From positions 1-64,000 of the forward strand of contig NZ_SMJZ01000009.1 of the NCBI RefSeq assembly GCF_004348345.1: 64,000 nucleotides of DNA, written 5' to 3'. Positions within the stretch are counted from its first letter, which is position 1; each line of letters opens with the position of its first letter. A program made the translations under genes and the position numbers. Source of the stretch: Nonomuraea longispora. Its GTDB lineage: Bacteria; Actinomycetota; Actinomycetes; Streptosporangiales; Streptosporangiaceae. The notes under the pieces are model-generated. The model made no database searches. It saw only the letters and a program-made list of their open reading frames with translations, and had not been told where the DNA came from. Shown piece by piece: positions 1-64,000 of this stretch.

Positions 1-89
1 GCCCAGGCCCCCGCGCAATGCCGCCCCCGCACCGTCCCGGGTTCGCGCGCGTGGCGTCGGGCCGGTTCGTCGTTGGTTGGGCTCCGGCC

Positions 90-351
90 ATGAGCGATCA
101 TGTGCGGCTGCCCTGCATGCGGCACGCGGAGTCGGAGAACGTCGTCGCCGGGACCCGCTCTCACCTCGATCACCGCGGCGCATCCCGGCGCGACGGTCGT
201 CGTGGTGGGCCACGTCGCGAGCCTGACGACGGGGCTCAACGCCCTGTGCGGGCTGGGCGCGCGGGTGTGGGGGGCGCCGTTGCCGCACGCGGAGTCGTTC
301 GCCGTGAAGTGGGACGGGCGGTCATGGCGGTGCGGGACGTGGCCCGGCTGA
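90..351 (+). pseudogene. Histidine phosphatase remnant
   Basis: A decayed histidine phosphatase (phosphoglycerate mutase-like) gene. The N-terminal signature MRHAESENVVAG is read from the ATG at 90, following MSDHVRLPC. The C-terminal part, with VVVVGHVASLTTGLNALCGLG and PHAESFAVKWDG, is in a different frame and ends at 351. The roughly 100 residues that should lie between the RHxE and GH motifs are gone. The two frames show an internal deletion plus frameshift, so no working enzyme is expected. Both end motifs are visible; assigning them to one ancestral gene is inference. Confidence 0.6.
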
Positions 352-364
352 ACTCGCGTGCAGA

Positions 365-934
365 ATGTGCGGTGTGATCTACCTTGCCGAAGGCCCTCGC
401 GTGGCGCTGCGTTTCATCGGCCTGCAAGACTTCGATGAGCTGGCCGCGCTGCACAAGGAGAGCGCGGACCTGCTCGCCCCCTGGATGCCCGGCCGGCCGG
501 TCACCGCGTCGTACGCGTCGTACGAGTCCTACGTCGCCCGCTTCGACCAGCCGTCGCACGAGGGCTTCCTGATCTGCCTGCGCGGCACCGGCGCGATCGT
601 CGGCCGGGTCAACATCAACAACATCGTGCGGGGCACCCACCAGTGCGGGGTGATCGGTTATTCCGCCTACGCGTCCACGACCGGCCGCGGATACATGACG
701 GAGGGGCTGGGCCTGCTCATCGCGTACGCGTTCGGCGAGATGGAGTTGCACCGGCTGGAGGCGAACATCCAGCCGTCGAACGCGCCGTCCCTGAGGCTGA
801 TCAGGCGCCTGGGGTTCGAGCGCGAGGGGTTCTCGCCGAAGTTCCAGTTCATCGACGGGGCCTGGAGGGACCACGAGCGCTGGGCCATCACCGTGGAGAT
901 GACCGCAGCAGCTCGTACGCCACATAGGCGGTGA
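365..934 (+). CDS. GNAT family N-acetyltransferase (RimJ/RimL-like)
   Basis: Predicted cytoplasmic acyl-CoA-dependent N-acetyltransferase of 189 residues, the usual size for the RimJ/RimL branch. Family features are VALRFIGLQDFDELAALHK at the N-terminus, GVIGYSAYASTTGRGYMTEG (acetyl-CoA loop region) and LHRLEANIQPSNAPSLRLI followed by LGFEREG, typical of ribosomal protein or amino-group acetyltransferases. The ATG at 365 gives the full ORF, but a GTG at 374 is equally possible and neither has a clear Shine-Dalgarno. The 3' end overlaps the convergent gene ending at 888 by 47 bp. The substrate cannot be read from the sequence. Confidence 0.85.
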   Translation: MCGVIYLAEGPRVALRFIGLQDFDELAALHKESADLLAPWMPGRPVTASYASYESYVARFDQPSHEGFLICLRGTGAIVGRVNINNIVRGTHQCGVIGYSAYASTTGRGYMTEGLGLLIAYAFGEMELHRLEANIQPSNAPSLRLIRRLGFEREGFSPKFQFIDGAWRDHERWAITVEMTAAARTPHRR

Positions 935-1349
935 GCCCGTACGCGAGGTGCGGGACGACGTCCGAGATCCAGGACGACACCGGCCATTCGCGCGGGTCGG
1001 TGACGCCCAGCACCGTCATCGGCACGTTGGAGCCGGCCATGGCGAGCGCCGTGAGCGCGCCCACTCCGGCGGGCCAGGAGGGCCGGCGCCGCGACGAGAG
1101 CAGCCCGTAGCAGAGGGCGGCCCCCGCGCCGGTCGCGTAGCCGGTGAGCGCTCCGAGCGCCTCCTTGCGGTGGCCGGCGCGCTCGTCGTGCCCGAGGTCG
1201 ACGTCGGCGAGGCCGGCCAGCCGTTCGACGGTCTGCTGCGGCGTGGTGCTGGCGGCCCGCGCCCTGATCGCCATGTCCAGGTAGGTGGCGAGATTGAGCG
1301 CGCTGGTCCCGGCGGCGCCCGCGATCAGGCTCTTCACGATGGTGTGCAT
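888..1349 (-). CDS. Hypothetical membrane protein
   Basis: A 153-residue protein with about four hydrophobic stretches: near residues 5-25 (IVKSLIAGAAGTSALNLA), 70-90 (GYATGAGAALCYGLL), 95-120 (GVGALTALAMAGSNVPMTVL) and 130-148. It looks like a small integral membrane protein. The middle is hydrophilic (TPQQTVERLAGLADVDLGHDERAG). I do not recognise a named family with certainty; it resembles short actinobacterial DUF1440-like proteins. It is convergent with the acetyltransferase and overlaps its 3' end by 47 bp. It lies just upstream, on the same strand, of the sugar importer operon that ends at 1371, but nothing ties it to transport. Confidence 0.65.
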   Translation of the reverse strand: MHTIVKSLIAGAAGTSALNLATYLDMAIRARAASTTPQQTVERLAGLADVDLGHDERAGHRKEALGALTGYATGAGAALCYGLLSSRRRPSWPAGVGALTALAMAGSNVPMTVLGVTDPREWPVSSWISDVVPHLAYGLTAYVAYELLRSSPR

Positions 1350-1370
1350 GAAACCGGTGCTACCCCTGGT

Positions 1371-2294
1371 TCAGCCCTTGATGGCCCCCACGATGACGCC
1401 CTTGGTGAAGTGGCGCTGCACCAGCGGGTAGATGATCAGGGCGGGTACCACGGCGATCACCACGATGGCCATCTTGATCGCCAGCGTCGGCGGGGCGTCG
1501 CCCGTCACCCCGGCGGTGGCGCTGGGCAGCGGGTTGGAGTCGACGACGTACTGCCGCAGGATCAGCGCGAGCGGCCACTTGCGGGTGTCGTCGATGTACA
1601 GCATCGCGTTGAACCAGGCGTTCCAGTAGCCGACCGCGTAGAACATCGCGATGACGGCGGTGACCGCCTTGGACATGGGCAGGACGATCCGCCACAGGAT
1701 GCGGAACTCCCCCGCCCCGTCGATGCGCGCGCTGTCGAGGATCTCGCCGGGGATGTTCATGAAGAACGAGCGGAGCACGACCACGTTGAACGCCGAGACG
1801 GCCGTCGGCAGGATGAGCGACCAGTAGCTGTCCTTCAGCCCGAGCCCGCTCACCATCAGGTAGACGGGGATGATGCCGGGGAAGAACACGAACATCAGCA
1901 GCACGCTGAACAGCAGCGGCCGGTGCAGGAACGAGCCGGGCCGCGACAGCGAGTAGGCCCCCAGCACGCTCACCCCGGTGCTGATCAGCGTGCCCACGAC
2001 GGTGACGCCGGTGCTGACGAGCACGGCCTTGCTGACCACGGTGTCGGAGAAGATCTGCCGGTACGCCTCGAACGTGATGCCGTCGGGCACCAGCACGAGC
2101 CCGCCCACCCGGTTGACGGTCGCCGACGAGCTGAGGCTGGTCAGCACGATCGTGTAGAGCGGGCCGAGCACGGCGAGGACGATCAGCGTCACGAGCGTGC
2201 CCTTGCCGAGCCGGGCGACCGGCGAGGGCCGTTCCTCCCAGGGCGCCAGCCTGGCGGGCGTGCTCCTGCGGCGTCTGGACGTCAGCACTGTCAT
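1371..2294 (-). CDS. Carbohydrate ABC transporter permease, LplC-like
   Basis: Inner-membrane permease of a CUT1-type sugar importer, 307 residues, about six transmembrane segments. The EAA loop that contacts the ATPase is visible as DSARIDGAGEFRILWRIVLP near residues 195-215, and the C-terminus ends GVIVGAIKG as LplC/YtcP-type permeases do. The start is the ATG at 2294, which overlaps the stop of the upstream permease (ATGA), implying translational coupling. It is the last gene of the operon 4943 to 1371 (binding protein, permease, permease). No ATPase gene is present, so a shared MsiK-like ATPase elsewhere is presumed. Confidence 0.92.
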   Translation of the reverse strand: MTVLTSRRRRSTPARLAPWEERPSPVARLGKGTLVTLIVLAVLGPLYTIVLTSLSSSATVNRVGGLVLVPDGITFEAYRQIFSDTVVSKAVLVSTGVTVVGTLISTGVSVLGAYSLSRPGSFLHRPLLFSVLLMFVFFPGIIPVYLMVSGLGLKDSYWSLILPTAVSAFNVVVLRSFFMNIPGEILDSARIDGAGEFRILWRIVLPMSKAVTAVIAMFYAVGYWNAWFNAMLYIDDTRKWPLALILRQYVVDSNPLPSATAGVTGDAPPTLAIKMAIVVIAVVPALIIYPLVQRHFTKGVIVGAIKG

Positions 2295-3277
2295 GATCGT
2301 GAATACACCCCTCGCTCGCCGAGCGCGTGCGCCACCCGGTTGGCCGCCAGGATGAGCAGTAGGCCCACCAGGCCCTTGAACAGCCCGGCCGCGGCGCCGT
2401 ACCCGAGGTCGCCGGTGCGCAGGCCCGACCAGTAGACGAACGTGTCGAACACCTCGGACGCCTCGCTGCCGACGGCGCTGCGTTGCAGCATGAACTGTTC
2501 GAACCCGACGTTGAGCGCGTCGCCCAGCCGCAGGATGAGCAGCAGCACGATGACCGGCCGCAGTCCGGGCAGGGTGATGTGCCACATGCGCCGCCACCGG
2601 CGGGCGCCGTCGACGGCCGCGGCCTCGTACAGGTTCGGGTCGATGGTGCTGAGCGCGGCCAGGAAGATGATCGCGCCCCAGCCGGCGTCCTTCCAGATGG
2701 TCTGTGACGTGATGAGCAGGATGAACGTGTCGGAGTTGGTCATCCAGTCGACGGCCTCGCGCCCGTTGTCCCGCAGGATCTGCGCCAGCAGCCCGGCGCC
2801 GCCGAACATCTGCTGGAAGATGGCGACGACCAGCACCCAGGAGAAGAAGTACGGCATGTAGACCACGCCCTGCACGAACGCCCTCAGCCGGACCGAGACG
2901 ATGCTGTTGAGCAGCAGCGCCAGCATGATCGGCACGGGGAAGTAGAAGACGAGCTGGAAGGCGGTGATCGACAGGGTGTTCAGCATCGCGCGCAGGAACT
3001 GCGGGTCCTGGAAGAGCAGCGCGAAGTTGGTGAACCCGATGACCGGGCTGCCGGCGATGCCGCCGGTGTAGGGGTTGTAGTCCTGGAACGCGATGACGTT
3101 GCCCAGCGCGGGGATCCACCAGAAGGCCAGGACGACCAGCAACATCGGCAGGTTCATCACCAGCAGCGGCCAGTCCCTGCGCGCCTTGGCCCGCCAGGAG
3201 AGCCTGTTCGGTGGTGCGGCGTGCCCGGGTGTACGGGTGCCGCGCCGGACGGGCCGCTTGGCCGTCATCGCTCCCAT
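2291..3277 (-). CDS. Carbohydrate ABC transporter permease, LplB-like
   Basis: First permease of the importer, 328 residues, with a basic cytoplasmic N-terminus (MTAKRPVRRGTRTPG) and six predicted membrane spans. The EAA motif EAAAVDGARRWRRMWHITLP sits around residue 215. Family resemblance is to LplB/YtcP partner permeases that import oligosaccharides freed from plant polysaccharides. The ATG at 3277 has AAGGA six to seven bases upstream; an internal ATG three codons later is an alternative. It pairs with the permease at 1371-2294, overlapping by 4 bp, and follows the binding-protein gene by 25 bp. Confidence 0.92.
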   Translation of the reverse strand: MGAMTAKRPVRRGTRTPGHAAPPNRLSWRAKARRDWPLLVMNLPMLLVVLAFWWIPALGNVIAFQDYNPYTGGIAGSPVIGFTNFALLFQDPQFLRAMLNTLSITAFQLVFYFPVPIMLALLLNSIVSVRLRAFVQGVVYMPYFFSWVLVVAIFQQMFGGAGLLAQILRDNGREAVDWMTNSDTFILLITSQTIWKDAGWGAIIFLAALSTIDPNLYEAAAVDGARRWRRMWHITLPGLRPVIVLLLILRLGDALNVGFEQFMLQRSAVGSEASEVFDTFVYWSGLRTGDLGYGAAAGLFKGLVGLLLILAANRVAHALGERGVYSRS

Positions 3278-3302
3278 GGGAGGTCCTTCGCGCCCATGGA
3301 CT

Positions 3303-4943
3303 TCAAAGCCTGCCGTTCTCGCGGGCGACCTTCATGTAGAACTCGCGCGCCTCGTTGCCACCCTGGTCCTGCCACTCCTTGACGATCTTGGGCCATTCGG
3401 AGAGCGGCCGCTTGCCGCGGAACACCTCGTTCATCTTGTCCTCGGTGGGCGTCGCCAGGGCCGCCATCTTGGAGGGGGTCTCCACGCGCATGCCCACGAA
3501 CGGGTCGTTCTCCAGGATCGCCGCGGCCTTGGTCTGCCAGTCGTGCTGGGCCTGGACGAGGCCGTCGTACTGGCTCATGGAGTTGGCCGGCGGCCGGCCG
3601 GACAGGAACATGTACGTGGGCGCGATCTCCTTGCGCCCTAGCGCGGTCTGCTTGACCTTGCCGTCCTCGACGTCGTAATGCTTGCCTTCGACGCCGTTGT
3701 TGACCAGCTCGTACTCCTGCGTGCCGAAGGGCCCGGAACACCAGTTGGCCAGCGCGAGCAGCTCGCGTGTGCGGGCGTCGCCGAGGCCCTTCCTGATGAA
3801 GCAGAACATGCCGGCCGGCTCGTTGCGCCACATGATGTTCCTGCCGCCCGGCTTGGCCGGGTAGGGGGCGACGGCCTGCATGTCGAAGGCGGAGTTGTCG
3901 GGCAGGAACCGGCTGAGGCTCTCGTGCCAGGCGCCCAGCCCGTCGCGGTAGATGACGATCTGCCCGCTGCCGAAGATGCCCTTGTTGTCGGCGTCCTTGT
4001 TGGCGACGACGTCGGGGTGCACCTGGCCGGCCTCGAAGAGCTTGACCATGAACTCGACCGACGCGGCGAACTCGGCGGTCTCGTACTTGTACTCCAGCGT
4101 GCCGTCGCTCTTCTTGCGCCACTCGCGCGGCGCTCCGAAGGCCCGCTGCAGCTCCTGTTCCATGCCGCCGCCGAAGGCCCAGCGCTTCTTCCTGGCGTCG
4201 GTGATGGCCTTGCCGAGAGTGACCAGGTCGTCGCCGCTCTTGGGCTGCTCCAGGGCCAGCTTCTCCAGGATGTCCTGGCGTACGAAGGTGGCGAACGGGA
4301 ACGGCTCGTTCTGCCAGGGGATGCCCTGCAGGACGCCGCCGAAGACGCCGTACTGCCAGGCCGCGGTGTCGTAGTTGGCCAGCAGGGGGAACTCCTTGGC
4401 CTTGTCGCCGGCCAGGTAGGGCGACAGGTCGGCGAACAGTTTGTTGGCCGCCTCGGTGAACCGCGCGATCGTGATGATCTCCCAGCCCGGGATCTGGATC
4501 ATCTCGGGTACGTCGCCGCTGGCCAGCAGGGTGCTGACCTTCTGCCCGTAGGTGTTGCCGTCGGAGATGTTGAAACGCACGGTCCCGCCGAGGCGTTCGT
4601 TGACGGCGTCGTAATAGGAGTTGTCGCCCAGGCCGGGCGGCACCGTGCCCCACAGCGGCGTCATGGCGGTCACCTCTTTGCCGCTGGTCAGCGGCTTCGT
4701 GGTGACGGCCTGGACCATGGTGGCGGGGCGGGTCAGGAAGCCGGGCGCGACGAACTCGCTGCCGGGCAGGTCGGGTTTGAGCCCCGGGATCTCGAACGGC
4801 ACGCGGGTCGGCACCAGGCCCTTGAGCTTGTCGGCCGCCACGGCCGTGCCCTTGGAGGTCGCTTTCTTCTCGGCGCAGCCCGCTACCAGAACACTCGCTC
4901 CGACCAGGCCGAGGAACCCGCGGCGAGTCGTGGTGGTTGGCAT
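3303..4943 (-). CDS. Extracellular sugar-binding lipoprotein, LplA-like
   Basis: Solute-binding protein of the importer, 546 residues, the large LplA size class. The N-terminus has twin Arg (TTTTRRGFLGLVGASVLVAG) followed by lipobox Cys, so it is probably exported by Tat and anchored as a lipoprotein. The mature part contains NISDGNTYGQKVSTLLASGD and VPEMIQIPGWE, typical of this family. The ATG at 4943 has a GAAGGGAG ribosome site. It heads the operon with two permeases. An operator-like inverted repeat (4978-5010) lies about 35 bp upstream and is repeated before the GH31 operon, linking both to the divergent ROK regulator. The likely ligand is a xyloglucan oligosaccharide (inferred from context only). 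Confidence 0.9.
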   Translation of the reverse strand: MPTTTTRRGFLGLVGASVLVAGCAEKKATSKGTAVAADKLKGLVPTRVPFEIPGLKPDLPGSEFVAPGFLTRPATMVQAVTTKPLTSGKEVTAMTPLWGTVPPGLGDNSYYDAVNERLGGTVRFNISDGNTYGQKVSTLLASGDVPEMIQIPGWEIITIARFTEAANKLFADLSPYLAGDKAKEFPLLANYDTAAWQYGVFGGVLQGIPWQNEPFPFATFVRQDILEKLALEQPKSGDDLVTLGKAITDARKKRWAFGGGMEQELQRAFGAPREWRKKSDGTLEYKYETAEFAASVEFMVKLFEAGQVHPDVVANKDADNKGIFGSGQIVIYRDGLGAWHESLSRFLPDNSAFDMQAVAPYPAKPGGRNIMWRNEPAGMFCFIRKGLGDARTRELLALANWCSGPFGTQEYELVNNGVEGKHYDVEDGKVKQTALGRKEIAPTYMFLSGRPPANSMSQYDGLVQAQHDWQTKAAAILENDPFVGMRVETPSKMAALATPTEDKMNEVFRGKRPLSEWPKIVKEWQDQGGNEAREFYMKVARENGRL

Positions 4944-4977
4944 GGCTCGCTCCCTTCTCCGAGTGAGGGATGGCCTT

Positions 4978-5010
4978 CTAATTAGTTGGTATTTCAGCCA
5001 AACAAATTAG
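4978..5010. promoter_or_regulatory. Candidate ROK-regulator operator, importer 1
   Basis: Imperfect inverted repeat: left arm CTAATTAGTTGG (4978-4989), 8-bp spacer, right arm CCAAACAAATTAG (4998-5010). On the minus strand it reads AATTTGTTTG, then six bases, then ATACCAAC. The same layout recurs at 22887-22910 upstream of the GH31 operon. It lies in the divergent region between the binding-protein gene and the ROK regulator, where an operator controlling both would be expected. Confidence 0.6.
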
Positions 5011-5164
5011 TAGACTGTCGGCACAGGCCACAAGGATCGGGACGGTCACAGGTTGGTACTGATGGGAAACCTGCTACGCGGAGGGGCCTCCACGAGCACG
5101 TTCCTCGTTAGGGAAGGGAGCCTGCGATGCGGCATGCTGGGGTCATCTGGGAACGGGGCTCATA

Positions 5165-6376
5165 TTGATCACTTCTACGACCGGCCCGCAGCCGGCCGAC
5201 TTCGCCGACGTGCGCGCCACCAACCTCGCGGTCGTGCTGCGCTTCGTGCGCGAGCACGCGCCCTGCTCGCGGGCCGACATCGCCGCGTCCACCGGGTTGA
5301 ACAAGGCGACGGTGTCGAGCCTGATCGCCGACCTCATCGACCGGAGGCTGGTGCGCGAGACGGGCCTGACGGAGAACCGCGTCGGGCGACCGGCCACGAT
5401 GCTCGTGCTCGACGGCTCGCCGTACGCCGCCATCGGCGTCGAGATCAACGTCGACCACGTGTCGGCGGTGGCCACCGGCCTGGCGGGCGAGCGGCTGCTG
5501 ACGTGGCGGCGCGCGTTCTCCGGGGGCGAGTCCGTCAACCAGGGCATGGCCAATGTCGGCGCGATCATCAGGCGCGTGCTCGGCCGCATGGCCAAGGAGG
5601 AGCGCCAGGTGCTGGGCCTGGCCGTGGCCGTGCCCGGCCTGGTCGACGTGCAGGGCACCGCGCGCATCGCGCCCAACCTGGGCTGGCGTGACGCCGACAT
5701 CGGCGGCGACCTGGCCAAGGCGCTGCGCGACCCCGGCTTCCCCATCCAGGTCGACAACGACGCCAACCTCGCCGCGCTGGCCGAGCAGCGCTTCGGCGCG
5801 CACGCCGGAGCCTCCGACCTGATCTGTCTCACCGGCGAGATCGGCGTGGGGGCGGGCATCATCCTCGACGGGCGGCTGCGCAGGGGCCGCCTCGGCTACA
5901 GCGGCGAGATCGGCCACGTGCAACTCGATCCCGACGGGCCGGCGTGCCACTGCGGGCGGCACGGCTGCCTGGAGGTCATGGCGGGCATCGGCGCCGTGCT
6001 GCGCAGGGAGGTGTCTCCCGCCGAGGTGCAGATGGAGATCGAGGAGGCGGTGCGGCTGGCCCGCGCCGGCGACGCCGGCACCCTGGCCACGCTCGACGCG
6101 GTGGGCAGGAGCCTGGGCAAGGGCGTGTCCATCCTGGCGAACCTCCTCAACCCCGAGGTGGTGGTCCTGGGAGGCTACTACGTTCCGCTGGCGCCCTGGC
6201 TGCTCCCGGCGGTGCACGACGAGATGGGCGAGCGGGTCATCGCCTTCGAGGCCGGCGGATGCCAGGTCGTGGCCTCGACGCTGGGGCACGACGCGGCGGC
6301 GCTCGGGGGTGCGGCGCGGGTGCTCGACTCGATCGATTCGGGAAGATTGCCGGGAGGATTGTCGCGAATCCCTTGA
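5165..6376 (+). CDS. ROK family transcriptional regulator
   Basis: Sugar-responsive repressor of 403 residues, NagC/Mlc/XylR type. Residues about 15-85 form a winged helix (VLRFVREHAPCSRADIAAST, GLNKATVSSLIADLI). The rest is the ROK sugar-kinase-like fold, with the zinc site signature CHCGRHGCLE at about 261-270 and GEIGVGAGIILDGRLRRG before it. The start is a TTG at 5165; no better codon precedes the HTH. It is divergent from the first sugar importer. Operator-like repeats at 4978-5010 and 22887-22956 make it the best candidate to control both importers and GH31. Inducer unknown, plausibly xylose, glucose or isoprimeverose. Confidence 0.88.
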   Translation: MITSTTGPQPADFADVRATNLAVVLRFVREHAPCSRADIAASTGLNKATVSSLIADLIDRRLVRETGLTENRVGRPATMLVLDGSPYAAIGVEINVDHVSAVATGLAGERLLTWRRAFSGGESVNQGMANVGAIIRRVLGRMAKEERQVLGLAVAVPGLVDVQGTARIAPNLGWRDADIGGDLAKALRDPGFPIQVDNDANLAALAEQRFGAHAGASDLICLTGEIGVGAGIILDGRLRRGRLGYSGEIGHVQLDPDGPACHCGRHGCLEVMAGIGAVLRREVSPAEVQMEIEEAVRLARAGDAGTLATLDAVGRSLGKGVSILANLLNPEVVVLGGYYVPLAPWLLPAVHDEMGERVIAFEAGGCQVVASTLGHDAAALGGAARVLDSIDSGRLPGGLSRIP

Positions 6377-6446
6377 CCTTGGTCACCGGGGCGTGCACCC
6401 TTCAGTCAACCCACCGAAATGTCCGCGTAACTTCGCCAGGCCGGTC

Positions 6447-6462
6447 GTCGAAGCGCTTCGAC
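6447..6462. promoter_or_regulatory. LacI-type operator upstream of GH3
   Basis: A perfect 16-bp palindrome, GTCGAAGCGCTTCGAC, centred on AGCGCT as LacI/CebR-type operators are. It lies 18 bp before the GH3 start. The downstream LacI gene (9252-10256) is the obvious candidate to bind it. Confidence 0.65.
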
Positions 6463-6480
6463 ACTCTCCGAGGGATGACC

Positions 6481-9255
6481 ATGCAAGAACCCTTCCGCGA
6501 CCCAGCGCTCCCGCTCTCCGCCCGGATCGACGACCTGATGCGCAGGCTCACCCTTGAGGAGAAGACGGGCCTGCTCCACCAGTACCAGGCCCCGGTCGAA
6601 CGGCTGGGCGTCGGCGCTTTCCGCACCGGCACCGAGGCGCTGCACGGCCTGGCCTGGCTCGGCCCCGCCAGCGTGTTCCCCCAGGCCGTCGGGCTGGCCT
6701 CGACGTGGGACCCCGACCTCGTGCGCCGGGTGGGCGAGGCCGTCGGCGACGAGGTGCTGGCCTTCCACCACAAGGACCCGGCCGGCGCCGGGCTCAACGT
6801 GTGGGCCCCGGTGGTCAACCCGCTGCGCGACCCCCGGTGGGGGCGGAACGAGGAGGGCTACTCAGAGGACCCGTGGCTCACCGGCGTCACTGCCACGGCG
6901 TTCGCGCTCGGGCTGCGTGGGAGCGCTCCCGAAACGCTGAAGACCGCCCCCACGCTCAAACACTTCCTCGCCTACAACAACGAGACCGACCGCTGCACGA
7001 CCTCCAGCAGCCTGCCGCCCCGGGTGCTGCACGAGTACGAGCTGCCCGCCTTCAGGCCCGCCATCGAGCAGGGCGCCGCGGTGGCCGTCATGCCGTCGTA
7101 CAACCTGGTCAACGGCCGGCCCGCGCATCTCAGCCCGCTGATCGGGCAGGTGCTGCGGGCCTGGGCGCCCGGCGACCTGCTGGTGGTCAGCGACGCGTAC
7201 GCGCCCGGCAACCTCACCACGCTGCAGGGCTACCACGACACGCTGCCCGAGGCGTACGCGCACGCGGTCAAGGCCGGGATCGACAGCTTCACCCAGGACG
7301 ACGACCGCGCGGAGGCCACGCTCGGGCACCTGCGCGAGGCGCTGCGGCTCGGCCTGCTCACCGAGGCGGACGTCGACACCGCCGTACGTCACGCGCTGTC
7401 GATCCGGTTCCGGCTCGGCGAGTTCGACCCCGCCACGCCCTACGACGGCATCACCGACAACGTGGTCAACTGCCCCGAGCACCAGGCGCTGGCCAGGGAG
7501 GCGGCACGGCGCTCCTTCGTGCTGCTGAGGAACGACGGCCTGCTCCCGCTCGACGGGACCGGCACGGTCGCGGTGATCGGGCAACTCGGCGACGCGCTCA
7601 TGGAGGACTGGTACAGCGGCACCCTCCCCTACGCCGTCACCGCGCGGGCCGGGCTGGCCGAACGCTGCCGGACGGTGTTCTGCGAGGCCGTGGACCGGGT
7701 GACGCTGACCGCCGAGGCCGGACCCGTCACCGCCGACCCCGCCGGCGGCCCGCTCGGCGTGGGCGGTGCGGCGCCGGAGCCGGCCGCGGGCGGGTTCGAC
7801 CTGTTCGACTGGGGCGGCGGCGCCTACGCGCTGCGGGCCGTGACGACCGGACGGTTCGTGTCGGTGGACGGCCGGACGCTGGTCAACGACCAGCCGGGGC
7901 CGAACGGGTGGGAGGTGCGCCAGACGTTCCGCATGGAGGAGCGCCCGCGCGGCACCCTCGCCCTGCGCCACATCTCGACCGGCTGCTACGTCGGCGCGGG
8001 CCCCGAGGGCGTGCTGCGCCTGGTCGACGACGCCGACCAGGCGGTCTGGCTGGCCATGGACGTCGTCAGGAGCGGCGCGGAGCAGGCCGCGAGGCTCGCC
8101 GCCGGCGCGGACGTCGCCGTCGTCGTGGTCGGCGACCACCCCCTGGTGAACGGCAGGGAGACCGAGGACCGCATGACCCTGGCGCTCGCCCCCGCCCAGG
8201 ACGCCGTGGCGCGGGCCGTACGCGCGGCCAACCCACGTACCGTCATGGTCGTCACCAGCGGTTACCCGCTCACCTGGACCGCCAGTGAGGTGCCCGCCGT
8301 GATCTGGTCGGCCCACGGCGGCCAGGAGTACGGCCACGCCCTGGCCGAGGTGCTCCTCGGCGACGCAGACCCGGAGGGCCGCCTCACCCAGACGTGGTAC
8401 CGCTCGGAGCAGGAGCTGCCCGACCTGCTCGACTACGACATCATCGCCTCCGACGCCACCTACCAGTACTTCCGGGGCGTGCCGCTGCACCCGTTCGGCC
8501 ACGGCCTCAGCTACACCACGTTCGGCTACGCCGGCCTGCGCGTGCGCCTCGACGGCGGCGTGCTGCGCGCCGAGGTCACGGTCACCAACACCGGCACGCG
8601 GCCCGGCGTCGAGGTCGTGCAGTTCTACACCCACCAGCGGCGCTCGCGCGTCAAGCAGCCGCTGCGCCGCCTGCGCGGCTTCGAGAAGGTACGCCTCGCG
8701 CCCGGCGAGAGCCGTACCGTCACCCTGGCGCTGCCCGTCTCCGAGCTGGCCTTCTGGGACGTGACGAGGAGCAGGTTCGTCGTGGAGCGCGCGCCGCACC
8801 GGCTCATGGTCGGCCGCAGCGCCACCGACCTGCGCCTGAGCGCCGCCTTCGAGGTCGAGGGCGAGACCATCCCGCCCCAGACGGGCCCGCTGCGGGCGGC
8901 CTGCCACGACGAGTACGACGCGATCACGTTCGTGGACGAGACGAAGGAGGACGGCGACGCCGTAAGGTCCGACGCGGAGGGCGCCTGGATCCTGTTCCGG
9001 CAGGTCGACGTGACCGGCAGGGTGTCGTGCGTGGCGACGGCCGGCAGCGCGGAGGGCGGGATGATCACCATCCGCCGCGGCGACCCGCTCTACGGCCCCG
9101 CCCTGGCCACGCTCCCCGTGCCGCGGACCGGCCGCCACACCTACCACTCGGTCACGGCTCCCCTTGCGGACGCGGACGGTGTGCACGATCTTTATGTCGT
9201 GTTCGAGAACGACGGTGTGAGGCTGTCCCTGCTCGACTTCGGAGCCGGGGCTTGA
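6481..9255 (+). CDS. GH3 glycoside hydrolase (beta-glucosidase/beta-xylosidase-like)
   Basis: Cytoplasmic (no signal peptide) exo-glycosidase of 924 residues. The GH3 barrel runs from LSARIDDLMRRLTLEEKTGL to about residue 320; the nucleophile is Asp238 in VVSDAYAPGN. The second GH3 domain begins AREAARRSFVLLRNDGLLPL near residue 340. It is interrupted by an inserted beta-trefoil/fascin-like stretch (ALRAVTTGRFVSVDG, LRHISTGCYVGAG), and then resumes at VAVVVVGDHPLVNGRETEDR. A fibronectin-like region (EVTVTNTGTRPGVEVVQFY) and a C-terminal CBM6-like module follow. The ATG at 6481 is preferred because GAGGG lies six bases upstream; the ATG at 6475 is too close. It is coupled to the LacI gene by a 4-bp overlap. 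Exact specificity is uncertain. Confidence 0.85.
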   Translation: MQEPFRDPALPLSARIDDLMRRLTLEEKTGLLHQYQAPVERLGVGAFRTGTEALHGLAWLGPASVFPQAVGLASTWDPDLVRRVGEAVGDEVLAFHHKDPAGAGLNVWAPVVNPLRDPRWGRNEEGYSEDPWLTGVTATAFALGLRGSAPETLKTAPTLKHFLAYNNETDRCTTSSSLPPRVLHEYELPAFRPAIEQGAAVAVMPSYNLVNGRPAHLSPLIGQVLRAWAPGDLLVVSDAYAPGNLTTLQGYHDTLPEAYAHAVKAGIDSFTQDDDRAEATLGHLREALRLGLLTEADVDTAVRHALSIRFRLGEFDPATPYDGITDNVVNCPEHQALAREAARRSFVLLRNDGLLPLDGTGTVAVIGQLGDALMEDWYSGTLPYAVTARAGLAERCRTVFCEAVDRVTLTAEAGPVTADPAGGPLGVGGAAPEPAAGGFDLFDWGGGAYALRAVTTGRFVSVDGRTLVNDQPGPNGWEVRQTFRMEERPRGTLALRHISTGCYVGAGPEGVLRLVDDADQAVWLAMDVVRSGAEQAARLAAGADVAVVVVGDHPLVNGRETEDRMTLALAPAQDAVARAVRAANPRTVMVVTSGYPLTWTASEVPAVIWSAHGGQEYGHALAEVLLGDADPEGRLTQTWYRSEQELPDLLDYDIIASDATYQYFRGVPLHPFGHGLSYTTFGYAGLRVRLDGGVLRAEVTVTNTGTRPGVEVVQFYTHQRRSRVKQPLRRLRGFEKVRLAPGESRTVTLALPVSELAFWDVTRSRFVVERAPHRLMVGRSATDLRLSAAFEVEGETIPPQTGPLRAACHDEYDAITFVDETKEDGDAVRSDAEGAWILFRQVDVTGRVSCVATAGSAEGGMITIRRGDPLYGPALATLPVPRTGRHTYHSVTAPLADADGVHDLYVVFENDGVRLSLLDFGAGA
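6919..6930. promoter_or_regulatory. Intragenic CebR-like palindrome in GH3
   Basis: The perfect 12-bp palindrome GGGAGCGCTCCC within the GH3 coding sequence (context TGGGAGCGCTCCCGA) closely matches the CebR-box form TGGGAGCGCTCCCA known from Streptomyces. It could be an auxiliary LacI-family site about 470 bp downstream of the promoter palindrome, or chance in GC-rich coding DNA. Confidence 0.3.
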
Positions 9256-10256
9256 GCGGGCGCGCGGTCACGATCTCCGAGGTCGCCAGGCACGCGGGCG
9301 TGGCCGTCAGCACGGTCTCCTACGTGCTCAGCGGCAAGCGGACGATCTCGGCCGGCACCAGGCGGCGGGTGCTCGACAGCATCAACGCCCTCGGCTACCA
9401 CCCGAACGCCGGGGCCCGCGCCCTGGCCAGCCGGCGCTCCAACGTGATCGCGCTGGTGCTGCCGCTGCGGGCCGGCATGCACGTGCCCGTCCTCATGCGC
9501 TTCGCCAGCGCGGTCGTCACCGCCGCCCGCCGTTTCGACCACGACGTGCTGCTGCTGACGGCCGACGAGGGCACCGCCGGCATCCGCCGGGTGGCGGCCA
9601 GCGCGCTGGTGGACGCGCTCGTCCTCATGGACGTGGAGCTGGACGACCGCCGGGTGCCGCTGCTGCGCGAGCTGGCCGAGCCGAGCGTGCTCATCGGCTT
9701 CCCCGCCGAGCCGGCCGGTCTTACGTGCGTGGACCTCGACTTCGCCGCGGCCGGCGCGCGCTGCGTCGAGCACCTGGCCGAGCGCGGTCACGACGAGATC
9801 GCCCTGCTGGGGGCGCCGTCCGTGGTCTACGAGCGGGGCACCGGCTTCGCCAGGCGCACCCGTGAGGGATTCGTGGAGGCGGTGGACGCCCACGGCATCA
9901 AGGGGGTGGCGCTGGCGTGCGAGGAGACGTTCGACGAGGTGTACGAGACCGTACGCGACCTGCTCCTCGACCAGCCCGGCCTGTCGGGGCTGGTCGTGCA
10001 CAACGAGGCCGCCGTCGGGCACGTGCTCGCGGCGCTGCGCCAGCTCGACCGGCGGGTGCCGCACGACGTGGCCGTGGTGGCGATCTGTCCCGACGACGTG
10101 GCCGAGCGCGCGAGCCCGCCGCTGACCTCGGTGCTGATCCCCGCTGAGGAGGTGGGCAGGGAGGCCGTCCGCCTGGTCATGGACAAGCTGGAGGGCCGCG
10201 CGGTGCCCGAGTCCACCCTGCTCACCCCGCAACTCGCCGTACGGGCCAGCACCTGA
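9252..10256 (+). CDS. LacI family transcriptional regulator
   Basis: Repressor of 334 residues. The N-terminal HTH reads TISEVARHAGVAVSTVSYVL then SGKRTISAGTRRRVLDSI, and the hinge helix reads NAGARALASRRSN. The remainder is a periplasmic-binding-protein-like effector domain (CVEHLAERGHDEIALLGAP). The start is a TTG at 9252 overlapping the GH3 stop (TTGA) with GGAG seven bases upstream. No ATG or GTG lies between it and the HTH. The pair GH3-LacI forms an operon, and the palindrome at 6447-6462 before GH3 is its likely operator, giving autoregulation. The inducer is not readable. Confidence 0.9.
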   Translation: MSGRAVTISEVARHAGVAVSTVSYVLSGKRTISAGTRRRVLDSINALGYHPNAGARALASRRSNVIALVLPLRAGMHVPVLMRFASAVVTAARRFDHDVLLLTADEGTAGIRRVAASALVDALVLMDVELDDRRVPLLRELAEPSVLIGFPAEPAGLTCVDLDFAAAGARCVEHLAERGHDEIALLGAPSVVYERGTGFARRTREGFVEAVDAHGIKGVALACEETFDEVYETVRDLLLDQPGLSGLVVHNEAAVGHVLAALRQLDRRVPHDVAVVAICPDDVAERASPPLTSVLIPAEEVGREAVRLVMDKLEGRAVPESTLLTPQLAVRAST

Positions 10257-10268
10257 GCCCGCCGCCGG

Positions 10269-10844
10269 TCAGCGCCGGTGGGCGATGACGCCGACGGGGA
10301 CGGCGGCGGCCTCCACGGCGCGGATCACCGGCGCGGCGGCGTCCGGCCCCGGCGTGCCGTAGAGCTCGATGAGCTGTAGGTCGGCCGCCATCTTCCCGGC
10401 CAGTTCCGCGGCCGCCTCCGTGTCCGGCACCCCGACCACGGTGGTGGTGCCGCCCTCGTCCTTTTCGAGCACGACCCGGTCGGTCGCGGGGTCCGCGCCC
10501 TCGTGCACGATGATGAACGCCTCCGACAACGCGTCGCCGGCTTCGTAGCGCGCCTTGAAGGACGCGATGGCGGTCAGCGACTCGAAACCGTAGTAGATCG
10601 CGCCCACGGGCACCCTGCCGCCCACGGCCCTGACGGCGTCGGCGTGCGGGAGGGCGCCGAACCCGCCGCAGAGCTCGATCTGGTCCACCCCCTCGGCCAC
10701 CAGGCGGCTCACCAGTTCCAGCATCTGGGCGGGTTCCTCCACGGCGCGTAGGCGGGTACGTCCGCTCGCGTTCTCGATGACCAGCGCGTCGGTCGTCGGG
10801 TCGGCGCTGCCCGCCTCGAAAATGATCACTTTGTCGTCAGCCAT
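10269..10844 (-). CDS. Tandem DUF6506-like protein
   Basis: 191 residues made of two copies of one domain. Copy 1 (about 4-90) has VIIFEAGSADPTTDALVIE, a region around IELCGGFG, and GGRVPVGAIYYG. Copy 2 (about 105-191) has FIIVHEGADPATDRVVLEKD, LIELYGTPGP and VPVGVIAHRR. Each copy matches the single-domain DUF6506 pattern as I remember it: a beta strand with GADP, then IELCGG, then VPVGV. The function is unknown. The ATG at 10844 has AAGGAG seven bases upstream. It converges on the LacI gene 12 bp away. The duplication is directly visible; the family name is from memory. Confidence 0.75.
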   Translation of the reverse strand: MADDKVIIFEAGSADPTTDALVIENASGRTRLRAVEEPAQMLELVSRLVAEGVDQIELCGGFGALPHADAVRAVGGRVPVGAIYYGFESLTAIASFKARYEAGDALSEAFIIVHEGADPATDRVVLEKDEGGTTTVVGVPDTEAAAELAGKMAADLQLIELYGTPGPDAAAPVIRAVEAAAVPVGVIAHRR

Positions 10845-10983
10845 GGTGCTCTCCTTGTCTCTCACGATCTACTCTGCAACCTCGATCATGGTTGAGGTCA
10901 ACCCCCGCGGTGGTCTGGCGCGACACCTGGATCGAGGGAGGTTGATGAATATGGCCCGCCACGGCCTTCGTCAGCATGCCCTT

Positions 10984-11020
10984 GACCGGGTCGCGCGAGC
11001 GTAGCGCCCGCGACCCGGTC
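10984..11020. repeat. 12-bp inverted repeat (strong hairpin)
   Basis: GACCGGGTCGCG (10984-10995) and its exact complement CGCGACCCGGTC (11009-11020) flank a 13-base loop. There is no T-run on either side, so a standard terminator is unlikely. It sits between the DUF6506 promoter region and the sigma remnant, and may be part of the scar of that lost gene. Confidence 0.5.
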
Positions 11021-11062
11021 GTCCCATCGACGACCAGGAGTGTCGCGTGTCCATCATCACCA

Positions 11063-11226
11063 CTTGACCACTGGCCGCAGGACCGCGAGGTGCTGCTGAT
11101 GATCGCCTGGGCCGATCTCCGCTACGAGGAGGTGGCGCGGGCGCTGGGCATCCCCGTCGGCACGGTGCGTTCCCGCCTGCGCAGGGCCAGAAGGAGGACC
11201 CGTACGGCGCTGGGCGGCGTCGACCC
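11063..11226 (+). pseudogene. ECF sigma factor region 4 remnant
   Basis: Only the C-terminal helix-turn-helix of an ECF sigma factor survives: DREVLLMIAWADLRYEEVAR followed by ALGIPVGTVRSRLRRARRR. Region 2, needed for core binding and -10 melting, is absent; upstream is an unrelated short reading frame and a strong hairpin. The piece directly precedes a damaged CU044_5270-type gene. That arrangement (ECF sigma then CU044_5270 membrane protein) is common in actinobacteria, so this looks like a decayed two-gene unit. Confidence 0.7.
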
Positions 11227-11247
11227 TTCGGCCGTCGCCGGCCCGGC

Positions 11248-12032
11248 TTGCGGGGGAGATTCTTGCTGTTGCCGTCGGTCCTGGCCGCCGCGACGGCCAC
11301 CGCCGCTGTCGTCGTGGCCGTGAACGGCACGCACGATCCGCACGAGATGCGGCCGGCCACCAGCGTGGAGACCATGCCGTTGCGGGCCGAGACCGTGCTG
11401 GCGAAGGCGGCTCGGGTCGCCCAGCGGCGCGAGCCGGCCGGGGCGCCCCGCCCCGACCAGTGGCTCTACCGGAAGGTCGCCGTCAGGCAGGCAAACGGGG
11501 AGGCGAACGAGATCCAGGAGTACTGGACCCGCTACGACGGCACACGACAGGCCGCCCGCCTGGGTGAGCGCCCGATGCGCACGCAATCGATCACGCCCGA
11601 CGAGGACGGCGGCAACCTGGGGCCGCGGGCCTACGCGGCCAAGTTCGCCGCGCTGCCGACCGACCCTGGCGAACTTCTCGACCACGTCAGAGTCGACCGG
11701 CACTGGATCGACAAGCCGAAGGAGGACCCCGGCGGCGCGGAGCACCCCGACGCGCGGGCGTACCGCGTGTTGTCGGTCTGTCTGTCGCAGGAGGTCGCCA
11801 TGCCCCCCGGGCGGGCATCGGCGTCGCCTACGATCCCGGCGGCAGGCACGACGCGCAGGGGCGGCTCGTCGAGCGGACGTACACCGTGCTCGACCCCACG
11901 ACCTTCCACTACCTCGGCCGACGCAGCGACAACCTGCAGGACGTCGTGATCGACGGCGAGGTGGCCTTCCCCAAGGGCAGCTTCCACGCCACCGCCGAGC
12001 TCGCGGCCGGGGTCGTCGACGGGGCCGCAGGT
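11248..12032 (+). pseudogene. CU044_5270 family protein, degraded
   Basis: The first part (frame of 11248) keeps the membrane anchor (LPSVLAAATATAAVVVAVNG) and family-like extracytoplasmic sequence (PRPDQWLYRKVAVRQANGEA, ARAYRVLSV). The usual cytoplasmic N-terminal segment is missing. After MPPG at about 11810 the sequence continues in another frame with GIGVAYDPGGRHDAQGRLVE and TYTVLDPTTFHYLGR, so a deletion with frameshift is present. The 3' frame has no stop of its own and reads into the downstream sigma gene. It is probably non-functional. Confidence 0.65.
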
Positions 12033-12092
12033 GCCGTAAAGCGGGCGGTCCTGCGCGGAAGAGCGTCCTGGCGACGTCCTAGCATCGGACGG

Positions 12093-12998
12093 GTGGAGGT
12101 TCCCGGCGCGGAGGAGCGGCTCCCGGCGCCCGTGGCCGTGTTCGAGCAGCAGCGGCCGCGGTTGTTCGCCTTGGCCTACCGCCTGCTCGGCTCGGCCGCC
12201 GAGGCCGAGGACATGGTGCAGGAGGCGTACGTCCGGTGGAGCCAGGCCGGGCCGGTCGAGGTGCCCGCGGCCTGGCTGACCAGGGTGGTCACCAACCTCT
12301 GCCTGACCCAGCTCGCCTCGGCGCGGCGGCGGCGGGAGAGCTACGTGGGGCCCTGGCTGCCCGAGCCGGTGCTGACCGGCGACGGCGCCCTCGGGCCGCT
12401 GGAGACCGTCGAGCAGCGCGAGTCGGTGTCCCTGGGCGTGCTCATCCTGCTGGAGCGGCTGACCCCGGTGGAGCGGGCGGTGTTCGTGCTCCGGGAGGCG
12501 TTCGGGTACGGCCACGCGGAGGTCGCCGGCATCCTCGGCATCACCGAGGCGCACTCCCGCCAGCTGCACCGCCGGGCCAGGGCGCACGTCGGCGAGCCGC
12601 GCAAGCGGTTCGAGAGCGACCGCGAGCACCATCGCCGGATCGTGCGGGGGTTCCTGCGGGCGACGCTCGGCGGCGACGTGGCGGAGCTGGAGCGGCTGCT
12701 CGCGGACGACGTGGTGGCCTGGGCGGACGGCGGCGGCACCGCGACCGCCGCCCGCCGCCCGGTGCTCGGGAGGGCGAAGGTGCTGCGTTACCTGCGCGGG
12801 CTCGCCGGCCGGCGGGAGGCGGCCCGGATCGCGTGGGACATCGTGGAGGTCAACGGCGAGCCCGCCGTGGTCGTACGCGACGCCGGCGGCGACCTGTGGG
12901 CGATCTTCACCGTGGAGATCGCCGACGGGCGGGTCAGCGCGATCAGGACCATCCTGAGCCCGGCCAAGCTCGCCTTCGCCGCCACGCAGCTCATGTGA
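12093..12998 (+). CDS. ECF41-type RNA polymerase sigma factor (SigJ-like)
   Basis: 301-residue sigma factor with a fused C-terminal SnoaL-like domain. Region 2 is FEQQRPRLFALAYRLLGSAA then EAEDMVQEAYVRW; region 4 is LTPVERAVFVLREAFGYGHA then EVAGILGITEAHSRQLHRRA. The ECF41 hallmarks WLPEP (in the linker, about residue 90) and DGGG (WADGGGTATA, about 212) are both present. In this family the C-terminal domain tunes sigma activity in place of an anti-sigma factor. The GTG at 12093 is the best start, though its ribosome site is weak. The adjacent oxidoreductase (13072) fits the known pairing of ECF41 with a redox-type partner and is its likely target. Confidence 0.88.
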   Translation: MEVPGAEERLPAPVAVFEQQRPRLFALAYRLLGSAAEAEDMVQEAYVRWSQAGPVEVPAAWLTRVVTNLCLTQLASARRRRESYVGPWLPEPVLTGDGALGPLETVEQRESVSLGVLILLERLTPVERAVFVLREAFGYGHAEVAGILGITEAHSRQLHRRARAHVGEPRKRFESDREHHRRIVRGFLRATLGGDVAELERLLADDVVAWADGGGTATAARRPVLGRAKVLRYLRGLAGRREAARIAWDIVEVNGEPAVVVRDAGGDLWAIFTVEIADGRVSAIRTILSPAKLAFAATQLM

Positions 12999-13018
12999 GC
13001 ACCGTCACAGGCCGGAAG

Positions 13019-13045
13019 TGTCACGAACGGCCCGGCTCGCCGGTT
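13019..13045 (+). promoter_or_regulatory. Possible ECF41-type promoter
   Basis: TGTCACG at 13019-13025 followed after 15 bases by CGGTT lies upstream of the oxidoreductase. Known ECF41 promoters have TGTCACA at -35 and a CGTC-like -10 about 16 bases later, so the -35 fits well and the -10 only loosely. A second box, CGTCACA, is at 13003-13009. Confidence 0.3.
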
Positions 13046-13071
13046 CAGGTGGGGACTCGATCGGAGGAACC

Positions 13072-14187
13072 ATGACGAACCACATCGTGGTGCTGGGAGC
13101 CGGATACGCGGGGCTGGGGGCGGCCAAACGCGCCGCCCGCCGGCTCCGCTCGACGGGCGGCCGGGTGACACTGGTCAACGCGGCCGGCCGGTTCGTGGAG
13201 CGGGTGCGGCTGCACCAGCTCGCGGCCGGGCAGCGGCTGCCCGATCTGCCGCTGGCCGGGCTGCTCGGCGGCACCGGCGTCGAGTTGGTCGTGGCCCGGG
13301 TGACCGGCCTCGACCTTCATGCGCGGACGGTCCTGCTGGACGGACCGCCGTACACGCTGGGCTACGACGTGCTGGTCTACGCCCTCGGCAGCGCCGCCGA
13401 TCTGGACACCGTGCCGGGCGTGCGCGAGCACGCGTACCCGATCGCGACGGCGGGCGACGCCGTACGGTTGCGGGCCCGGCTGGCCGGGCCGGGGCCGGTG
13501 ACCGTGGTGGGCGGCGGGCTCACCGGGATCGAGACGGCGGCAGAGCTCGCCGAGACCCGCCCGGGGCTGCGGGTCGAGATGCTCTGCGCCGGCCCCGTCG
13601 GCCCTGACCTGTCCGTACGGGGCCGCCGCCACGTCCACCGGGCCTTCGCCCGCCTGGGCGTCGTGGTCCGCGAGCACGAACCCGTCGCCAAGGTCGGCCC
13701 CGACGGCGTCCTGCTGGAGAGCGGCGGCGAGGCGCCCGCGCGGACGGTGGTGTGGGCGGGCGGGGTCCGCGTCTCCCCGCTGGCCGCCGCGTCGGGGTTG
13801 CGCACCGACGCGGAGGGCCGCCTGGTCGTCGACCGGTCGCTGCGCTCGGTGTCGCATCCCGAGGTGTTCGGCATCGGCGACGCGGCGGCGCCGCCCGGCG
13901 AGCGGTCGAGCATGTCGTGCCAGATCGGGCTGCCGATGGGCCTGTGCACGGGCGACGCCGTGGCCGACCTGGTGGCCGGGCGGGAGCCCGGGCCGGCCTG
14001 GTTCCGCCACGTCTGGCGCAACGTCAGCCTGGGCCGCCGCGACGGCGTCACCCAGTTCACCCGCGCCGACGGCAGGCCGCTGGACGTCGTGCTCACCGGG
14101 CGGGCCTCCGCCGCGTTCAAGGAGCGCATCATCCGCGGCACCGTCCAGGCCATGCGCCATCCCGGCCCCTACCGTCCCTGGGCCTGA
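13072..14187 (+). CDS. NAD(P)/FAD-dependent oxidoreductase (NDH-2-like)
   Basis: Flavoprotein dehydrogenase of 371 residues. The FAD Rossmann motif is at the very start (HIVVLGAGYAGLGAAKRAAR), the second dinucleotide site is VTVVGGGLTGIETAAELAE at about 140-160, and the C-terminal FAD motif is HPEVFGIGDAAAPPG. The layout matches type II NADH dehydrogenases and related quinone or thioredoxin-like reductases, but there is no C-terminal membrane helix. The ATG at 13072 has a GGAGGAACC ribosome site. It directly follows the ECF41 sigma gene (73 bp), is probably that sigma's target, and the electron acceptor is unknown. Confidence 0.85.
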   Translation: MTNHIVVLGAGYAGLGAAKRAARRLRSTGGRVTLVNAAGRFVERVRLHQLAAGQRLPDLPLAGLLGGTGVELVVARVTGLDLHARTVLLDGPPYTLGYDVLVYALGSAADLDTVPGVREHAYPIATAGDAVRLRARLAGPGPVTVVGGGLTGIETAAELAETRPGLRVEMLCAGPVGPDLSVRGRRHVHRAFARLGVVVREHEPVAKVGPDGVLLESGGEAPARTVVWAGGVRVSPLAAASGLRTDAEGRLVVDRSLRSVSHPEVFGIGDAAAPPGERSSMSCQIGLPMGLCTGDAVADLVAGREPGPAWFRHVWRNVSLGRRDGVTQFTRADGRPLDVVLTGRASAAFKERIIRGTVQAMRHPGPYRPWA

Positions 14188-14217
14188 CGGCCGGTCCCCC
14201 GTGCCCGGCCGCTCGGG

Positions 14218-16851
14218 TCAGGACGGCGTGCAGGTGAGGGTGGCGGGTGGGGTGTGGGTGGCGCCGGAGCCGCCGTTGAAGCCGAACGACGCGGTCCCGT
14301 TCGGTGACAGGTTGCCGTTGTAGGCGGCGTTCCTGACGCTCACGCCGGCGACCGTCCGGCTCACGGTGCCGTTCCAGAGCTGGGTGATCTGCTCGTCACC
14401 CGCCCATGTCCAGGTGACGGTCCAGCCGTTGATCGCGGATGCGCCGGTGTTCGTGACCGTCACCTCCGCCTGGAACCCGCCCGGCCACTGGTTGCCCACC
14501 TCGTACGTCGCCGCGCAGCCCGCACCCGATGTGGGCGTCACGGTGGGCGTGGCGGTCGGGGTGACGGTGACGGGTGGGCCCGTGCGGTCGCCGTAGATGA
14601 TGCCGCGGCCGTTGGTGCCGAGGTAGACGCGGCCGTGGACGCGCGGGTCGCCGGTGAGGGCCTCGCCCATGTTGCCCCACTGGTGTTCGTCGTCGTTGAT
14701 CCTGACCCAGCTCGCCCCGGCGTCGTCCGAGCGGTACAGCCCGGTGACGCCGTCGATGGTGGCCACGGCGAAGACCGCCATGTACGTCCCGCCGGGGGCG
14801 GCCTTGCCGAAGCCGATGTTCACCGACCCGCTGATGCCGGGCACGGCGGAGAAGGACGTTCCGCCGTCCGTGGAGCGCCACAGGCCGCCCTCGCCGGCCA
14901 GCCACAGGTCGCCCTCGCGGCCGGGCACAGCCTTGAACTTGCCGCTGGTCGGCAGGCCGGTCGCGGGGGTGGCGGCGAACGTGGCACCGCCGTCGGTGCT
15001 GCGGTAGAGGCGGCCGCCGCTCAGGCCGTAGAACGTCATCGGGTCGGCCCGGTCGGACTCGACGACGGCGTCCGTGGGCAGGCCTGAGGCGGGCTGCCAG
15101 GTGTTGCCGTAGCCGGCCGAGTAGACCGGCGCCACGCCCTTGGGGGCCCAGACGAAGCGGGATCCGTCTGCGGCCGCCGCGACCGTGCCGCCCTCGTCGA
15201 CGCCGCCCGGCTCGCTGCCCTGGAACCAGGTGGCGCCGCCGTCCGTGGAGAAGGCGACGTGGCTGTCGTCCGGCCGGTCGGCGTCGGTGAAGTTTCCGGC
15301 CCGTACCATGACCGACGAGTTCTGCTCGGCGTAGTCGAGGCTGGTGGTGGAGGTGAACGTCGGGGAGGTGAACATCGTCGGCGGCACGGCGTCGAGGTCG
15401 GTGTGGCGGAAACCGGCGATGTCACCGAGGCCGCTGACCAGGGGGGCGCCGCTCGGCGGGCTGATCAGGTCGAGCACGGCGGTCTCCTCCAAGCCCCTGG
15501 CCATGGGCTTGATCGTGAACTGCCCGCCGGTGTCCCACCGGGTGAGGTTCTCGGAGCCGTAGACGGTGGCGCCGGTGCCGTACATCATCCTGTCGGAGTC
15601 GAACGGGTCGATCTCCAGCGACTCGGTCATCCAGCCGAGTTTCGGCGCGGTCTCGGGCGGCTGCGGGTTGCCGCCGAACGTCAGCCACGGGTTCTCCGAG
15701 ATGTCCATCGTGTAGCGGAAGCTGCGGTTCGGGTACGACGTCCAGTCCCACACGCGGGTCCACGTGGCGCCGGAGTCCGTTGAGCGGAAGAAGATCACGT
15801 CCGGCCACCAGGAGATCTGCGTGGCCACCATGATCGTGGACGGATTCCGCCGGTCGATGGTCAGGCCGCTGTAGCCGAAGTAGTCGTCCTCGCTGGAGGA
15901 CGGGATGGGGCTGATCTGCGTCCACGCGCCGGTCGCGGTGGTGTAGCGCCACACGTCGCCCTTGGCCCCGTCGTACGGCCCGCCGGTGTCGCTGGTGGCG
16001 ATGTACAGGTAGCCGTTCTCCGGGTCGAGCACGCCTTTGTGCGGCAGGTAGCCGGTGGGCTGGCCGGCCACCCGCTGCCAGGTGGCGCCGGCGTCCGTGG
16101 TGCGGTAGACGCTGTTGTCCTTGTCGGCGACGCCCACGTAGATGGTCCTGGTGGCGCTGCCCGCGGCGGACGAGCGCGGGTCGTAGGTGACCCAGAGCAC
16201 GCCGGGCTCGTGGCTGAGGTAGCCGTTGGGGTCGTTCGGGTCCTGGGCGTAGTTGCCGGGGTTGGGGAAGCTCGTCACCTCCGACCAGGTCGCGCCGTGG
16301 TTCGTGCTGCGCCACAACCCGTTGCCGTTGGGGGCGCCGAAGTACAGCACGCTGTTGTCGTTGGGGTCGACGGCCAGCGCCTCGCCCATGCCGCGGCCGG
16401 GCATGTTGCCGCCGAGCTTGAACGGCAGCTCCGTGACCTGCCAGTTGTCGCCTTTGTCGGTCGAGCGAAGGATGGCGCCGTTGTTCGGGTCCCAGCTGTT
16501 GGTGTACATGCCGACGGCGGCGTACACGCGGTCGGTGTCGACGGTGTCGGTGGCCAGGCTGATCACGCCGTTGTAGCCCCACTTGTCCCAGCCCACCCAG
16601 TCGAGCAGGGGCTTCCACGAGCGGGTGGACGGATTCCAGCGGTAGGCCCCGCCGATGTCGGTGCGGGCGTAGATGAGGTCGCGCTCCGACGGGTTGAAGA
16701 TGATGCCGGGGACGAACCCGCCACCGTCGATCCTCACGTTCTTGTACGTGTACGGATCCGAGGCGACGGCCGACACCGGTGACATCCGCACGACCCCCGC
16801 CACGAGCAGCAGGGTGGCGGTCGCGAGCAGGATGAGCAGTCGTCTTCGCAT
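14218..16851 (-). CDS. Secreted GH74 endo-xyloglucanase with CBM2
   Basis: Extracellular enzyme of 877 residues that cleaves the xyloglucan backbone. Signal peptide at 1-30 (RRRLLILLATATLLLVAGVV then SPVSAVA). The twin seven-bladed propeller of GH74 starts with YKNVRIDGGGFVPGI; the signature ARTDIGGAYRW places a catalytic Asp at residue 65. Repeated sialidase-like blades (LYRSTDGGATF, LWRSTDGGTSF) follow. A Thr/Pro linker (VTPTATPTVTPTSG) joins a C-terminal CBM2 of about 100 residues (NQWPGGFQAEVTVTNTG, INGWTVTWTW). The ATG at 16851 has AAAGGAAG upstream. It supplies substrate oligosaccharides for the nearby importers and GH31. Confidence 0.93.
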   Translation of the reverse strand: MRRRLLILLATATLLLVAGVVRMSPVSAVASDPYTYKNVRIDGGGFVPGIIFNPSERDLIYARTDIGGAYRWNPSTRSWKPLLDWVGWDKWGYNGVISLATDTVDTDRVYAAVGMYTNSWDPNNGAILRSTDKGDNWQVTELPFKLGGNMPGRGMGEALAVDPNDNSVLYFGAPNGNGLWRSTNHGATWSEVTSFPNPGNYAQDPNDPNGYLSHEPGVLWVTYDPRSSAAGSATRTIYVGVADKDNSVYRTTDAGATWQRVAGQPTGYLPHKGVLDPENGYLYIATSDTGGPYDGAKGDVWRYTTATGAWTQISPIPSSSEDDYFGYSGLTIDRRNPSTIMVATQISWWPDVIFFRSTDSGATWTRVWDWTSYPNRSFRYTMDISENPWLTFGGNPQPPETAPKLGWMTESLEIDPFDSDRMMYGTGATVYGSENLTRWDTGGQFTIKPMARGLEETAVLDLISPPSGAPLVSGLGDIAGFRHTDLDAVPPTMFTSPTFTSTTSLDYAEQNSSVMVRAGNFTDADRPDDSHVAFSTDGGATWFQGSEPGGVDEGGTVAAAADGSRFVWAPKGVAPVYSAGYGNTWQPASGLPTDAVVESDRADPMTFYGLSGGRLYRSTDGGATFAATPATGLPTSGKFKAVPGREGDLWLAGEGGLWRSTDGGTSFSAVPGISGSVNIGFGKAAPGGTYMAVFAVATIDGVTGLYRSDDAGASWVRINDDEHQWGNMGEALTGDPRVHGRVYLGTNGRGIIYGDRTGPPVTVTPTATPTVTPTSGAGCAATYEVGNQWPGGFQAEVTVTNTGASAINGWTVTWTWAGDEQITQLWNGTVSRTVAGVSVRNAAYNGNLSPNGTASFGFNGGSGATHTPPATLTCTPS

Positions 16852-16978
16852 GCGCGGCTCTTCCTTTCCAGGGCACACCGGCAGGGCGCCCCAAAGGCGT
16901 CAGATGACCCGCCATGCACGAGCAGAGTGCAGGACCCTGACCGTCGCCGCGCCTTCGCGCATGAGCTCATCAGAAGGC

Positions 16979-17506
16979 TCACACACGCTCGCGCTCACGG
17001 TCAATAGTTTGGATGGACGACGAATTAAATCGCGCCCACAGAGCCGCCGGACGTTCCGCGGCCCAGAGTGCGATCCCGATGTAGAGCACCTGCTCGGGGA
17101 TCCGCTGCCACAGCGGCGAGGCCTCACCGCCCGCGAACGGCACGTCGGCCAGCGCGGCGTGGATGTTTGCCGGCAGCATCGCCACGAACAGCAGCGCCAG
17201 ACAGGTGCCCGCGGCGCCGCGGGTGCGGGCGAGGACGAGCCCGGCCGCCCCGGCCAGCTCCAGCACGCCGGTCAGGTACACCATCAGCGCGGGGAACGGC
17301 ACGAACGGCGGCACCATGGCAACCATGTCGGCATGGTTGGGCATGACGGTCACCCCCGCCGGCACGAAATGGGCACTGGCGGTCATGACGAGCATGACGG
17401 CCAGCCCGTGGGCGGCACTGACCCGCCACGTGGCGAACCGTCGCACCTTCAGCATCCCGAGCAGCCGGAACACCAGCGTGGCGACCAGCAACACGATCAC
17501 AGTCAT
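16979..17506 (-). CDS. DoxX-like membrane protein
   Basis: A 175-residue integral membrane protein with four hydrophobic spans: near 1-20 (TVIVLLVATLVFRLLGML), 37-52 (GLAVMLVMTASAHF), 75-100 (PALMVYLTGVLELAGAAG) and 100-125. The pattern ASAHFVP with LTGVLELAGAAGLVL matches DoxX-like proteins, which often accompany redox or stress regulators; their role here is unknown. The ATG at 17506 has AGGAGGG about seven bases upstream. Two palindromes (17521-17564) occupy its promoter, suggesting tight repression, but no regulator gene is adjacent. Confidence 0.7.
   Translation of the reverse strand: MTVIVLLVATLVFRLLGMLKVRRFATWRVSAAHGLAVMLVMTASAHFVPAGVTVMPNHADMVAMVPPFVPFPALMVYLTGVLELAGAAGLVLARTRGAAGTCLALLFVAMLPANIHAALADVPFAGGEASPLWQRIPEQVLYIGIALWAAERPAALWARFNSSSIQTIDRERERV
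17003..17025. promoter_or_regulatory. Weak candidate fourth ROK site near GH74
   Basis: On the minus strand this segment reads AATTCGTCGTCCATCCAAAC, whose GTCCATCCAAAC half closely matches GTCCATACCAAC at 22899-22910. The left arm is displaced by four bases relative to the other sites. It lies about 150 bp upstream of the GH74 start, inside the 3' end of the DoxX-like gene, so it may be chance. Confidence 0.25.
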
Positions 17507-17520
17507 ACGCACCCTCCTGT

Positions 17521-17564
17521 TGGATAGCACCACTATCCCATAAAATGGATAACCGCGCTATCCA
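17521..17564. promoter_or_regulatory. Twin palindromic operators before DoxX-like gene
   Basis: Two related dyads in tandem: GGATAG-N5-CTATCC in 17521-17540 and TGGATA-N7-TATCCA in 17546-17564. They fill the gap between the DoxX-like start (17506) and the stop of the convergently placed operon (17566). Placement and spacing suggest binding sites of a dimeric repressor, cognate regulator not adjacent. Confidence 0.6.
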
Positions 17565-17565
17565 A

Positions 17566-18387
17566 TTATTTGACGGCGCCGACCGTCACCCCCCGGGTCA
17601 GCGTGCGCTGGAAGATCAGGAAGAAGGCGATCGCCGGGACGACGCCGAGCAGGGCCGAGGCGCTGGACATGGTGGCGTCCATGTACCTCTCGCCCTGCAG
17701 AACCCCCAACGCGACCGGCACCGTCTGGGTGTCGTTCGACACGAGCAGGATCAGCGGCAGGAAGAACTCGTTCCAGGTCCAGATGAAGAAGAAGATCAGC
17801 AGCACGCTGAGCGTGGGCCGGCTGATCGGCACCACGATCCGCACCAGCGACCGCAGCCGGCCCGCGCCGTCGATCGCCGCCGCCTCCAGGATCTCCTTCG
17901 GGAACCGGCCCAGCACCGCGCTCAGCAGGTACGTGCCGAACGCCGCCTGGATCGCCGTCATGACGATGATCACCGACAGTCGGGTGTCGTACAGGCCTGC
18001 CGCCTTGGCCAGGTAGTAGAGCGGGTAGGCCAGCGACTCCTGCGGCAGCGTGTTGGCCACCAGGAACACCACGAGGATCGACAGCCGGCCCTTCACCCTG
18101 CCGATGCCCAGCGCGTACGCGTTGAGCACCGACAACACCACGGCCAGCACCGACACCGACGCGCTGATGACGAAGCTGTTCCAGAGCTTCGTGCCGAACT
18201 CCACCCGGTTCCAGAAGTCCACGATGCCCTGCCAGTAGAGCCCGTCGGGCAGGCTCAGCGGTCCCTGGGAGCTGTACTCCGCCGGCGACTTGACCGCGTT
18301 GATCGCCACGATCGCGAACGGGAAGAGCATCACCACCGCCAGCACGGCCAGCGCGAGCACCACCGCCCAGCGCCCCGGCCCTCTCAT
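17566..18387 (-). CDS. Carbohydrate ABC transporter permease (importer 2, MalG-like)
   Basis: Second permease of importer 2, 273 residues, six predicted spans. The EAA loop appears as EAAAIDGAGRLRSLVRIVVP near residue 172, and the C-terminus GVTVGAVK is typical of CUT1 MalG-type permeases. Its ATG at 18387 overlaps the upstream permease stop (ATGA), so the two are translationally coupled. It is the last gene of the operon GH31, binding protein, permease, permease. As with importer 1, no ATPase is encoded nearby. Confidence 0.92.
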   Translation of the reverse strand: MRGPGRWAVVLALAVLAVVMLFPFAIVAINAVKSPAEYSSQGPLSLPDGLYWQGIVDFWNRVEFGTKLWNSFVISASVSVLAVVLSVLNAYALGIGRVKGRLSILVVFLVANTLPQESLAYPLYYLAKAAGLYDTRLSVIIVMTAIQAAFGTYLLSAVLGRFPKEILEAAAIDGAGRLRSLVRIVVPISRPTLSVLLIFFFIWTWNEFFLPLILLVSNDTQTVPVALGVLQGERYMDATMSSASALLGVVPAIAFFLIFQRTLTRGVTVGAVK

Positions 18388-19247
18388 GGCTCACGCTCCT
18401 GCACGCGCAGGAACAGGAACGTCACCACGACGATGACGAGGGCCAGCACCGTGGCGATCGCGGAGCCGTACCCGACGTTGCTCTTCTGGAAGAAGTTCAG
18501 GTAGGAGAAGTACGACGGGACCATGGTGGCGTTGCCGGGGCCGCCGCGGGTCAGCACGAAGATCGGCCCGAACACCTTGAGCGCGGCGATCGTGCACGTC
18601 AGCAGCACCACGAAGATCTCCGGCCGGATCTGCGGGATCGTGACGTGCCAGAACGTACGCCACCACGAGGCCCCGTCGATCTCGGCCGCCTCGCGGTAGG
18701 ACGGGTCCGTCCGCTGCAACCCGGCCATGAAGATCACCACCGGATAGCCGAGCTGGAACCAGACCATGACCGCCATGACGGTGGCCAGGGCCAGGTCGGG
18801 ATCGCCGAGCCAGTCGAGCTCCAGCCCGAGGATCTGGTTGACCGCGCCGTACGACGGGTGCAACATCCAGCCCCACACCACGCCGGCGATGGCGACCGGC
18901 AGCACCTGCGGCAGGTAGTACGCCGCCCGCATCGCCGAGGCCGTCCGCGGGCCGAACCGCCTGCCGACGTAGTCGAACAACGCGGCGGCCAGCACGAGGC
19001 CGAGCGCGGTCGGCACGACGGCCATCGCCACGATCAGCCCCACGTTGTGCTGGAACGACTCCCAGAACCGCTCGTCGCCGAGCAGCCTGGTGTAGTTGTC
19101 GAGGCCGATCCACCGCGGCGTGCCCACCCCCGACCAGCGGGTGAAGCTCACGCCCACGTTCATCAGGAACGGCACGACGATGACGGCGAGGAACAGCAGC
19201 AGGCTGGGGACCAGGTAGAGCCAGTACCCCCTCGTACGCTTCCTCAT
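18384..19247 (-). CDS. Carbohydrate ABC transporter permease (importer 2, MalF-like)
   Basis: First permease of importer 2, 287 residues. It begins with a short basic tail (MRKRTRGYW) and the first membrane span LYLVPSLLLFLAVIVVPFL; the EAA loop EAAEIDGASWWRTFWHVTIP lies near residue 195. This is the MalF/UgpA layout for oligosaccharide import. The start ATG abuts the stop of the binding-protein gene with no spacer, so the order binding protein, MalF-like, MalG-like is one transcript. Confidence 0.92.
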   Translation of the reverse strand: MRKRTRGYWLYLVPSLLLFLAVIVVPFLMNVGVSFTRWSGVGTPRWIGLDNYTRLLGDERFWESFQHNVGLIVAMAVVPTALGLVLAAALFDYVGRRFGPRTASAMRAAYYLPQVLPVAIAGVVWGWMLHPSYGAVNQILGLELDWLGDPDLALATVMAVMVWFQLGYPVVIFMAGLQRTDPSYREAAEIDGASWWRTFWHVTIPQIRPEIFVVLLTCTIAALKVFGPIFVLTRGGPGNATMVPSYFSYLNFFQKSNVGYGSAIATVLALVIVVVTFLFLRVQEREP

Positions 19248-20552
19248 CTAGAAGCCGAGGTCGGCGAGGTTGTCCTCGTACGGCCCGGCGATCTCGTCCA
19301 GCACCTCGGCGGTGGTCTTGCTGCCGTTGATGAGGTTCTGGACGCCGGCCACGAGCACGTCGTAGTAGCCGGGCGCGGGCCAGTCGGGGTAGAAGGCCAG
19401 GCCGTCGGCGGCGGTCAGCTTGTTGAAGCTCTCGATGAGCTCCTTGCTCTTCTCGTCGCTGATCGCGGCCGGGTCGGCGGCCACGGGCACGCCGCCCGAG
19501 TTGCCGAGCAGGTTCTGGATCTCCTTACTCATCGTGATGTCGATGAAGTCGTAGGCCAGGTCCTTGTTCTCCGACCGCTCGGGCACCACCCAGAGGTTCC
19601 CGCTCGAACCGGGCGACATGGTGGCGCCGGGGAAGAGGAAGTGGCCCCACGCGAAGTCCTTGATCTCCGTGGCGAGGCGGCCGTACCACCAGCTACCGCT
19701 GATCATGATGGGGAACTCGCCGTTGATGAACGCCACGCCCATGTCCTCGGCCTTGAGCCCGGAGGAGTTCTCGGCGAGGTATCCCTTCCCCACCCAGTCG
19801 GCGAACGTGTCGGCGCCGTAGGTGAACTCGGGGCCGTGGAAGTCGACCTTGCCCTTGTAGGACTGGAACGCCTCCAGCCACGGCTTCTGCGCCTTGGTGA
19901 GCGCGAGCTGGTAGAGGATCTGCTGGGCCGGGTATTCGGCGCCGGCGTTCGCGATGGGCGTCACCCCGGCCTTGACGAACGTGTCGAGCGCGGCCGTGAA
20001 CCGCTCGAACGTCTCGGGCACCTCGACCTTGTGCTTCTCGAAGAGGTCCTTGTTGTAGTAGACCATCACGAACTCGCCGTAGTTGGGGATGCCGTACCAC
20101 TGGCCGGAGCCCATCACGCCGCGGTCGTCGTACCTCGCGGTGGTCTGCAGACCGCCGGTCAGCAGCTTGTCCCAGCCACGCTTGGTGGTCTCCTCCGTCA
20201 GGTCGGCCAGCAGGCCCTGCTTGGACAGCAGGCCGGCGGTGGCGTTGCCCTTGTTGTACTCCATGAGGTCGGGCGCCTCGTCGGAGTTGAGCACCATGCT
20301 CGCCGTCTTCTGGATCTGCTCGAAGCTCTTCTCCTCGAACTCGACGGTCACGTTCGGGTGGGACGCCTCGAACTTCTTGATCGCTTCCGCCCACGCCCTG
20401 CCCATGGCGCTGCCGGCCGACTCGTAGTGCCACAGTCTCAGCACGCGCGGCTGCCCGCTGTCCGCGGGCGACGGGGCGTCGGAGCCCGAGCCGCACGCCG
20501 ACAGAGCCAGCACCACGGCGGCCAGCGCCGCGGCGCCTCTCAACTTGACCAT
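19248..20552 (-). CDS. Extracellular sugar-binding lipoprotein (importer 2)
   Basis: CUT1 solute-binding protein of 434 residues. Signal peptide and lipobox: KLRGAAALAAVVLALSACGS, with Cys20 as the lipidated residue. The mature part has LRLWHYESAGSAMGRAWAEA and FEASHPNVTVEFEEKSFEQ, standard for family 1 binding proteins, and WYGIPNYGEFVMVYYNKDLF in the middle. It lies 15 bp after the GH31 gene in one operon, so the captured sugar is probably the GH31 substrate: short alpha-xylosylated gluco-oligosaccharides, by inference. Confidence 0.92.
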   Translation of the reverse strand: MVKLRGAAALAAVVLALSACGSGSDAPSPADSGQPRVLRLWHYESAGSAMGRAWAEAIKKFEASHPNVTVEFEEKSFEQIQKTASMVLNSDEAPDLMEYNKGNATAGLLSKQGLLADLTEETTKRGWDKLLTGGLQTTARYDDRGVMGSGQWYGIPNYGEFVMVYYNKDLFEKHKVEVPETFERFTAALDTFVKAGVTPIANAGAEYPAQQILYQLALTKAQKPWLEAFQSYKGKVDFHGPEFTYGADTFADWVGKGYLAENSSGLKAEDMGVAFINGEFPIMISGSWWYGRLATEIKDFAWGHFLFPGATMSPGSSGNLWVVPERSENKDLAYDFIDITMSKEIQNLLGNSGGVPVAADPAAISDEKSKELIESFNKLTAADGLAFYPDWPAPGYYDVLVAGVQNLINGSKTTAEVLDEIAGPYEDNLADLGF

Positions 20553-20567
20553 GATCTCTCCAGGGGT

Positions 20568-22853
20568 TCACACGATGACGGTTCGCGCGGGGGCTCCGGG
20601 CACCGGGACGATCTCGACCCCGGTGACGCGCTTCGGGCCGGTGACGGCGACGCGGAGCTCGTCGCCGTCCCTGGTGGCGACGGCGACCGTCACGCCGTCG
20701 GTGTCGTGGATCTCGGTGCTCCCGTCGCCGCCGCCGAAGGCGACGAGGGTGATCTCCGCCGGCACGCCGACGGTCTCCCGCGGCTCGGTGACGGGGATGA
20801 GGGCTCCGCGGCGTACGTACAGGGGGACCTGGTCGAGCGGCTTGGCGGCCCGGACGTAGCGGGAGCCCTCCAGCACCTCGCCCGTCCAGTAGTCGACCCA
20901 CGTGCCGCGCGGCAGGTAGACCTGCCTGACCCCTTCGGGCGCGGTCATGGGGGCGACCAGGAGGTCACGGCCGAGCAGATATTCCAGGTCGGCCTGCCAG
21001 GCCACCGGGTCGCCGGGGTGGTCCACGCACAGCGCCCGCATCATCGGCGCACCCGTGCGCGCGGCCTCGACGGCGGCCGAGTAGAGGTAGGGCATGAGCC
21101 GGTAGCGGAGCCTCAGCGCCGCCACCGCCGCCTCCTCGACCTCGGGGAACTCCCAGGGTTCGCGGGTGGTGGTGCCGTGCAGGCGCAGCAGCGGGGAGAG
21201 CGCGCCGAACTGGGTCCAGCGCACGTACAGGTCGTCGGTGGGACGGCCCGTGAAGCCGCCGACGTCGTGGCTCCAGAACGGCACTCCCGACAGGCCGTGC
21301 GCGAGCCCGCCCCTGATCGTGCTGCCCATGGCGGCGTAGCTGGTGTAGGTGTCGCCGCTCCACTGGGCGCTGTGGCGCTGCCCCCCGATGTACGACGAAC
21401 GCGCCCACACCAGGTCGTGGCCGCGGACCTCGCGGGTGACGGCGGCGACCGCGTCGTTGAACAGCAGGGTGTAGACGTTGTGCAGGTCGGTGCCGGTCAT
21501 CCCGTTGGCGGCGACCGCGTCGCTCGGCACGCCCTCGGCGAAGTCGGTCTTGAACGCCGCGACGCCCTGGCGCAGCAGCCCGCGCAGCAGGCCGGTGAAC
21601 CAGTCGACCGCCGCCGGGTCGGTGAGGTCGACGATGCCGCAGGGCGGGAAGGAGCCGTGCCAGCAGTCGGCGACGTAGACCTCACCATCATGATTTTTCA
21701 GGAAATATCCGGCTTCAGCGGCTTCCTCGAAGGCGGGACTCAGATGGGAGACGTACGGATTCATCCACAGGCAGACCTTGAACCCCATCCCGTCCAACTC
21801 GGACAGCATCCCCTCCGGATCGGGAAAGTTCACCGGATCCCACCGCAGATCCGACCAGTGCCCGTCGGCCTGCCAGTACGTGTCCAGATGCAGCACGTCG
21901 CACGGGATGCCGCGCTCCCTGATCGTGCGCGCCCTGGCCAGCACCCGCTCCTGGCTGTCCACGCAGAACCCGGAGGAGATCCACGTGCCGAACGCCCACT
22001 TCGGCGGCAGCGCCGGCCGGCAGGTCAGCCGGTCGTAGCGGTCCAGCACGTCGGCCGGCGCCGGCCCGGCGATCACGTAGTAGTCCATCACGTCGTCGGG
22101 CACCAGGATCTGCACGACGCTGTGGGTCGACTGGCACACGTCGAACTCCACGGGCGCCCCGCTGTCGACGAGCAGGCCGTACCCCTTGCTCGACAGATAG
22201 AGGGGCACGTTCTTGTACGCCCGCTGCGACTCCGCGCCGAAGGCGTCGAAGTTCCACATCACGGGCCGCTGGCCGCGTTTGTCCAGCCGGGTGAACGACT
22301 CGCCGAACCCGGTGAACGCCTCGTCGGGGGCGGCGGCGAAGCTCTCGTGGTAGGCCACGGGCGCGCCGCCCGCCGAGGAGCGGCCGAACGGCAGCGTACG
22401 CAGCCTGCCGCTGATGTCGATGTGCCCGCGGTCCTGCTCGGTCAGCATGGCGCCGGAGGCGTCGGTGAATCGCAGGTGCCACGGCGCGAGGCTGATCTCG
22501 GCGCGCAGCGAGCCGGCGTCGATCACGATGGGCTCGCCCGGCGACACCTCGGCCGTGGCCTCCGGATAACCGCCGGGCGTCACCAGGGAGATGGCCCTTT
22601 CCGAGCGCGGCCTGGCGGTCGGGTCCTCCGACAACCGCACCCGGATGACGCCCTCCCCCGCCACGCCCACCTGGACGACCAGGGTCTCCTCCGCCGAGGT
22701 GACCGCCTTCAGCATCACCTCGGCGCCGTCGGCCGCGACCACCTCGGCGGCGGTCAGCACCGACGGGCCGCCCTCGCCTCGCGCGCGGACCGGCAGCTCG
22801 GGCGGGTCCGCCACGAAGTACTCGTGCGCGACCAGCGGGGGGCGGTAGGGCAT
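20568..22853 (-). CDS. GH31 alpha-xylosidase (YicI-like)
   Basis: Cytoplasmic enzyme of 761 residues without signal peptide. YicI-type signatures: WISSGFCVDSQERV, the nucleophile Asp437 in AFKTDFAEGVPSDAV, and the acid/base Asp near 501 in QWSGDTYTSYAAMGSTIRGG, followed by SGVPFWSHDVGGF. In the YicI branch this removes alpha-xylose from the non-reducing end of xyloglucan oligosaccharides. The ATG at 22853 is preferred over the longer ORF start because AAGGAG lies six bases upstream and the operators lie beyond it. It heads the operon with importer 2. The specificity rests on the KTDFxE motif and the GH74 neighbour; alpha-glucosidase remains possible. Confidence 0.88.
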   Translation of the reverse strand: MPYRPPLVAHEYFVADPPELPVRARGEGGPSVLTAAEVVAADGAEVMLKAVTSAEETLVVQVGVAGEGVIRVRLSEDPTARPRSERAISLVTPGGYPEATAEVSPGEPIVIDAGSLRAEISLAPWHLRFTDASGAMLTEQDRGHIDISGRLRTLPFGRSSAGGAPVAYHESFAAAPDEAFTGFGESFTRLDKRGQRPVMWNFDAFGAESQRAYKNVPLYLSSKGYGLLVDSGAPVEFDVCQSTHSVVQILVPDDVMDYYVIAGPAPADVLDRYDRLTCRPALPPKWAFGTWISSGFCVDSQERVLARARTIRERGIPCDVLHLDTYWQADGHWSDLRWDPVNFPDPEGMLSELDGMGFKVCLWMNPYVSHLSPAFEEAAEAGYFLKNHDGEVYVADCWHGSFPPCGIVDLTDPAAVDWFTGLLRGLLRQGVAAFKTDFAEGVPSDAVAANGMTGTDLHNVYTLLFNDAVAAVTREVRGHDLVWARSSYIGGQRHSAQWSGDTYTSYAAMGSTIRGGLAHGLSGVPFWSHDVGGFTGRPTDDLYVRWTQFGALSPLLRLHGTTTREPWEFPEVEEAAVAALRLRYRLMPYLYSAAVEAARTGAPMMRALCVDHPGDPVAWQADLEYLLGRDLLVAPMTAPEGVRQVYLPRGTWVDYWTGEVLEGSRYVRAAKPLDQVPLYVRRGALIPVTEPRETVGVPAEITLVAFGGGDGSTEIHDTDGVTVAVATRDGDELRVAVTGPKRVTGVEIVPVPGAPARTVIV

Positions 22854-22886
22854 GGAGGCTCCTTCGAACGGCTGCGCCAACTCGTG

Positions 22887-22914
22887 AATTAGTTTGCTGT
22901 CCATACCAACAAAC
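22887..22914. promoter_or_regulatory. Candidate ROK operator, GH31 operon, site 1
   Basis: AATTAGTTTG (22887-22896), six bases, then ATACCAAC ending at 22910 (with AAAC to 22914). It matches, without gaps, the minus strand of the site at 4978-5010. It lies 34-61 bp upstream of the GH31 start codon, a normal position for a repressor site over the promoter. Confidence 0.6.
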
Positions 22915-22936
22915 GTCAACGGTCAGGCGGCTGGCC

Positions 22937-22956
22937 AGTTTGAAGTCCATCCCAAG
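22937..22956. promoter_or_regulatory. Candidate ROK operator, GH31 operon, site 2
   Basis: AGTTTG-N6-ATCCCAAG repeats the core of site 1 (AGTTTG-N6-ATACCAAC) exactly 46 bp further upstream in the same orientation. The inner GTCCAT is shared by both. Tandem sites suggest cooperative binding. Confidence 0.5.
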
Positions 22957-23125
22957 TAGACCGATCTGAGCGCCCGACGGCGGTAACAGTTCGTACGCCC
23001 GTCCCGGACACATCGCTTGCCGGCCCGCGCACAGCCGGCACGGTGCCCTGCCCTCAACCTTCCGGACTGCGAACCCAAGCTTTCGAGCCGCGTACGATCG
23101 TTGGCAGCGCTATCGCGCGCGCCCC

Positions 23126-23160
23126 CAAGGAGGTTATGCCACAAGAGCGTCGCCTCCTTG
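23126..23160 (+). promoter_or_regulatory. Hairpin pairing a Shine-Dalgarno with its complement
   Basis: CAAGGAGG (23126-23133) and CCTCCTTG (23153-23160) form a perfect 8-bp stem with a 19-base loop holding an ATG at 23136. That ATG opens a 46-codon frame ending at 23276 with no recognisable family; its spacing to AAGGAGG (2 bases) is poor. The rest of 22957-23387 shows no convincing gene. Confidence 0.3.
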
Positions 23161-23387
23161 TCTCGAAGCCAGGGGCTTTCACTGGCACGTTCGCCCTTGG
23201 CCGTCCTCTCCGTCCGGCGTATATGACCCAGCCCACCCGCCGCACACAGTTCGTACACCGTCAGTCGCACGTGTAGCTGCGGACTCTGACGGAGCCGCTT
23301 CTACCCGTCGCTGTGGACCAGGCAATTTGAGCGCACCCTTCCTGCGGGGGTTTCGTATGGAAGTCGCTGACGGTTTAGGGTCTGCTT

Positions 23388-23660
23388 GTGGTGCTGCCCA
23401 ATACGTCGTGGAATGCCGACGACTGGAACCCCGAGTTCTATCGCTACGAGCAAATTGCCGACTGGATCGGAGAACGGATCGAGACCGGCGTGTACCGGCC
23501 GCGCACCGTGTTGTCCGAGATACAACTCCAGAACTACTTCGGCGTCGGCCGTGCGACCATCCGCAAGGCGTTCGCGATCCTCCGTGATCGCGGGCTCATT
23601 ATCACCAAGCCCGGCAGGGGATCCGTCGTTCTCCATCGCGGGGACGAGGCCGGATCGTGA
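23388..23660 (+). CDS. Small GntR-type winged-helix regulator
   Basis: A 90-residue protein consisting almost only of the GntR DNA-binding domain: YRYEQIADWIGERIETGVYR, then SEIQLQNYFGVGRATIRKAF and ILRDRGLIITKPGRGSVV. No effector domain follows. Such mini-GntR proteins are frequent on actinomycete integrative elements and in secondary metabolism loci. The start is a GTG at 23388 with only a poor ribosome site; translation may be leaderless. It stands at the edge of the decayed defence island, and its target is unknown. Confidence 0.75.
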   Translation: MVLPNTSWNADDWNPEFYRYEQIADWIGERIETGVYRPRTVLSEIQLQNYFGVGRATIRKAFAILRDRGLIITKPGRGSVVLHRGDEAGS

Positions 23661-23987
23661 AAACCGCCTACACGTGATGCTCAGGTTCCGATGCCAGCGC
23701 GGCAGCGCTGACGTTCTTTGCGCAACCTGGGGCTCATCCTCGTCTGCCCGACACCGGCGTCCGCGTTCTTCGAGCGCAGGGCTTGGGCTTCCTCCGCATC
23801 AGGGAACGCGCGATCAGGACGTCGATCCGCACGACAGGTCTGTCCGTCGTGGGTCTGCCTACGGTTCGCATTGAAGTGGCCAAGGCCGTGATGATCGGGC
23901 TTCCCCACTCGGCGGTGCTGGCCGCTGCGGGCTCTGGCTGGTCATGCCAGCACCGCCCACGCATTGTCCAGCCTGGTATTCATCTGG
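23661..23987. other. Gene-free stretch at island edge
   Basis: I see no supportable gene here. Short frames exist on both strands but lack family resemblance, ribosome sites or actinomycete-like third-position bias. It is probably eroded island DNA. Confidence 0.4.
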
Positions 23988-24326
23988 CTACTTCTTGGAC
24001 ATGCCCCAGCCCCACCTCTTGCCCCTCGATGGCGAGCTGCCGCTCCAGTCCCTCCAGGCCAGGCACCAGCATGAATAGCTGAAGTGCTCGCCATCGACGA
24101 GCTCCTTCACAGGAGGCTCGGCCCCCTGTTCCATTCTCCGTCGAACGGCCTTGGCTACCCGATCGACGTTGGACAGCAGGGTCTCCGCGACCTCTTTCAC
24201 ATCGGCGTCAGTGGGGACAGCGAGCAGCACACTGCCGTCCGGTGATACCTCGATACCCAGAGTGCGCCTGCGTGGACGGATCTACACCCGTACTCGCCAC
24301 CCAGGCGGCAAAGGTAGGGCGGACAT
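23988..24326 (-). pseudogene. YgjP-like (M48/WLM) metallopeptidase, broken
   Basis: From the ATG at 24326 the sequence reads SALPLPPGWRVRV, then a TAG stop at 24284-24282, then in the same frame RRTLGIEVSPDGSVLLAVP and RRRMEQGAEPPVKELVDGEH. This matches the N-terminal part of actinobacterial YgjP-like metallopeptidases (PxGWxVRVSxRRRTLGIEV). After HFSY the frame is lost and the zinc-binding HExxH half is absent. It is therefore both nonsense-mutated and truncated. Such genes are often found beside type I restriction loci, which fits the setting. Confidence 0.6.
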
Positions 24327-24379
24327 GGCGTCTTCCAGCGGAGAGCTCACGCCCCCTTGCTATCACCCGACGGAGACAG

Positions 24380-25132
24380 TCAACCGTTCGCCTCGCCCCA
24401 ACGCCGGAAATCCTCCATGCGCCGAGCTGCGAGATCAACCAGCTGGGTCGCCAAGTACACGGGATCGGCATCGGCGAGACCGAGGTCGTCTTCCAGATAG
24501 TGGAGCAGCCGGCGTCGTGCTCTCCGCTGAACGTCCGGGTTCTCCGCGAAATGAGGCGGCCTCACTTCGACGGCCAGACGGCTGACGATGCCGGCGGCGG
24601 CCTGATTCAGATCCACCGGGAGAACCTCGGCTTCGAGCCCCGCCTCCTGGAGCAGGGCTTCGAGAAGGCTGCGCACGGGTTGGACGGTGAAGTGATCGAG
24701 CCCGGCTGCGGTTTCCCAGCGTGCCGCCTCGCGTGATCAGCGCGATCGATTGACGCCGATCGGGACGAGCGTCTCAGCGAAGGTGTGCAGAAGTTCCGAC
24801 CGCACATCCCGCAGTCGGCGGTGAACCGGAAGCGCGGAGATGGCACCCGCGTGCTCCTGCCACCACTCTCCCAAGAGCTCCACCAGGTTCTGCTCCGCAA
24901 CCGCAGTGAGATCGGGGATGCGCGCGGCCGTCGCCGACGGCCCCTCGTGCAGGAATTCGAGGAACGCCTCATCACGCTCGTTGAACAGGTCAACCGCGGT
25001 GACGCCGTAGGCGTTGAACCGTATGATCTCCGCTGCAACCGGTCTGCCCTTCGACAGATGTGTCTTGGTGTGCATCCCAGATGCGCATTGAAGCCTGGAC
25101 GGATGCGGAGGAAGCCGCTGCCATCTCGGCAA
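24380..25132 (-). pseudogene. Gene split by an in-frame stop, downstream of rloB
   Basis: Two open segments in one frame: 25132-24737 (IIRFNAYGVTAVDLFNERDE, ELLGEWWQEHAGAISALP) and, after a TGA at 24739-24737, a continuation with EAARWETAAGLDHFTVQPV and AEVLPVDLNQAAAGIVSRL to 24380. The sequence after the stop stays in frame with no good start codon, so a nonsense mutation is more likely than two genes. I do not recognise the family securely; parts resemble helical C-terminal regions of type I restriction-modification proteins. It begins 13 bp after rloB, start codon uncertain (TTG at 25132 or ATG at 25075). Confidence 0.45.
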
Positions 25133-25144
25133 GCAGCCGCCTCC

Positions 25145-25951
25145 TCATTCTGTGTCCGTGTGAATACCTAGTGCAACCAGTAGGCGCCACACATCGGTGG
25201 ATGGATCACGCTGGAGAACTGGGCACTCCGAGGCATGCCCGGAGCGGGCCGCCCATTGCTGGGGGGACTGCGGCTTGGCATGGTGATCGACCTGCTCAGC
25301 CTTCGCATGAGCAGGCTTGCATCGTCCATGGGAGCAGGAAGCGATCAAGCTTCGGGCGTGCGCCACCGCCTTGTCCTCCCTTCCTTTCAAGGCGTCGCGC
25401 CGTGCACCCTTGATGCTCTTGTCGTTCCTCTTGTCGTAATTTTTGAAGGCGTCCGCGCCCTTCGCCTGCCGCAGCTTCTCGATCACGAGCTTGCTGCCAC
25501 CACCCTGTTCCCCGCCGAATGCCTGGAAGTGCAGCAGTAGCCACAGGTCGAATGACGGATGCGAGAACGCGACTTCGACCCTGGACTCTGCTGCGTGCTT
25601 GACCGCCTGCGGGATGTCATCCCACTGGTCGCGGTCGAAGAGTGCCCATGCCTCGTCCTCGCCGGCAGCCGTCCGTGCGGCTTCGACGACCCGGGAAGGC
25701 ATCAGCCCGTTCCTGCGATATACCGGCTGGATCCGGAAACGCTGCCTACCCTGGCCGTCGCCGTCCCCGAACTGCTCGTTCAGATACTGAAGATAGTCCG
25801 GTTCTGTGGATTCACCCTCGCAGGCCACGTACAGCACCCGTACCTCTCGAGAATGCAGCCCGGACCTTGGCGCCAGCGGACGTTCGTCTTCCAGGCGCCC
25901 GCGTCTTCTCCGTCTTCCTTGTTCCTGCTCTCTTCTCAACCGCCTGCTCAC
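25145..25951 (-). CDS. rloB: RloB-like TOPRIM-fold protein
   Basis: A 268-residue RloB family protein. The N-terminus is very basic (RRLRREQEQGRRRRRGR). TOPRIM-like motifs follow: VACEGESTEPDYLQYL (conserved Glu, about residue 43), ALFDRDQWDDIP (the DxD pair, about 103) and SHPSFDLWLLLHF (about 130), the RloB hallmark. In RloAB/AbiL-type anti-phage systems this protein is the presumed nuclease effector controlled by an AAA ATPase. The GTG at 25951 overlaps the ATPase stop (GTGA). All key motifs look intact, so this pair may still be active although genes downstream are broken. Confidence 0.85.
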   Translation of the reverse strand: MSRRLRREQEQGRRRRRGRLEDERPLAPRSGLHSREVRVLYVACEGESTEPDYLQYLNEQFGDGDGQGRQRFRIQPVYRRNGLMPSRVVEAARTAAGEDEAWALFDRDQWDDIPQAVKHAAESRVEVAFSHPSFDLWLLLHFQAFGGEQGGGSKLVIEKLRQAKGADAFKNYDKRNDKSIKGARRDALKGREDKAVAHARSLIASCSHGRCKPAHAKAEQVDHHAKPQSPQQWAARSGHASECPVLQRDPSTDVWRLLVALGIHTDTE

Positions 25952-27219
25952 GCCGTCGCCCTCGTCCCGTGCCAGGACAGTTCACGGACGATCTCTCCTG
26001 CGGTCACGCGTGGCACGCCACCGTAACGACCACGTAGATAGCCACGTTCGAGGTTCTCCTCCTTACGCGGCTTGGCTTCTGTCAGCGGATAGAGTTCGGT
26101 CTCTCCTGAGCGCCGCTTCACTGTGATCCACACCTGATCGCGTTTGAGCGGGCGGTCAAGTACCTCACTGCCCAGCAAGGTCGCATCGTGCGTGGTAAAC
26201 AGCAGTTGCGCGCCACGCGGATTAGATGCGGGATCTTGGAAGACGCGTACGACCTCGGCCGCGAGCGTGGGGTGCAGGCTCGAATCCAACTCGTCCACCA
26301 GCAGCACCGATCCCTGGTCCAGCACGGTGAGCATGGGTCCCAGAAACGCGAACCAAGCGTGAGTACCTAGAGACTCTTCCGTGCGGAAGTCCAGCGGGAA
26401 TTCTCCACCGTCCGGTGTACGGTGCCAAAGCCTGATTTCACCAGTTTCAGGATCCGTGTCAAGCCGGGTAACTCCCAAGTCAGCCGATTGCAGCATCTGC
26501 ACGATCCGCTGAGGGTAACCCGCACGATCTGGGCGCGTCAGGAGTTGCCTGGTCCAGTCCACCCGTGCGCTGAGGTCTCGTCCCGGTGTCACCAACCACA
26601 GGTTGTTGAGGAACCACCGGTGTATCGCTGACAACTGGGGATCGTTGAGAGTCGCACCAACGGACAAGAAGAGAGCATTCGGACGGGTCAGTCTCACTAG
26701 GGCTTCCCGTTCTCCTTTGAACCCCTCTCCCCTGAAGATGAATTCTCCGCCTTCCGATTCAGGACGCTCCGCCTCTCGATCAAACCAGACATTGCGGCGG
26801 CCATACGGATATGCATGCAGCCACTCCGCCTCCACCCGCTCATCCGACAGTTCGAAGCCATAGGTGAAGCGGACAGGATCCCGGCCTAGTGCAAGGTCCA
26901 CTTCGAACAGGGTCGTCGCCTCACGGGACGCCGGATCGAGCTTGAAGGGCTGGCGGGGAACCACCTCCGGCACCTTGGCCCAGTCCGCGAAGGAGTCTCG
27001 CACCGCGTCACGCATGAGCCGGAATCCACTGAGCAGATTGGACTTCCCCGACGCGTTGGCTCCGAATACGCCCAGTACGGGCTGCGCCGAGACGTCTCGC
27101 CCCCGGTGCTTGAGACCAGTCCTGCGTCCCGCACCCTCATCGAATTCGGTCGCGATCAGAGACAGCTCATGCTCGTCACGGATGGACCGATGGTTGGCCA
27201 CCCTAAAACGGATCAGCAC
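25948..27219 (-). CDS. AAA family ATPase of an RloAB/AbiL-type system
   Basis: ABC/SMC-like ATPase of 423 residues. Its N-terminus, LIRFRVANHRSIRDEHELSL, is typical of AAA15/21 defence ATPases. Walker A is FGANASGKSN at about 45-54, Walker B VLLVDELDSSLHP at about 327-339, and the H-loop LLFTTHDATLL follows. It is partnered with RloB by a 4-bp overlap, the standard RloA/AbiLi arrangement. The true start is the GTG at 27219: AGGAGG lies eight bases upstream, whereas the longer frame to 27285 has no support. A 9-bp inverted repeat (27239-27282) lies just upstream. Confidence 0.88.
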   Translation of the reverse strand: MLIRFRVANHRSIRDEHELSLIATEFDEGAGRRTGLKHRGRDVSAQPVLGVFGANASGKSNLLSGFRLMRDAVRDSFADWAKVPEVVPRQPFKLDPASREATTLFEVDLALGRDPVRFTYGFELSDERVEAEWLHAYPYGRRNVWFDREAERPESEGGEFIFRGEGFKGEREALVRLTRPNALFLSVGATLNDPQLSAIHRWFLNNLWLVTPGRDLSARVDWTRQLLTRPDRAGYPQRIVQMLQSADLGVTRLDTDPETGEIRLWHRTPDGGEFPLDFRTEESLGTHAWFAFLGPMLTVLDQGSVLLVDELDSSLHPTLAAEVVRVFQDPASNPRGAQLLFTTHDATLLGSEVLDRPLKRDQVWITVKRRSGETELYPLTEAKPRKEENLERGYLRGRYGGVPRVTAGEIVRELSWHGTRATA

Positions 27220-27238
27220 CGTAGACCTCCTACTGAGA

Positions 27239-27282
27239 CAGGCTCTGCGCCCGGTTATCTGCGGTCTGGTGCACAGAGCCTG
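27239..27282. repeat. Inverted repeat upstream of the RloAB pair
   Basis: CAGGCTCTG (27239-27247) and CAGAGCCTG (27274-27282), a perfect 9-bp match separated by 26 bases, lie 20-63 bp before the ATPase start. It could be an operator or a leader hairpin. Confidence 0.4.
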
Positions 27283-27364
27283 CATGGAACAGCCTATGAC
27301 GCCCTTTCGAAGGATGCCAGCATAGGGCCGGATCGGCCGTGAGCCGCCCTGATCCTGGGGCCGG

Positions 27365-28192
27365 TCAGGTGCGTAGGAACTCCAGCAGGTCGGCGTTGAA
27401 GCGCTCCTTCTGTCCCGGGACGAGGGCGATGCCGTGGGAGCCGCCCTCGTACACCTTGTACGAGCAGTTCTCGATGAGTTGTGAGGACTTGTCGCCGGAC
27501 GCCGCGATCGGCACGATCTGGTCGTCGTCTCCGTGCACGACCAGCGTCGGGATGTCGAACTGCCTGAGGTCCTCGGTGAAGTCGGTCGAGGAGAAGGCGT
27601 CCACGCAGAGCACCCCCGCCTGGATGTTCTCGGCCATGCCCATCAGCCAGAAGGCGTCCTTGTTGCCCTGCGTCACCGTGTTGCCCGGCCGGTTGGCGCC
27701 GAAGAAGCTCTCCGCGCTGTCACGCCAGAACTGCGAGCGCTCGGCGAGGATACCGGCCTTGAGCTGGTCGAACACCTCCTGCGGCGTCCCCTCGGGGTTG
27801 GCGTCGGTCTTGAGCATCAGCGGCGGGATCGCCGACAGCAGCACCGCCTTGCGCAGGCGGGACGTGCCGTGCCTGCCGACGTAACGGGCCAGCTCGCCGC
27901 CGCCCATCGAGTGGGCCACGAGCGTGACGCCGGTGAGGTCGAGTGCGGTGATGAGGTCGTTCAGGTCGTCGGCGAAGGTGTCGAAGTCGTAGCCGTCCCA
28001 CGTCTGGCTGGAGCGGCCGTGCCCGCGCCGGTCGTGCGCGATCGCCCGGAAGCCGTTGTCGGCCACCAGCTTGAGCTGGTCGTGCCAGGCGTCGGCGTTG
28101 AGCGGCCAGCCGTGCGAGAAGACGACCGGCGGGCCGCTGCCCCAGTCGTAGAAGAAGATCTGCGTGCCGTCGCGTGTGGCCACGTAGGGCAT
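27365..28192 (-). CDS. Alpha/beta hydrolase (arylesterase/chloroperoxidase-like)
   Basis: A 275-residue cofactor-free alpha/beta hydrolase. The HG oxyanion motif is VVFSHGWPLNADAWHDQ near residue 25, the nucleophile is Ser in LVAHSMGGGELARYVG near residue 95, the acid Asp lies in TLVVHGDDDQIVP and the His in EGGSHGIALV. This matches arylesterases called non-haem chloroperoxidases, which also show perhydrolase activity. The length is normal for the family. ATG start at 28192. It stands alone between the defence island and the quinone dehydrogenase; substrate unknown. Confidence 0.9.
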   Translation of the reverse strand: MPYVATRDGTQIFFYDWGSGPPVVFSHGWPLNADAWHDQLKLVADNGFRAIAHDRRGHGRSSQTWDGYDFDTFADDLNDLITALDLTGVTLVAHSMGGGELARYVGRHGTSRLRKAVLLSAIPPLMLKTDANPEGTPQEVFDQLKAGILAERSQFWRDSAESFFGANRPGNTVTQGNKDAFWLMGMAENIQAGVLCVDAFSSTDFTEDLRQFDIPTLVVHGDDDQIVPIAASGDKSSQLIENCSYKVYEGGSHGIALVPGQKERFNADLLEFLRT

Positions 28193-28340
28193 GGCGCCTC
28201 CCCGTCGGTGATCGCGTCGATGCGTGCCGGTGCGCGTGCTCCCGCATACGGGAGCACCCCACCCGCGAACGAGCCATACCGCAGTTCGCCGTCGGGTAAC
28301 GCCAAGCCCGGACCAACGGGTCTTTGCCGGAGAAAAGCGC

Positions 28341-29729
28341 CTAGATGGCGACGCCCGGCTGCATGAGGCGGCGGGCGGCCTCGGTGATGGAGCCCGACAT
28401 CGAGGGGTAGACCGCGAACGTGTGCGCCAGCTGGTCGACGGTGAGCCGCTGCTGCACCGCCACCGACACCGCCAGGATCAGCTCGGACGCGCCCGGCGCC
28501 ACCACCACCCCGCCCAGCACGATCGCCGTGTGCGGGCGGCAGAACAGCTTGACGAACCCGTCGTTGAAGCCCTGCATCTTGGCCCGCGCGTTGGTGGCGA
28601 GCGGCAGCTTGACCACGTTGGCCTCGACCTCGCCCGCCTCGATCGCCCGCTGCGCGACCCCGACCGCCGCGATCTCCGGGTCGGTGAAGATGTTGGAGGC
28701 CACGGTAGACAACCGCAGCGGCTGCACGGCCTCGCCGAGCGCGTGCCAGACCGCGATGCGGCCCTGCATGGCGGCGACGGAGGCCAGCATGAGCACGCCC
28801 GTGCAGTCGCCGGCCGCGTAGACGCCCGGCGCGGACGTGCGGGAGACCTTGTCGACCTTGACGAAGCCGCCCGCGTCGAGCTGGACCCCGGCCTCCTCCA
28901 GGCCGATGCCGGAGGTGTTGGGCACCATGCCGACGGTCATCAGCGCGTGCGAGCCCTCGGCCGTGCGGCCGTCCTCCAGCGTCACCACCACGCCGTCGTC
29001 GGTACGCTTGACGGAGGCGGCGCGCGAGCGGCCCATGACGTTCATGCCGCGCCGGCGGTAGACCTCTTCCAGCACCTCGGCGCCGTCGGCGTCCTCGTTG
29101 GGCATCATCCGGTCGCGGCTGGAGACCAGCGTGACCTCCGCCCCCAGCGAGCGGTAGGCGCCGGCGAACTCCGCGCCCGTCACGCCGGAGCCGATCACGA
29201 TCAGGTGCTCGGGCAGCTCCTTCAGGTCGTAGAGCTGACGCCAGGTGAGGATGCGCTCGCCGTCGGGCTCGGCGCCCGGCAGCACGCGCGGGGTCGCGCC
29301 GGTGGCCACGAGCACGACGTCGGCCTGGATCGTACGGTCGCCCGCGCGCACCACCCGCGGGTCGACCAGTCGCCCGCGGGCCTTGACGATCTCGACGCCC
29401 TCGGCCTCCACCCGCGTGGCGATGTCGGCGGACTGCGCCTGCGCCAGCTCCTTGACGCGCCGGTTGACCTGCGGCAGGTCGACGCCCACCACGCCCGCGT
29501 CACCGTCGGGGCCACCGGTGAACGACACCCCCAGCGAAGGAGCGTCGAGCAGCGCCTGCTTGCGGACCGAGGTCGCGATCAGCGTCTTGGACGGCACACA
29601 GTCGGTCAGCACGCAGGCGCCGCCGGGACCGTGCTCCTCGACCAGGGTGACCTGCGCGTCTAGCTGCGCGGCGACGAGCGCTGCCTCGTAACCGCCTGGT
29701 CCGCCACCGATGATCGCGATCCTTGTCAC
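28341..29729 (-). CDS. lpdA: NAD(P)H-quinone dehydrogenase, LpdA-like flavoprotein
   Basis: Disulfide-oxidoreductase-fold flavoprotein of 462 residues. The FAD site is TRIAIIGGGPGGYEAALVAA, and the active-site region is GGACVLTDCVPSK with two Cys four residues apart. The NAD(P) site is HLIVIGSGVTGAEFAGAY, and a dimerisation domain ends in AVYPSMSGSITEAARRLM. It fits the actinobacterial LpdA (Rv3303c-like) group, which reduces quinones rather than serving a 2-oxo acid dehydrogenase. The GTG at 29729 begins the FAD motif. The divergent gene at 29871 encodes a gamma-glutamylcyclotransferase-like protein. Confidence 0.85.
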   Translation of the reverse strand: MTRIAIIGGGPGGYEAALVAAQLDAQVTLVEEHGPGGACVLTDCVPSKTLIATSVRKQALLDAPSLGVSFTGGPDGDAGVVGVDLPQVNRRVKELAQAQSADIATRVEAEGVEIVKARGRLVDPRVVRAGDRTIQADVVLVATGATPRVLPGAEPDGERILTWRQLYDLKELPEHLIVIGSGVTGAEFAGAYRSLGAEVTLVSSRDRMMPNEDADGAEVLEEVYRRRGMNVMGRSRAASVKRTDDGVVVTLEDGRTAEGSHALMTVGMVPNTSGIGLEEAGVQLDAGGFVKVDKVSRTSAPGVYAAGDCTGVLMLASVAAMQGRIAVWHALGEAVQPLRLSTVASNIFTDPEIAAVGVAQRAIEAGEVEANVVKLPLATNARAKMQGFNDGFVKLFCRPHTAIVLGGVVVAPGASELILAVSVAVQQRLTVDQLAHTFAVYPSMSGSITEAARRLMQPGVAI

Positions 29730-29870
29730 GTCCCCATTGTCCCGTACGCGGTGGGGCGGGCGGCAACCGGGCCACGCCACCTGAACCGGATGGATCGGCT
29801 GCGGCGACCGGCGTGGCAGTATGGCGCGGTAGCTGGATGGCGAAGCAGCACCCGGCGAGAGGGGTGGATC

Positions 29871-30362
29871 GTGGCGTGGCTTTCGAATCCTTCGGGCAAG
29901 TCCAATGACCTCAGGCTCTATGCCGCCTACGGCACCAATATGGACCCGGAGCAGATGGCCATGCGTGCCCCCCACTCCCCCATCTGGGGAGTCGGCTGGC
30001 TGCCAGGCTGGCGCCTGACGTTCGGCGGGATGGACCTCGCCTGGGAGGGCGCCGTCGCCACGATCGTCGAAGACCCCGACGAGCACGTGTTCGTCGTGCT
30101 CTACGACGTGCCCGAGTGGGAGGAGACCTCCCTCGACCAGTGGGAGGGCGCGGTCCGCGGGCGCTACCACAAGGTGCGCCTGCGGGTGCAGACCCTCGAC
30201 GGCGAGGTCGTGGCCTGGTTCTACGTGCTCGACGGCTACGAGGGTGGACTGCCGTCGGCGCGCTATCTCGGCAGCCTGGCCGAGGCGGCCGAGCGGGCGG
30301 GCGCCCCTGACGACTACGTCAAGGAGCTGCGGGAGCGCCCCTGCACCTCGATCGGCGGTTAG
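29871..30362 (+). CDS. Gamma-glutamylcyclotransferase-like protein
   Basis: A 163-residue protein of the GGCT/AIG2 fold. The signature loop is RLYAAYGTNMDPEQMAMRAP (usually YGSNM), followed by GWRLTFGGMDLAWEGAVATI and the likely catalytic Glu in VLDGYEGGLPSARYLGSL. Such proteins cyclise gamma-glutamyl amines to 5-oxoproline, though the substrate here is unproven. The GTG at 29871 is preferred since AGAGGGG lies upstream and the family fold begins shortly after. It is divergent from lpdA and its stop overlaps the convergent transporter gene by 4 bp. Confidence 0.78.
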   Translation: MAWLSNPSGKSNDLRLYAAYGTNMDPEQMAMRAPHSPIWGVGWLPGWRLTFGGMDLAWEGAVATIVEDPDEHVFVVLYDVPEWEETSLDQWEGAVRGRYHKVRLRVQTLDGEVVAWFYVLDGYEGGLPSARYLGSLAEAAERAGAPDDYVKELRERPCTSIGG

Positions 30363-31663
30363 CGCAGCGGCTGGTCCTTGGTCTCCGGCAGCACGAAGAT
30401 GTAGACCAGCGTCGAGATGAGCGCCAGTCCCGACATGTACCACGGGAAGAGCCCCGGGTTGCCCGCCTCCTGCATCGTGGTGCCGATCAGCGGGGCGGTG
30501 CCGCCGAAGAGCGCCACGGTCAGCGAGTAGGGGAAGCCCGCGCCTGCCGCGCGCACCCGGGTGGGGAAGAGCTCCGAGTTCACCGCCGCCGAGATCGAGG
30601 TGAAGCAGCCCAGGAAGACCATGCCGATGAGCTGCACGGTCAGCAGGCTGCCGTACGAGTCGGTCAGCAGGCTCAGCAGCGGCACGGGCAGCAGCACGAA
30701 CCCCAGCCCGAACGTGATCAGCATCGGCCTGCGCCCGATCCGGTCCGACAACATGCCGAGCAGCGGCTGCAGGATCATGAAGAAGACCAGCGAGATCGTG
30801 CCGATCTGCAGCGAGTTCGCCTCGTCGAAGTCCACGGTGATCTGCGCGTACGTCGGCAGGAACGTCGTCCAGGTGTAATAGGCGACGGTGCCGGCGATCG
30901 TGATGCCCACGATGGTGGCGGCCGACCTCGGGTGCAGTCTGAGGAACTCGAACATCTTCTGCCGTTCGGCCTTGCCCTGGCGCACCTCCTCCACCACGGC
31001 CGAGGTCTCGTCGGCGCCCCTGCGGATCCACAGGCCCACGAGGCTGAGCACGGCGCCCACGAAGAACGGGATGCGCCAGCCCCACGCGTCCATGTCGGCC
31101 TCGATCAGCGTGGTGGCCAGCACCGCCGCGAGTCCTGAGGCGAGCAGCTGACCGATGGTGGTGCTGACGTACTGGAAGCTGGAGAACAGGCCGCGGCGGC
31201 GGGGCGGGGCCGACTCCACGAGGAACGTGGTCGCGGCGGCGAACTCCCCGCCCACCGACAGGCCCTGGATGAGACGGGCCACGACGAGGATGATCGGCGC
31301 CAGCACGCCGACGGCCGCGTAGGTGGGGGTCAGGCCCACGAGCAGGGAGCCGACGCCCATCAGCACGATCGTGCCCGTCATCGCGAGCTTGCGCCCGTAC
31401 CTGTCGGCGAACGCGCCGACCAGCAGGCCGCCCAGCGGGCGCATGAAGAAGCCGACGGCGAACACCGCGAACGAGCTCAGCAGCGGGACGAGACTGTTGT
31501 CCGCGCTCTCGGGGAAGATCTGACGGGAGAAGTAGATCGCGAGGAAGCTGTAGGCGTACCAGTCGTACCACTCGACGACGTTGCCGATGCTGGCCGCCGT
31601 CAGCTGGCGGACGCGGCTTCTGGGGATGCCGAGTGGTGACTGCTGGCTGGGGGAAGTCGCCAC
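30359..31663 (-). CDS. MFS transporter, metabolite:H+ symporter type
   Basis: Twelve-span major facilitator of 434 residues, MHS (ProP/ShiA-like) family. The N-terminal signature AASIGNVVEWYDWYAYSFLA and the loop LGGLLVGAFADRYGRKLAMT are diagnostic; GLSVGGEFAAATTFLVE is the MHS span 5 motif. The GTG at 31663 has AAAGGAG eight bases upstream. It is divergent from the double Lrp regulator and M20 peptidase; the three may form a uptake and hydrolysis unit for an amino-acid conjugate (inference from context). The region between them is AT-rich. Confidence 0.88.
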   Translation of the reverse strand: MATSPSQQSPLGIPRSRVRQLTAASIGNVVEWYDWYAYSFLAIYFSRQIFPESADNSLVPLLSSFAVFAVGFFMRPLGGLLVGAFADRYGRKLAMTGTIVLMGVGSLLVGLTPTYAAVGVLAPIILVVARLIQGLSVGGEFAAATTFLVESAPPRRRGLFSSFQYVSTTIGQLLASGLAAVLATTLIEADMDAWGWRIPFFVGAVLSLVGLWIRRGADETSAVVEEVRQGKAERQKMFEFLRLHPRSAATIVGITIAGTVAYYTWTTFLPTYAQITVDFDEANSLQIGTISLVFFMILQPLLGMLSDRIGRRPMLITFGLGFVLLPVPLLSLLTDSYGSLLTVQLIGMVFLGCFTSISAAVNSELFPTRVRAAGAGFPYSLTVALFGGTAPLIGTTMQEAGNPGLFPWYMSGLALISTLVYIFVLPETKDQPLR

Positions 31664-31773
31664 GGATGGCTCCTTTGCTGAACAGTGCGGTGATGGCCTA
31701 CTGTGCATGGGACGACCGAAACAGTCAATTACCTGGGAATTTATTTACATACCCGACATTGAGATGGTTGTAG

Positions 31774-32766
31774 GTGGATGTTCTCGACCGGCGTCTGGTC
31801 GCCGCGCTGCAGGTCAGCCCGCGCGCCTCGTGGGGCGAGCTCGGCAGGGCCGTCGGCGAGCACGAACGTACGGTCGCCCGTCGCCTCCAGCGGCTCGTCT
31901 CCGAGGGCATCGTCCGGATCACCGCCATCTACGACGACCTGCGCACCGGGCACGGCCGTCCCGTCCACCTCCACGTACAGGTGCGGCCCGGCACCGCGGG
32001 CAAGGTCGCGCGGGCCCTGGCCGAACGGCCCGACACGCGCTCGGTCTACTCGCTGACCGGCGCCGCCGACCTCGGCAGCGAGCTGGTCTCCCCGTCGCGA
32101 GAAGACCTGCACCACATCGTCTCCGCCCAGATCAGCGACATCGACGGCGTCGTACAGACCCAGACCCAGGTCGTCCTCCACACCTTCACGACCGTCGCGG
32201 AGTGGCACGCCCCCTACCTCACCAAGCGGGAGGTCGCCCAGCTCCGGCCCCCGCCGCCACCCGAGTGCCTGCCCGACGAGGACGGCCTGTCGCCGCTGGA
32301 GGAGGAGATCGCCCAGTTGCTCACCCTCGACGGCAGAATCGCCTTCACCGCGGTCGCCGAGCGGCTCGACATCTCCGTACCCACCGCCCGCCGGCGCGTC
32401 ACCTCACTGCTGGAGCGGCGGCTGCTGCGGCCGCGGGCCGAGGCCGAGCCCGCGCTGCTCGGCCTGGAGGTCGAGGCCATGCTCTGGCTGAAGGTACGCC
32501 CCCACGGGCTCGACCAGGTGGGCCGCCGGCTCGCCGCGCACGAGAGCGTACGGTACTGCGCCGCCACCACAGGCACCCATTCCCTCGTCGTGCAGGTGGT
32601 GGCGGCCCACGAGGCCGACCTCTACCGTTTCCTGACCGGCGTCGTCGGCAGGCACGACGAGATCACCGACATCGACCTCACCCTCATCACCCGCGCGCAC
32701 AAGCGCGGCCACCTGCACAAGTCCGGACTGCTCACGCTGGATCACCGTTGGGAGAAAACGCCATGA
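31774..32766 (+). CDS. Double Lrp/AsnC family regulator
   Basis: A 330-residue protein carrying two Lrp units in tandem. HTH 1 is DVLDRRLVAALQVSPRASWG then VGEHERTVARRLQRL; HTH 2, at about residue 170, is LSPLEEEIAQLLTLDGRIAF then LDISVPTARRRVTSLLERR. Each is followed by a RAM-type ligand domain. Ordinary Lrp proteins have one unit of about 150 residues. The start is GTG at 31774. Its stop overlaps the M20 start (ATGA) and it is divergent from the MFS gene, so it probably regulates both in response to an amino acid-like ligand. Confidence 0.87.
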   Translation: MDVLDRRLVAALQVSPRASWGELGRAVGEHERTVARRLQRLVSEGIVRITAIYDDLRTGHGRPVHLHVQVRPGTAGKVARALAERPDTRSVYSLTGAADLGSELVSPSREDLHHIVSAQISDIDGVVQTQTQVVLHTFTTVAEWHAPYLTKREVAQLRPPPPPECLPDEDGLSPLEEEIAQLLTLDGRIAFTAVAERLDISVPTARRRVTSLLERRLLRPRAEAEPALLGLEVEAMLWLKVRPHGLDQVGRRLAAHESVRYCAATTGTHSLVVQVVAAHEADLYRFLTGVVGRHDEITDIDLTLITRAHKRGHLHKSGLLTLDHRWEKTP

Positions 32767-34067
32767 CACCTGCCGAGAAGGAAGTCGCCGACCTCTGCGT
32801 GGAGCTGATCCGCGTCGACAGCAGCAACTACGGGGACGGCAGCGGGCCCGGCGAACGCGCCGCGGCCGAGGTCGTCATGGCCAGGCTGGCCGAGGTCGGG
32901 ATCGAGTCCACCTACGTCGAGAGCGAGCCGGGCCGCGGCAACGTCGTCACCCGCGTCGAGGGCGCCGACCCGTCCCTGCCCGCCCTGCTCGTCCACGGAC
33001 ACCTGGACGTGGTGCCGGCCAACGCCGCCGACTGGTCGGTGGACCCGTTCGCGGGCGAGGTGCGGGACGGTTACATCTGGGGCCGCGGCGCGGTCGACAT
33101 GAAGGACATGGACGCGATGATGCTGGCGGTGCTGCGCCAGATGAAGCGCGAGGGCCGCAGGCCGCGCCGCGACATCGTCTTCGCCTGGCTGGCCGACGAG
33201 GAGGCCGGCGGCGTGTACGGCGCCAAACACCTCACCGCCAACCACGCCGAGCTCTTCGAAGGGGTCACCGAGTCGATCAGCGAGGTCGGCGGCTACTCCC
33301 TGGAGATCGACCCGTCGCTGCGGCTCTACCTCATCGAGACCGCCCAGAAGGGGCTGGCCTGGATGAAGCTGACCGCCGACGGCACCGCGGGCCACGGCTC
33401 CATGCTCAACGACGACAACGCCGTCACCGAGGTCGCCAGGGCGGTGGCCAGGATCGGCGAGCACGACTGGCCGCTCACCTACACGCCCACGGTCCGGCGT
33501 TTCCTCACCGAGGTCGCCGACGCCTACGGCATCCCGTTCGACGAGAACGACCCGCAGCCGGTCCTGGACAGGATCGGGCCGCTGGTGCGTTTCGTCGGCG
33601 CGACGCTGCGCCACACCACCAACCCGACCCAGCTCGACGCCGGATACAAGTCGAACGTCATCCCCGGCCAGGCCACGGCCGTGGTCGACGGGCGGTTCCT
33701 GCCGGGCTTCGAGGACGAGTTCTTCAAGACCGTCGACTCGCTGCTCGGGCCGAAGGTGCGGCGCGACTTCGTGCACCACGACATCGCGCTGGAGACGACG
33801 TTCGACGGCGCGCTGGTCGAGTCGATGATCGCGGCGCTGAAGGCCGAGGACCCGGCGGCGCGGGCGATCCCGTACTGCATGTCGGGCGGCACCGACAACA
33901 AGACCTTCTTCGCCGACCTGGGCGTGCGCGGCTTCGGGTTCGTGCCGCTGCGGCTGCCGGCGGACATGGACTTCGCGTCGATGTTCCACGGCGTGGACGA
34001 GCGGGTGCCGGTGGACGCGCTGCACTTCGGCGTGCGGGTTCTGGACCGGTTCCTCCTAAACTACTGA
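32763..34067 (+). CDS. M20/M25/M40 family metallopeptidase
   Basis: A 434-residue zinc peptidase or deacylase of the ArgE/DapE/CPG2 clan. The metal motifs are LLVHGHLDVVPAN (HxD), WGRGAVDMKDMDAM (bridging Asp), WLADEEAGG (catalytic EE pair) and CMSGGTDNKTFF near the C-terminus. Its central dimerisation domain contains AGHGSMLND. The ATG at 32763 overlaps the Lrp gene stop. It probably hydrolyses a dipeptide or N-acyl amino acid imported by the divergent MFS transporter (inference). Purine nucleoside phosphorylase follows after only 3 bp. Confidence 0.9.
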   Translation: MTPAEKEVADLCVELIRVDSSNYGDGSGPGERAAAEVVMARLAEVGIESTYVESEPGRGNVVTRVEGADPSLPALLVHGHLDVVPANAADWSVDPFAGEVRDGYIWGRGAVDMKDMDAMMLAVLRQMKREGRRPRRDIVFAWLADEEAGGVYGAKHLTANHAELFEGVTESISEVGGYSLEIDPSLRLYLIETAQKGLAWMKLTADGTAGHGSMLNDDNAVTEVARAVARIGEHDWPLTYTPTVRRFLTEVADAYGIPFDENDPQPVLDRIGPLVRFVGATLRHTTNPTQLDAGYKSNVIPGQATAVVDGRFLPGFEDEFFKTVDSLLGPKVRRDFVHHDIALETTFDGALVESMIAALKAEDPAARAIPYCMSGGTDNKTFFADLGVRGFGFVPLRLPADMDFASMFHGVDERVPVDALHFGVRVLDRFLLNY

Positions 34068-34070
34068 AAC

Positions 34071-34874
34071 GTGAGTGAAGACCCGTACACCCTGGCCGGC
34101 GAGGCCGCCGCGGCGCTGCGCGCCGCCACCGGCCTCGACACCTTCGACGTGGCGCTCGTCATGGGCTCGGGGTGGGTGCCCGCCGCCGACGCGATCGGCG
34201 AGACGGTGAGCGAGGTTCCGTTCACCGGCCTGCCGGGGTTCCGCGCTCCCGCCGTGGCCGGGCACGGAGGCAGGATCCGTGCCGTACGCACCTCCGCGGG
34301 GCGGCACGCGCTCGTGTTCCTCGGGCGTACGCACCTCTACGAAGGGCTGGGGGTCGACGCGGTGACGCACGGCGTGCGTACGGCCGCCGCTGCCGGGGTC
34401 CGCACTGTCGTGCTGACCAACGCGGCGGGCGGGCTGCGCCCCGAGACGCAGAACGTCGGCGACCCCGTCCTGATCAGCGACCACATCAACCTGACCGGGT
34501 CCAGCCCGATCACCGGCACCACGTTCCTCGACCTCACCGAGGTCTACTCCCGCCGCCTGCGCGAGCTGGTCCGCGAGATCGACCCGGCCCTGGCGGAGGG
34601 CGTCTACATCGCCTTCCGCGGGCCCACGTACGAAACGCCCGCGGAGATCCGCATGTGCCGCACGCTGGGCGGCGACCTGGTCGGCATGTCGACCGTGCTG
34701 GAGGCCGTCGCCGCCCGCGAGGCCGGGCTGGAGGTGCTCGGCATCTCCCTGGTCACCAACCCGGGCGCGGGCCTGTCCGGCGAGCCGCTCGACCATGAGG
34801 AGGTCCTGGAGGTCGGCAGGGCCACGGCGGCCCGCATGGGCGTGCTGCTGGCCAAGGTGGTGGACCGCCTGTGA
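34071..34874 (+). CDS. punA: Purine-nucleoside phosphorylase, trimeric class
   Basis: A 267-residue trimeric PNP that cleaves inosine and guanosine with phosphate. Visible motifs: VALVMGSGWVPAADAI (phosphate loop), GRTHLYEGLGVDAVTHGVR, VLTNAAGGLRPETQNVGDPV, FRGPTYETPAEIRM and the purine-binding LEVLGISLVTNPGAGL. The length matches the family. Start GTG at 34071. It overlaps the next gene by 4 bp (GTGA). Its product, ribose 1-phosphate, is the substrate of a phosphopentomutase, a good fit to that downstream gene. Confidence 0.93.
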   Translation: MSEDPYTLAGEAAAALRAATGLDTFDVALVMGSGWVPAADAIGETVSEVPFTGLPGFRAPAVAGHGGRIRAVRTSAGRHALVFLGRTHLYEGLGVDAVTHGVRTAAAAGVRTVVLTNAAGGLRPETQNVGDPVLISDHINLTGSSPITGTTFLDLTEVYSRRLRELVREIDPALAEGVYIAFRGPTYETPAEIRMCRTLGGDLVGMSTVLEAVAAREAGLEVLGISLVTNPGAGLSGEPLDHEEVLEVGRATAARMGVLLAKVVDRL

Positions 34875-36499
34875 GCGTGCTGCGGGAGGCACGCGAGTGG
34901 CTCTCCCAGGATCCCGACCCCGACACCCGGGCCGAGCTCACCCGCCTCATCGAGGAGGACGACCTGGCCGCGCTGGAGGACCGCTTCGGCGCCCGGCTGG
35001 AATTCGGCACGGCGGGTCTGCGCGGCGAGCTCGGCGCCGGCCCCAACCGGATGAACCGCGTCACCGTCATGCGCGCCGCCTCCGGCCTGGCCACGGTGCT
35101 CGGGCCCGGCAAGCACGTCGTCATCGGCTACGACGCGCGGCACAAGTCCGACGTGTTCGCCCGCGACACGGCCGCCGTGCTGACGGGCGCCGGGGTGCAC
35201 GCCTCGCTCCTGCCCTCCACCCTGCCCACGCCCGTGCTGGCCTTCGCCGTACGCCACCTCGGCGCGGACGCGGGCGTGGCGGTCACCGCCAGTCACAATC
35301 CGCCGCGCGACAACGGCTACAAGGTCTACTGGGCCGACGGCTCCCAGATCGTGCCGCCGATCGACCGTGAGATCTCGGCCGCCATCGACGCCGTGGGCCG
35401 CGTCGACCAGCTGCTGATCGACGGCCCCGGCACCCTGACGGAGCTGGGCGAAGGCATCATCGACGACTATCTCGCCGCGGTGAAGTCGCTGCCGCTGGGC
35501 GAGGCCCGTGACCTGAAGGTGGCCTACACGCCGCTGCACGGGGTGGGCGCGGCCACGCTGACGGGCGCGTTCCTGGCCGCCGGGTTCGCCTCGCCGCTGG
35601 TGGTCGAGGAACAACGCGACCCCGATCCCGACTTCCCCACGGTGCCCTTCCCCAACCCGGAGGAACCGGGAGCGATGGACCTGGCCGTGGCCCTGGCCGC
35701 CAAGGTGGGCGCGGACCTGGTCCTGGCCAGCGACCCCGACGCCGACCGGTGTGCGGTGGGCGTGCCGCTGCCCGGCGGCGGCTGCCGCATGCTGACCGGT
35801 GACGAGGTCGGGGGCCTGCTGGCCGAGCACGTCATCACGCACACCACCGGCGACCGCATGGTGGCCACCACCATCGTCTCCTCGACGCTGCTCGGCAGGA
35901 TCGCGCGGGCGCACGGCGTGCGCTACGGCGAGACGCTGACCGGCTTCAAATGGATCATCAAGGCGGGTCCCGGGCTGGTCTTCGGCTACGAGGAGGCCCT
36001 CGGCTACAGCGTCGGTTCCGACGCCGGCCTCCCGGTCAGGGACAAGGACGGCATCGGGGCGGCGCTGGCGGTGGCGGGCATCGCGGCGACCGCCAAGCGC
36101 GCCGGGCGTACGCTGCTGGACCTGCTCGACGACCAGGCCCGGCGCTACGGGCTGCACGCCACGGAGCAGCTCTCCTTCCGGGTGTCCGACCTGTCGCTGA
36201 TCGACGGCGCCATGGCGCGGCTGCGCGCCGCCCCGCCGACGACGCTCGGAGGGCGCGCGGTGTCGCGGGCGGACGACCTGTCCAGGGGCATCGGCGACCT
36301 GCCGCCGACCGACGGGCTGCGCTACACGCTGGCGGGGGACGCCCGCGTGGTGGTGCGTCCCTCGGGCACGGAGCCCAAGCTCAAGTGTTACCTGGAGGTG
36401 GTCGTGCCGGTTGCGGGCGAGGTGACCGAGGCGCGCGCCGGAGCGGCCCGCGAGCTCGACCTGCTGAAGACGGAACTCACCGCCCTGCTCGACCTCTGA
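34871..36499 (+). CDS. Phospho-sugar mutase (phosphopentomutase/PGM2-like)
   Basis: Alpha-D-phosphohexomutase superfamily enzyme of 542 residues. The motifs in order are LEFGTAGLRGELGAGPNRMN, the phosphoserine loop VAVTASHNPPRDNGYKVYW, the metal loop LASDPDADRCAVG, the sugar-binding region FGYEEALGYSVGSDAGLPVR, and the C-terminal phosphate site VVRPSGTEPKLKCYLE. The long N-terminus puts it in the PGM2/phosphopentomutase-like branch rather than ManB. Its coupling to purine nucleoside phosphorylase supports a role in ribose 1-phosphate to 5-phosphate conversion; phosphoglucomutase activity is possible too. GTG start at 34871. Confidence 0.9.
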   Translation: MSVLREAREWLSQDPDPDTRAELTRLIEEDDLAALEDRFGARLEFGTAGLRGELGAGPNRMNRVTVMRAASGLATVLGPGKHVVIGYDARHKSDVFARDTAAVLTGAGVHASLLPSTLPTPVLAFAVRHLGADAGVAVTASHNPPRDNGYKVYWADGSQIVPPIDREISAAIDAVGRVDQLLIDGPGTLTELGEGIIDDYLAAVKSLPLGEARDLKVAYTPLHGVGAATLTGAFLAAGFASPLVVEEQRDPDPDFPTVPFPNPEEPGAMDLAVALAAKVGADLVLASDPDADRCAVGVPLPGGGCRMLTGDEVGGLLAEHVITHTTGDRMVATTIVSSTLLGRIARAHGVRYGETLTGFKWIIKAGPGLVFGYEEALGYSVGSDAGLPVRDKDGIGAALAVAGIAATAKRAGRTLLDLLDDQARRYGLHATEQLSFRVSDLSLIDGAMARLRAAPPTTLGGRAVSRADDLSRGIGDLPPTDGLRYTLAGDARVVVRPSGTEPKLKCYLEVVVPVAGEVTEARAGAARELDLLKTELTALLDL

Positions 36500-36916
36500 G
36501 GATCGTTACTCTCCGTTATTCCAGCGGAACGTACGGTGATATTCCAGCGGGTCCGCAACACGCCGACGCGGGCCCGCCATAAATTTTACTCAGGCCACCC
36601 GCAGGCCCTGGTGACACACCTCGGAGAATGGCATCGCATTTCCGTTCTCATTCGCTCTCCATTTCTCGCCGATAAATCCCGGCACGTCACGCGTACATCA
36701 TCACCGGCGGTAGATGTAAAACGCCGGTTATCCTGTCGCGCCCTACGGAGAATGACACGATGAAGGCCCTCTCCCGCTCAGCCGCAAAATCCCCTCATAC
36801 CTCCCCATAGCGCTTCATCCCACCCGAAGCCATCAATTATTCTCAGTTCACACGCAAACCCGTCCCACACACCGCACAATCGAGTCATTTCACCGCCACA
36901 GCGGGCCCCGGTAGCG
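36500..36916. other. AT-richer intergenic region
   Basis: No convincing gene. It contains the direct repeat ATTCCAGCGG at 36518-36527 and 36541-36550 (23 bp apart) and a 7-bp hairpin ACCGGCG/CGCCGGT at 36703-36709/36722-36728. Base composition drops compared with the flanking coding DNA. Confidence 0.5.
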
Positions 36917-36945
36917 GGGACATTCGGCCGTTTCACCTGTACAAT
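36917..36945 (+). promoter_or_regulatory. Candidate sigma70-type promoter
   Basis: GGGACA (36917-36922, four of six to TTGACA) and TACAAT (36940-36945, five of six to TATAAT) are separated by exactly 17 bp. The predicted start is near 36952, immediately before an ATG at 36953 and a hairpin beginning at 36957. Confidence 0.5.
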
Positions 36946-36952
36946 TGCAGTC

Positions 36953-37051
36953 ATGACCTTGGGTCCGAGCTTGTGGACGCAAGGCCGAGAAGGGGCACGG
37001 CGGCCCGCCTCGACGCGAGCAGGCCCTGCCCCCTCCTCTGATTCCGGATGA
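36953..37051 (+). CDS. Putative leaderless 32-residue peptide
   Basis: The ATG at 36953 coincides with the predicted transcription start, as in leaderless actinobacterial genes. The peptide begins MTLGPSLWTQGREGARR and ends at a TGA at 37049-37051. It has no recognisable family. Its frame spans the first two RNA hairpins, so translation would affect their folding, as in leader-peptide attenuators. Coding status is unproven. Confidence 0.3.
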   Translation: MTLGPSLWTQGREGARRPASTRAGPAPSSDSG

Positions 37052-37092
37052 TTGTCCGCTGACTCCAGGTGGGCGCCGGAAAACCGTTGGAA

Positions 37093-37126
37093 GAAGAGGT
37101 CTCCTGGGCAAACGGGAGACCTCTTC
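37093..37126 (+). terminator. Intrinsic terminator
   Basis: Perfect 12-bp stem GAAGAGGTCTCC (37093-37104) and GGAGACCTCTTC (37115-37126) with a 10-base loop, followed by GTCTTTCT. It is strong and T-richer downstream than usual for this genome. Confidence 0.75.
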
Positions 37127-37379
37127 GTCTTTCTCCCGAACGCACGGAGACAAATGCAGAAGGCTCGTTCACGCCCCGGTCACCTAGCGTGAGCACGAGC
37201 CGTCATGCCATGCTTGCCGCACTACGAGGAGCTCTCGCTCTCCTGTTTGCCCAGGAGTCGAGAAACACGAGCGCCTCATAGTCCCGGCGCCGAAAAGCGG
37301 TCGCATTCCGTGTCGCGCTTCGACGCATCACCTGGAGTCACGACCAAACACTGACATATCCGGATTCAAGGAGGTCGCG

Positions 37380-37742
37380 ATGGCGACATCGCCCGCACGT
37401 TCCCGCAGCAGCCGCCGCCCACAGGCCCCCGCCCCCGTTCAGCCGTCCGGCGGGACCGCGTCCTGGGCGATCGCATTCATGAGCGCGCTGGCCACCTACC
37501 CGGTCTTCGTGGAGATGCTGCTTCCCCAGGGCTACAGCCTGTGGGTGGCCGTGGCCGTCGCGTCCGCGGCCTGCCTGGGCGCGGGCCGGGCCACGCAGAT
37601 GATGTCGTCCGGCCCGGCCCGCCAGGGCGCGGCCGGCGCCGTGCTCACCCCTTCGTTCATCGCACGGGTGGCGACGCTGGTCATCCGGGCCGCCGTCACA
37701 CCGCGCCTCCAGGACAACGACCCGCCGGACACAACGCCATAG
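37380..37742 (+). CDS. Small hypothetical membrane protein
   Basis: A 120-residue protein. Residues 1-25 are basic and Pro-rich (ATSPARSRSSRRPQAPAPVQ). Two hydrophobic spans follow at about 29-50 (WAIAFMSALATYPVFVEML) and 52-70 (YSLWVAVAVASAACLGAG), and the tail contains RVATLVIRAAVTPRLQD. I recognise no family. The ATG at 37380 has a perfect AAGGAGG five bases upstream, strong evidence that it is translated. It lies 250 bp after the terminator of the candidate structured RNA and might be controlled by it. Confidence 0.65.
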   Translation: MATSPARSRSSRRPQAPAPVQPSGGTASWAIAFMSALATYPVFVEMLLPQGYSLWVAVAVASAACLGAGRATQMMSSGPARQGAAGAVLTPSFIARVATLVIRAAVTPRLQDNDPPDTTP

Positions 37743-37819
37743 CCGTTCTGGGGCGCTCAGGCAAGGCCCGCCCGTGGTTGAACCACTGGTGAACCATCCA
37801 CAGGTGGATGCACCAACGT

Positions 37820-37845
37820 CGGTGGTCTCATCCGTGAGACCACCG
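37820..37845. promoter_or_regulatory. Palindrome A upstream of the ATPase gene
   Basis: Perfect 11-bp arms CGGTGGTCTCA and TGAGACCACCG around a 4-base spacer TCCG. The core TGGTCTCA-N4-TGAGACCA recurs after the gene. It lies about 80 bp before the ATPase start. Confidence 0.65.
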
Positions 37846-37890
37846 ACCCGCTCTGGGCCACAATATGCCCACCTTGATACCAATAGCTGC

Positions 37891-37914
37891 GTTAGTCTCA
37901 TCGTTGAAACTAAC
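37891..37914. promoter_or_regulatory. Palindrome B next to the ATPase ribosome site
   Basis: GTTAGTCTCA-TCGT-TGAAACTAAC, an imperfect version of palindrome A with one mismatched pair and the same 4-base spacer. Its centre is 70 bp from that of A. It ends just before the GGAGG ribosome site, so occupancy would block expression. Confidence 0.6.
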
Positions 37915-37924
37915 CGGAGGAACG

Positions 37925-39334
37925 GTGGAACCCTTCATCGGCAGGCGACGAGAGCTGGCTGCCCTCGCGCGTGCGCTCGAAAAGACGAATCGCCGTCACT
38001 TCGATCGGCCCGGACGCGCACTCCTGATGAGAGGACGCCGCCGGGTCGGAAAATCCAGGCTGGCGGAGGAGTTCATCCGGCAGGCGCAGGTGCCTCACCT
38101 GTACTACACGGCGACGGGGCAGACGCTCCGTGAAGAACTCCACATCTTCACGGACGAGGCGTCATCGTCGAACCTCCCCGCCGCTTCCGTCTTCGATGTC
38201 GAGCACCCCGAATCGTGGCACGACGCGCTTTCCCTCCTGGCACGCGCCCTGCCCGAACACTCCCCTAGCATCGTGGTCATCGATGAGCTCCCCTACCTTG
38301 TCAAGGCAGATCCCACGCTGGAGAGCGTGCTGCAGAAGCTCTTCGACAGGGAGTTCTCGAGACTGCCGGTCCTGCTTCTCCTCATCGGCTCGGATCTGTC
38401 GATGATGGAGGCCATCAACACCTATGGCCGCCCCTTCTACCAGCGGGCCGCCGACTTCATCGTGGGCCCCCTCACACCGTACGACGTCGGACAGGCTCTT
38501 GATCTGCCCCCTGAGGCGGCGTTCGACGCACACCTGGTTTCAGGCGGGTTGCCGATGATCTGTGAGGAGTGGCCCAAGGGCGCCCCACTCTGGGCATATC
38601 TGGAGCAGGCACTCCACGACCCGCTGTCGGCTCTGGTCGTCAGCGGCGAGCGGGCCCTCGCCGCCGAATTTCCACCAGAAGCGCATGCCCGCCAGACCCT
38701 GAACGCCATCGGGTCGGGCCAGCGCACACACTCCAACATCGCGGCCGCCACCCAGGGGATTTCGCGCGCGACGATGAACCGCGCACTTCAGCTTCTGCTC
38801 GAGAAGCGCATGATCGCTGTGGACCGGCCCTTGTCGACGCGCCCCTCACGAGAGTCGCGCTACCGCGTCATCGACTCTCACTTGCGCTTCTGGATTCCCT
38901 TCATCGCCAACCGCCTGACGGACATCGAACGCGGCCGGGGAGACAAGGTCCTGGAGCGGATCCGCAGCTCTTGGACATCATGGCGCGGAGTCGCCGTCGA
39001 GCCCCTGATCCAGGAGTCGCTTCGCCGTATGGACGGCCTGCCCGAGGCGACGGGAGCGATCGGAGGCTTCTGGACCAGGACCAACGATCCGGAGATCGAC
39101 ATCGTCGGCGCAGACCGGGAGCCGGTCGCTAAGCAGATCACGATGGTCGGGTCCGTCAAATGGCTGGAGAACCGCCCGTTCGATCATCATGACCTGAGCG
39201 AGCTCATCGTCCACCGGTCCAAGATGCCCGGAGCCGACTCCTCCACGCCGCTCTACGCCGTCTCCCGCAGCGGCTGCGAGGTGGAGGGCGTCACGCACAT
39301 CACCGCTGAACACCTGGTCGACGCCTGGCGATGA
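37925..39334 (+). CDS. AAA ATPase with winged helix and C-terminal nuclease-like domain (DUF234 type)
   Basis: A 469-residue archaeal-type ATPase (COG1672-like). Walker A GRRRVGKS is at 37-44 and Walker B VVIDE at 117-121, with a sensor-like LLIGSDLSMME after it. A winged helix spans about 270-330 (IAAATQGISRATMNRALQLL). The C-terminus has a PD-(D/E)xK-like core: Glu390 and Asp392 in PEIDIVGAD, and Lys412 in VGSVKW, where the usual acidic residue before xK is Ser. The GTG at 37925 follows GGAGG by four bases. Palindromes on both sides suggest autoregulation or element ends. The biological role of the family is unclear; toxin-like or mobile functions have been proposed. Confidence 0.8.
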   Translation: MEPFIGRRRELAALARALEKTNRRHFDRPGRALLMRGRRRVGKSRLAEEFIRQAQVPHLYYTATGQTLREELHIFTDEASSSNLPAASVFDVEHPESWHDALSLLARALPEHSPSIVVIDELPYLVKADPTLESVLQKLFDREFSRLPVLLLLIGSDLSMMEAINTYGRPFYQRAADFIVGPLTPYDVGQALDLPPEAAFDAHLVSGGLPMICEEWPKGAPLWAYLEQALHDPLSALVVSGERALAAEFPPEAHARQTLNAIGSGQRTHSNIAAATQGISRATMNRALQLLLEKRMIAVDRPLSTRPSRESRYRVIDSHLRFWIPFIANRLTDIERGRGDKVLERIRSSWTSWRGVAVEPLIQESLRRMDGLPEATGAIGGFWTRTNDPEIDIVGADREPVAKQITMVGSVKWLENRPFDHHDLSELIVHRSKMPGADSSTPLYAVSRSGCEVEGVTHITAEHLVDAWR

Positions 39335-39341
39335 GCACGGA

Positions 39342-39361
39342 TGGTCTCAGCGATGAGACCA
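39342..39361. promoter_or_regulatory. Palindrome C just after the ATPase gene
   Basis: TGGTCTCA-GCGA-TGAGACCA, perfect 8-bp arms with a 4-base spacer, starting 8 bp after the ATPase stop. Its arms are identical to the core of palindrome A. Confidence 0.65.
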
Positions 39362-39391
39362 ACGCCGAATCAGGTCCGCAAGAAACCGGGG

Positions 39392-39430
39392 TTGAGACCA
39401 ACGGATCGGGTTGGTCTCAACCATGAGACC
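39392..39430. promoter_or_regulatory. Composite palindrome D after the ATPase gene
   Basis: TTGAGACCAA (39392-39401) and TTGGTCTCAA (39411-39420) form a 10-bp inverted repeat with a 9-base spacer. The second arm also pairs with TGAGACC (39424-39430) across 4 bases, recreating the same GGTCTCA-N4-TGAGACC unit. It ends 3 bp before the stop of the convergent GyrI-like gene. Confidence 0.6.
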
Positions 39431-39433
39431 TGG

Positions 39434-39931
39434 TCAGACGATGCGGAACTGCAGGTCAGTGTCCCAGTTGTGCATGTCCGGCTCGGCTCTCGGGTCGGTC
39501 CGGAAGAGTTCGAGGCGGCAGCCCCAGTGCTCCGTCCCGTCCTTCTCCGTGATGTCCCAGGCCAGCCCCTGCTCAGCGCCCCACTGCAGCAGCGCCTCGA
39601 TGACGCCGAAGAGCTGGTCGGGGTGGCCGTGGTGCGACTCGGTGGCGTAGCGGCCCGCGGGCAGGGAGGCGGCGAAGATGTCGCCCTCGCCCTCCACCGG
39701 CCCGCCCACCGGCACGCCCACCGGCACGCCCGCCTGCACCACCAGCCGGTCCTCCGGCAGGTTGATGGCCTCGTACCTGAGGAAAGGCGCACCCGCGGGA
39801 GCGTGGCCTCGGTCGGCGAGCCAGCCGACCATCTCACCGATCCGGTCGGCGACCAGGCCGAAAGTGGTCATGGTGATGGTCCCGCGCACCCCGACGTAGG
39901 GCCGCTCGGGGAATTCGACGATCTGTGGCAT
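39434..39931 (-). CDS. GyrI-like small-molecule-binding domain protein
   Basis: A stand-alone GyrI/SOUL-type effector domain of 165 residues: VEFPERPYVGVRGTITMTT, VADRIGEMVGWLADRGHAP, APFLRYEAI, AASLPAGRYATESHHGHPDQ, and the conserved acidic Glu region WDITEKDGTEHWGCRLELF. It includes a Gly/Pro/Val repeat (VPVGVPVGGPVEG). Such domains bind drugs or hydrolyse small ligands. The ATG at 39931 has AAGGAGG eight bases upstream, placed within the end of the sigma gene. It is the third gene of the MerR, sigma, GyrI operon, giving two GyrI-like sensors in one transcript. Confidence 0.82.
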   Translation of the reverse strand: MPQIVEFPERPYVGVRGTITMTTFGLVADRIGEMVGWLADRGHAPAGAPFLRYEAINLPEDRLVVQAGVPVGVPVGGPVEGEGDIFAASLPAGRYATESHHGHPDQLFGVIEALLQWGAEQGLAWDITEKDGTEHWGCRLELFRTDPRAEPDMHNWDTDLQFRIV

Positions 39932-39948
39932 GTTCTGTTCCTCCTTCA

Positions 39949-40674
39949 TCAGCGTGTACGGAGCGGCGCCGCGAAACTCATCGGCAGGCCGAAGAACGGG
40001 AACAGGCCGGGATCCAGGAAGGTGGCCTCGCCGGCGATGCGGCCGCCGGCGACGTCGAGAACCACCAGGGCGAACGGCTCGCCGTACAGGTACTGGCCGA
40101 AGGCCGGGGAGCCGTTGGCTCTGACCGGCAGCAGGCGGGAGCCCTGGCACGGGGCTTGGCCGCTCGCGGCGGCCGCGGTCAGGACCGTGTGGATGTGCTC
40201 GCGCCCGCGCAACCACCACGCGAACGGCGGCATCTCCGACGTCGCGTCCTCGTGCAGCAGCGACACCAGCGCGGCCACGTCGTACCGCTCGAACGCCGAC
40301 ACATAGCGGGTCAGCAGGCTCTCGTCCACCGTCTCGTCGGCCTGCCCGGCCGGGTCGAGCACCTTGGCGTCCGGGACGGGCTGGATCCAGCGGCCGTGCG
40401 GGAGCGGCTCGCCCAGGGCGTCGCCGGGGGTGGCGGCGGGCCCCAGGTCCATGGCGCGGGCGCGGCGCTGCGAGCCTCTCAGCATGTCGAGGCAGACGTT
40501 GGTGGCCAGGTGGAACAGCCACGTGCGCAGCGTGCCCCGAGCCGGATCGTAGGTCTGCCAGGCTCTGACGAACGTCTCCTGCACCGCGTCCTCAGCCTCG
40601 AAGCCCGAGCCGAGCATGCGGTAGCAGTAGCCGGTCAGCGCCACCCGGTGGTGTTCGAGCTCGACGTCGGTCAT
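39949..40674 (-). CDS. ECF sigma factor lacking region 4, with SnoaL-like C-terminus
   Basis: 241 residues. Region 2 is intact: VALTGYCYRMLGSGFEAEDA then VQETFVRAWQTYDPARGTLR and NVCLDMLRGSQRRARA. The linker WIQPVPDAKVLDPAGQADE then passes directly into the SnoaL-like domain (SLLTRYVSAFERYDVAALVS). In this family (about 320 residues) some 70-80 residues with the region 4 HTH should lie between. The junction is in frame with no stop, so it is an in-frame deletion and the product is probably made. It should bind core polymerase but not recognise a -35 element. The ATG at 40674 overlaps the MerR stop. Confidence 0.75.
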   Translation of the reverse strand: MTDVELEHHRVALTGYCYRMLGSGFEAEDAVQETFVRAWQTYDPARGTLRTWLFHLATNVCLDMLRGSQRRARAMDLGPAATPGDALGEPLPHGRWIQPVPDAKVLDPAGQADETVDESLLTRYVSAFERYDVAALVSLLHEDATSEMPPFAWWLRGREHIHTVLTAAAASGQAPCQGSRLLPVRANGSPAFGQYLYGEPFALVVLDVAGGRIAGEATFLDPGLFPFFGLPMSFAAPLRTR

Positions 40675-41489
40675 CCGGCCGGCGTCACCTCGATCTGGAG
40701 CTCCGTCACCCATTCGTCCGGGTTCTCCGGGCAGTGCAGGGAGACCTCCCTGGCCAGCGCGCGCGAACGGTAGCCGTGCTCCTCGATCCAGTGGGCCAGG
40801 GTCTGGAACGTCTTCCCCACCTCCTCCATCGACCCGTGGTGGATGATCGTGGCCGCCGTCTCGATAGCCGGCAGGTCGAGGACCTGGAAGTCGTGGTGGC
40901 CGGGCGCCGCGGACACCGGCAGGCAGGCGTGGACCATGACGGAGCCGTCGTCCCGCTCCTCGTAGTAGGCGACCCCCGGGCCCACGACCTTGACCGCGGC
41001 CTCTTCCACGCGGCGGCAGATCTCGGCGAAGAGAGGCTGGATGACCGGGCCGATGTCCTCTCCCTCGTAGCTGGCCGCCCTGGCGCTGAGCTCGGCGACC
41101 CTGATCGGGGCGACGCGCTTCAGCACGACCTCCGCGCTTTCCATGTAGCCCTCCGTCTCGATGGTCCGCAGGCGTGCCTCGACGCTGCGCAGCCTGGCCA
41201 GGTCGGTGTTGATCCGGGCTTCGAGCTGGGCGCGGCGCATGCGTACCATGCCGTGCAGCTCCTCCGTGCTGACCTTGTCGTCGAGGATGGCCCTGACCTG
41301 CTCCAGGGTGAAGCCGAGGTCCTTGACCGCGACGATGCGGTTGAGCCGGGACAACTGCGCGGCCTGGTAGGAGCGGTAGCCGCTGACCGGGTCGACGTGC
41401 GCGGGGCGCAGCAGACCGATCGCGTCGTAGTGCCGCAACATGCGTACGGACACCAGCCCCAGCCTGGCGAACTCTCCGATGCTGAACAT
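40671..41489 (-). CDS. MerR family regulator with GyrI-like effector domain
   Basis: BmrR/BltR-type activator of 272 residues. The N-terminal MerR winged helix is FSIGEFARLGLVSVRMLRHY, continuing with GYRSYQAAQLSRLNRIVAVK. A long dimerisation helix follows (about 80-118), and then a GyrI-like drug-binding domain with YYEERDDGSVMVHACLPV and VAYYEE. The ATG at 41489 has GGAG six bases upstream. Its own promoter shows the 19-bp spacer typical of MerR-activated promoters, so it is probably autoregulated. It is the first gene of the operon with the damaged sigma factor and GyrI-like protein. Confidence 0.88.
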   Translation of the reverse strand: MFSIGEFARLGLVSVRMLRHYDAIGLLRPAHVDPVSGYRSYQAAQLSRLNRIVAVKDLGFTLEQVRAILDDKVSTEELHGMVRMRRAQLEARINTDLARLRSVEARLRTIETEGYMESAEVVLKRVAPIRVAELSARAASYEGEDIGPVIQPLFAEICRRVEEAAVKVVGPGVAYYEERDDGSVMVHACLPVSAAPGHHDFQVLDLPAIETAATIIHHGSMEEVGKTFQTLAHWIEEHGYRSRALAREVSLHCPENPDEWVTELQIEVTPAG

Positions 41490-41498
41490 GACGTCTCC

Positions 41499-41529
41499 GG
41501 TTTAGGGCCTCACACGGTGTCAGAGTCAA
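41499..41529 (-). promoter_or_regulatory. MerR-type promoter with 19-bp spacer
   Basis: On the minus strand: -35 TTGACT (41529-41524), exactly 19 bases, then TAAACC (41504-41499). The spacer holds an imperfect dyad around ACACCGTGT. The overlong spacer is the classic feature of promoters untwisted by MerR activators. Located 10 bp upstream of the MerR gene. Confidence 0.6.
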
Positions 41530-41569
41530 CTATGGCGATTTTTCGAGAGTTGGGGTAGCGTCCGAAACG

Positions 41570-41583
41570 ACCGAACGTTCGGT
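41570..41583. promoter_or_regulatory. TetR operator palindrome
   Basis: Perfect 14-bp palindrome ACCGAACGTTCGGT ending 7 bp before the TetR start codon. This form is common before TetR genes of acyl-CoA metabolism in actinobacteria. Autorepression is expected. Confidence 0.75.
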
Positions 41584-41590
41584 AGGAACC

Positions 41591-42289
41591 ATGATCACAG
41601 ACCTCACCGACCCCGGCACGGACGCGCACGAGCGGATCAGAACGGCGGCGGTGCTGCTGTTCGCCCGGCAGGGTTACGCCGCGACGAGCATCAGGGACCT
41701 CGGCCGGGCCGTCAACATGACCAACGCCGGGATCTACCACCACGTGGGAAGCAAGGAGGCGCTGCTCGCCGATCTCATGCGCGTCGCCCAGCAGGGCCTG
41801 AACAGCGCCACGGAACGCATGCTCGCCACGGCCGGCGGCCCCTCCGACCGGCTGGCCCTGCTGATCGGCTCGCTCACCGCCGTCCACGCCTGCGCTCCCC
41901 TGACCACCAGCGTCATGGACGGCGAACTGCGCTCGCTCACGCCGGGCTCGGCCGCCCGCGACGAGATCATCGTCCTGCGCGACGCGTACGAGGCCCACTG
42001 GAAGCGCACGCTGGCCGACGGCGTGGCGGAGGGCACGTTCCGAGTCGCCGACCAGAAGCTGACCCGTCTCGCCCTGATGTCCATGTGCACCGGCACCAGC
42101 GAGTGGTATCGCCCCGACGGGGACTCCACGCTGGAGCAGGTGTGCGCCGAGTTCGTCACGATCGGCCTGGCCGCCGTACGCGCCCCCGTCCAGGTCACTA
42201 CAAGTCCTGACTTCTCCCTGCTGCCCGACCTTCCGTGGGAGCCACCGGATGTACAGCACGATCCCCGACCTGATGAGGCACGCCGCTAG
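41591..42289 (+). CDS. TetR family transcriptional regulator
   Basis: A 232-residue repressor. The N-terminal HTH is AHERIRTAAVLLFARQGYAA then TSIRDLGRAVNMTNAGIYHH, followed by VGSKEALLADLM, the standard TetR signature. The C-terminal ligand domain is unremarkable, ending in a Pro-rich tail. It is the first gene of a three-gene operon and overlaps the acyl-CoA ligase by 41 bp. The palindrome 41570-41583 over its start region implies autoregulation. The likely inducer is an acyl-CoA, by analogy with fatty acid and aromatic degradation regulators in similar operons. Confidence 0.88.
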   Translation: MITDLTDPGTDAHERIRTAAVLLFARQGYAATSIRDLGRAVNMTNAGIYHHVGSKEALLADLMRVAQQGLNSATERMLATAGGPSDRLALLIGSLTAVHACAPLTTSVMDGELRSLTPGSAARDEIIVLRDAYEAHWKRTLADGVAEGTFRVADQKLTRLALMSMCTGTSEWYRPDGDSTLEQVCAEFVTIGLAAVRAPVQVTTSPDFSLLPDLPWEPPDVQHDPRPDEARR

Positions 42290-43724
42290 AACGTACGGCA
42301 CGCGCGAGTTCCTCCGTTTCCCCGACACCTCGTTGACCTTCGACGCCGCGGACGCGCGGTCGGACCGCCTGGCCGCCGCCCTGACCGACCTGGGCGTGCG
42401 TCCGGGCGACCGGGTGGCCATCATGCTGGACAACGTGCCGGAATGGCCGCTGAGCTGGCTCGCGGTCCTGAAGGCCGGGGCGATCGCCGTCCCGGTGAAC
42501 GTGCGCTACCAGGCGGCCGACCTCGCGCACGTGCTCGACGACTCGGGCGCGGTGCTGACGCTGACCACGGACGATCACGCCGTGATCAACCCGGGCCCGT
42601 GCCACGACCCCGGGAGGCTGATCCGGCAGGCGGGCGACCAGCCGGCCAAGGTGACCGTCAAAGCCGACGATGTCGCGAATTTTCAGTACACGTCGGGGAC
42701 CACGGGCTTCCCCAAAGCCTGCATGCTCACCCACGACTACTGGCTCAGAACCGCCCAGATCGTCGCCGAACAGGCCCGCCTCCGCGACGACGACGTCATG
42801 ATCATCGCGCAGGCGTACTCGTACATGGACCCCCAGTGGCTCACCGTGCTCTGCCTCACCGGCGGCATCCCGCTCGTCGTGCTCCCCCGCTTCTCCGCCT
42901 CCGGCTTCTGGAAGTCGGCCGGGGAACACGGCGCGACGCTCACGTACGTACTCGGCACCATGCCCCTGCTGCTGCACAAACAGCCGCCGCACCCGCGCGA
43001 GCGCCACCACCGCATGCGGCTCGTGCTCTGCTCGGGCATCCCGCCCGAACTGCACCGGACGTTCGAGGCGCGGTGGGGCGCACCGTGGCGCGAGTTGTAC
43101 GGCTCCACGGAGAGCGGCCCCGACCTGGTGGCGCACATAGACGCGGACGACACGGTCGGCACCGGCGCCATGGGCGTCGCGCCGCCCGGCAAGGAGGTCA
43201 GGCTCGACGACAACGGCGAGATCCTGGTCAGGGGCGTGCCCATGATGCGGGGCTACTGGAACCACCCCGAGGCGACCGCCCAGGCTTTCAGGGACGGCTG
43301 GTACCACACCGGCGACCTGGGTTTCCGCGACGACCACGGCTACCTCCACCACGCCGGCCGGCTGAAGGACATGGTGCGCAGGGGCGGGGAGAACATCTCC
43401 TGCGCCGAGGTCGAACGTGTGCTCGCCCAGCACCCGGCCGTCCTCCAGGCGGCCCTCGTGCCCGTCCCCGACGACCTGTGGGGCGAGCTGCCCAAGGCGT
43501 TCCTCCAGCTCCGGCCCGGTCACGACCCCGACGCCCGCACCGCCATGGACGTGATCGAACACGCCCGTGACCGGCTGGCCCGCTTCAAGCTCCCGGCGTA
43601 CGTGGAGTTCGTCGAGTCGTTCACGCTCACCCCGTCGGCCCGCATCGAGAAACGCCACCTGCTCCGCCCGGAACGCGACCAGCGCGCCGCCCCCGCCATC
43701 CCCGTCGGCAAGGAGAAATCATGA
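42249..43724 (+). CDS. AMP-dependent acyl-CoA ligase
   Basis: ANL superfamily ligase, 491 residues, slightly short for the family (about 500-550). Motifs: the P-loop FQYTSGTTGFPKACMLTHDY, the adenylate site LYGSTESGPD, the hinge WYHTGDLGFRDDHGYLHHAG with RLKDMVRRGGENISCAEVE, and the C-terminal lysine region PSARIEKRHLL. It activates a carboxylic acid to its CoA ester. The segment around residues 105-135 is compact. The ATG at 42249 has GGAG about eight bases upstream, inside the TetR gene. It overlaps the enoyl-CoA hydratase gene by 4 bp. Acid substrate unknown. Confidence 0.9.
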   Translation: MYSTIPDLMRHAARTYGTREFLRFPDTSLTFDAADARSDRLAAALTDLGVRPGDRVAIMLDNVPEWPLSWLAVLKAGAIAVPVNVRYQAADLAHVLDDSGAVLTLTTDDHAVINPGPCHDPGRLIRQAGDQPAKVTVKADDVANFQYTSGTTGFPKACMLTHDYWLRTAQIVAEQARLRDDDVMIIAQAYSYMDPQWLTVLCLTGGIPLVVLPRFSASGFWKSAGEHGATLTYVLGTMPLLLHKQPPHPRERHHRMRLVLCSGIPPELHRTFEARWGAPWRELYGSTESGPDLVAHIDADDTVGTGAMGVAPPGKEVRLDDNGEILVRGVPMMRGYWNHPEATAQAFRDGWYHTGDLGFRDDHGYLHHAGRLKDMVRRGGENISCAEVERVLAQHPAVLQAALVPVPDDLWGELPKAFLQLRPGHDPDARTAMDVIEHARDRLARFKLPAYVEFVESFTLTPSARIEKRHLLRPERDQRAAPAIPVGKEKS

Positions 43725-44470
43725 TCGACGTGACCGAACGCGACGAGGTGGCTCTGATCACCCTCGCCCGCCCCGCCAAGCTGAACGCCCTCACCGCCGG
43801 CATGCGCAGGGACCTCGCGGCGGCCGTACGCGACCACGGCGACGGCAAGGGCGCCAGGGGCATCGTGGTCACCGGCACCGGCCGGGCCTTCTCCGCCGGA
43901 GAGGACATCCACCAGGCCGCCGGCCGTTCCCTGGTCGACGAGGTGGCCTCGTTCCACGACATGACCAGGGCCGTGCTGGAGACGCGCGTACCGGTCGTGG
44001 CGGCGGTCAACGGCCTGGCCGTCGGCGGGGCCGCCGAGTGGACGCTGTGCTTCGACACCCGCATCGGCACCCCGTCGGCCGAGTATTTCCTGCCCGAGAA
44101 CCACATCGGCCTGTCGGTCTCGAACGCCACCAGCTACCTGCTCCCCCGCCTCGTGGGCGCTCGGGCGCTGCGGCTGGTGCTCGGCTCGGCCCGCATGGGC
44201 GCGCAGGACGCCCTGGCCGCGGGCCTGCTGGACGAGATCGCCGACCCGGAGGCGCTGCTGGAAACGGCGATCGCCCGTGTGCGCCACTGGACCGCGCCGG
44301 GCACGGCCACCACCGTGCACCTCGGGCTGCTGAGGCCGTCGAGACACGAGGTCGAGCGGGCCTTCGAGGCGGAGACGGAGGCGGCCAGGCTCGTGGAGGA
44401 GTCGGGCATCGCCCAGGCGGGCATGGCGGCGTTCATCAACCGCAGCCGCGGCCGAGACGCCCCCGGATAG
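43721..44470 (+). CDS. Enoyl-CoA hydratase/isomerase family protein
   Basis: A 249-residue crotonase-fold protein. Motifs: VALITLARPAKLNALTAGM, the first oxyanion strand GRAFSAGEDIHQAAG, and VVAAVNGLAVGGAAEWTLCF with Glu in the GGAAEW position where one catalytic Glu of hydratases lies. The second catalytic Glu position reads ENHIGLSVSNATS, which is less standard. It acts with the upstream ligase on an acyl-CoA, perhaps as a beta-oxidation-like or isomerase step. ATG start overlapping the ligase stop (ATGA). Confidence 0.88.
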   Translation: MIDVTERDEVALITLARPAKLNALTAGMRRDLAAAVRDHGDGKGARGIVVTGTGRAFSAGEDIHQAAGRSLVDEVASFHDMTRAVLETRVPVVAAVNGLAVGGAAEWTLCFDTRIGTPSAEYFLPENHIGLSVSNATSYLLPRLVGARALRLVLGSARMGAQDALAAGLLDEIADPEALLETAIARVRHWTAPGTATTVHLGLLRPSRHEVERAFEAETEAARLVEESGIAQAGMAAFINRSRGRDAPG

Positions 44471-44480
44471 GACAGAACAG

Positions 44481-45089
44481 CTAGACGACGATCGCCGCGA
44501 CCACCAGGGCGACAGCGGCCACCAGCACGGCGATGGAGTCGTAGGACCAGGAGATCCGGGCCGGCGCCGCCTGCTCGTCGCGGCGCCTGGCCGCCTCGGC
44601 GCGCTCGCGGATCTGGTCGCCCACCCAGTCGGCGTGGGTCTTGCCCGCGAACGCCTCGACCGCCGCCTGCTCCGACCTGGAGAGCGTCGGCTCGGTGTTG
44701 AACCGCCCGCGCTGCTGCCTGGGCGCCCCGCGCCGCTGCGCCTTGGCCCGCTCTCTGGCGCTGCTCATGGGTGTCCACAACCGCAGCACCCGCTCGTCGC
44801 CGTGGTGCACGTTGATGGAGTGGGAGACCGTGACGTCGTCGATCGAGGCCCACGGCAGGACCGTCGTGCGGAACGGGTTGCGCCCCACCAGCCCCTCTTC
44901 GGTGAACACGGTGGCGGGCCGCAGCGCGACCGAGTAGACCAGCGCCGTCAGCACCGCGAGCACGGCCAGCGCCACCAGCGACGCCTTGCCGGTGTAGTGG
45001 GCGATGAGGTCCCACACGTTGAACGCGACGAAGGCCAGCCACACCCACGCCAGCGCGAACGCGGTCTTGGAACGGTAGGACTCTTTCAC
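44481..45089 (-). CDS. PH domain-containing membrane protein
   Basis: A 202-residue protein. Two membrane spans lie near residues 9-30 ([19 protein letters not shown]) and 37-55 ([19 protein letters not shown]). A bacterial PH-like domain follows ([20 protein letters not shown]), then an Arg/Gln-rich stretch ([17 protein letters not shown]) and a third span at the C-terminus ([19 protein letters not shown]). Function unknown; such proteins are common in actinobacteria. The GTG at 45089 overlaps the adenosine deaminase stop (GTGA), so the two are coupled. Confidence 0.78.
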
Positions 45090-46159
45090 GACTGCCACTT
45101 GATCTGTGCGAACCCGGGTTTGATGACGCCGTTGATCAGTGCCAGGCGCTCGTCGAACGGGATGAACGCCGACTTCATCGCGTTGACCGTGAACCACTGC
45201 AGGTCGTCCCAGCCGTAGCCGAACGTCTCGACCAGCTTGTGGAACTCCTGCGACACGCTCGTCGAGCTCATCAGCCGGTTGTCGGTGTTGACCGTGACCC
45301 GGAAGTGCAGCCGCCGCAGCAGCCCGATGGGGTGCTCGGCGATCGACGCGGCGGCGCCGGTCTGCAGGTTGGAGGTCGGGCACATCTCCAGCGGGATGCG
45401 CTTGTCGCGTACGTAGGCAGCCAGCCGCCCGAGCTTGGCGCTCTGGTCGCCGGCCACGGTGATGTCGTCGATGATGCGTACGCCGTGGCCGAGCCGGTCG
45501 GCGCCGCACCACTGGATGGCCTGCCAGATCGAGGGCAGCCCGAACGCCTCGCCCGCGTGGATGGTGAAGTGGGCGTTCTCCCGCTGCAGGTATTCGAACG
45601 CGTCGAGGTGCCGCGTGGGCGGGTAGCCGGCCTCGGCGCCCGCGATGTCGAAGCCCACGACGCCCACGTCGCGGTAGCGCACGGCCAGCTCGGCGATCTC
45701 CATGGAGCGCGCCTGGTGCCGCATGGCCGTCAGCAGCGTGCCGACGCGGATGTCACGCCCTTCTGAGCCCTGCCTGAACCCGTCGAGCACCGCCTCCACC
45801 ACCTGGTCGAGGCTCAGCCCTCTGGAGGTGTGCTGCTCGGGCGCGAAACGCACTTCGGCGTAGACCACCCCGTCGGCGTCCAGATCCTGGGCGCACTCGG
45901 AGGCTACCCGCGTGAGCGACTCGCGCGTCTGCATGACCCCGACCGTGTGGTCGAACGTCTCGAGGTAGCGCTCCAGCGAGCCAGAGTCGGACGCCTCCTC
46001 GAACCACTGACGCAGGTTGTCGGGATCGGTGGTGGGCAGCCGGCCGTAGTCGGTCTCCCGGGCCAGCTCGACGATCGTCTCGGCGCGGAGCCCGCCGTCG
46101 AGGTGATCGTGCAGCAACACCTTGGGAGCCCGCCGGATCTGGTCAAGCGTGGGACTCAT
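45086..46159 (-). CDS. add: Adenosine deaminase
   Basis: Zinc enzyme of 357 residues converting adenosine to inosine. Metal and catalytic motifs: [20 protein letters not shown] (HxH), [10 protein letters not shown] (His and catalytic Glu), DRLGHGVRI, and [14 protein letters not shown] (zinc Asp). Length and motifs match bacterial Add. The ATG at 46159 has no clear ribosome site; the preceding GTG is an alternative. Inosine can be split by the PNP encoded at 34071. The block of nucleoside transport, cdd and deoA lies just upstream on the same strand. Confidence 0.92.
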
Positions 46160-46251
46160 CACGCCATGATACGAGCACTGCCCGGTTTTCGGGTTACGGC
46201 TCAGTCGCGGCCGGCCGTTTCCGGGCTGAACGCGGGCAGGCACAATCTCTG

Positions 46252-46854
46252 TCAGTGGGCCACGTCGACCACCAGCCGGCTGGGCGCTTCCAACTCCTGG
46301 ATCTGGAACGCGGCCCGCCGGTCCAGCACCAGGCCGATGCCGACGCGGGCCTCGAAGTCGCCGGTCCTGACGACGTCGGTGAGGTTGCGCAGGCCGGCGT
46401 GGTAGATCGGGCCGCCCTCCCACGTGGGCGTGCCGTCCTCGTCGTGGGCGTTGCTGGGGAAGAGCGTGACGAGAAGGTACGCGCCGCCGCGGATCTCGAT
46501 CGGCCGGCCGGAGCCGTCCTCCACGAACTCGTCCACCCATCGCACGTTGTAGCCGGGGATCTCGCCGTCGAGGTCGATGACGACGCGGTCGTACGTCCTG
46601 TGCCTGGCGTACCGTACGCCCGTCACGACGGCGGGTTCGATGCCGTCGCGCCGGACGTCCACCTCGGAGGTGCTCGTGGGGGCGTTGGGGCCGGGTGTGT
46701 CGCGGGCCGTGGCGGACGACCTGGTGGGGCCGGGTGATCCGGGCAGGGCGGTCTGCTGGGCCGGACCACAGGCGGTGAGAGCGGTGAGACAGGCCAGCGA
46801 GGCGAGGGCGCGCGAGCGCGGCGACCGGCGGCCGGGCGGGGATGGCGAGCGCAT
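46252..46854 (-). CDS. AMIN-like domain lipoprotein
   Basis: A secreted lipoprotein of 200 residues. The signal is basic then hydrophobic ([18 protein letters not shown]) with the lipobox LTAC. A Pro/Ser/Thr-rich linker ([20 protein letters not shown]) precedes a beta-rich domain with [20 protein letters not shown] and [20 protein letters not shown], an AMIN-like cell-wall-associated fold. The role is unknown; attachment near peptidoglycan is the usual suggestion. The ATG at 46854 is chosen from the signal peptide; no good ribosome site is visible. Confidence 0.75.
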
Positions 46855-47010
46855 GCCCGGTAGATGCCCCGCCCCGTGTCGCCGCAAGCGGTGTTTCCGC
46901 AGATCGCGCGGCTGTTTCCGGCCGGCAACCGGGCGAACCGCGCAAAGGCGCTCGCATCGCGGCACGGTTCACCACTCGGGCCGTCCGGTTCACCTTCCGT
47001 ACCGAAACAT

Positions 47011-47022
47011 ATGCAAATGCAT
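47011..47022. promoter_or_regulatory. MarR operator candidate
   Basis: ATGCA-AA-TGCAT palindrome in an A/T-rich patch (ACATATGCAAATGCATTTA), 26 bp before the MarR start codon. The position suits autorepression. Confidence 0.55.
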
Positions 47023-47047
47023 TTACCGAGGTGGTAACCTCCGCGAC

Positions 47048-47449
47048 ATGGACGAGCGATTCGTGGTCGACACCTGGCATTACGTCCTGGCCAGGCACGC
47101 CAAGGCCATGTGCGCCCTGGAACGCGAGCTGGGCGACCGGCACGGTCTGGGGCCCAGCGAGTTCGAGGTGCTCGACCGCATCGTCCACCACGACAGGAAG
47201 CTGCGCATCCAGGAGCTCTGCGACGAGGTGCACCTGAGCCAGAGCGCCCTGTCACGGGTGGTGGCGCGGCTGGAGAAGGCCGAGCTGGTCTCGCGCGGCG
47301 TGTGCGACGCCGACCGGCGTGGCGTCTACGTGTCCATCACCGACGCGGGCCGCACCCGGCACACCGAGGCCCTGCCCACGCATCGCGCCGTCCTGCTCCA
47401 GATCTTCGCTGACGCTCCCGCCCCGGGCGGCACCGTCAGCCGGCGGTGA
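47048..47449 (+). CDS. MarR family transcriptional regulator
   Basis: A 133-residue winged-helix regulator. The fold is visible as [40 protein letters not shown] (recognition helix) and [19 protein letters not shown] (wing). The C-terminal dimerisation helix is short. ATG at 47048. It is divergent from the AMIN-like lipoprotein and its 3' end overlaps the convergent thymidine phosphorylase by 14 bp. The palindrome 47011-47022 is its likely own operator; other targets are not evident. Confidence 0.87.
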
Positions 47450-48716
47450 CGCGCTCGATGACCAGCGGGAGCCGTTCGGCGTCGGCGGGGGCCACCGCGT
47501 AGCCGCCTTCCAGCGCCTCCAGCGCCCGCTCGAAGCGGTCCGCCTCGTCCGCGTGGAGCGTCAGCAGCGGCTGTCCCTCGCGCACCGTGTCACCCGGCTT
47601 GGCGTGCAGCGTGACGCCCGCGCCCGCCGACACAGGGTCCTCCTTGCGCGCCCGCCCGGCGCCGAGCCGCCAGGCGGCCAGCCCGACCGCGTACGCGTCG
47701 AGCCGGGTGAGAACGCCCGACGCGGGCGCCTGCACGGTGGCGGTCTCGGCCGCCCTCGGCAACAGGGCGTCGGGATCACCGCCCTGGGCGGCGATCATGC
47801 GGCGCCAGGCGTCCATCGCCGAGCCGTCGGCCAGCGCCCTCGCCGGGTCCTTGCCGGACACCCCGGCGGCGGCCAGCATCTCCCGAGCCAGGCGTACGGT
47901 CAGCTCGACCACGTCGGCGGGACCGCCTCCGGCCAGGACCTCGACGGCCTCCTCGACCTCCAGGGCGTTGCCCACGGCCAGCCCGAGCGGCCGGTCCATC
48001 GCCGTCAGCAGCGCGACCGTGCGCACGCCCGCGTCCGTGCCGAGCGCGACCATGGTCTCGGCCAGTTCCCTCGCCGTCTCGGTGGTCTTCATGAACGCCC
48101 CCGAGCCGACCTTCACGTCGAGGACGAGCGAGCCGGTGCCCTCGGCGATCTTCTTCGACATGATCGAGGAGGCGATCAGCGGGATGGACTCCACGGTGCC
48201 GGTGACGTCGCGCAGGGCGTACAACTTCTTGTCGGCGGGCGCGAGTCCTGAGCCGGCGGCGCAGACGACCGCCCCGGCCTCGCGCAGGACGTGCAGCATC
48301 TCGTCGTTGGAGAGCGAGGCCCGCCAGCCGGGGATCGACTCCAGCTTGTCGAGCGTGCCGCCGGTGTGTCCGAGGCCGCGGCCCGACAGTTGCGGCACGT
48401 ACGCGCCGCACGCCGCCACGAGCGGCGCCAGCGGCAGGGTGATCTTGTCGCCGACGCCGCCGGTCGAGTGTTTGTCGGCGGTGGGGCGGTCGAGGGCGGA
48501 CCAGTCCATACGCTCGCCCGAACGGATCATGGCCTGGGTCCAGACGGCGATCTCGCGCCGGTCCATCCCGTTCAGCAGGATCGCCATGGCCAGCGCGGAC
48601 ATCTGCTCGTCGGCCACGCCGCCGTTCGTGTAGGCGTCGATCACCCAGTCGATCTGGGCGGCGGTCAGCTCGCCGCCGTCGCGCTTGGCGCGGATGACCT
48701 CGATGGCGTCCATCAC
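47436..48716 (-). CDS. deoA: Thymidine phosphorylase
   Basis: Pyrimidine-nucleoside phosphorylase of 426 residues that splits thymidine into thymine and deoxyribose 1-phosphate. Motifs: ADKHSTGGVGDKITLPLAPL (phosphate and substrate loop), SGRGLGHTGGTLDKLESIPG and KKIAEGTGSLVLDVKVGSGA. Length and domain order (alpha, alpha/beta, C-terminal barrel with GVTLHAKPGDTVREGQPLL) are normal. The start is GTG at 48716 overlapping the cdd stop, or the next-codon ATG at 48713. It ends the operon starting with the nucleoside transporter. Confidence 0.93.
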   Translation of the reverse strand: MMDAIEVIRAKRDGGELTAAQIDWVIDAYTNGGVADEQMSALAMAILLNGMDRREIAVWTQAMIRSGERMDWSALDRPTADKHSTGGVGDKITLPLAPLVAACGAYVPQLSGRGLGHTGGTLDKLESIPGWRASLSNDEMLHVLREAGAVVCAAGSGLAPADKKLYALRDVTGTVESIPLIASSIMSKKIAEGTGSLVLDVKVGSGAFMKTTETARELAETMVALGTDAGVRTVALLTAMDRPLGLAVGNALEVEEAVEVLAGGGPADVVELTVRLAREMLAAAGVSGKDPARALADGSAMDAWRRMIAAQGGDPDALLPRAAETATVQAPASGVLTRLDAYAVGLAAWRLGAGRARKEDPVSAGAGVTLHAKPGDTVREGQPLLTLHADEADRFERALEALEGGYAVAPADAERLPLVIERVTAG

Positions 48717-49108
48717 GAGCTCCGGCTGAGGTCCTGCGGGCCGAACGCGTACGGCAGGATCTCGCCCATCGGCTTCGGCCCGTCGACGGTCTCGACCAGC
48801 AGGTCGTCACCGCCGAACTCGTAGAGGAGCTGGCGGCAGCGCCCGCACGGCATCAGCAGCTCGCCGTGGCCGTCGACGCAGGTGAAGGCCACCAGCCGGC
48901 CGCCGCCCGATTGGTGCAGCGCCGACACCAGGCCGCACTCGGCGCACAGGCCGACGCCGTAGGAGGCGTTCTCGACGTTGCAGCCGGTGACCACCCTGCC
49001 GTCGTCAACCAGCGCCGCCGCCCCCACGGGGAACTTGGAGTAAGGCGCGTACGCGTTGCGCATGGCCTCGGCGGCCCTGGCCCGCAGGCTCTCCCAGTCG
49101 ATGCTCAA
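48713..49108 (-). CDS. cdd: Cytidine deaminase
   Basis: A 131-residue homotetrameric-type cytidine deaminase. Zinc ligands and catalytic Glu are in NVENASYGVGLCAECGLVSA (CAE) and LLMPCGRCRQLLYEF (PCxxC). The N-terminal AYAPYSKFPVGAAALVDDG is typical. The start is a TTG at 49108 overlapping the permease stop (TTGA) with GGGGGGAA upstream. It deaminates cytidine and deoxycytidine, yielding uridines that phosphorylases can use. Coupled on both sides, between the permease and deoA. Confidence 0.93.
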   Translation of the reverse strand: MSIDWESLRARAAEAMRNAYAPYSKFPVGAAALVDDGRVVTGCNVENASYGVGLCAECGLVSALHQSGGGRLVAFTCVDGHGELLMPCGRCRQLLYEFGGDDLLVETVDGPKPMGEILPYAFGPQDLSRSS

Positions 49109-50382
49109 TGTTGTTCCCCCCTGCGGTAGCGCACGCCGTCGGCCTTGGGCATGCGCAGCCGCTGCGAGGCGACCAGCAGCACGATCAGCGTGAGCACGTG
49201 CGGCGTGATGAAGACGAACTCGTTCGGCAGCTGGTCGACGGTCAGCCAGAGCCAGAACAGCACGACCATACCCGCGGCGGCGGCGGCCATCGTGGTGTAC
49301 TGCCTGGCGCCTCTTGTCACCATCTCGGCCGGTTCGCCCGAGGCCAGCAGGCGGCGGACCCGCTGCCCGAGGTAGATGAGCAGCAGCACGGCGCCGAACA
49401 GGAAGAACGAGGTGACCGCACCGGAGCTGCGCAGTTGCAGGCCGTTGGCGTAGCCGAACAGCCCGGCGCCGGTCGCGAGCCCGCCGGGACGCCAGTTGCC
49501 GAAGATCATGGCGGCCAGGCCGATGAAGCCGCGGCCCGCCGTCTGGCCCTCGACGTATTTCGTGGAGACGAAGACGAGGAACACGCCGCCGAGCCCGGCG
49601 AACGCGCCGGAGATGACGACGGCGACGTACTTGATCAGATAGACGTTCACACCGAGCGACTCGGCCGCCCACGGGTTCTCGCCCGCCGAGCGCAGCCGCA
49701 GGCCGAAGGCCGTGCGCCAAAGAATGAAGAACGTCAGCGGCAGCAGGAGGACGGCGAGGACCACCAGCACGTTGACGTTGTGGGTGAGCCCGCGCAGGAG
49801 GCCCGCGAGGTCCGACAGCAGGAACCAGTGGGTGCTCTCCAGCCGTCCGAGCAGGTCGGGTCCGTCCGACAGCAGTGGCAGGCTGACCTCCGGCGGCAAG
49901 GTGACCGCGGGCGACGTGGTGATGCCCGCCCCCATCTCCGCCGCCTGGGTCCCCTCCTTGTAGAGCACCTCCGACAGGAAGCGGGTGACGCCGGGGCCGA
50001 GCAGGTTGATCGCGACGCCGCTGATGATGTGGTCGACGCCGAACGTCACGGTGGCGATCGCGTGCAGCAGGCCGCCGAGCGCGCCGCCGAGCAAGCCCGC
50101 GACCAGCGCCGCGACGGCGCCCCACTGGTACCCGGCCCAGCCGGCGAACCAGGTGCCGAGCACCATCATGCCTTCGAGGCCGATGTTGACCACACCGGCC
50201 CGCTCGGCCCACAACCCGCCCAGCCCGGCCAACCCGATCGGCACGGCGAGCAGCAGCGCGGACGCGAACGTGCCGGACGAGGTGATGTCGGCGTAGCCCG
50301 TGACGACACGTACCAGCGACAGCAGCAGGAGGAGCACGGCGACGCCGACGAGCGCCACATGGTATTTCCCGACCCTGGTCAT
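49105..50382 (-). CDS. Nucleoside ABC transporter permease (NupQ/YufQ-like)
   Basis: A 425-residue membrane protein with about ten spans, longer than usual at the C-terminus. The family core is visible as VPIGLAGLGGLWAERAGVVN then IGLEGMMVLGTWFAGWAGYQ, and GGVFLVFVSTKYVEGQTAGR then GFIGLAAMIFGNWRP. These are typical of BMP-dependent nucleoside importers. The extra C-terminal part adds spans around LPNEFVFITPHVLTLIVLLV. ATG at 50382 overlapping the first permease stop. Substrate class is supported by the coupled cdd and deoA. Confidence 0.9.
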   Translation of the reverse strand: MTRVGKYHVALVGVAVLLLLLSLVRVVTGYADITSSGTFASALLLAVPIGLAGLGGLWAERAGVVNIGLEGMMVLGTWFAGWAGYQWGAVAALVAGLLGGALGGLLHAIATVTFGVDHIISGVAINLLGPGVTRFLSEVLYKEGTQAAEMGAGITTSPAVTLPPEVSLPLLSDGPDLLGRLESTHWFLLSDLAGLLRGLTHNVNVLVVLAVLLLPLTFFILWRTAFGLRLRSAGENPWAAESLGVNVYLIKYVAVVISGAFAGLGGVFLVFVSTKYVEGQTAGRGFIGLAAMIFGNWRPGGLATGAGLFGYANGLQLRSSGAVTSFFLFGAVLLLIYLGQRVRRLLASGEPAEMVTRGARQYTTMAAAAAGMVVLFWLWLTVDQLPNEFVFITPHVLTLIVLLVASQRLRMPKADGVRYRRGEQH

Positions 50383-51524
50383 GCTCCCACCTCAACCGGA
50401 GAGTTCCCGCCGAGTTGCCGGGCGGCCCGGCGTTCTTCGAGTCTGAGCGCGAGGCGGTTGGTCACCTCGTTGGCCACCACGACCAGCAGCACGATCACGC
50501 CCTGCATGATCGTGATGACGGACGGCGGCACATCCGCGATCTGCAGCGCACCCTGCGCCCGGTCGAGGAACGCGAACAGCAGCGCCGCGATCGCGATGCC
50601 CAGCGGCTTGTTCCTGCCGAGCAGCGCCACCGCGATGCCGAGGAAGCCGAGCCCGGCGGTGAAGTTGGAGTTGAAGGCGCCACGGTCGCCGAGGATCTCG
50701 GGCAGGCCGATGAGCCCGGCGATCGCGCCGGACATCACCATCGTCGCGATCACCATCGTCTTGGGGTTGACGCCGGAGGCGAGCGCCGCCGGGCCGTTGA
50801 GCCCGCTGGCCTTGACCTCGAAGCCGAACCGGGTGCGTTCGAGCACCACCCAGACCACCAGGCCGAGCACGACCGCCACGAGCAGGAACCCCCACACGCC
50901 GCCGCCGCGGGTGGGCGCGAGCATGCCGAACCAGTCGAAGACGAAGTTGAGGTCGGGGAACATGGCCGACTCGGGCAGGTCCGGCGTGGTCGTGGTGAGC
51001 TCGCCCGCGGCTCGCTGCCCGGCGAACGGGCCGCGCACGAGGTAGGAGGTCAGGCTGATCGCGATGTAGTTCAGCATGATCGTGGCGATGACCTCGTTCA
51101 CGCCCCTGGTCACCTTCATCACCGCGGGGATGAGCGCGTAGAGGCCGCCGACGGCCGCGGCGACCAGGATGATCACCGCGATCTGGATCGGCTTGGGCGC
51201 CGTGAACGTCGAGCCCACGTAGGCCGCGCAGATGGCCGCCAGACGATACTGGCCTTCCACGCCGATGTTGAAGAGGTTCATGCGGAAGCCCACCGCCACC
51301 GCCAGACCGGCGATGAACAGCGGCACCGCGCGGTTGAGGAAGGCCGCGATGCCGTTCGACTGCGAGCGGGCGCTCGCACCGAAGTCGAAGAAGGCGGCGA
51401 ACGCGGTGAGCGGGTCGGCTCCCGCGGCGACGATGGCGACACTGCAGATCGCGATCGCGAGGATGATGGCGATGACGGCGCCGGCGACGGTGAACAGCGC
51501 CCGGTTGAGCCCGGCGGGCATCAC
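50379..51524 (-). CDS. Nucleoside ABC transporter permease (NupP/YufP-like)
   Basis: A 381-residue inner-membrane permease. Family features: FLNRAVPLFIAGLAVAVGFR then MNLFNIGVEGQYRLAAICAA, KVTRGVNEVIATIMLNYIAI, and near the end LGFLGIAVALLGRNKPLGIA. It pairs with the following permease as the two halves of the transmembrane channel. The start at 51524 overlaps the stop of the ATPase gene by 4 bp. Together with the BMP lipoprotein and ATPase it forms a complete importer, unlike the sugar importers in this window. Confidence 0.9.
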   Translation of the reverse strand: MMPAGLNRALFTVAGAVIAIILAIAICSVAIVAAGADPLTAFAAFFDFGASARSQSNGIAAFLNRAVPLFIAGLAVAVGFRMNLFNIGVEGQYRLAAICAAYVGSTFTAPKPIQIAVIILVAAAVGGLYALIPAVMKVTRGVNEVIATIMLNYIAISLTSYLVRGPFAGQRAAGELTTTTPDLPESAMFPDLNFVFDWFGMLAPTRGGGVWGFLLVAVVLGLVVWVVLERTRFGFEVKASGLNGPAALASGVNPKTMVIATMVMSGAIAGLIGLPEILGDRGAFNSNFTAGLGFLGIAVALLGRNKPLGIAIAALLFAFLDRAQGALQIADVPPSVITIMQGVIVLLVVVANEVTNRLALRLEERRAARQLGGNSPVEVGA

Positions 51525-53128
51525 GACTCCTCGGTTCCGGCGATCGCGCCGGTCATGTAGCCGCCCAGCCGCTCGGGCGTGATGTCGGACGGGTCTAGCG
51601 CGGCCACGAGGCGGCCGCGGTAGATCACCCGGATACTGTCGGAGAGACCGATCAGCTCGTCAAGGTCGGCGGAGATGAGCAGCACGGCCAGCCCGGCCGC
51701 GCGGGCCTCGCGCAGGTGGTCCCAGATGGCGGCCTGGGCGCCGACGTCCACGCCCCGGGTGGGGTGGGCGGCGATGAGGAACGCGGGCTCGCCGCTCATC
51801 TCGCGGCCCACGATGAGTTTCTGCTGGTTGCCGCCGGACAGTGCCAGGGCCAGCGTGTCGACGCCGGGTGTGCGTACGTCGTAGTCCCGGACGATGCGCC
51901 AGGTGTCGGCCTTGGCGGCCCCCCGGTTGATCCAGATGCCGCTGCGCGCGGGCCTCCTGGTCTGGTGGCCGAGCACGCGGTTCTCCCAGAGCGACGCCTC
52001 CAGCAGCAGTCCCTGCCGGTGGCGGTCCTCCGGGATGTAGCCGATGCCGGCCTCCCGGCGTTTCAGGGTGGACCAGCCGCTGAGGTCCTGGTCGCCCAGC
52101 GTGATGCCGCCGTGCGACAGGCGGATGCCCATGATCGCCTCGATCAGCTCGCTCTGGCCGTTGCCCTCGACGCCGGCCAGGCCGAGGATCTCGCCTTTGT
52201 GGATCTCGAACGACACGTCGTCGAGGAGCAGCCGCCTGCCCTCCTCACGCAGCAGGTCGATGTAGCGCTCGACCGGCATGTCCTTGGGCACGGCACGGTG
52301 GCCGTCGGCCTCCATGGTGAGGTGCGACACCTTCAGCATCACCGTGTCGGTGACGGTGGACTCGCGCGTCTCGGGTGTGGGCAGTTCGCTGCCCACCATG
52401 AGCTCGGCGAGCTGCCGGGCGGTCACCTCTCTCGGGTCGACGCTCGCGACGGTGGTGCCGCGCCGGATCACGGTGATCTCGTCGGCGATGTCGAGCACCT
52501 CGTCGAGCTTGTGGGAGATGAAGATGACCGTCAGGCCCTCGGCCGTGAGCTCGCGCAGGTTCTGGAAGAGCTCGTCGACCTCCTGCGGGACGAGCACGGC
52601 CGTCGGCTCGTCGAGGATGAGGATGCGGGCGCCGCGGTAGAGCACCTTGAGGATCTCGACGCGCTGCCGGTCGCCGACGCCGAGGTTCTCCACCAGCTTT
52701 CCGGGATCGACGCGCAGGCCGTGGGCGCTGGCCAGCTCGGTGATGCGCTTCCTCGCCGCGGCGACGTCGAGCCTGCCCCCCTTGGCCGGCTCGGCGCCGA
52801 GGACGATGTTCTCCAGCACGGTGAGATTGTCGGCCAGCATGAAGTGCTGGTGGACCATGCCGATGCCGGCGTCGATGGCGTCGCTCGGCGAGCGGAAGCT
52901 GACGTCCTTGCCGTCGACCTTGATCGTGCCCTCGTCCGGCTTCTGCATGCCGTAGAGGATCTTCATCAGCGTCGACTTGCCGGCGCCGTTCTCCCCGACG
53001 ATGGCGTGCACGGTGCCCTGCCGGACCGAGATGCGGATGTCGTGGTTGGCGACGACGCCGGGGAAGCGTTTGGTGATGCCCGTGAGCTCGACGGCGGGTC
53101 TCGCCGTGGCGAGGGTGTCCGAGCTCAT
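51521..53128 (-). CDS. Nucleoside ABC transporter ATP-binding protein, two domains
   Basis: A 535-residue double ABC ATPase (NupO/YufO, RbsA-like architecture). Domain 1: Walker A VGENGAGKSTLMKILYG at about 47-63, with signature region LGVGDRQRVEILKVLYRGAR and Walker B ILILDEPTAVL. Domain 2 lacks a classic Walker A but has GLAGVEGNGQSELIEAIMG, LSGGNQQKLIVGREMSGEPA and HPTRGVDVGAQ. This asymmetry is normal in the family. The ATG at 53128 is coupled to the permeases, and 124 bp with a hairpin separate it from the BMP gene. Confidence 0.93.
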   Translation of the reverse strand: MSSDTLATARPAVELTGITKRFPGVVANHDIRISVRQGTVHAIVGENGAGKSTLMKILYGMQKPDEGTIKVDGKDVSFRSPSDAIDAGIGMVHQHFMLADNLTVLENIVLGAEPAKGGRLDVAAARKRITELASAHGLRVDPGKLVENLGVGDRQRVEILKVLYRGARILILDEPTAVLVPQEVDELFQNLRELTAEGLTVIFISHKLDEVLDIADEITVIRRGTTVASVDPREVTARQLAELMVGSELPTPETRESTVTDTVMLKVSHLTMEADGHRAVPKDMPVERYIDLLREEGRRLLLDDVSFEIHKGEILGLAGVEGNGQSELIEAIMGIRLSHGGITLGDQDLSGWSTLKRREAGIGYIPEDRHRQGLLLEASLWENRVLGHQTRRPARSGIWINRGAAKADTWRIVRDYDVRTPGVDTLALALSGGNQQKLIVGREMSGEPAFLIAAHPTRGVDVGAQAAIWDHLREARAAGLAVLLISADLDELIGLSDSIRVIYRGRLVAALDPSDITPERLGGYMTGAIAGTEES

Positions 53129-53202
53129 GTGCTCACCGCTCCCAGATCGTTGGTCGGTGCTGGCTCACTTCGCCTCTCCTAGAAGCAGGGCGGCATGACC
53201 GA

Positions 53203-53229
53203 AGGCCCGAAGTTGCGGACTCCGGGCCC
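53203..53229 (-). terminator. Possible attenuating hairpin between BMP and ATPase genes
   Basis: GGCCCG and CGGGCC arms flank a 13-15-base loop in the 124-bp gap after the BMP lipoprotein gene. No clear T-run follows. Step-down hairpins here are common, giving more binding protein than transporter. Confidence 0.35.
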
Positions 53230-53252
53230 TCGGCTGTCGGTCGCGCCCCTGA

Positions 53253-54308
53253 CTACGGCTTGGCCGGGACCGTGATCTTGCCCTCGACGATGTCCTTCTT
53301 GGCCGCGTCGAGTTCGTCCTTGATGTCGTCGATCTCGCCGCCCGTGGTGGCCAGGCCGACGCCGTCGACCTTGAGATCGTAGGTGATGTCGGTGCCGCCC
53401 TTGGCGCCACCCTGGAAGGCCTTGATGAACTCGAACACGCCGACGTCGACGCGCTTCAGCATCGAGGTCATGATGACCGACTGGAGGTTGCTCTCCTTGA
53501 CCGTCTGGCGCTGGTCGGAGTCGACGCCGATGGCCTTCTTCTTGGCCGCGGCCGCCGCCTGGAACACGCCGAGGCCGGAGTCGCCGGCGGCGTGGTAGAC
53601 GATGTCGGCGCCGTCCTGGAACATCTTCTCGGCCGCGACCTTGCCCTTGTCGGGGGCCTTGAAGCCGGAGAAGTCGCCGTCAGGCGTCAGATACTTCACG
53701 TCGATCTTGGCGTCCGACTTGACCGACTTCACACCGGCCTCGAAGCCCGCCTGGAACTTTTTGATCAGGTCGTTCTCCACGCCGCCGACGAAGCCGACGT
53801 GGCCGCTGTCCGCCTTGGTCGCGGCGGCGACGCCCGCCAGGTAGGAGCCCTGCTCCTCGGCGAACAGCAGGCCCGTCACGTTGGCCGCGTTGGAGGCGGA
53901 GTCGACGACCGCGAACTGGAGGTCGGGGTATTCCTCCGCCGTCTTCTTGATGTCCTCGCCGTAGGCGAAGCCGACGCCGATGATGGGGTTGTAGCCGGCG
54001 TCGGCCAGCTGGCGCAGCAGGTCGCCGCGGTTGGAGCCGTCGGGGGCCGGGCTCAACTCCTTGATCTCCGCGCCGAGCTCCGTCTTGGCCCTTTCGAGGC
54101 CCGCGTACGCCGCGTCGTTGAACGACTTGTCGCCGCGTCCGCCGATGTCGAAGGCCAGCCCGACCTTGAGCGTGCCCTCGGCCTCGCCGGCCGGCGCCTC
54201 GCTCGCCGTGGTGCCCCCACCAGTGTCTCCGCCGCAGGCGGCCGCTGCCATGAGCATGACGCCGGCCACCGTGCCGACCGCCATCCTGCTGAATCGCTTG
54301 CCGAGCAA
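53253..54308 (-). CDS. BMP family nucleoside-binding lipoprotein
   Basis: A 351-residue periplasmic-binding-like lipoprotein. Signal and lipobox: VGTVAGVMLMAAAACGG. BMP/PnrA signatures: VGLAFDIGGRGDKSFNDAAY, NPIIGVGFAYGEDIKKTAEE, FAEEQGSYLAGVAAA and VGFVGGVENDLIKKFQAGFE. The TTG at 54308 is preferred because AAGGAG sits five bases upstream; the ATG at 54323 lies before that site. It heads the operon with ATPase, two permeases, cdd and deoA, so its ligand is almost certainly a nucleoside. Confidence 0.9.
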   Translation of the reverse strand: MLGKRFSRMAVGTVAGVMLMAAAACGGDTGGGTTASEAPAGEAEGTLKVGLAFDIGGRGDKSFNDAAYAGLERAKTELGAEIKELSPAPDGSNRGDLLRQLADAGYNPIIGVGFAYGEDIKKTAEEYPDLQFAVVDSASNAANVTGLLFAEEQGSYLAGVAAATKADSGHVGFVGGVENDLIKKFQAGFEAGVKSVKSDAKIDVKYLTPDGDFSGFKAPDKGKVAAEKMFQDGADIVYHAAGDSGLGVFQAAAAAKKKAIGVDSDQRQTVKESNLQSVIMTSMLKRVDVGVFEFIKAFQGGAKGGTDITYDLKVDGVGLATTGGEIDDIKDELDAAKKDIVEGKITVPAKP

Positions 54309-54593
54309 GGCGACTCCTTCCATTTCCCGCCGTCTTCCTCCGCTGCGAGTTCGTCGCGCGCGTCAAGGAGCGTACGGCACCTGCACGGAAGATAGTTGCT
54401 TGACCAGGGCAGACCAAACCAGCACACAGGGTCGCAACCGCTCCGTTATCGACATCAAGCGCGTCCGTGACCTGAAGCGAACGTCAGGCCTGCGACAAGT
54501 TTCGCCCAAGTTCGGGTCTCGATCACTCTTGCCCCCGACCAGATCATGGCGGACATTCCCAGCGACGGCGGAATTTTCCTATCGGAGCACCGT

Positions 54594-56474
54594 ATGCATC
54601 CTTGCAAGGTCTTGTCCGTGCCCCTGGTCGCGTTACTCGTCGCGACCTTGACCGGCACCCCGCCCGCCACAGCCGACACCCCCGCCATCAAGATCGACGG
54701 CAACGCCACCCAGCCGATCTTCTCCAGGGCGGACGCCATCGCGCAGACCGTGTTCGTCGAGGTCGAGGGGACCGACAGCGACAACGACGGCAGACCGGAC
54801 CGCGTCGCCGTGGACATCCTGCGGCCCAAGGAGACCGACGAGGGCCTCAAAGTGCCCGTGATCATGGAGGCCAGCCCCTACTACGCCGGCGGCAACGACG
54901 TCTCCAACCACCCCGTGGACGTCGACGAGAACGGCGACCCGCTGGCCGGACTGCGCGCCGACGCGGCCAAGACGGTGCCCCAGCCGTTCGACGGCTACTA
55001 CGACAACTACTTCGTCCCCCGCGGCTACGCCATCGCGCTGGTCGAGAACCTCGGCAGCGGCCGCGCCACCGGCTGCCCCACCTCCGGTGACCGCAACGAG
55101 ACGGCCGGGCCCAGGGCAGCGATCGACTGGCTGAACGGCCGCGCCAAGGGCTTCGACGCCGACGGCTCCCCCGTCGAGGCCACCTGGTCCACGGGCAAGG
55201 TCGGCATGATCGGCGTCTCGTACAACGGCACCCTGCCGAACGCGGTCGCCGCGACCGGGGTCAAGGGACTGGAGACGATCGTCCCGATCGCCGCGATCTC
55301 CAGCTGGTACGACTACTACCGCGCCAACGGCGGCGTCCTGGCGCCGGGCGGTTTCCAGGGCGAGGACCTGGACGTGCTCGCCAAGTACGTACTGACCAGG
55401 GAGAACGGCCAGGAGGCCTGCGGCGCGCTGATGGACCGGCTCACCGCCGAGCAGGACCGGGTCACCGGCGACTACAGCCCGCTCTGGGACGCCCGCAACT
55501 ACATGAACGACGTCGGCAAGGTCAGGGCGAGCGTCTTCCTCGTACACGGGCTCAACGACTGGAACGTCAAGACCAAGCAGTTCGCGCAGTGGTGGTACGC
55601 CCTGGCCAAGCGGAACGTGCCGCGCAAGATCTGGTTGCACCAGGGCACCCACATGAGCCCCTTCAACCTGCGCACCGCCGAGTGGCTGCGCCAGTTGCAC
55701 GGCTGGTTCGACCACTGGCTGCACGGCATCGACTCGGGCATCATGCGCGAACCCCAGGCGGACGTGGAGAGCGCGGCCGGCCAGTGGGGCCGGCACGCCA
55801 GGTGGCCGCTGCCCGGGACGTCCACGGTCCCGCTCTGGCTGGGCTCCGGCTCGAAGCTGAGCCTGCTGCCGCGCCCGCTGTCCCGTAAGGAGTCGTTCAC
55901 CGACCAGAAGACCAGGACGGCCGAGCAACTCGTCGAGGCCACCGGCTCCGATCCGAACCGGCTGGCGTACTCGACGGGCGCGCTCCCCGCCGACGTGCGC
56001 ATCTCCGGGACACCCACGGTCTCGGTGCGTGCCTCGCTGAAGGACGGCGCGTCGCCGTACCTTACGGCCTTGCTGGTGGACTACGGCACGGACGAGCGCC
56101 CGAACGGCTCCCTCGTCCCGACCGGCCAGAGCTACTGCTACGGCGAGAGCGTCCCCGACGACTCGGGCTGCACGACGCTGAGGAGGCTCGGCACCGCCGT
56201 GACCCCCTACAAGATCGTCACCCGGGGCTGGCTGGACGTGCGCAACCGGCACCGCCCGGACCGGACGGAGCCGCTGCGGCCCGGCAAGGAGTACGGCTTC
56301 ACCTGGGACTTCCAGCCGACCGACTACGTGTTCAAGAAGGGGCACCGGCTGGGCCTGGTGATCCTTTCGACCGACGTCGACTACACCCTGCGCTACCCGC
56401 CGGGCACGAGGATCACGGTCGCGCCGGGACGCTCGTCCCTGCGGCTGCCCGTGGTGTGGGGCCGGCTGATGTGA
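54594..56474 (+). CDS. Secreted CocE/X-Pro dipeptidyl-peptidase-like hydrolase
   Basis: An exported serine hydrolase of 626 residues. Signal peptide: KVLSVPLVALLVATLTGTPP then ATADTPA. The catalytic alpha/beta domain has the nucleophile in VGMIGVSYNGTLPNAVAATG (GxSYxG) and the later acid and base in FLVHGLNDWNVKTKQF and LHQGTHMSP. The C-terminal jelly-roll domain runs from about 410 (VRISGTPTVSVRASLKDG). It resembles X-Pro dipeptidyl-peptidases of actinomycetes that trim proline-containing peptides outside the cell. The ATG at 54594 has GGAG six bases upstream. Divergent from the BMP gene. Confidence 0.88.
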   Translation: MHPCKVLSVPLVALLVATLTGTPPATADTPAIKIDGNATQPIFSRADAIAQTVFVEVEGTDSDNDGRPDRVAVDILRPKETDEGLKVPVIMEASPYYAGGNDVSNHPVDVDENGDPLAGLRADAAKTVPQPFDGYYDNYFVPRGYAIALVENLGSGRATGCPTSGDRNETAGPRAAIDWLNGRAKGFDADGSPVEATWSTGKVGMIGVSYNGTLPNAVAATGVKGLETIVPIAAISSWYDYYRANGGVLAPGGFQGEDLDVLAKYVLTRENGQEACGALMDRLTAEQDRVTGDYSPLWDARNYMNDVGKVRASVFLVHGLNDWNVKTKQFAQWWYALAKRNVPRKIWLHQGTHMSPFNLRTAEWLRQLHGWFDHWLHGIDSGIMREPQADVESAAGQWGRHARWPLPGTSTVPLWLGSGSKLSLLPRPLSRKESFTDQKTRTAEQLVEATGSDPNRLAYSTGALPADVRISGTPTVSVRASLKDGASPYLTALLVDYGTDERPNGSLVPTGQSYCYGESVPDDSGCTTLRRLGTAVTPYKIVTRGWLDVRNRHRPDRTEPLRPGKEYGFTWDFQPTDYVFKKGHRLGLVILSTDVDYTLRYPPGTRITVAPGRSSLRLPVVWGRLM

Positions 56475-56477
56475 CGG

Positions 56478-56509
56478 CGAAGGCCCGCCGCGCGTGCGGC
56501 GGGCCTTCG
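56478..56509. terminator. Bidirectional intrinsic terminator
   Basis: Perfect 14-bp stem CGAAGGCCCGCCGC / GCGGCGGGCCTTCG with a 4-base GCGT loop, between two convergent genes whose stops lie within 10 bp. It is the strongest hairpin in the window and serves both. Confidence 0.85.
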
Positions 56510-56516
56510 TACCGGT

Positions 56517-57740
56517 TCAGGCCAGAGCGGAGGTGATGGAGTCGAGCGGGCCGACCTCCCACAGCGCGGTGAGCGCGGTGGTGGCCATCACCCGCACGCC
56601 CATCGAGATCGCCTTCTCGTCGACGTCGAACGTGCCCTGGTGGATGTCGTAGGTGTAGCCGTCGGGCGAGCGTGTGCCGAGGCGGGCGAACGCGCCTGGG
56701 ATCGACTCGAGGTACCAGGCGAAGTCCTCGCCGCCGAGCGACTGCTGCGTCGGGACGACCGCGCCCGCGCCGAGCGCGCGCTCGGCGGCCTCGCTCAGCA
56801 TCTCGACGCTCACCTCGTCGTTGACGACGGGCGGCACGCCACGGGTGTAGTCCATCGTGGCCTCGACGCCGTAGGCGCCTGCCACCGACTCCAGCAGCGA
56901 CTTGATCAGGTCGGGGGCGGCGTGCCAGGCGTTCTCGTCGAGGCAGCGCACCGTGCCCTCGGCGATGCCGTCGTCGGGGATCGCGTTGGCGGCCGAGCCG
57001 GCCACGACCTTGCCCCAGACGAGGCTGAGCGACGAGCGCGGGTCGACCCGGCGCGACAGCGCGGCGGGCAGCTCGGTGAGGATCTTGGCCAGCGCGAAGA
57101 CGAGGTCGGCGGTCAGGTGGGGGCGGGCGGTGTGGCCGCCGGGGCCCGAGACCCGGATGGACAGCTTGTCGCAGGCGGAGGTGATCGGGCCGTTTCTCAG
57201 CCCGACCTGCCCGACGTCGACGCGGGGGTCGCAGTGGAGGCCGAAGATGCGGTCGACGCCGCTGATGCCGCCGTGGGCCATGACCTCGAGTGCGCCGCCC
57301 GGCAGTTCCTCTGCGGGCTGGAAGATCAGGCGTACGCGGCCGGGCAGCAGGCCGGCGGCGGCCTGCTGGGCGAGGAAGAGCGAGGTGCCGAGCAGGATCG
57401 TGGTGTGCACGTCGTGGCCGCAGGCGTGGCAGGCCCCCGCCACGGTCGAGTGGTAGGCGACGTCCTTCTCGTCCTGCAGCGGCAGCGCGTCGATGTCGGC
57501 GCGCAGCGCGATGGTCGGGCCGTCGCCGCTGCCCACGTCGCAGATCAGGCCGGTGCCGCGGGGCAGCACCGAAGGGGCCAGCCCGGCGGCCGTGAGCCGC
57601 TCGGCGATGCGTTGTGTCGTGCGATATTCGGCGAAGGCCAGCTCAGGATGCATGTGCAGGTCGCGGCGGAACGCCACGAGATCCTGCTCGGTCTCCGCCA
57701 GGAACGCGTCGAGTTCTCCCCGAAGCTCACGTCCCCGCAT
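56517..57740 (-). CDS. M20 family amidohydrolase (hippurate/IAA-amino acid hydrolase type)
   Basis: A 407-residue zinc- or manganese-dependent deacylase, M20D. Motifs: FRRDLHMHPELAFAEYRTTQ, ALRADIDALPLQDEKDV, ACHACGHDVHTTILLGTSLF (metal Cys/His pair), LIFQPAEELPGGALEVMAHG (catalytic Glu) and QQSLGGEDFAWYLESIPGAF. It likely releases an amino acid from an N-acyl conjugate in the cytoplasm. The start is the ATG at 57740. It is convergent with the X-Pro peptidase-like gene and shares its terminator. Upstream is the long gap 57741-58201. Confidence 0.92.
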   Translation of the reverse strand: MRGRELRGELDAFLAETEQDLVAFRRDLHMHPELAFAEYRTTQRIAERLTAAGLAPSVLPRGTGLICDVGSGDGPTIALRADIDALPLQDEKDVAYHSTVAGACHACGHDVHTTILLGTSLFLAQQAAAGLLPGRVRLIFQPAEELPGGALEVMAHGGISGVDRIFGLHCDPRVDVGQVGLRNGPITSACDKLSIRVSGPGGHTARPHLTADLVFALAKILTELPAALSRRVDPRSSLSLVWGKVVAGSAANAIPDDGIAEGTVRCLDENAWHAAPDLIKSLLESVAGAYGVEATMDYTRGVPPVVNDEVSVEMLSEAAERALGAGAVVPTQQSLGGEDFAWYLESIPGAFARLGTRSPDGYTYDIHQGTFDVDEKAISMGVRVMATTALTALWEVGPLDSITSALA

Positions 57741-58201
57741 ATGTCACCGTCCCGTCCCAATGCCGCTCTGCCCCGAACGCCTCGGGCCACACGGCTCATG
57801 CGCTGTGAAGACTCGTCCATCCCCGCTAGGGGCGCCCGGATCGGGCGGCCGCCCGGCGAAGCAAAAAACACACCCACTGGTGTCGGGTGCGCGAGATCGT
57901 CAGCACGGGCTTGCGTTCGTCAGTCGCGAGTGCCGCCGCGGTCCGGGAGCACAGCGGTCGGCCGTGAGCCCGATGCGATGCTTCGACTTTATCGCCCTCG
58001 CGCGGTCTCCCGGCGACAGATACACCAAAAGTTAGCCGATGGCATGCCCGTAACCTGGGGTGGGTCACGGTAGGTGAGGGGTTGCATGATCCCGAAATAG
58101 TCACAAGGGATCAGTAGATGGTGACCCGTTGTCGCCAGTTCCAAACGTGGTCAGCGATTCCGAATCCTGTCACCTTCCGTCATGGTCATCACACTTCAAC
58201 G
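57741..58201. other. Intergenic region before the ATP-grasp gene
   Basis: No supportable gene. It holds an inverted repeat TGATCCC (58087-58093)/GGGATCA (58107-58113) with a 13-base spacer, placed about 90 bp before the ATP-grasp start. That could be an operator. The rest shows no recognisable feature. Confidence 0.5.
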
Positions 58202-59635
58202 ATGGCTGTCTCTGAGAAGAATGCGTGCTTCACTCGCTATATGATCACTAAGATCCCGTTCGGGGAGAAGTATGCTGGGTTGAGCATCTTCGAGCCGGTC
58301 GACGGGACCCTGGTGGTCGTGCCCTCGCTCTCCCTGCCGCAGGATGAGCTCCGCCGCATCACGGGAGTCAGGTCGTACGAGGAGCGCCTGCTCTTCCTGC
58401 TGCTCACGCTGCGGGAGCCCGGGGTCAAAGTGATCTATCTCTCCTCCGCCCCCATCGATCCCGACATCATCGACTATTACTTCAGTTTCCTCCCCGATCC
58501 CGACGACGCCGCCAAGCGCCTCACGCTGATCACGCTCGACGACCCCTGGTCTCAGCCGTTGACCAGGAACCTGCTCTCCCACCCCGACGACGCGATGGAG
58601 CAACTGCGATCGGCGATCGACGGTGACGCGTGGCTGGTGCCGTTCGTCCTGAGCGAGCTGGAGGAGGAGCTCGCGTCGTCACTCAACGTGCCCCTCTACG
58701 GTCCCGCCACGTCCCTTTCCCATTACGGCTCCAAGAGCGGGGCCCGCGAGGTGGGACATGAAGCGGGTGTGCCGATGCCGCGCGGCTTCGGCGACCTGCG
58801 CACCGAGGCCGAGATCGAGGAGGCGATGGAGGGGGTGCCGGGCGACCGGGTGATCGTCAAGCTGAACGACGGCTACTCCGGGCTCGGCAACGTGATCGTC
58901 GACAAGGGCGACAGGTCGCTGACCAGTTTCTCCGCGGCGGGAGAGACCTGGGCCAGCTACACCGCCAAGATCCAGGAGCGCGGGGCGGTGGTCGAGGAGT
59001 ACATCGAGCACCGGCCGCTCTACTACCCGAGCGCTCTGGCCTGCATCACGCCCGGCGGGGACGCCCGGGTGCTGGCCACGCACGACCAGATCCTCGGCGG
59101 CGACAGCGGCCAGGTCTACCAGGGCTGCACGTTCCCGGCGGCGGAGGAGTACCGCGCCGAGGTGGGCGCGTCGGCGGCCCGCATCGCCACCACCCTGGCC
59201 GAGCAGGGTGTGGTGGGCGTGTTCGGGATGGACTTCTTCGCGCTCAAGGCCGACGCCGGGTACGCGGCGCTGCTGTGCGAGATCAACCTGCGGATCGGCG
59301 GCACCACGCATCCGTTCGGCGCCGCCATGCTGACGACCGGGGCCGCGTACGATCCGGCCACCGGCCGCCTCATGTCCGCAGATCAGCCGAAGTTCTACAC
59401 CGCGACCGACAACTGCGCCTCGGTAAGCCTGCGCGGGCGCACTCCCGGCGAGATCGTCAGGACCGCCGAACGGCTCGGCGTCGGGTTCGACCCCGAGCGG
59501 CGCACCGGGAACGTCTTCCACCTGCTCGGAGCCGTGCCCGAGCACGGCAAGCTGGGCTTCACCTCGATCGGGAACTCACGGGAAGAGGCCGACGAGTTGC
59601 ACGCGCTCACCCGGCGTCTTTACTGCGGCCCGTGA
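58202..59635 (+). CDS. PGM1-like ATP-grasp peptide ligase
   Basis: A 477-residue protein. The N-terminal preATP-grasp domain has GTLVVVPSLSLPQDELRRIT then GVRSYEERLLFLLLTLREPG and YYFSFLPDPDDAAKRLTLI. The ATP-grasp domain has RVIVKLNDGYSGLGNVIVDK, VVEEYIEHRPLYYPSALACI, FGMDFFALKAD and LLCEINLRIGGTTHPFGAAM (metal ligands Glu and Asn). It resembles the PGM1 peptide ligase group, which joins carboxylates to amino acids or peptides. No peptide precursor or biosynthetic partner is adjacent. The start is uncertain: ATG at 58202, or ATG at 58241; neither has a clear ribosome site. Confidence 0.8.
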   Translation: MAVSEKNACFTRYMITKIPFGEKYAGLSIFEPVDGTLVVVPSLSLPQDELRRITGVRSYEERLLFLLLTLREPGVKVIYLSSAPIDPDIIDYYFSFLPDPDDAAKRLTLITLDDPWSQPLTRNLLSHPDDAMEQLRSAIDGDAWLVPFVLSELEEELASSLNVPLYGPATSLSHYGSKSGAREVGHEAGVPMPRGFGDLRTEAEIEEAMEGVPGDRVIVKLNDGYSGLGNVIVDKGDRSLTSFSAAGETWASYTAKIQERGAVVEEYIEHRPLYYPSALACITPGGDARVLATHDQILGGDSGQVYQGCTFPAAEEYRAEVGASAARIATTLAEQGVVGVFGMDFFALKADAGYAALLCEINLRIGGTTHPFGAAMLTTGAAYDPATGRLMSADQPKFYTATDNCASVSLRGRTPGEIVRTAERLGVGFDPERRTGNVFHLLGAVPEHGKLGFTSIGNSREEADELHALTRRLYCGP

Positions 59636-59846
59636 CGGGAGCGGCGGCGCCCGTCCCGCCGCGCAGGCCGCGTACGCCGATGACCACCAGGATGACGGCG
59701 AGCACGATGTTCACCACGACGAGGATGCCGTGCACCACGTAGAAGCCGGTGGGATGGCCGTCGGCCAAGTTAAACCATAGGTTCACCCACTCGAAGATCA
59801 TAAATCCGCCGAGGATGATGAGGAATCCGGCGATCTTTCGCGACAT
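59607..59846 (-). CDS. SCO4848 family membrane protein
   Basis: A 79-residue protein with two spans: IAGFLIILGGFMIFEWVNLW and FYVVHGILVVVNIVLAVILV, joined by FNLADGHPTG. The pattern matches the SCO4848 family of Streptomyces as I remember it, also found beside a D-Ala-D-Ala carboxypeptidase and a YihY protein. Function unknown. The ATG at 59846 is preferred because AGAGAG lies seven bases upstream; an ATG two codons earlier is possible. It overlaps the ATP-grasp gene's 3' end by 29 bp, convergently. Confidence 0.75.
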   Translation of the reverse strand: MSRKIAGFLIILGGFMIFEWVNLWFNLADGHPTGFYVVHGILVVVNIVLAVILVVIGVRGLRGGTGAAAPVTGRSKDAG

Positions 59847-59929
59847 GCCCATCTCTCTAGTATCGAAGGTGGATCTCAGGGGGATGTGTCCCCGCATGGG
59901 CATTCACACGGAGCTACGCTGAGACCGCC

Positions 59930-61039
59930 ATGTGGACCAAAATCGTGCCAATTGCGGCATTCATCACCTCTGTCTCGCTCACCGGCGGGACCTCATACGC
60001 CGCACCGACGTCACCCGTCGGCGGCGAGGCGCTCGGCAGCCATGGCCTGGTGTCGCCCGACGGCGTCAAGAAACCTCCCAAGAGCAAGGCTACGTCGTAC
60101 GTCATCGCGGACGTCACCACGGGAAACGTGCTCGCGGCGAAGGATGCCCACGGCCGCTACCTGCCGGCCAGCACGCTGAAGGCGCTGACCGCGCTCACCC
60201 TCATCCCCAAGCTCGACAAGAGCCGCGAGATCCGGCCGAGCCGCAACGCCTGCAACCAGGAGGGCAGTGCGGTCGGCCTGTCCGTCAAGGCGAAGTACAA
60301 GGTCGACGACCTGTTCAAGGGCCTGATGATGTCATCGGGCAACGACGCGGCCATGGCCCTCGCCGAGACCAACGGCGGCCTGGACAAGACCATGCGCGAC
60401 ATGAACGCCGAGGCCAAGCGCCTCCAGGCGAACGACACGGTGGCGAAGACCCCGAGCGGCCTGGACAAGCCGGGCCAGAGCAGCTCGGCCTACGACCTGG
60501 CCCTGATCGCCCGCGCCGGGCTGGCCAACCCCGACTTCAAGCGCTACATCAGTACGAGGACCGCGAAGTTCCCCGCGCCCAAGGGCAAGCACTACGAGAT
60601 CAGCAACCACAACAAGCTGCTCTGGCGCTACAAGGGCATGATTGGCGTCAAGAACGGCTGGACCTCGAAGGCCAGGGCCAGCTTCGTCGGCGCGGCCACC
60701 CGCGGCGGCCACACGATCGTGGTGAGCATCATGCGGCACGAGGGGTTCTTCTGGGACGAGGTGGCCAAGCTGCTCGACTGGGGCTTCTCGGTGCGCGGGA
60801 AGGCGACGCCGGTCGGGAAGCTCGTCGACCCGCTCCCCGAGCAGCAGGCCGCGCCCCAGCCGCAGGCCTCCACGTCCGTCACGCCCGCCGCCCAGCCGGC
60901 GCTGCTGGACAGGGCCGCCTCGGAGCAGACCAGCTCCACCAGGACCATCGGGGCGATCGTGATCGGCGGCGGGCTGCTGTTCGGGCTGATCTGGCTCGCG
61001 TACGGGATGCGCCGCAAGCGCGGCAGGTCACGGCTCTGA
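59930..61039 (+). CDS. D-alanyl-D-alanine carboxypeptidase (DacA/PBP5-like)
   Basis: A 369-residue exported peptidase. Signal peptide: TKIVPIAAFITSVSLTGGTS. S11 motifs: SxxK in YLPASTLKALTALTLI, SxN in LMMSSGNDAAMALAE, and a KTG variant, KNG, in GVKNGWTSKARAS. A Pro/Gln/Ala linker leads to a C-terminal membrane span (IGAIVIGGGLLFGLIWLAYG) with a basic tail, so it is anchored at the outer face of the membrane. It trims terminal D-Ala from peptidoglycan stem peptides. ATG start at 59930. Its end overlaps the convergent YihY gene by 12 bp. Confidence 0.9.
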   Translation: MWTKIVPIAAFITSVSLTGGTSYAAPTSPVGGEALGSHGLVSPDGVKKPPKSKATSYVIADVTTGNVLAAKDAHGRYLPASTLKALTALTLIPKLDKSREIRPSRNACNQEGSAVGLSVKAKYKVDDLFKGLMMSSGNDAAMALAETNGGLDKTMRDMNAEAKRLQANDTVAKTPSGLDKPGQSSSAYDLALIARAGLANPDFKRYISTRTAKFPAPKGKHYEISNHNKLLWRYKGMIGVKNGWTSKARASFVGAATRGGHTIVVSIMRHEGFFWDEVAKLLDWGFSVRGKATPVGKLVDPLPEQQAAPQPQASTSVTPAAQPALLDRAASEQTSSTRTIGAIVIGGGLLFGLIWLAYGMRRKRGRSRL

Positions 61040-61966
61040 CGATGTCCCCGACGTGGGCACCGGCGACGGGGCCGGCGGCGGGCTGAACCCCGCCGTCGAC
61101 GTCCACGAGGCGACGAACAGCACGAGCCTGGCCGAGAAGTTGATCCAGACCAGCAGGCCGACGATGACGGTGAACGCGCCGTAGACGGGGTTGCTCAGCG
61201 TCTGCCCGAGCAGCAGGGTCGCCGCCTGCTTGAGCACCCCGAACCCGATGGCGCCGAGCAGCGCGCCCTTGGCGATCGCCCGGAACGGAAGCCCCGCCTT
61301 GGCCACCCACCCGAGCAGGATCAGGAACAGCAGCCAGTCGGCGCCCACGCTCGCCACCACTCCCGCGATCCTGAGCCCGAGCGTCACCAGCACGGACGAG
61401 TCGCCGAACAGGACGTGCAGCACCCTGTCCGTGGCCGTGGTGGCGAACCCGGCCACCAGTACCGAAAGGATCATCGTCACCCCGACGATGACGAGCGAGG
61501 CGAGGTCGCGCAGCTTGCCGGCGACGAAGCCGAGCGGCGGCGCGGTCGTCATCGACATCTCGCGCAACGACTCGCGCAGCGCGTCGAGCGCGCCGAGCCC
61601 GGCGTAGAGGAGACCGAGCAGGCCGATGATCCCGGCGGTCTCCCTGGCCTGGGCGATGCCCTCGATGTCGAGCTGGCCGGCCAGGCCGGGCAGCCGTTCG
61701 GCGATCGCCTGCTGCAGCGCGTCTCGGGTGGCGTCGCTGGTCGTCACGACGAACCCGAGCACGGCGTACGAGAGCGCGAGGAGCGGGAAGAAGGACAGGA
61801 ACGCGAAGTAGGTGACCGCGCCGGCCAGCCGGTCGCCCGACTGGAGCCGGTAACGCTGCACCGCCCTGATGAGGTGGTCGATCGAGGGTCTGCGGACCCG
61901 CCAGTAGGTGACCGTGCGGCGGCCCCAGGCCTTCACCGGCTCGATCCGCTCCGCGAGACTCGCCAT
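61028..61966 (-). CDS. YihY/virulence factor BrkB family membrane protein
   Basis: A 312-residue integral membrane protein with about six spans. The family core is YRLQSGDRLAGAVTYFAFLS then FFPLLALSYAVLGFVV, GLLGLLYAGLGALDALRESL, and NPVYGAFTVIVGLLVWINFS near the end. A Pro/Ser-rich tail follows (PPPAPSPVPTSGTSS). Function is unsettled; the old name ribonuclease BN is wrong. ATG start at 61966. It is convergent with the carboxypeptidase and lies in the conserved SCO4848/Dac/YihY neighbourhood. Confidence 0.9.
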   Translation of the reverse strand: MASLAERIEPVKAWGRRTVTYWRVRRPSIDHLIRAVQRYRLQSGDRLAGAVTYFAFLSFFPLLALSYAVLGFVVTTSDATRDALQQAIAERLPGLAGQLDIEGIAQARETAGIIGLLGLLYAGLGALDALRESLREMSMTTAPPLGFVAGKLRDLASLVIVGVTMILSVLVAGFATTATDRVLHVLFGDSSVLVTLGLRIAGVVASVGADWLLFLILLGWVAKAGLPFRAIAKGALLGAIGFGVLKQAATLLLGQTLSNPVYGAFTVIVGLLVWINFSARLVLFVASWTSTAGFSPPPAPSPVPTSGTSSEP

Positions 61967-61987
61967 CCCACTCCGTTCTCTGGATGA

Positions 61988-63265
61988 TCAGCCTTTCACG
62001 ACCGTGCCCGCCGTTTCGATCAGGGACGTGAGAACCGTCGCCAGGTCGTACCGGAGCAACTGCCCGCCTCGCTTGACCGCACGCCCCGCGACCAGAACCG
62101 TGTCGACACAGGCGGTGTCGGCGTTGAGCACGATCGCGGCGATCGGGTCGTGGGCCGCCGCCATGCCGGGCGTGCCCGTGCGCATCAGCACGAGGTCGGC
62201 CTGCTTGCCCGGCCGCAGCGACCCGACGACGTCGCCGAGCCCGATTACCCGCGCGCCCTCGATGGTGGCCATGCGCAGCGCGTCGCGGGTGGTGAAGCCG
62301 AGCCCGGCGCCGTCGGGGCGGCCGCGTTCGAGGAGGTGGGCGGTGCGCATCTGGGCGAACATGTCGCCGGGCGCGCACACCACGGTGTCGGCACTGAGCC
62401 CGGCCGGGACGCCCGCCGCCCTGGCCCGCCCGGTGATCGGGTAGCCGAGCCCCAGGTTCATCTCGTCGACGGGCGAGACCGAGACGCCGCCGCCGGCTGC
62501 GGCGATGCGCTCGAACTGCTCGTCGGTGTAGTGCAGCGCGTGCACAAAGGTGGTCGGGGTGTCGAGCAGCCCGTTCGCCTCCAGGAACGCCAGCCCCCGC
62601 GTGGCGCTGTCCGGACCGTGCCCGCCGAGGTGAGCGGTGACCGGCAGGCCGAGCTCCGCCGCGACCCGCCACTCCTCCAGCGCGCGCTTCTCGCCGGCGA
62701 TCTCCGGCCCGAGCGCGGCGATGACCATCGTGACCAGGCCCGGTGCGGCGAACAGCTCCTCTCGCACCCGGTGGGCCTGGCTGCGCAGGTCGCTGGGCTC
62801 ACCGCTCTGGCAGTAACCGAACACCGCCCTGATGCCGGAGTCGTGCAGCGCCCGCACGGCCGCGTCGGTGTGGCCGGGCGAGAACTGGGCGTGGTTCCAG
62901 TCGAGCAGCGTGGTGATGCCGGAGTCCAGGCACTCCAGCGCGCCGGCCAGGGTGCCCGCGTACATGTCCCGCGGGCGGTAGCGGGGGGCAATCTCGTCCA
63001 GGACCCGCCGCAGGTACTCGGGGAACGTGATGTCGGGCGCCACCGCCCTGACGGCCGCCTGCCAGGTGTGGCGGTGGGTGTCGACGAACCCCGGGAGCAC
63101 GATCATGCCGGTCGCGTCGATCACCTCGGCTCCGGGGACGTCGGCCAGGCCGGGGCCGACGTCGGCGATCCTGCCGTGCTCGATCCGCACGTCCGCCCGG
63201 CCCAGCACGACGGGCTCGGGCTCGGTGTCGACGACGACGCCGTTTTTGATCAAGATAGATGCCAT
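61988..63265 (-). CDS. Amidohydrolase (TrzN/ATZ-like deaminase subfamily)
   Basis: A 425-residue metal-dependent hydrolase. Metal motifs: MIVLPGFVDTHRHTWQAAVR (HxH), PVTAHLGGHG and FVHALHYTDEQFERIA (His), and PAGLSADTVVCAPGDMFAQM (Asp). A composite beta-sandwich has LIKNGVVVDTEPEPVVLGRA and LRPGKQADLVLM. This subfamily includes chlorohydrolases, guanine and S-adenosylhomocysteine-type deaminases; the substrate cannot be fixed. ATG at 63265. It is divergent from a MarR regulator across a 60-bp gap holding a clear palindrome. Confidence 0.88.
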   Translation of the reverse strand: MASILIKNGVVVDTEPEPVVLGRADVRIEHGRIADVGPGLADVPGAEVIDATGMIVLPGFVDTHRHTWQAAVRAVAPDITFPEYLRRVLDEIAPRYRPRDMYAGTLAGALECLDSGITTLLDWNHAQFSPGHTDAAVRALHDSGIRAVFGYCQSGEPSDLRSQAHRVREELFAAPGLVTMVIAALGPEIAGEKRALEEWRVAAELGLPVTAHLGGHGPDSATRGLAFLEANGLLDTPTTFVHALHYTDEQFERIAAAGGGVSVSPVDEMNLGLGYPITGRARAAGVPAGLSADTVVCAPGDMFAQMRTAHLLERGRPDGAGLGFTTRDALRMATIEGARVIGLGDVVGSLRPGKQADLVLMRTGTPGMAAAHDPIAAIVLNADTACVDTVLVAGRAVKRGGQLLRYDLATVLTSLIETAGTVVKG

Positions 63266-63269
63266 GTTG

Positions 63270-63289
63270 AAAGCTTACGTAGAAGCTTT
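63270..63289. promoter_or_regulatory. MarR operator in divergent promoter region
   Basis: AAAGCTT-ACGTAG-AAGCTTT, perfect 7-bp arms with a 6-base spacer, 4 bp upstream of the amidohydrolase start codon. A partial third copy, GAAAGC, follows at 63293-63298. It is the likely site of the divergent MarR protein. Confidence 0.65.
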
Positions 63290-63325
63290 TTAGAAAGCAA
63301 TCGGCTGAAGGGTATTCTCGGTGGT

Positions 63326-63832
63326 GTGAAGCCCGACGAGATCGACGCCATGGCCGTGCGCTGGAAAGAGGCGGGCCTGCCGGCGTCGCTCATCGCCACA
63401 CTGGAGCTGGGCAAGCGGATCTCACGGCTCAACCTGCTGTTCGAGCAGGCCGTCAAGGCCGAGCTGGCCGACCTGGGGCTGACCTACGCCGAGTTCGACG
63501 TGCTGGCCGCGCTCAACCGGGCCGCCCCGCCGCACCGGATGAAGCCGAGCGAGCTGTCCAAGGCGCTGCTCCTCACGTCGGGCGGCATCAGCAACGTGCT
63601 CCAGCGGCTGACAGCCGCCGGCTACGTCGAGCGCGAGGCCAACGCGCGCGACGCGCGCAGCCGCTGGGTGCAGCTGACGGACGAGGGCCGGCGGATGGCG
63701 GCCGCGGCGCTGGAGGCGTCGGCACGGGCCCACACCGAGGCCGCCGACGTGGTCCCGGAAGAGATCATGCGGACGGCCGCCGACGACCTGCGCGAGATCC
63801 TCTCCCGGGTGGGCCGCCGCCGCTACCGCTGA
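63326..63832 (+). CDS. MarR family transcriptional regulator
   Basis: A 168-residue winged-helix repressor: LNLLFEQAVKAELADLGLTY then AEFDVLAALNRAAPPHRMKP, LSKALLLTSGGISNVLQRLT (recognition helix) and REANARDARSRWVQLTDEGR (wing). The GTG at 63326 is the first good start after the divergent promoter. It probably represses the amidohydrolase and itself through the palindrome at 63270-63289; the inducing ligand may be the amidohydrolase substrate. Confidence 0.9.
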   Translation: MKPDEIDAMAVRWKEAGLPASLIATLELGKRISRLNLLFEQAVKAELADLGLTYAEFDVLAALNRAAPPHRMKPSELSKALLLTSGGISNVLQRLTAAGYVEREANARDARSRWVQLTDEGRRMAAAALEASARAHTEAADVVPEEIMRTAADDLREILSRVGRRRYR

Positions 63833-63948
63833 CTCCGCGCCCCGCCCTCACTCCCGGGCGGCTCTTCTGAGCAGGGCCGAATCCAGGACAGGCGATCTTC
63901 GCGCGCCCTAGCCTGTGCATTCAGGACCGACCCAGGAGGCCCACGCCC

Positions 63949-64000
63949 ATGGCCGAAATCAGCACCGGGCAGATGGTCAGGCTCCAGCGCGAACGAAGGG
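63949..64000 (+). CDS. Partial gene, 5' end only
   Basis: The ATG at 63949 has AGGAGG nine bases upstream, and the reading frame (MAEISTGQMVRLQRERR) is open to the window edge. Seventeen residues are too few to assign a family. Confidence 0.6.
   Translation, partial: MAEISTGQMVRLQRERR

What the first reader, a model, noticed from the sequence alone, without database searches (positions are those of the whole stretch)
36917..37379. Candidate leaderless peptide, structured RNA and terminator: a possible new attenuator or sRNA
A promoter with 17-bp spacing fires at an ATG (36953) opening a 32-codon frame containing one Trp. Two folded stems lie within the frame and a perfect 12-bp terminator follows at 37093-37126. 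The ensemble looks designed, matches no RNA family I know, and stands before a small membrane protein gene with a perfect ribosome site.
Basis: partly seen in the sequence, partly recalled or inferred. Interest (0 to 1): 0.6.

Follow-up and report, generated by a model that had tools for sequence, protein, structure and literature searches.

The report
Antisense small RNA beside membrane-protein gene
In a soil actinomycete a short folded RNA encoded just upstream of a small membrane-protein gene carries loops that match that gene's own messenger RNA, and in related species RNA and target have changed together, which points to a built-in RNA switch that keeps the membrane protein off.

Summary
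Stems, promoter-like site and terminator-like hairpin are real; the leaderless peptide and the attenuator are not supported. The stretch 36951-37135 is a conserved ~185-nt four-hairpin RNA, present with the downstream gene in five Nonomuraea genomes, with a divergent counterpart in a sixth (G036). Its loops are complementary to the leader of the 120-aa membrane-protein gene at 37380: A (37060-37071) to A' (37329-37340), B (37106-37113) to B' (37245-37252), and in some loci C (37032-37057) to the Shine-Dalgarno region. Over six loci, 9 of 12 A pairs and 5 of 8 B pairs show compensatory change (hand alignment). A conserved promoter-like site precedes the gene: 138-166 nt from the ATG in five loci with the RNA, 38 nt in three without it. 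Best reading: a tandem, gene-linked antisense sRNA that represses translation. It works like a type I antitoxin, but membership is unproven: the proteins are 98-130 aa (153-187 aa in the three loci without the RNA) and toxicity is untested. No Rfam, Pfam or NCBIfam family covers it. There are no transcript data.

The parts
36917..36945 (+). promoter-like site of the small RNA; the -10 TACAAT (36940-36945) is conserved, the -35 is not
   Evidence: TGTAC[AG]AT in 5 of 5 loci
36951..37135 (+). small RNA, about 185 nt, four hairpins P1-P4 (start and end inferred)
36957..36984 (+). hairpin P1 (36957-36966 with 36975-36984)
   Evidence: compensatory change in 3 of 10 pairs over 5 loci; 4 of 50 cells are not standard pairs
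36987..37038 (+). hairpin P2; its 3' arm is CU-rich and part of contact C
   Evidence: folds; alignment
37032..37057 (+). contact C, complementary to the Shine-Dalgarno region C'
   Evidence: share of 500 head-shuffles of the leader part that reach the own energy: G000 0, G008 0, G014 8%, G036 14%, G021 33%, G048 80%
37042..37081 (+). hairpin P3, which carries loop A
37060..37071 (+). contact A, TGACTCCAGGTG, perfectly complementary to A' 37329-37340
37093..37126 (+). hairpin P4, terminator-like; loop GGGCAAAC (37106-37113) is contact B
37206..37214 (+). extended -10-like site TGCCATGCT of the mRNA (start inferred near 37221)
   Evidence: pattern TG[CT]CA[ACT][GA]CT found in 8 of 8 loci examined, 3 of which lack the sRNA (G036 not examined)
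37245..37252 (+). contact B' GTTTGCCC in the mRNA leader, apex of a small predicted hairpin (CTCCTGTTTGCCCAGGAG)
37329..37340 (+). contact A' CACCTGGAGTCA in the mRNA leader
37353..37374 (+). contact C', includes the Shine-Dalgarno sequence AAGGAGG (37368-37374)
37380..37742 (+). 120-aa small membrane protein: basic N-terminus, one strong and one weaker hydrophobic segment, C-terminal helix
   Evidence: helices also in a low-confidence model

Best explanation
A tandem antisense module. A ~185-nt noncoding RNA is made from its own promoter (36917-36945) and ends at the P4 hairpin near 37130. The next gene has its own promoter (37206-37214) and a ~160-nt leader. The RNA meets that leader at up to three places in antiparallel order: loop B with B' (a kissing contact), loop A with A', and linker C with the Shine-Dalgarno region C'. 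Pairing blocks ribosome access and probably also leads to cleavage, so the small membrane protein is repressed unless the RNA runs short. Shown here: conserved RNA, complementarity, compensatory change between RNA and leader, joint presence of RNA and long leader, a conserved second promoter-like site. Inferred: transcription, two separate transcripts, the sign of regulation (repression), RNase involvement, and any toxicity of the protein.
For: RNA, order and gene are conserved in five genomes, with the same layout in G036. A-A' has compensatory change at 9 of 12 pairs and B-B' at 5 of 8 over six loci (hand alignment). The longest perfect sRNA-leader match is 18 nt in G008 and 17 nt in G036, against 12 and 14 as the maximum of 200 leader shuffles each; these two leaders match the other five sRNAs at 7-12 nt only. 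G036 adds an 11-nt match covering its Shine-Dalgarno. C covers the Shine-Dalgarno strongly in G000 and G008. In the 64-kb window, both strands, the nested hairpin-plus-two-repeats layout occurs once, here; over the other fetched loci (796,214 bases, both strands) it occurs outside copies of G000 and G014 once, in L110. CCTGGAGTCA occurs 6 times in the 9.16-Mb genome, two of them being A and A'; the pattern read backwards occurs twice. The promoter-like site is found in 8 of 8 loci examined; the long leader is there in the five with the sRNA and not in the three without.
Against: No expression data. In G021 the longest perfect match is 9 nt, inside the shuffle range (max 11), and in G000 it equals the shuffle maximum (13). 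Contact C is not significant in G021 and G048; the own leader is the best partner of C in 3 of 6 loci only (G000, G008, G036), and sliding 45-nt pieces of the sRNA, some overlapping C, reach an energy lower than C in 6 of 6. A loose gapped complementarity score is reached by 19, 44, 149 and 230 of 300 shuffles in G021, G048, G008 and G036 (0 in G000, 1 in G014). Folding the leader with A' and B' occupied does not clearly change Shine-Dalgarno exposure. The RNA model built without G036 scores G036 at 27.9 bits, little above an ordinary terminator in G041 at 25.3, so common descent of the G036 RNA rests on layout and complementarity. Much of the A and B covariation comes from G036 and G008. The T tract after P4 is weak except in G036.
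Confidence: 0.7

Rival explanations
1. One long structured leader: P4 is not a terminator, RNA and leader are one transcript, and A-A', B-B' and C-C' fold in cis into a large riboregulatory 5' UTR of the membrane-protein gene.
For: A..B..B'..A' is perfectly nested, and nested cis pairing predicts the same covariation as antisense pairing. The T tract behind P4 is poor in five loci.
Against: A conserved extended -10-like site lies between the halves and sits 38 nt from the ATG in three loci that lack the RNA. G036 has TTTTTT after the hairpin. The stretch from hairpin to gene varies in length (195-305 nt in five loci, 391 in G036).
Confidence: 0.2
2. True type I toxin-antitoxin pair: the membrane protein is toxic and the sRNA is its antitoxin (a stronger form of the best explanation, so the odds overlap).
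For: Hydrophobic protein, adjacent sRNA complementary to its leader and in some loci to its Shine-Dalgarno, patchy distribution (10 of 249 genomes of the order), neighbours of the window's gene shared only with G014 among nine loci, and one sRNA-only genome, G042.
Against: Proteins are 98-130 aa in the six sRNA loci and 153-187 aa in the three others, not under 60; three genomes keep the gene without a detected sRNA. Toxicity was not tested.
Confidence: 0.3
3. Attenuator with a leaderless Trp-containing leader peptide.
For: ATG close to the predicted start; the terminator-like hairpin follows.
Against: Frame not conserved; 15 of 17 changes between G000 and G014 fall in amino-acid-changing codons; no exact antiterminator of 6 nt or more in the window; a promoter-like site lies between hairpin and gene.
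Confidence: 0.03
4. Trans-acting sRNA with many targets, its neighbour being just one of them.
For: An orphan copy of P3-P4 in G042 without the gene.
Against: The A' core occurs only 6 times in the genome, two of them A and A' themselves; in a cursory look the other four lie in long open frames, none seen to be a gene leader (one of the four was not printed on its own). Loops of G008 and G036 changed together with the neighbouring leader.
Confidence: 0.1

Closest known systems
Type I antitoxins istR-1/tisB, orzO/zorO, ohsC/shoB, agrB/dinQ (E. coli)
   Same: sRNA gene beside, not opposite, its target; pairing with the long 5' UTR of the toxin mRNA (passages of PMC4147584).
   Different: Those are divergent, and their antitoxins are said not to overlap the translation start (same passages). 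Here the genes are in tandem with up to three contacts, in some loci one over the Shine-Dalgarno; the protein is about twice the usual size limit and toxicity is unknown. Parallel orientation has been described for some antitoxins (passage of PMC8167048).
OxyS-fhlA two-site kissing interaction
   Same: Loops of a folded sRNA meet two separate sites in a leader, one at the ribosome site (recalled; PMC2946933 seen only in a search listing).
   Different: OxyS is encoded far from fhlA and has many targets (recalled); here the RNA is encoded next to its target.
Antisense RNAs of plasmid copy control (ColE1 RNAI, CopA)
   Same: Loop sequences and targets change together and give new specificities (recalled).
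   Different: Those are encoded opposite their target (recalled); here the complementarity comes from inverted repeats and the target is a membrane-protein mRNA.

Membership tests
Type I toxin-antitoxin system | RNA antitoxin complementary to the mRNA of a neighbouring gene | tested here: met
   sequence complementarity and its covariation; binding itself not tested
Type I toxin-antitoxin system | toxin a small hydrophobic protein, typically under 60 aa | tested here: not met
   98, 120, 121, 124, 124 and 130 aa in the six sRNA loci, hydrophobic but longer; size norm from passages of PMC11264685
Type I toxin-antitoxin system | the protein is toxic when made without the RNA | not testable with these tools
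   three genomes hold the gene without a detected sRNA, which speaks against strong toxicity
Type I toxin-antitoxin system | RNA represses translation or stability of the mRNA | not testable with these tools
   contact C over the Shine-Dalgarno suggests it in some loci; leader refolding inconclusive
Transcription attenuator with leader peptide | conserved short open frame in the leader | tested here: not met
Transcription attenuator with leader peptide | antiterminator alternative to the terminator | tested here: not met
   in the window no exact complement of 6 nt or more to the hairpin arms upstream; G-U pairs and the other loci not tested
Rfam families (release 15) | match at the gathering score | tested here: not met
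   0 matches in the window; eight sub-threshold matches with no evident link

The most novel reading that the evidence does not exclude
A genus-level family of re-programmable antisense RNA / membrane-protein modules in Actinomycetota: a fixed hairpin scaffold whose loops and matching leader sites switch together to new specificities (G008 and G036 against the rest), with RNA and target leader gained or lost as one unit. If the protein is growth-inhibiting it would be a type I-like toxin-antitoxin system in tandem layout in actinomycetes, a group for which four library searches (judged from their listings) returned no paper evidently describing one.
Probability: 0.3. Interest if true: 0.65.

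Novelty: new variant of a known kind. Interest (0 to 1): 0.5.

Why it matters
Gene-linked antisense RNAs are well known in enterobacteria and Firmicutes; to my knowledge (recalled, and four library searches by listing) few are described in high-G+C actinomycetes. This locus is a compact, testable case in which RNA and target have changed together within one genus, so specificity could be tested by exchanging loops, and it suggests a control mechanism for a membrane protein family that Pfam and NCBIfam do not cover.

Tried and rejected
Attenuator/leader peptide: rejected. Known RNA family: none. Known protein family: Pfam gave only weak matches below its cut-offs, NCBIfam none, for 5 proteins. 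Plasmid or phage link: no match of 36940-37400 as DNA in plasmids, none of the protein in phages, none in viral contigs. Wider spread: in the phylum search 17 of 396 genomes matched at E<=0.05, the own genome strongly, the next best at 5.4e-4; the 16 others were not followed. The genome-contig scan, with a single peptide pattern, gave 6 loci, all Nonomuraea. The G036 protein in 250 genomes of the family: 37 with matches at E<=0.01, among them the known G048, G008 and G121; I read the frames at 8 loci and tested upstream repeats at 4; no sRNA layout held up. G041 (L066/L094) had a hairpin loop complementary to a later site, but its frame is broken and the hairpin looks like an ordinary terminator: rejected. 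Second RNA-model hit in G021 (C9): judged by eye a terminator after a gene. G155, matched, has an internal stop and was judged chance. G121 has a distant protein but no inverted repeat reaching its leader. Leader refolding with A' and B' occupied: no clear effect. RNAduplex of whole sRNA and leader: own pairs not better than shuffles or than other loci, and uninformative because self-structure is ignored. Gapped complementarity score: not significant in G021, G048, G008 and G036. AlphaFold model: low confidence (mean pLDDT 57.1, pTM 0.24), helices only, so no fold search was run. Rows dropped: of 9 genomes matched, four (G025, G036 at another place, G019, G013) had matches of 36-45 nt and were not followed; of 11 none beyond G036 itself was followed. 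Of 13 genomes, seven new ones at 34.6-37.3 bits were not studied one by one. The layout scan is strict: it recovers G000 and G014 only, not the other four loci. The header printed says 500 shuffles; 200 were run. P1, A and B pair counts use an alignment made by hand.

Full report
What is there. Rfam has nothing at its thresholds. The window belongs to a genome of a genus of which 54 genomes were searched; the relatives recovered by name are Nonomuraea, 6 of 6.

Relatives. A DNA search of the 281-bp stretch matched 9 of 54 genomes of the genus; a search with the downstream 120-aa protein matched 5 of 200 of the family (one of them, G155, judged chance). Four relatives (G014, G021, G048, G008) have RNA stretch and gene in the same order. 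A profile of five proteins matched 10 of 249 genomes of the order: these five loci, G028, G033 and G035 (gene without the RNA), G036 (distant protein, E 1.7e-4) and G121 (distant protein, layout not found).

Structure. The RNA is predicted to fold into hairpins P1-P4; the hairpins are clear in G000, G014, G021 and G048, while the single-sequence fold of G008 differs in P2-P3. P3-P4 over seven sequences: 28 pairs, 8 with compensatory change, covariation term -1.04 only (P3 columns are imperfectly aligned there and several of its pairs are broken in 1-2 sequences). P1: 3 of 10 pairs with compensatory change (hand alignment). The peptide frame is read only in G000 and G014; of 17 nucleotide differences between them 15 are in amino-acid-changing codons, and they fall outside the P1 pairs and the base of P2.

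Complementarity. Loop A of P3 and loop B of P4 are complementary to two sites in the leader of the gene, in nested (antiparallel) order. In N. cavernae (G008) a C-to-G change in A is matched by G-to-C in A'. In G036, 9 of 12 letters of A and 4 of 8 of B differ from the window and the leader differs to match: 17 nt perfect at A, 6 of 8 pairs at B, plus 11 nt over the Shine-Dalgarno. Counted over six loci, A-A' has compensatory change in 9 of 12 pairs with one non-standard cell of 72; B-B' in 5 of 8 pairs with four non-standard cells of 48. These counts rest on a hand alignment, and much of the change comes from G036 and G008. The longest perfect matches are 13, 14, 9, 15, 18 and 17 nt (G000, G014, G021, G048, G008, G036) against maxima of 13, 12, 11, 11, 12 and 14 in 200 shuffles each: above all shuffles in four, equal to the maximum in G000, inside the range in G021. 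A looser gapped score is significant in G000 and G014 only. A third contact joins the linker before P3 to the Shine-Dalgarno region; it is strong in G000 and G008, suggestive in G014 and G036, not a signal in G021 and G048, and the own leader is the best partner in 3 of 6 loci.

Two transcription units. An extended -10-like pattern TG[CT]CA[ACT][GA]CT precedes the gene in 8 of 8 loci examined (G036 was not among them). It lies 138-166 nt from the ATG in the five loci with the RNA and 38 nt in the three without. So in these eight the long target leader is found only together with the RNA, and the gene seems to be transcribed on its own. In the 6-kb stretches of those three loci the RNA model finds nothing above 11.2 bits, and none in their genomes in the filtered searches.

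Specificity and spread. In the window the layout is unique on both strands. The RNA model found 6 of 53 genomes in the genus: five with the gene and G042, which has P3-P4 without the gene (row G042: no match). It missed G036 there; scored without filters G036 gets 27.9 bits, close to an ordinary terminator at 25.3. In the family a second model, which includes G036 and G042, gave 13 of 269 genomes, the same six strongly (74.8-99.2 bits) and seven at 34.6-37.3. The A' core occurs six times in the genome, the reversed pattern twice, and no other obvious target was seen in a cursory look.

Protein. 120 aa, net positive N-terminus, one strong and one weaker hydrophobic segment (the second falls below the cut in G014) and a C-terminal helix (the model is of low confidence). 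No family. The window gene's neighbours (PNP, phosphomutase, ATPase) were found beside it only in G014 among nine loci, with flanks of a few kb; G028, G033 and G035 look alike among themselves by eye.

Interpretation. A gene-linked antisense RNA that represses a small membrane protein explains the nested complementarity, the joint change of loops and leader sites, the contact over the Shine-Dalgarno where it is seen, and the joint presence of RNA and long leader. It works like the type I antitoxins of E. coli that sit beside their targets and pair with a long 5' UTR (passages of PMC4147584), here in parallel orientation, which is known for some antitoxins (passage of PMC8167048). I do not file it as a type I toxin-antitoxin: the protein exceeds the usual size (passages of PMC11264685), toxicity is untested and three genomes have the gene without a detected RNA. 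The sRNA-only genome G042 recalls orz-only E. coli strains (passages of PMC11264685). The main rival is a single cis-folding leader, which the internal promoter-like site and the strong terminator of G036 speak against but do not exclude.

Noticed in passing
L039 2694-2781 (G042:C29:20693-20780, minus strand): Orphan copy of hairpins P3-P4 with the same A core as N. cavernae, but no gene of the family found in that genome and no TGTACAAT-like motif seen upstream: a relic or an sRNA-only locus.
   Followed up: partly
L031 (G036:C1:6544500-6550500): The divergent G036 module lies within a few kb of a stretch that reads like an insertion-sequence transposase (judged by eye), and its small protein ends in a proline-rich tail.
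   Followed up: no
L067 and L070 (G120, G150; another genus of the family): Small proteins of about 80 aa with two hydrophobic segments and the motif QGYD behind AAGGAGGAAG, weakly similar to the G036 protein; longest upstream inverted repeats 9 and 11 nt.
   Followed up: partly
window 37925-39334: The gene after the membrane protein encodes an archaeal-type AAA ATPase-like protein (label recalled, no family search); its relative in G014 (67% identity) is also next to the module.
   Followed up: no
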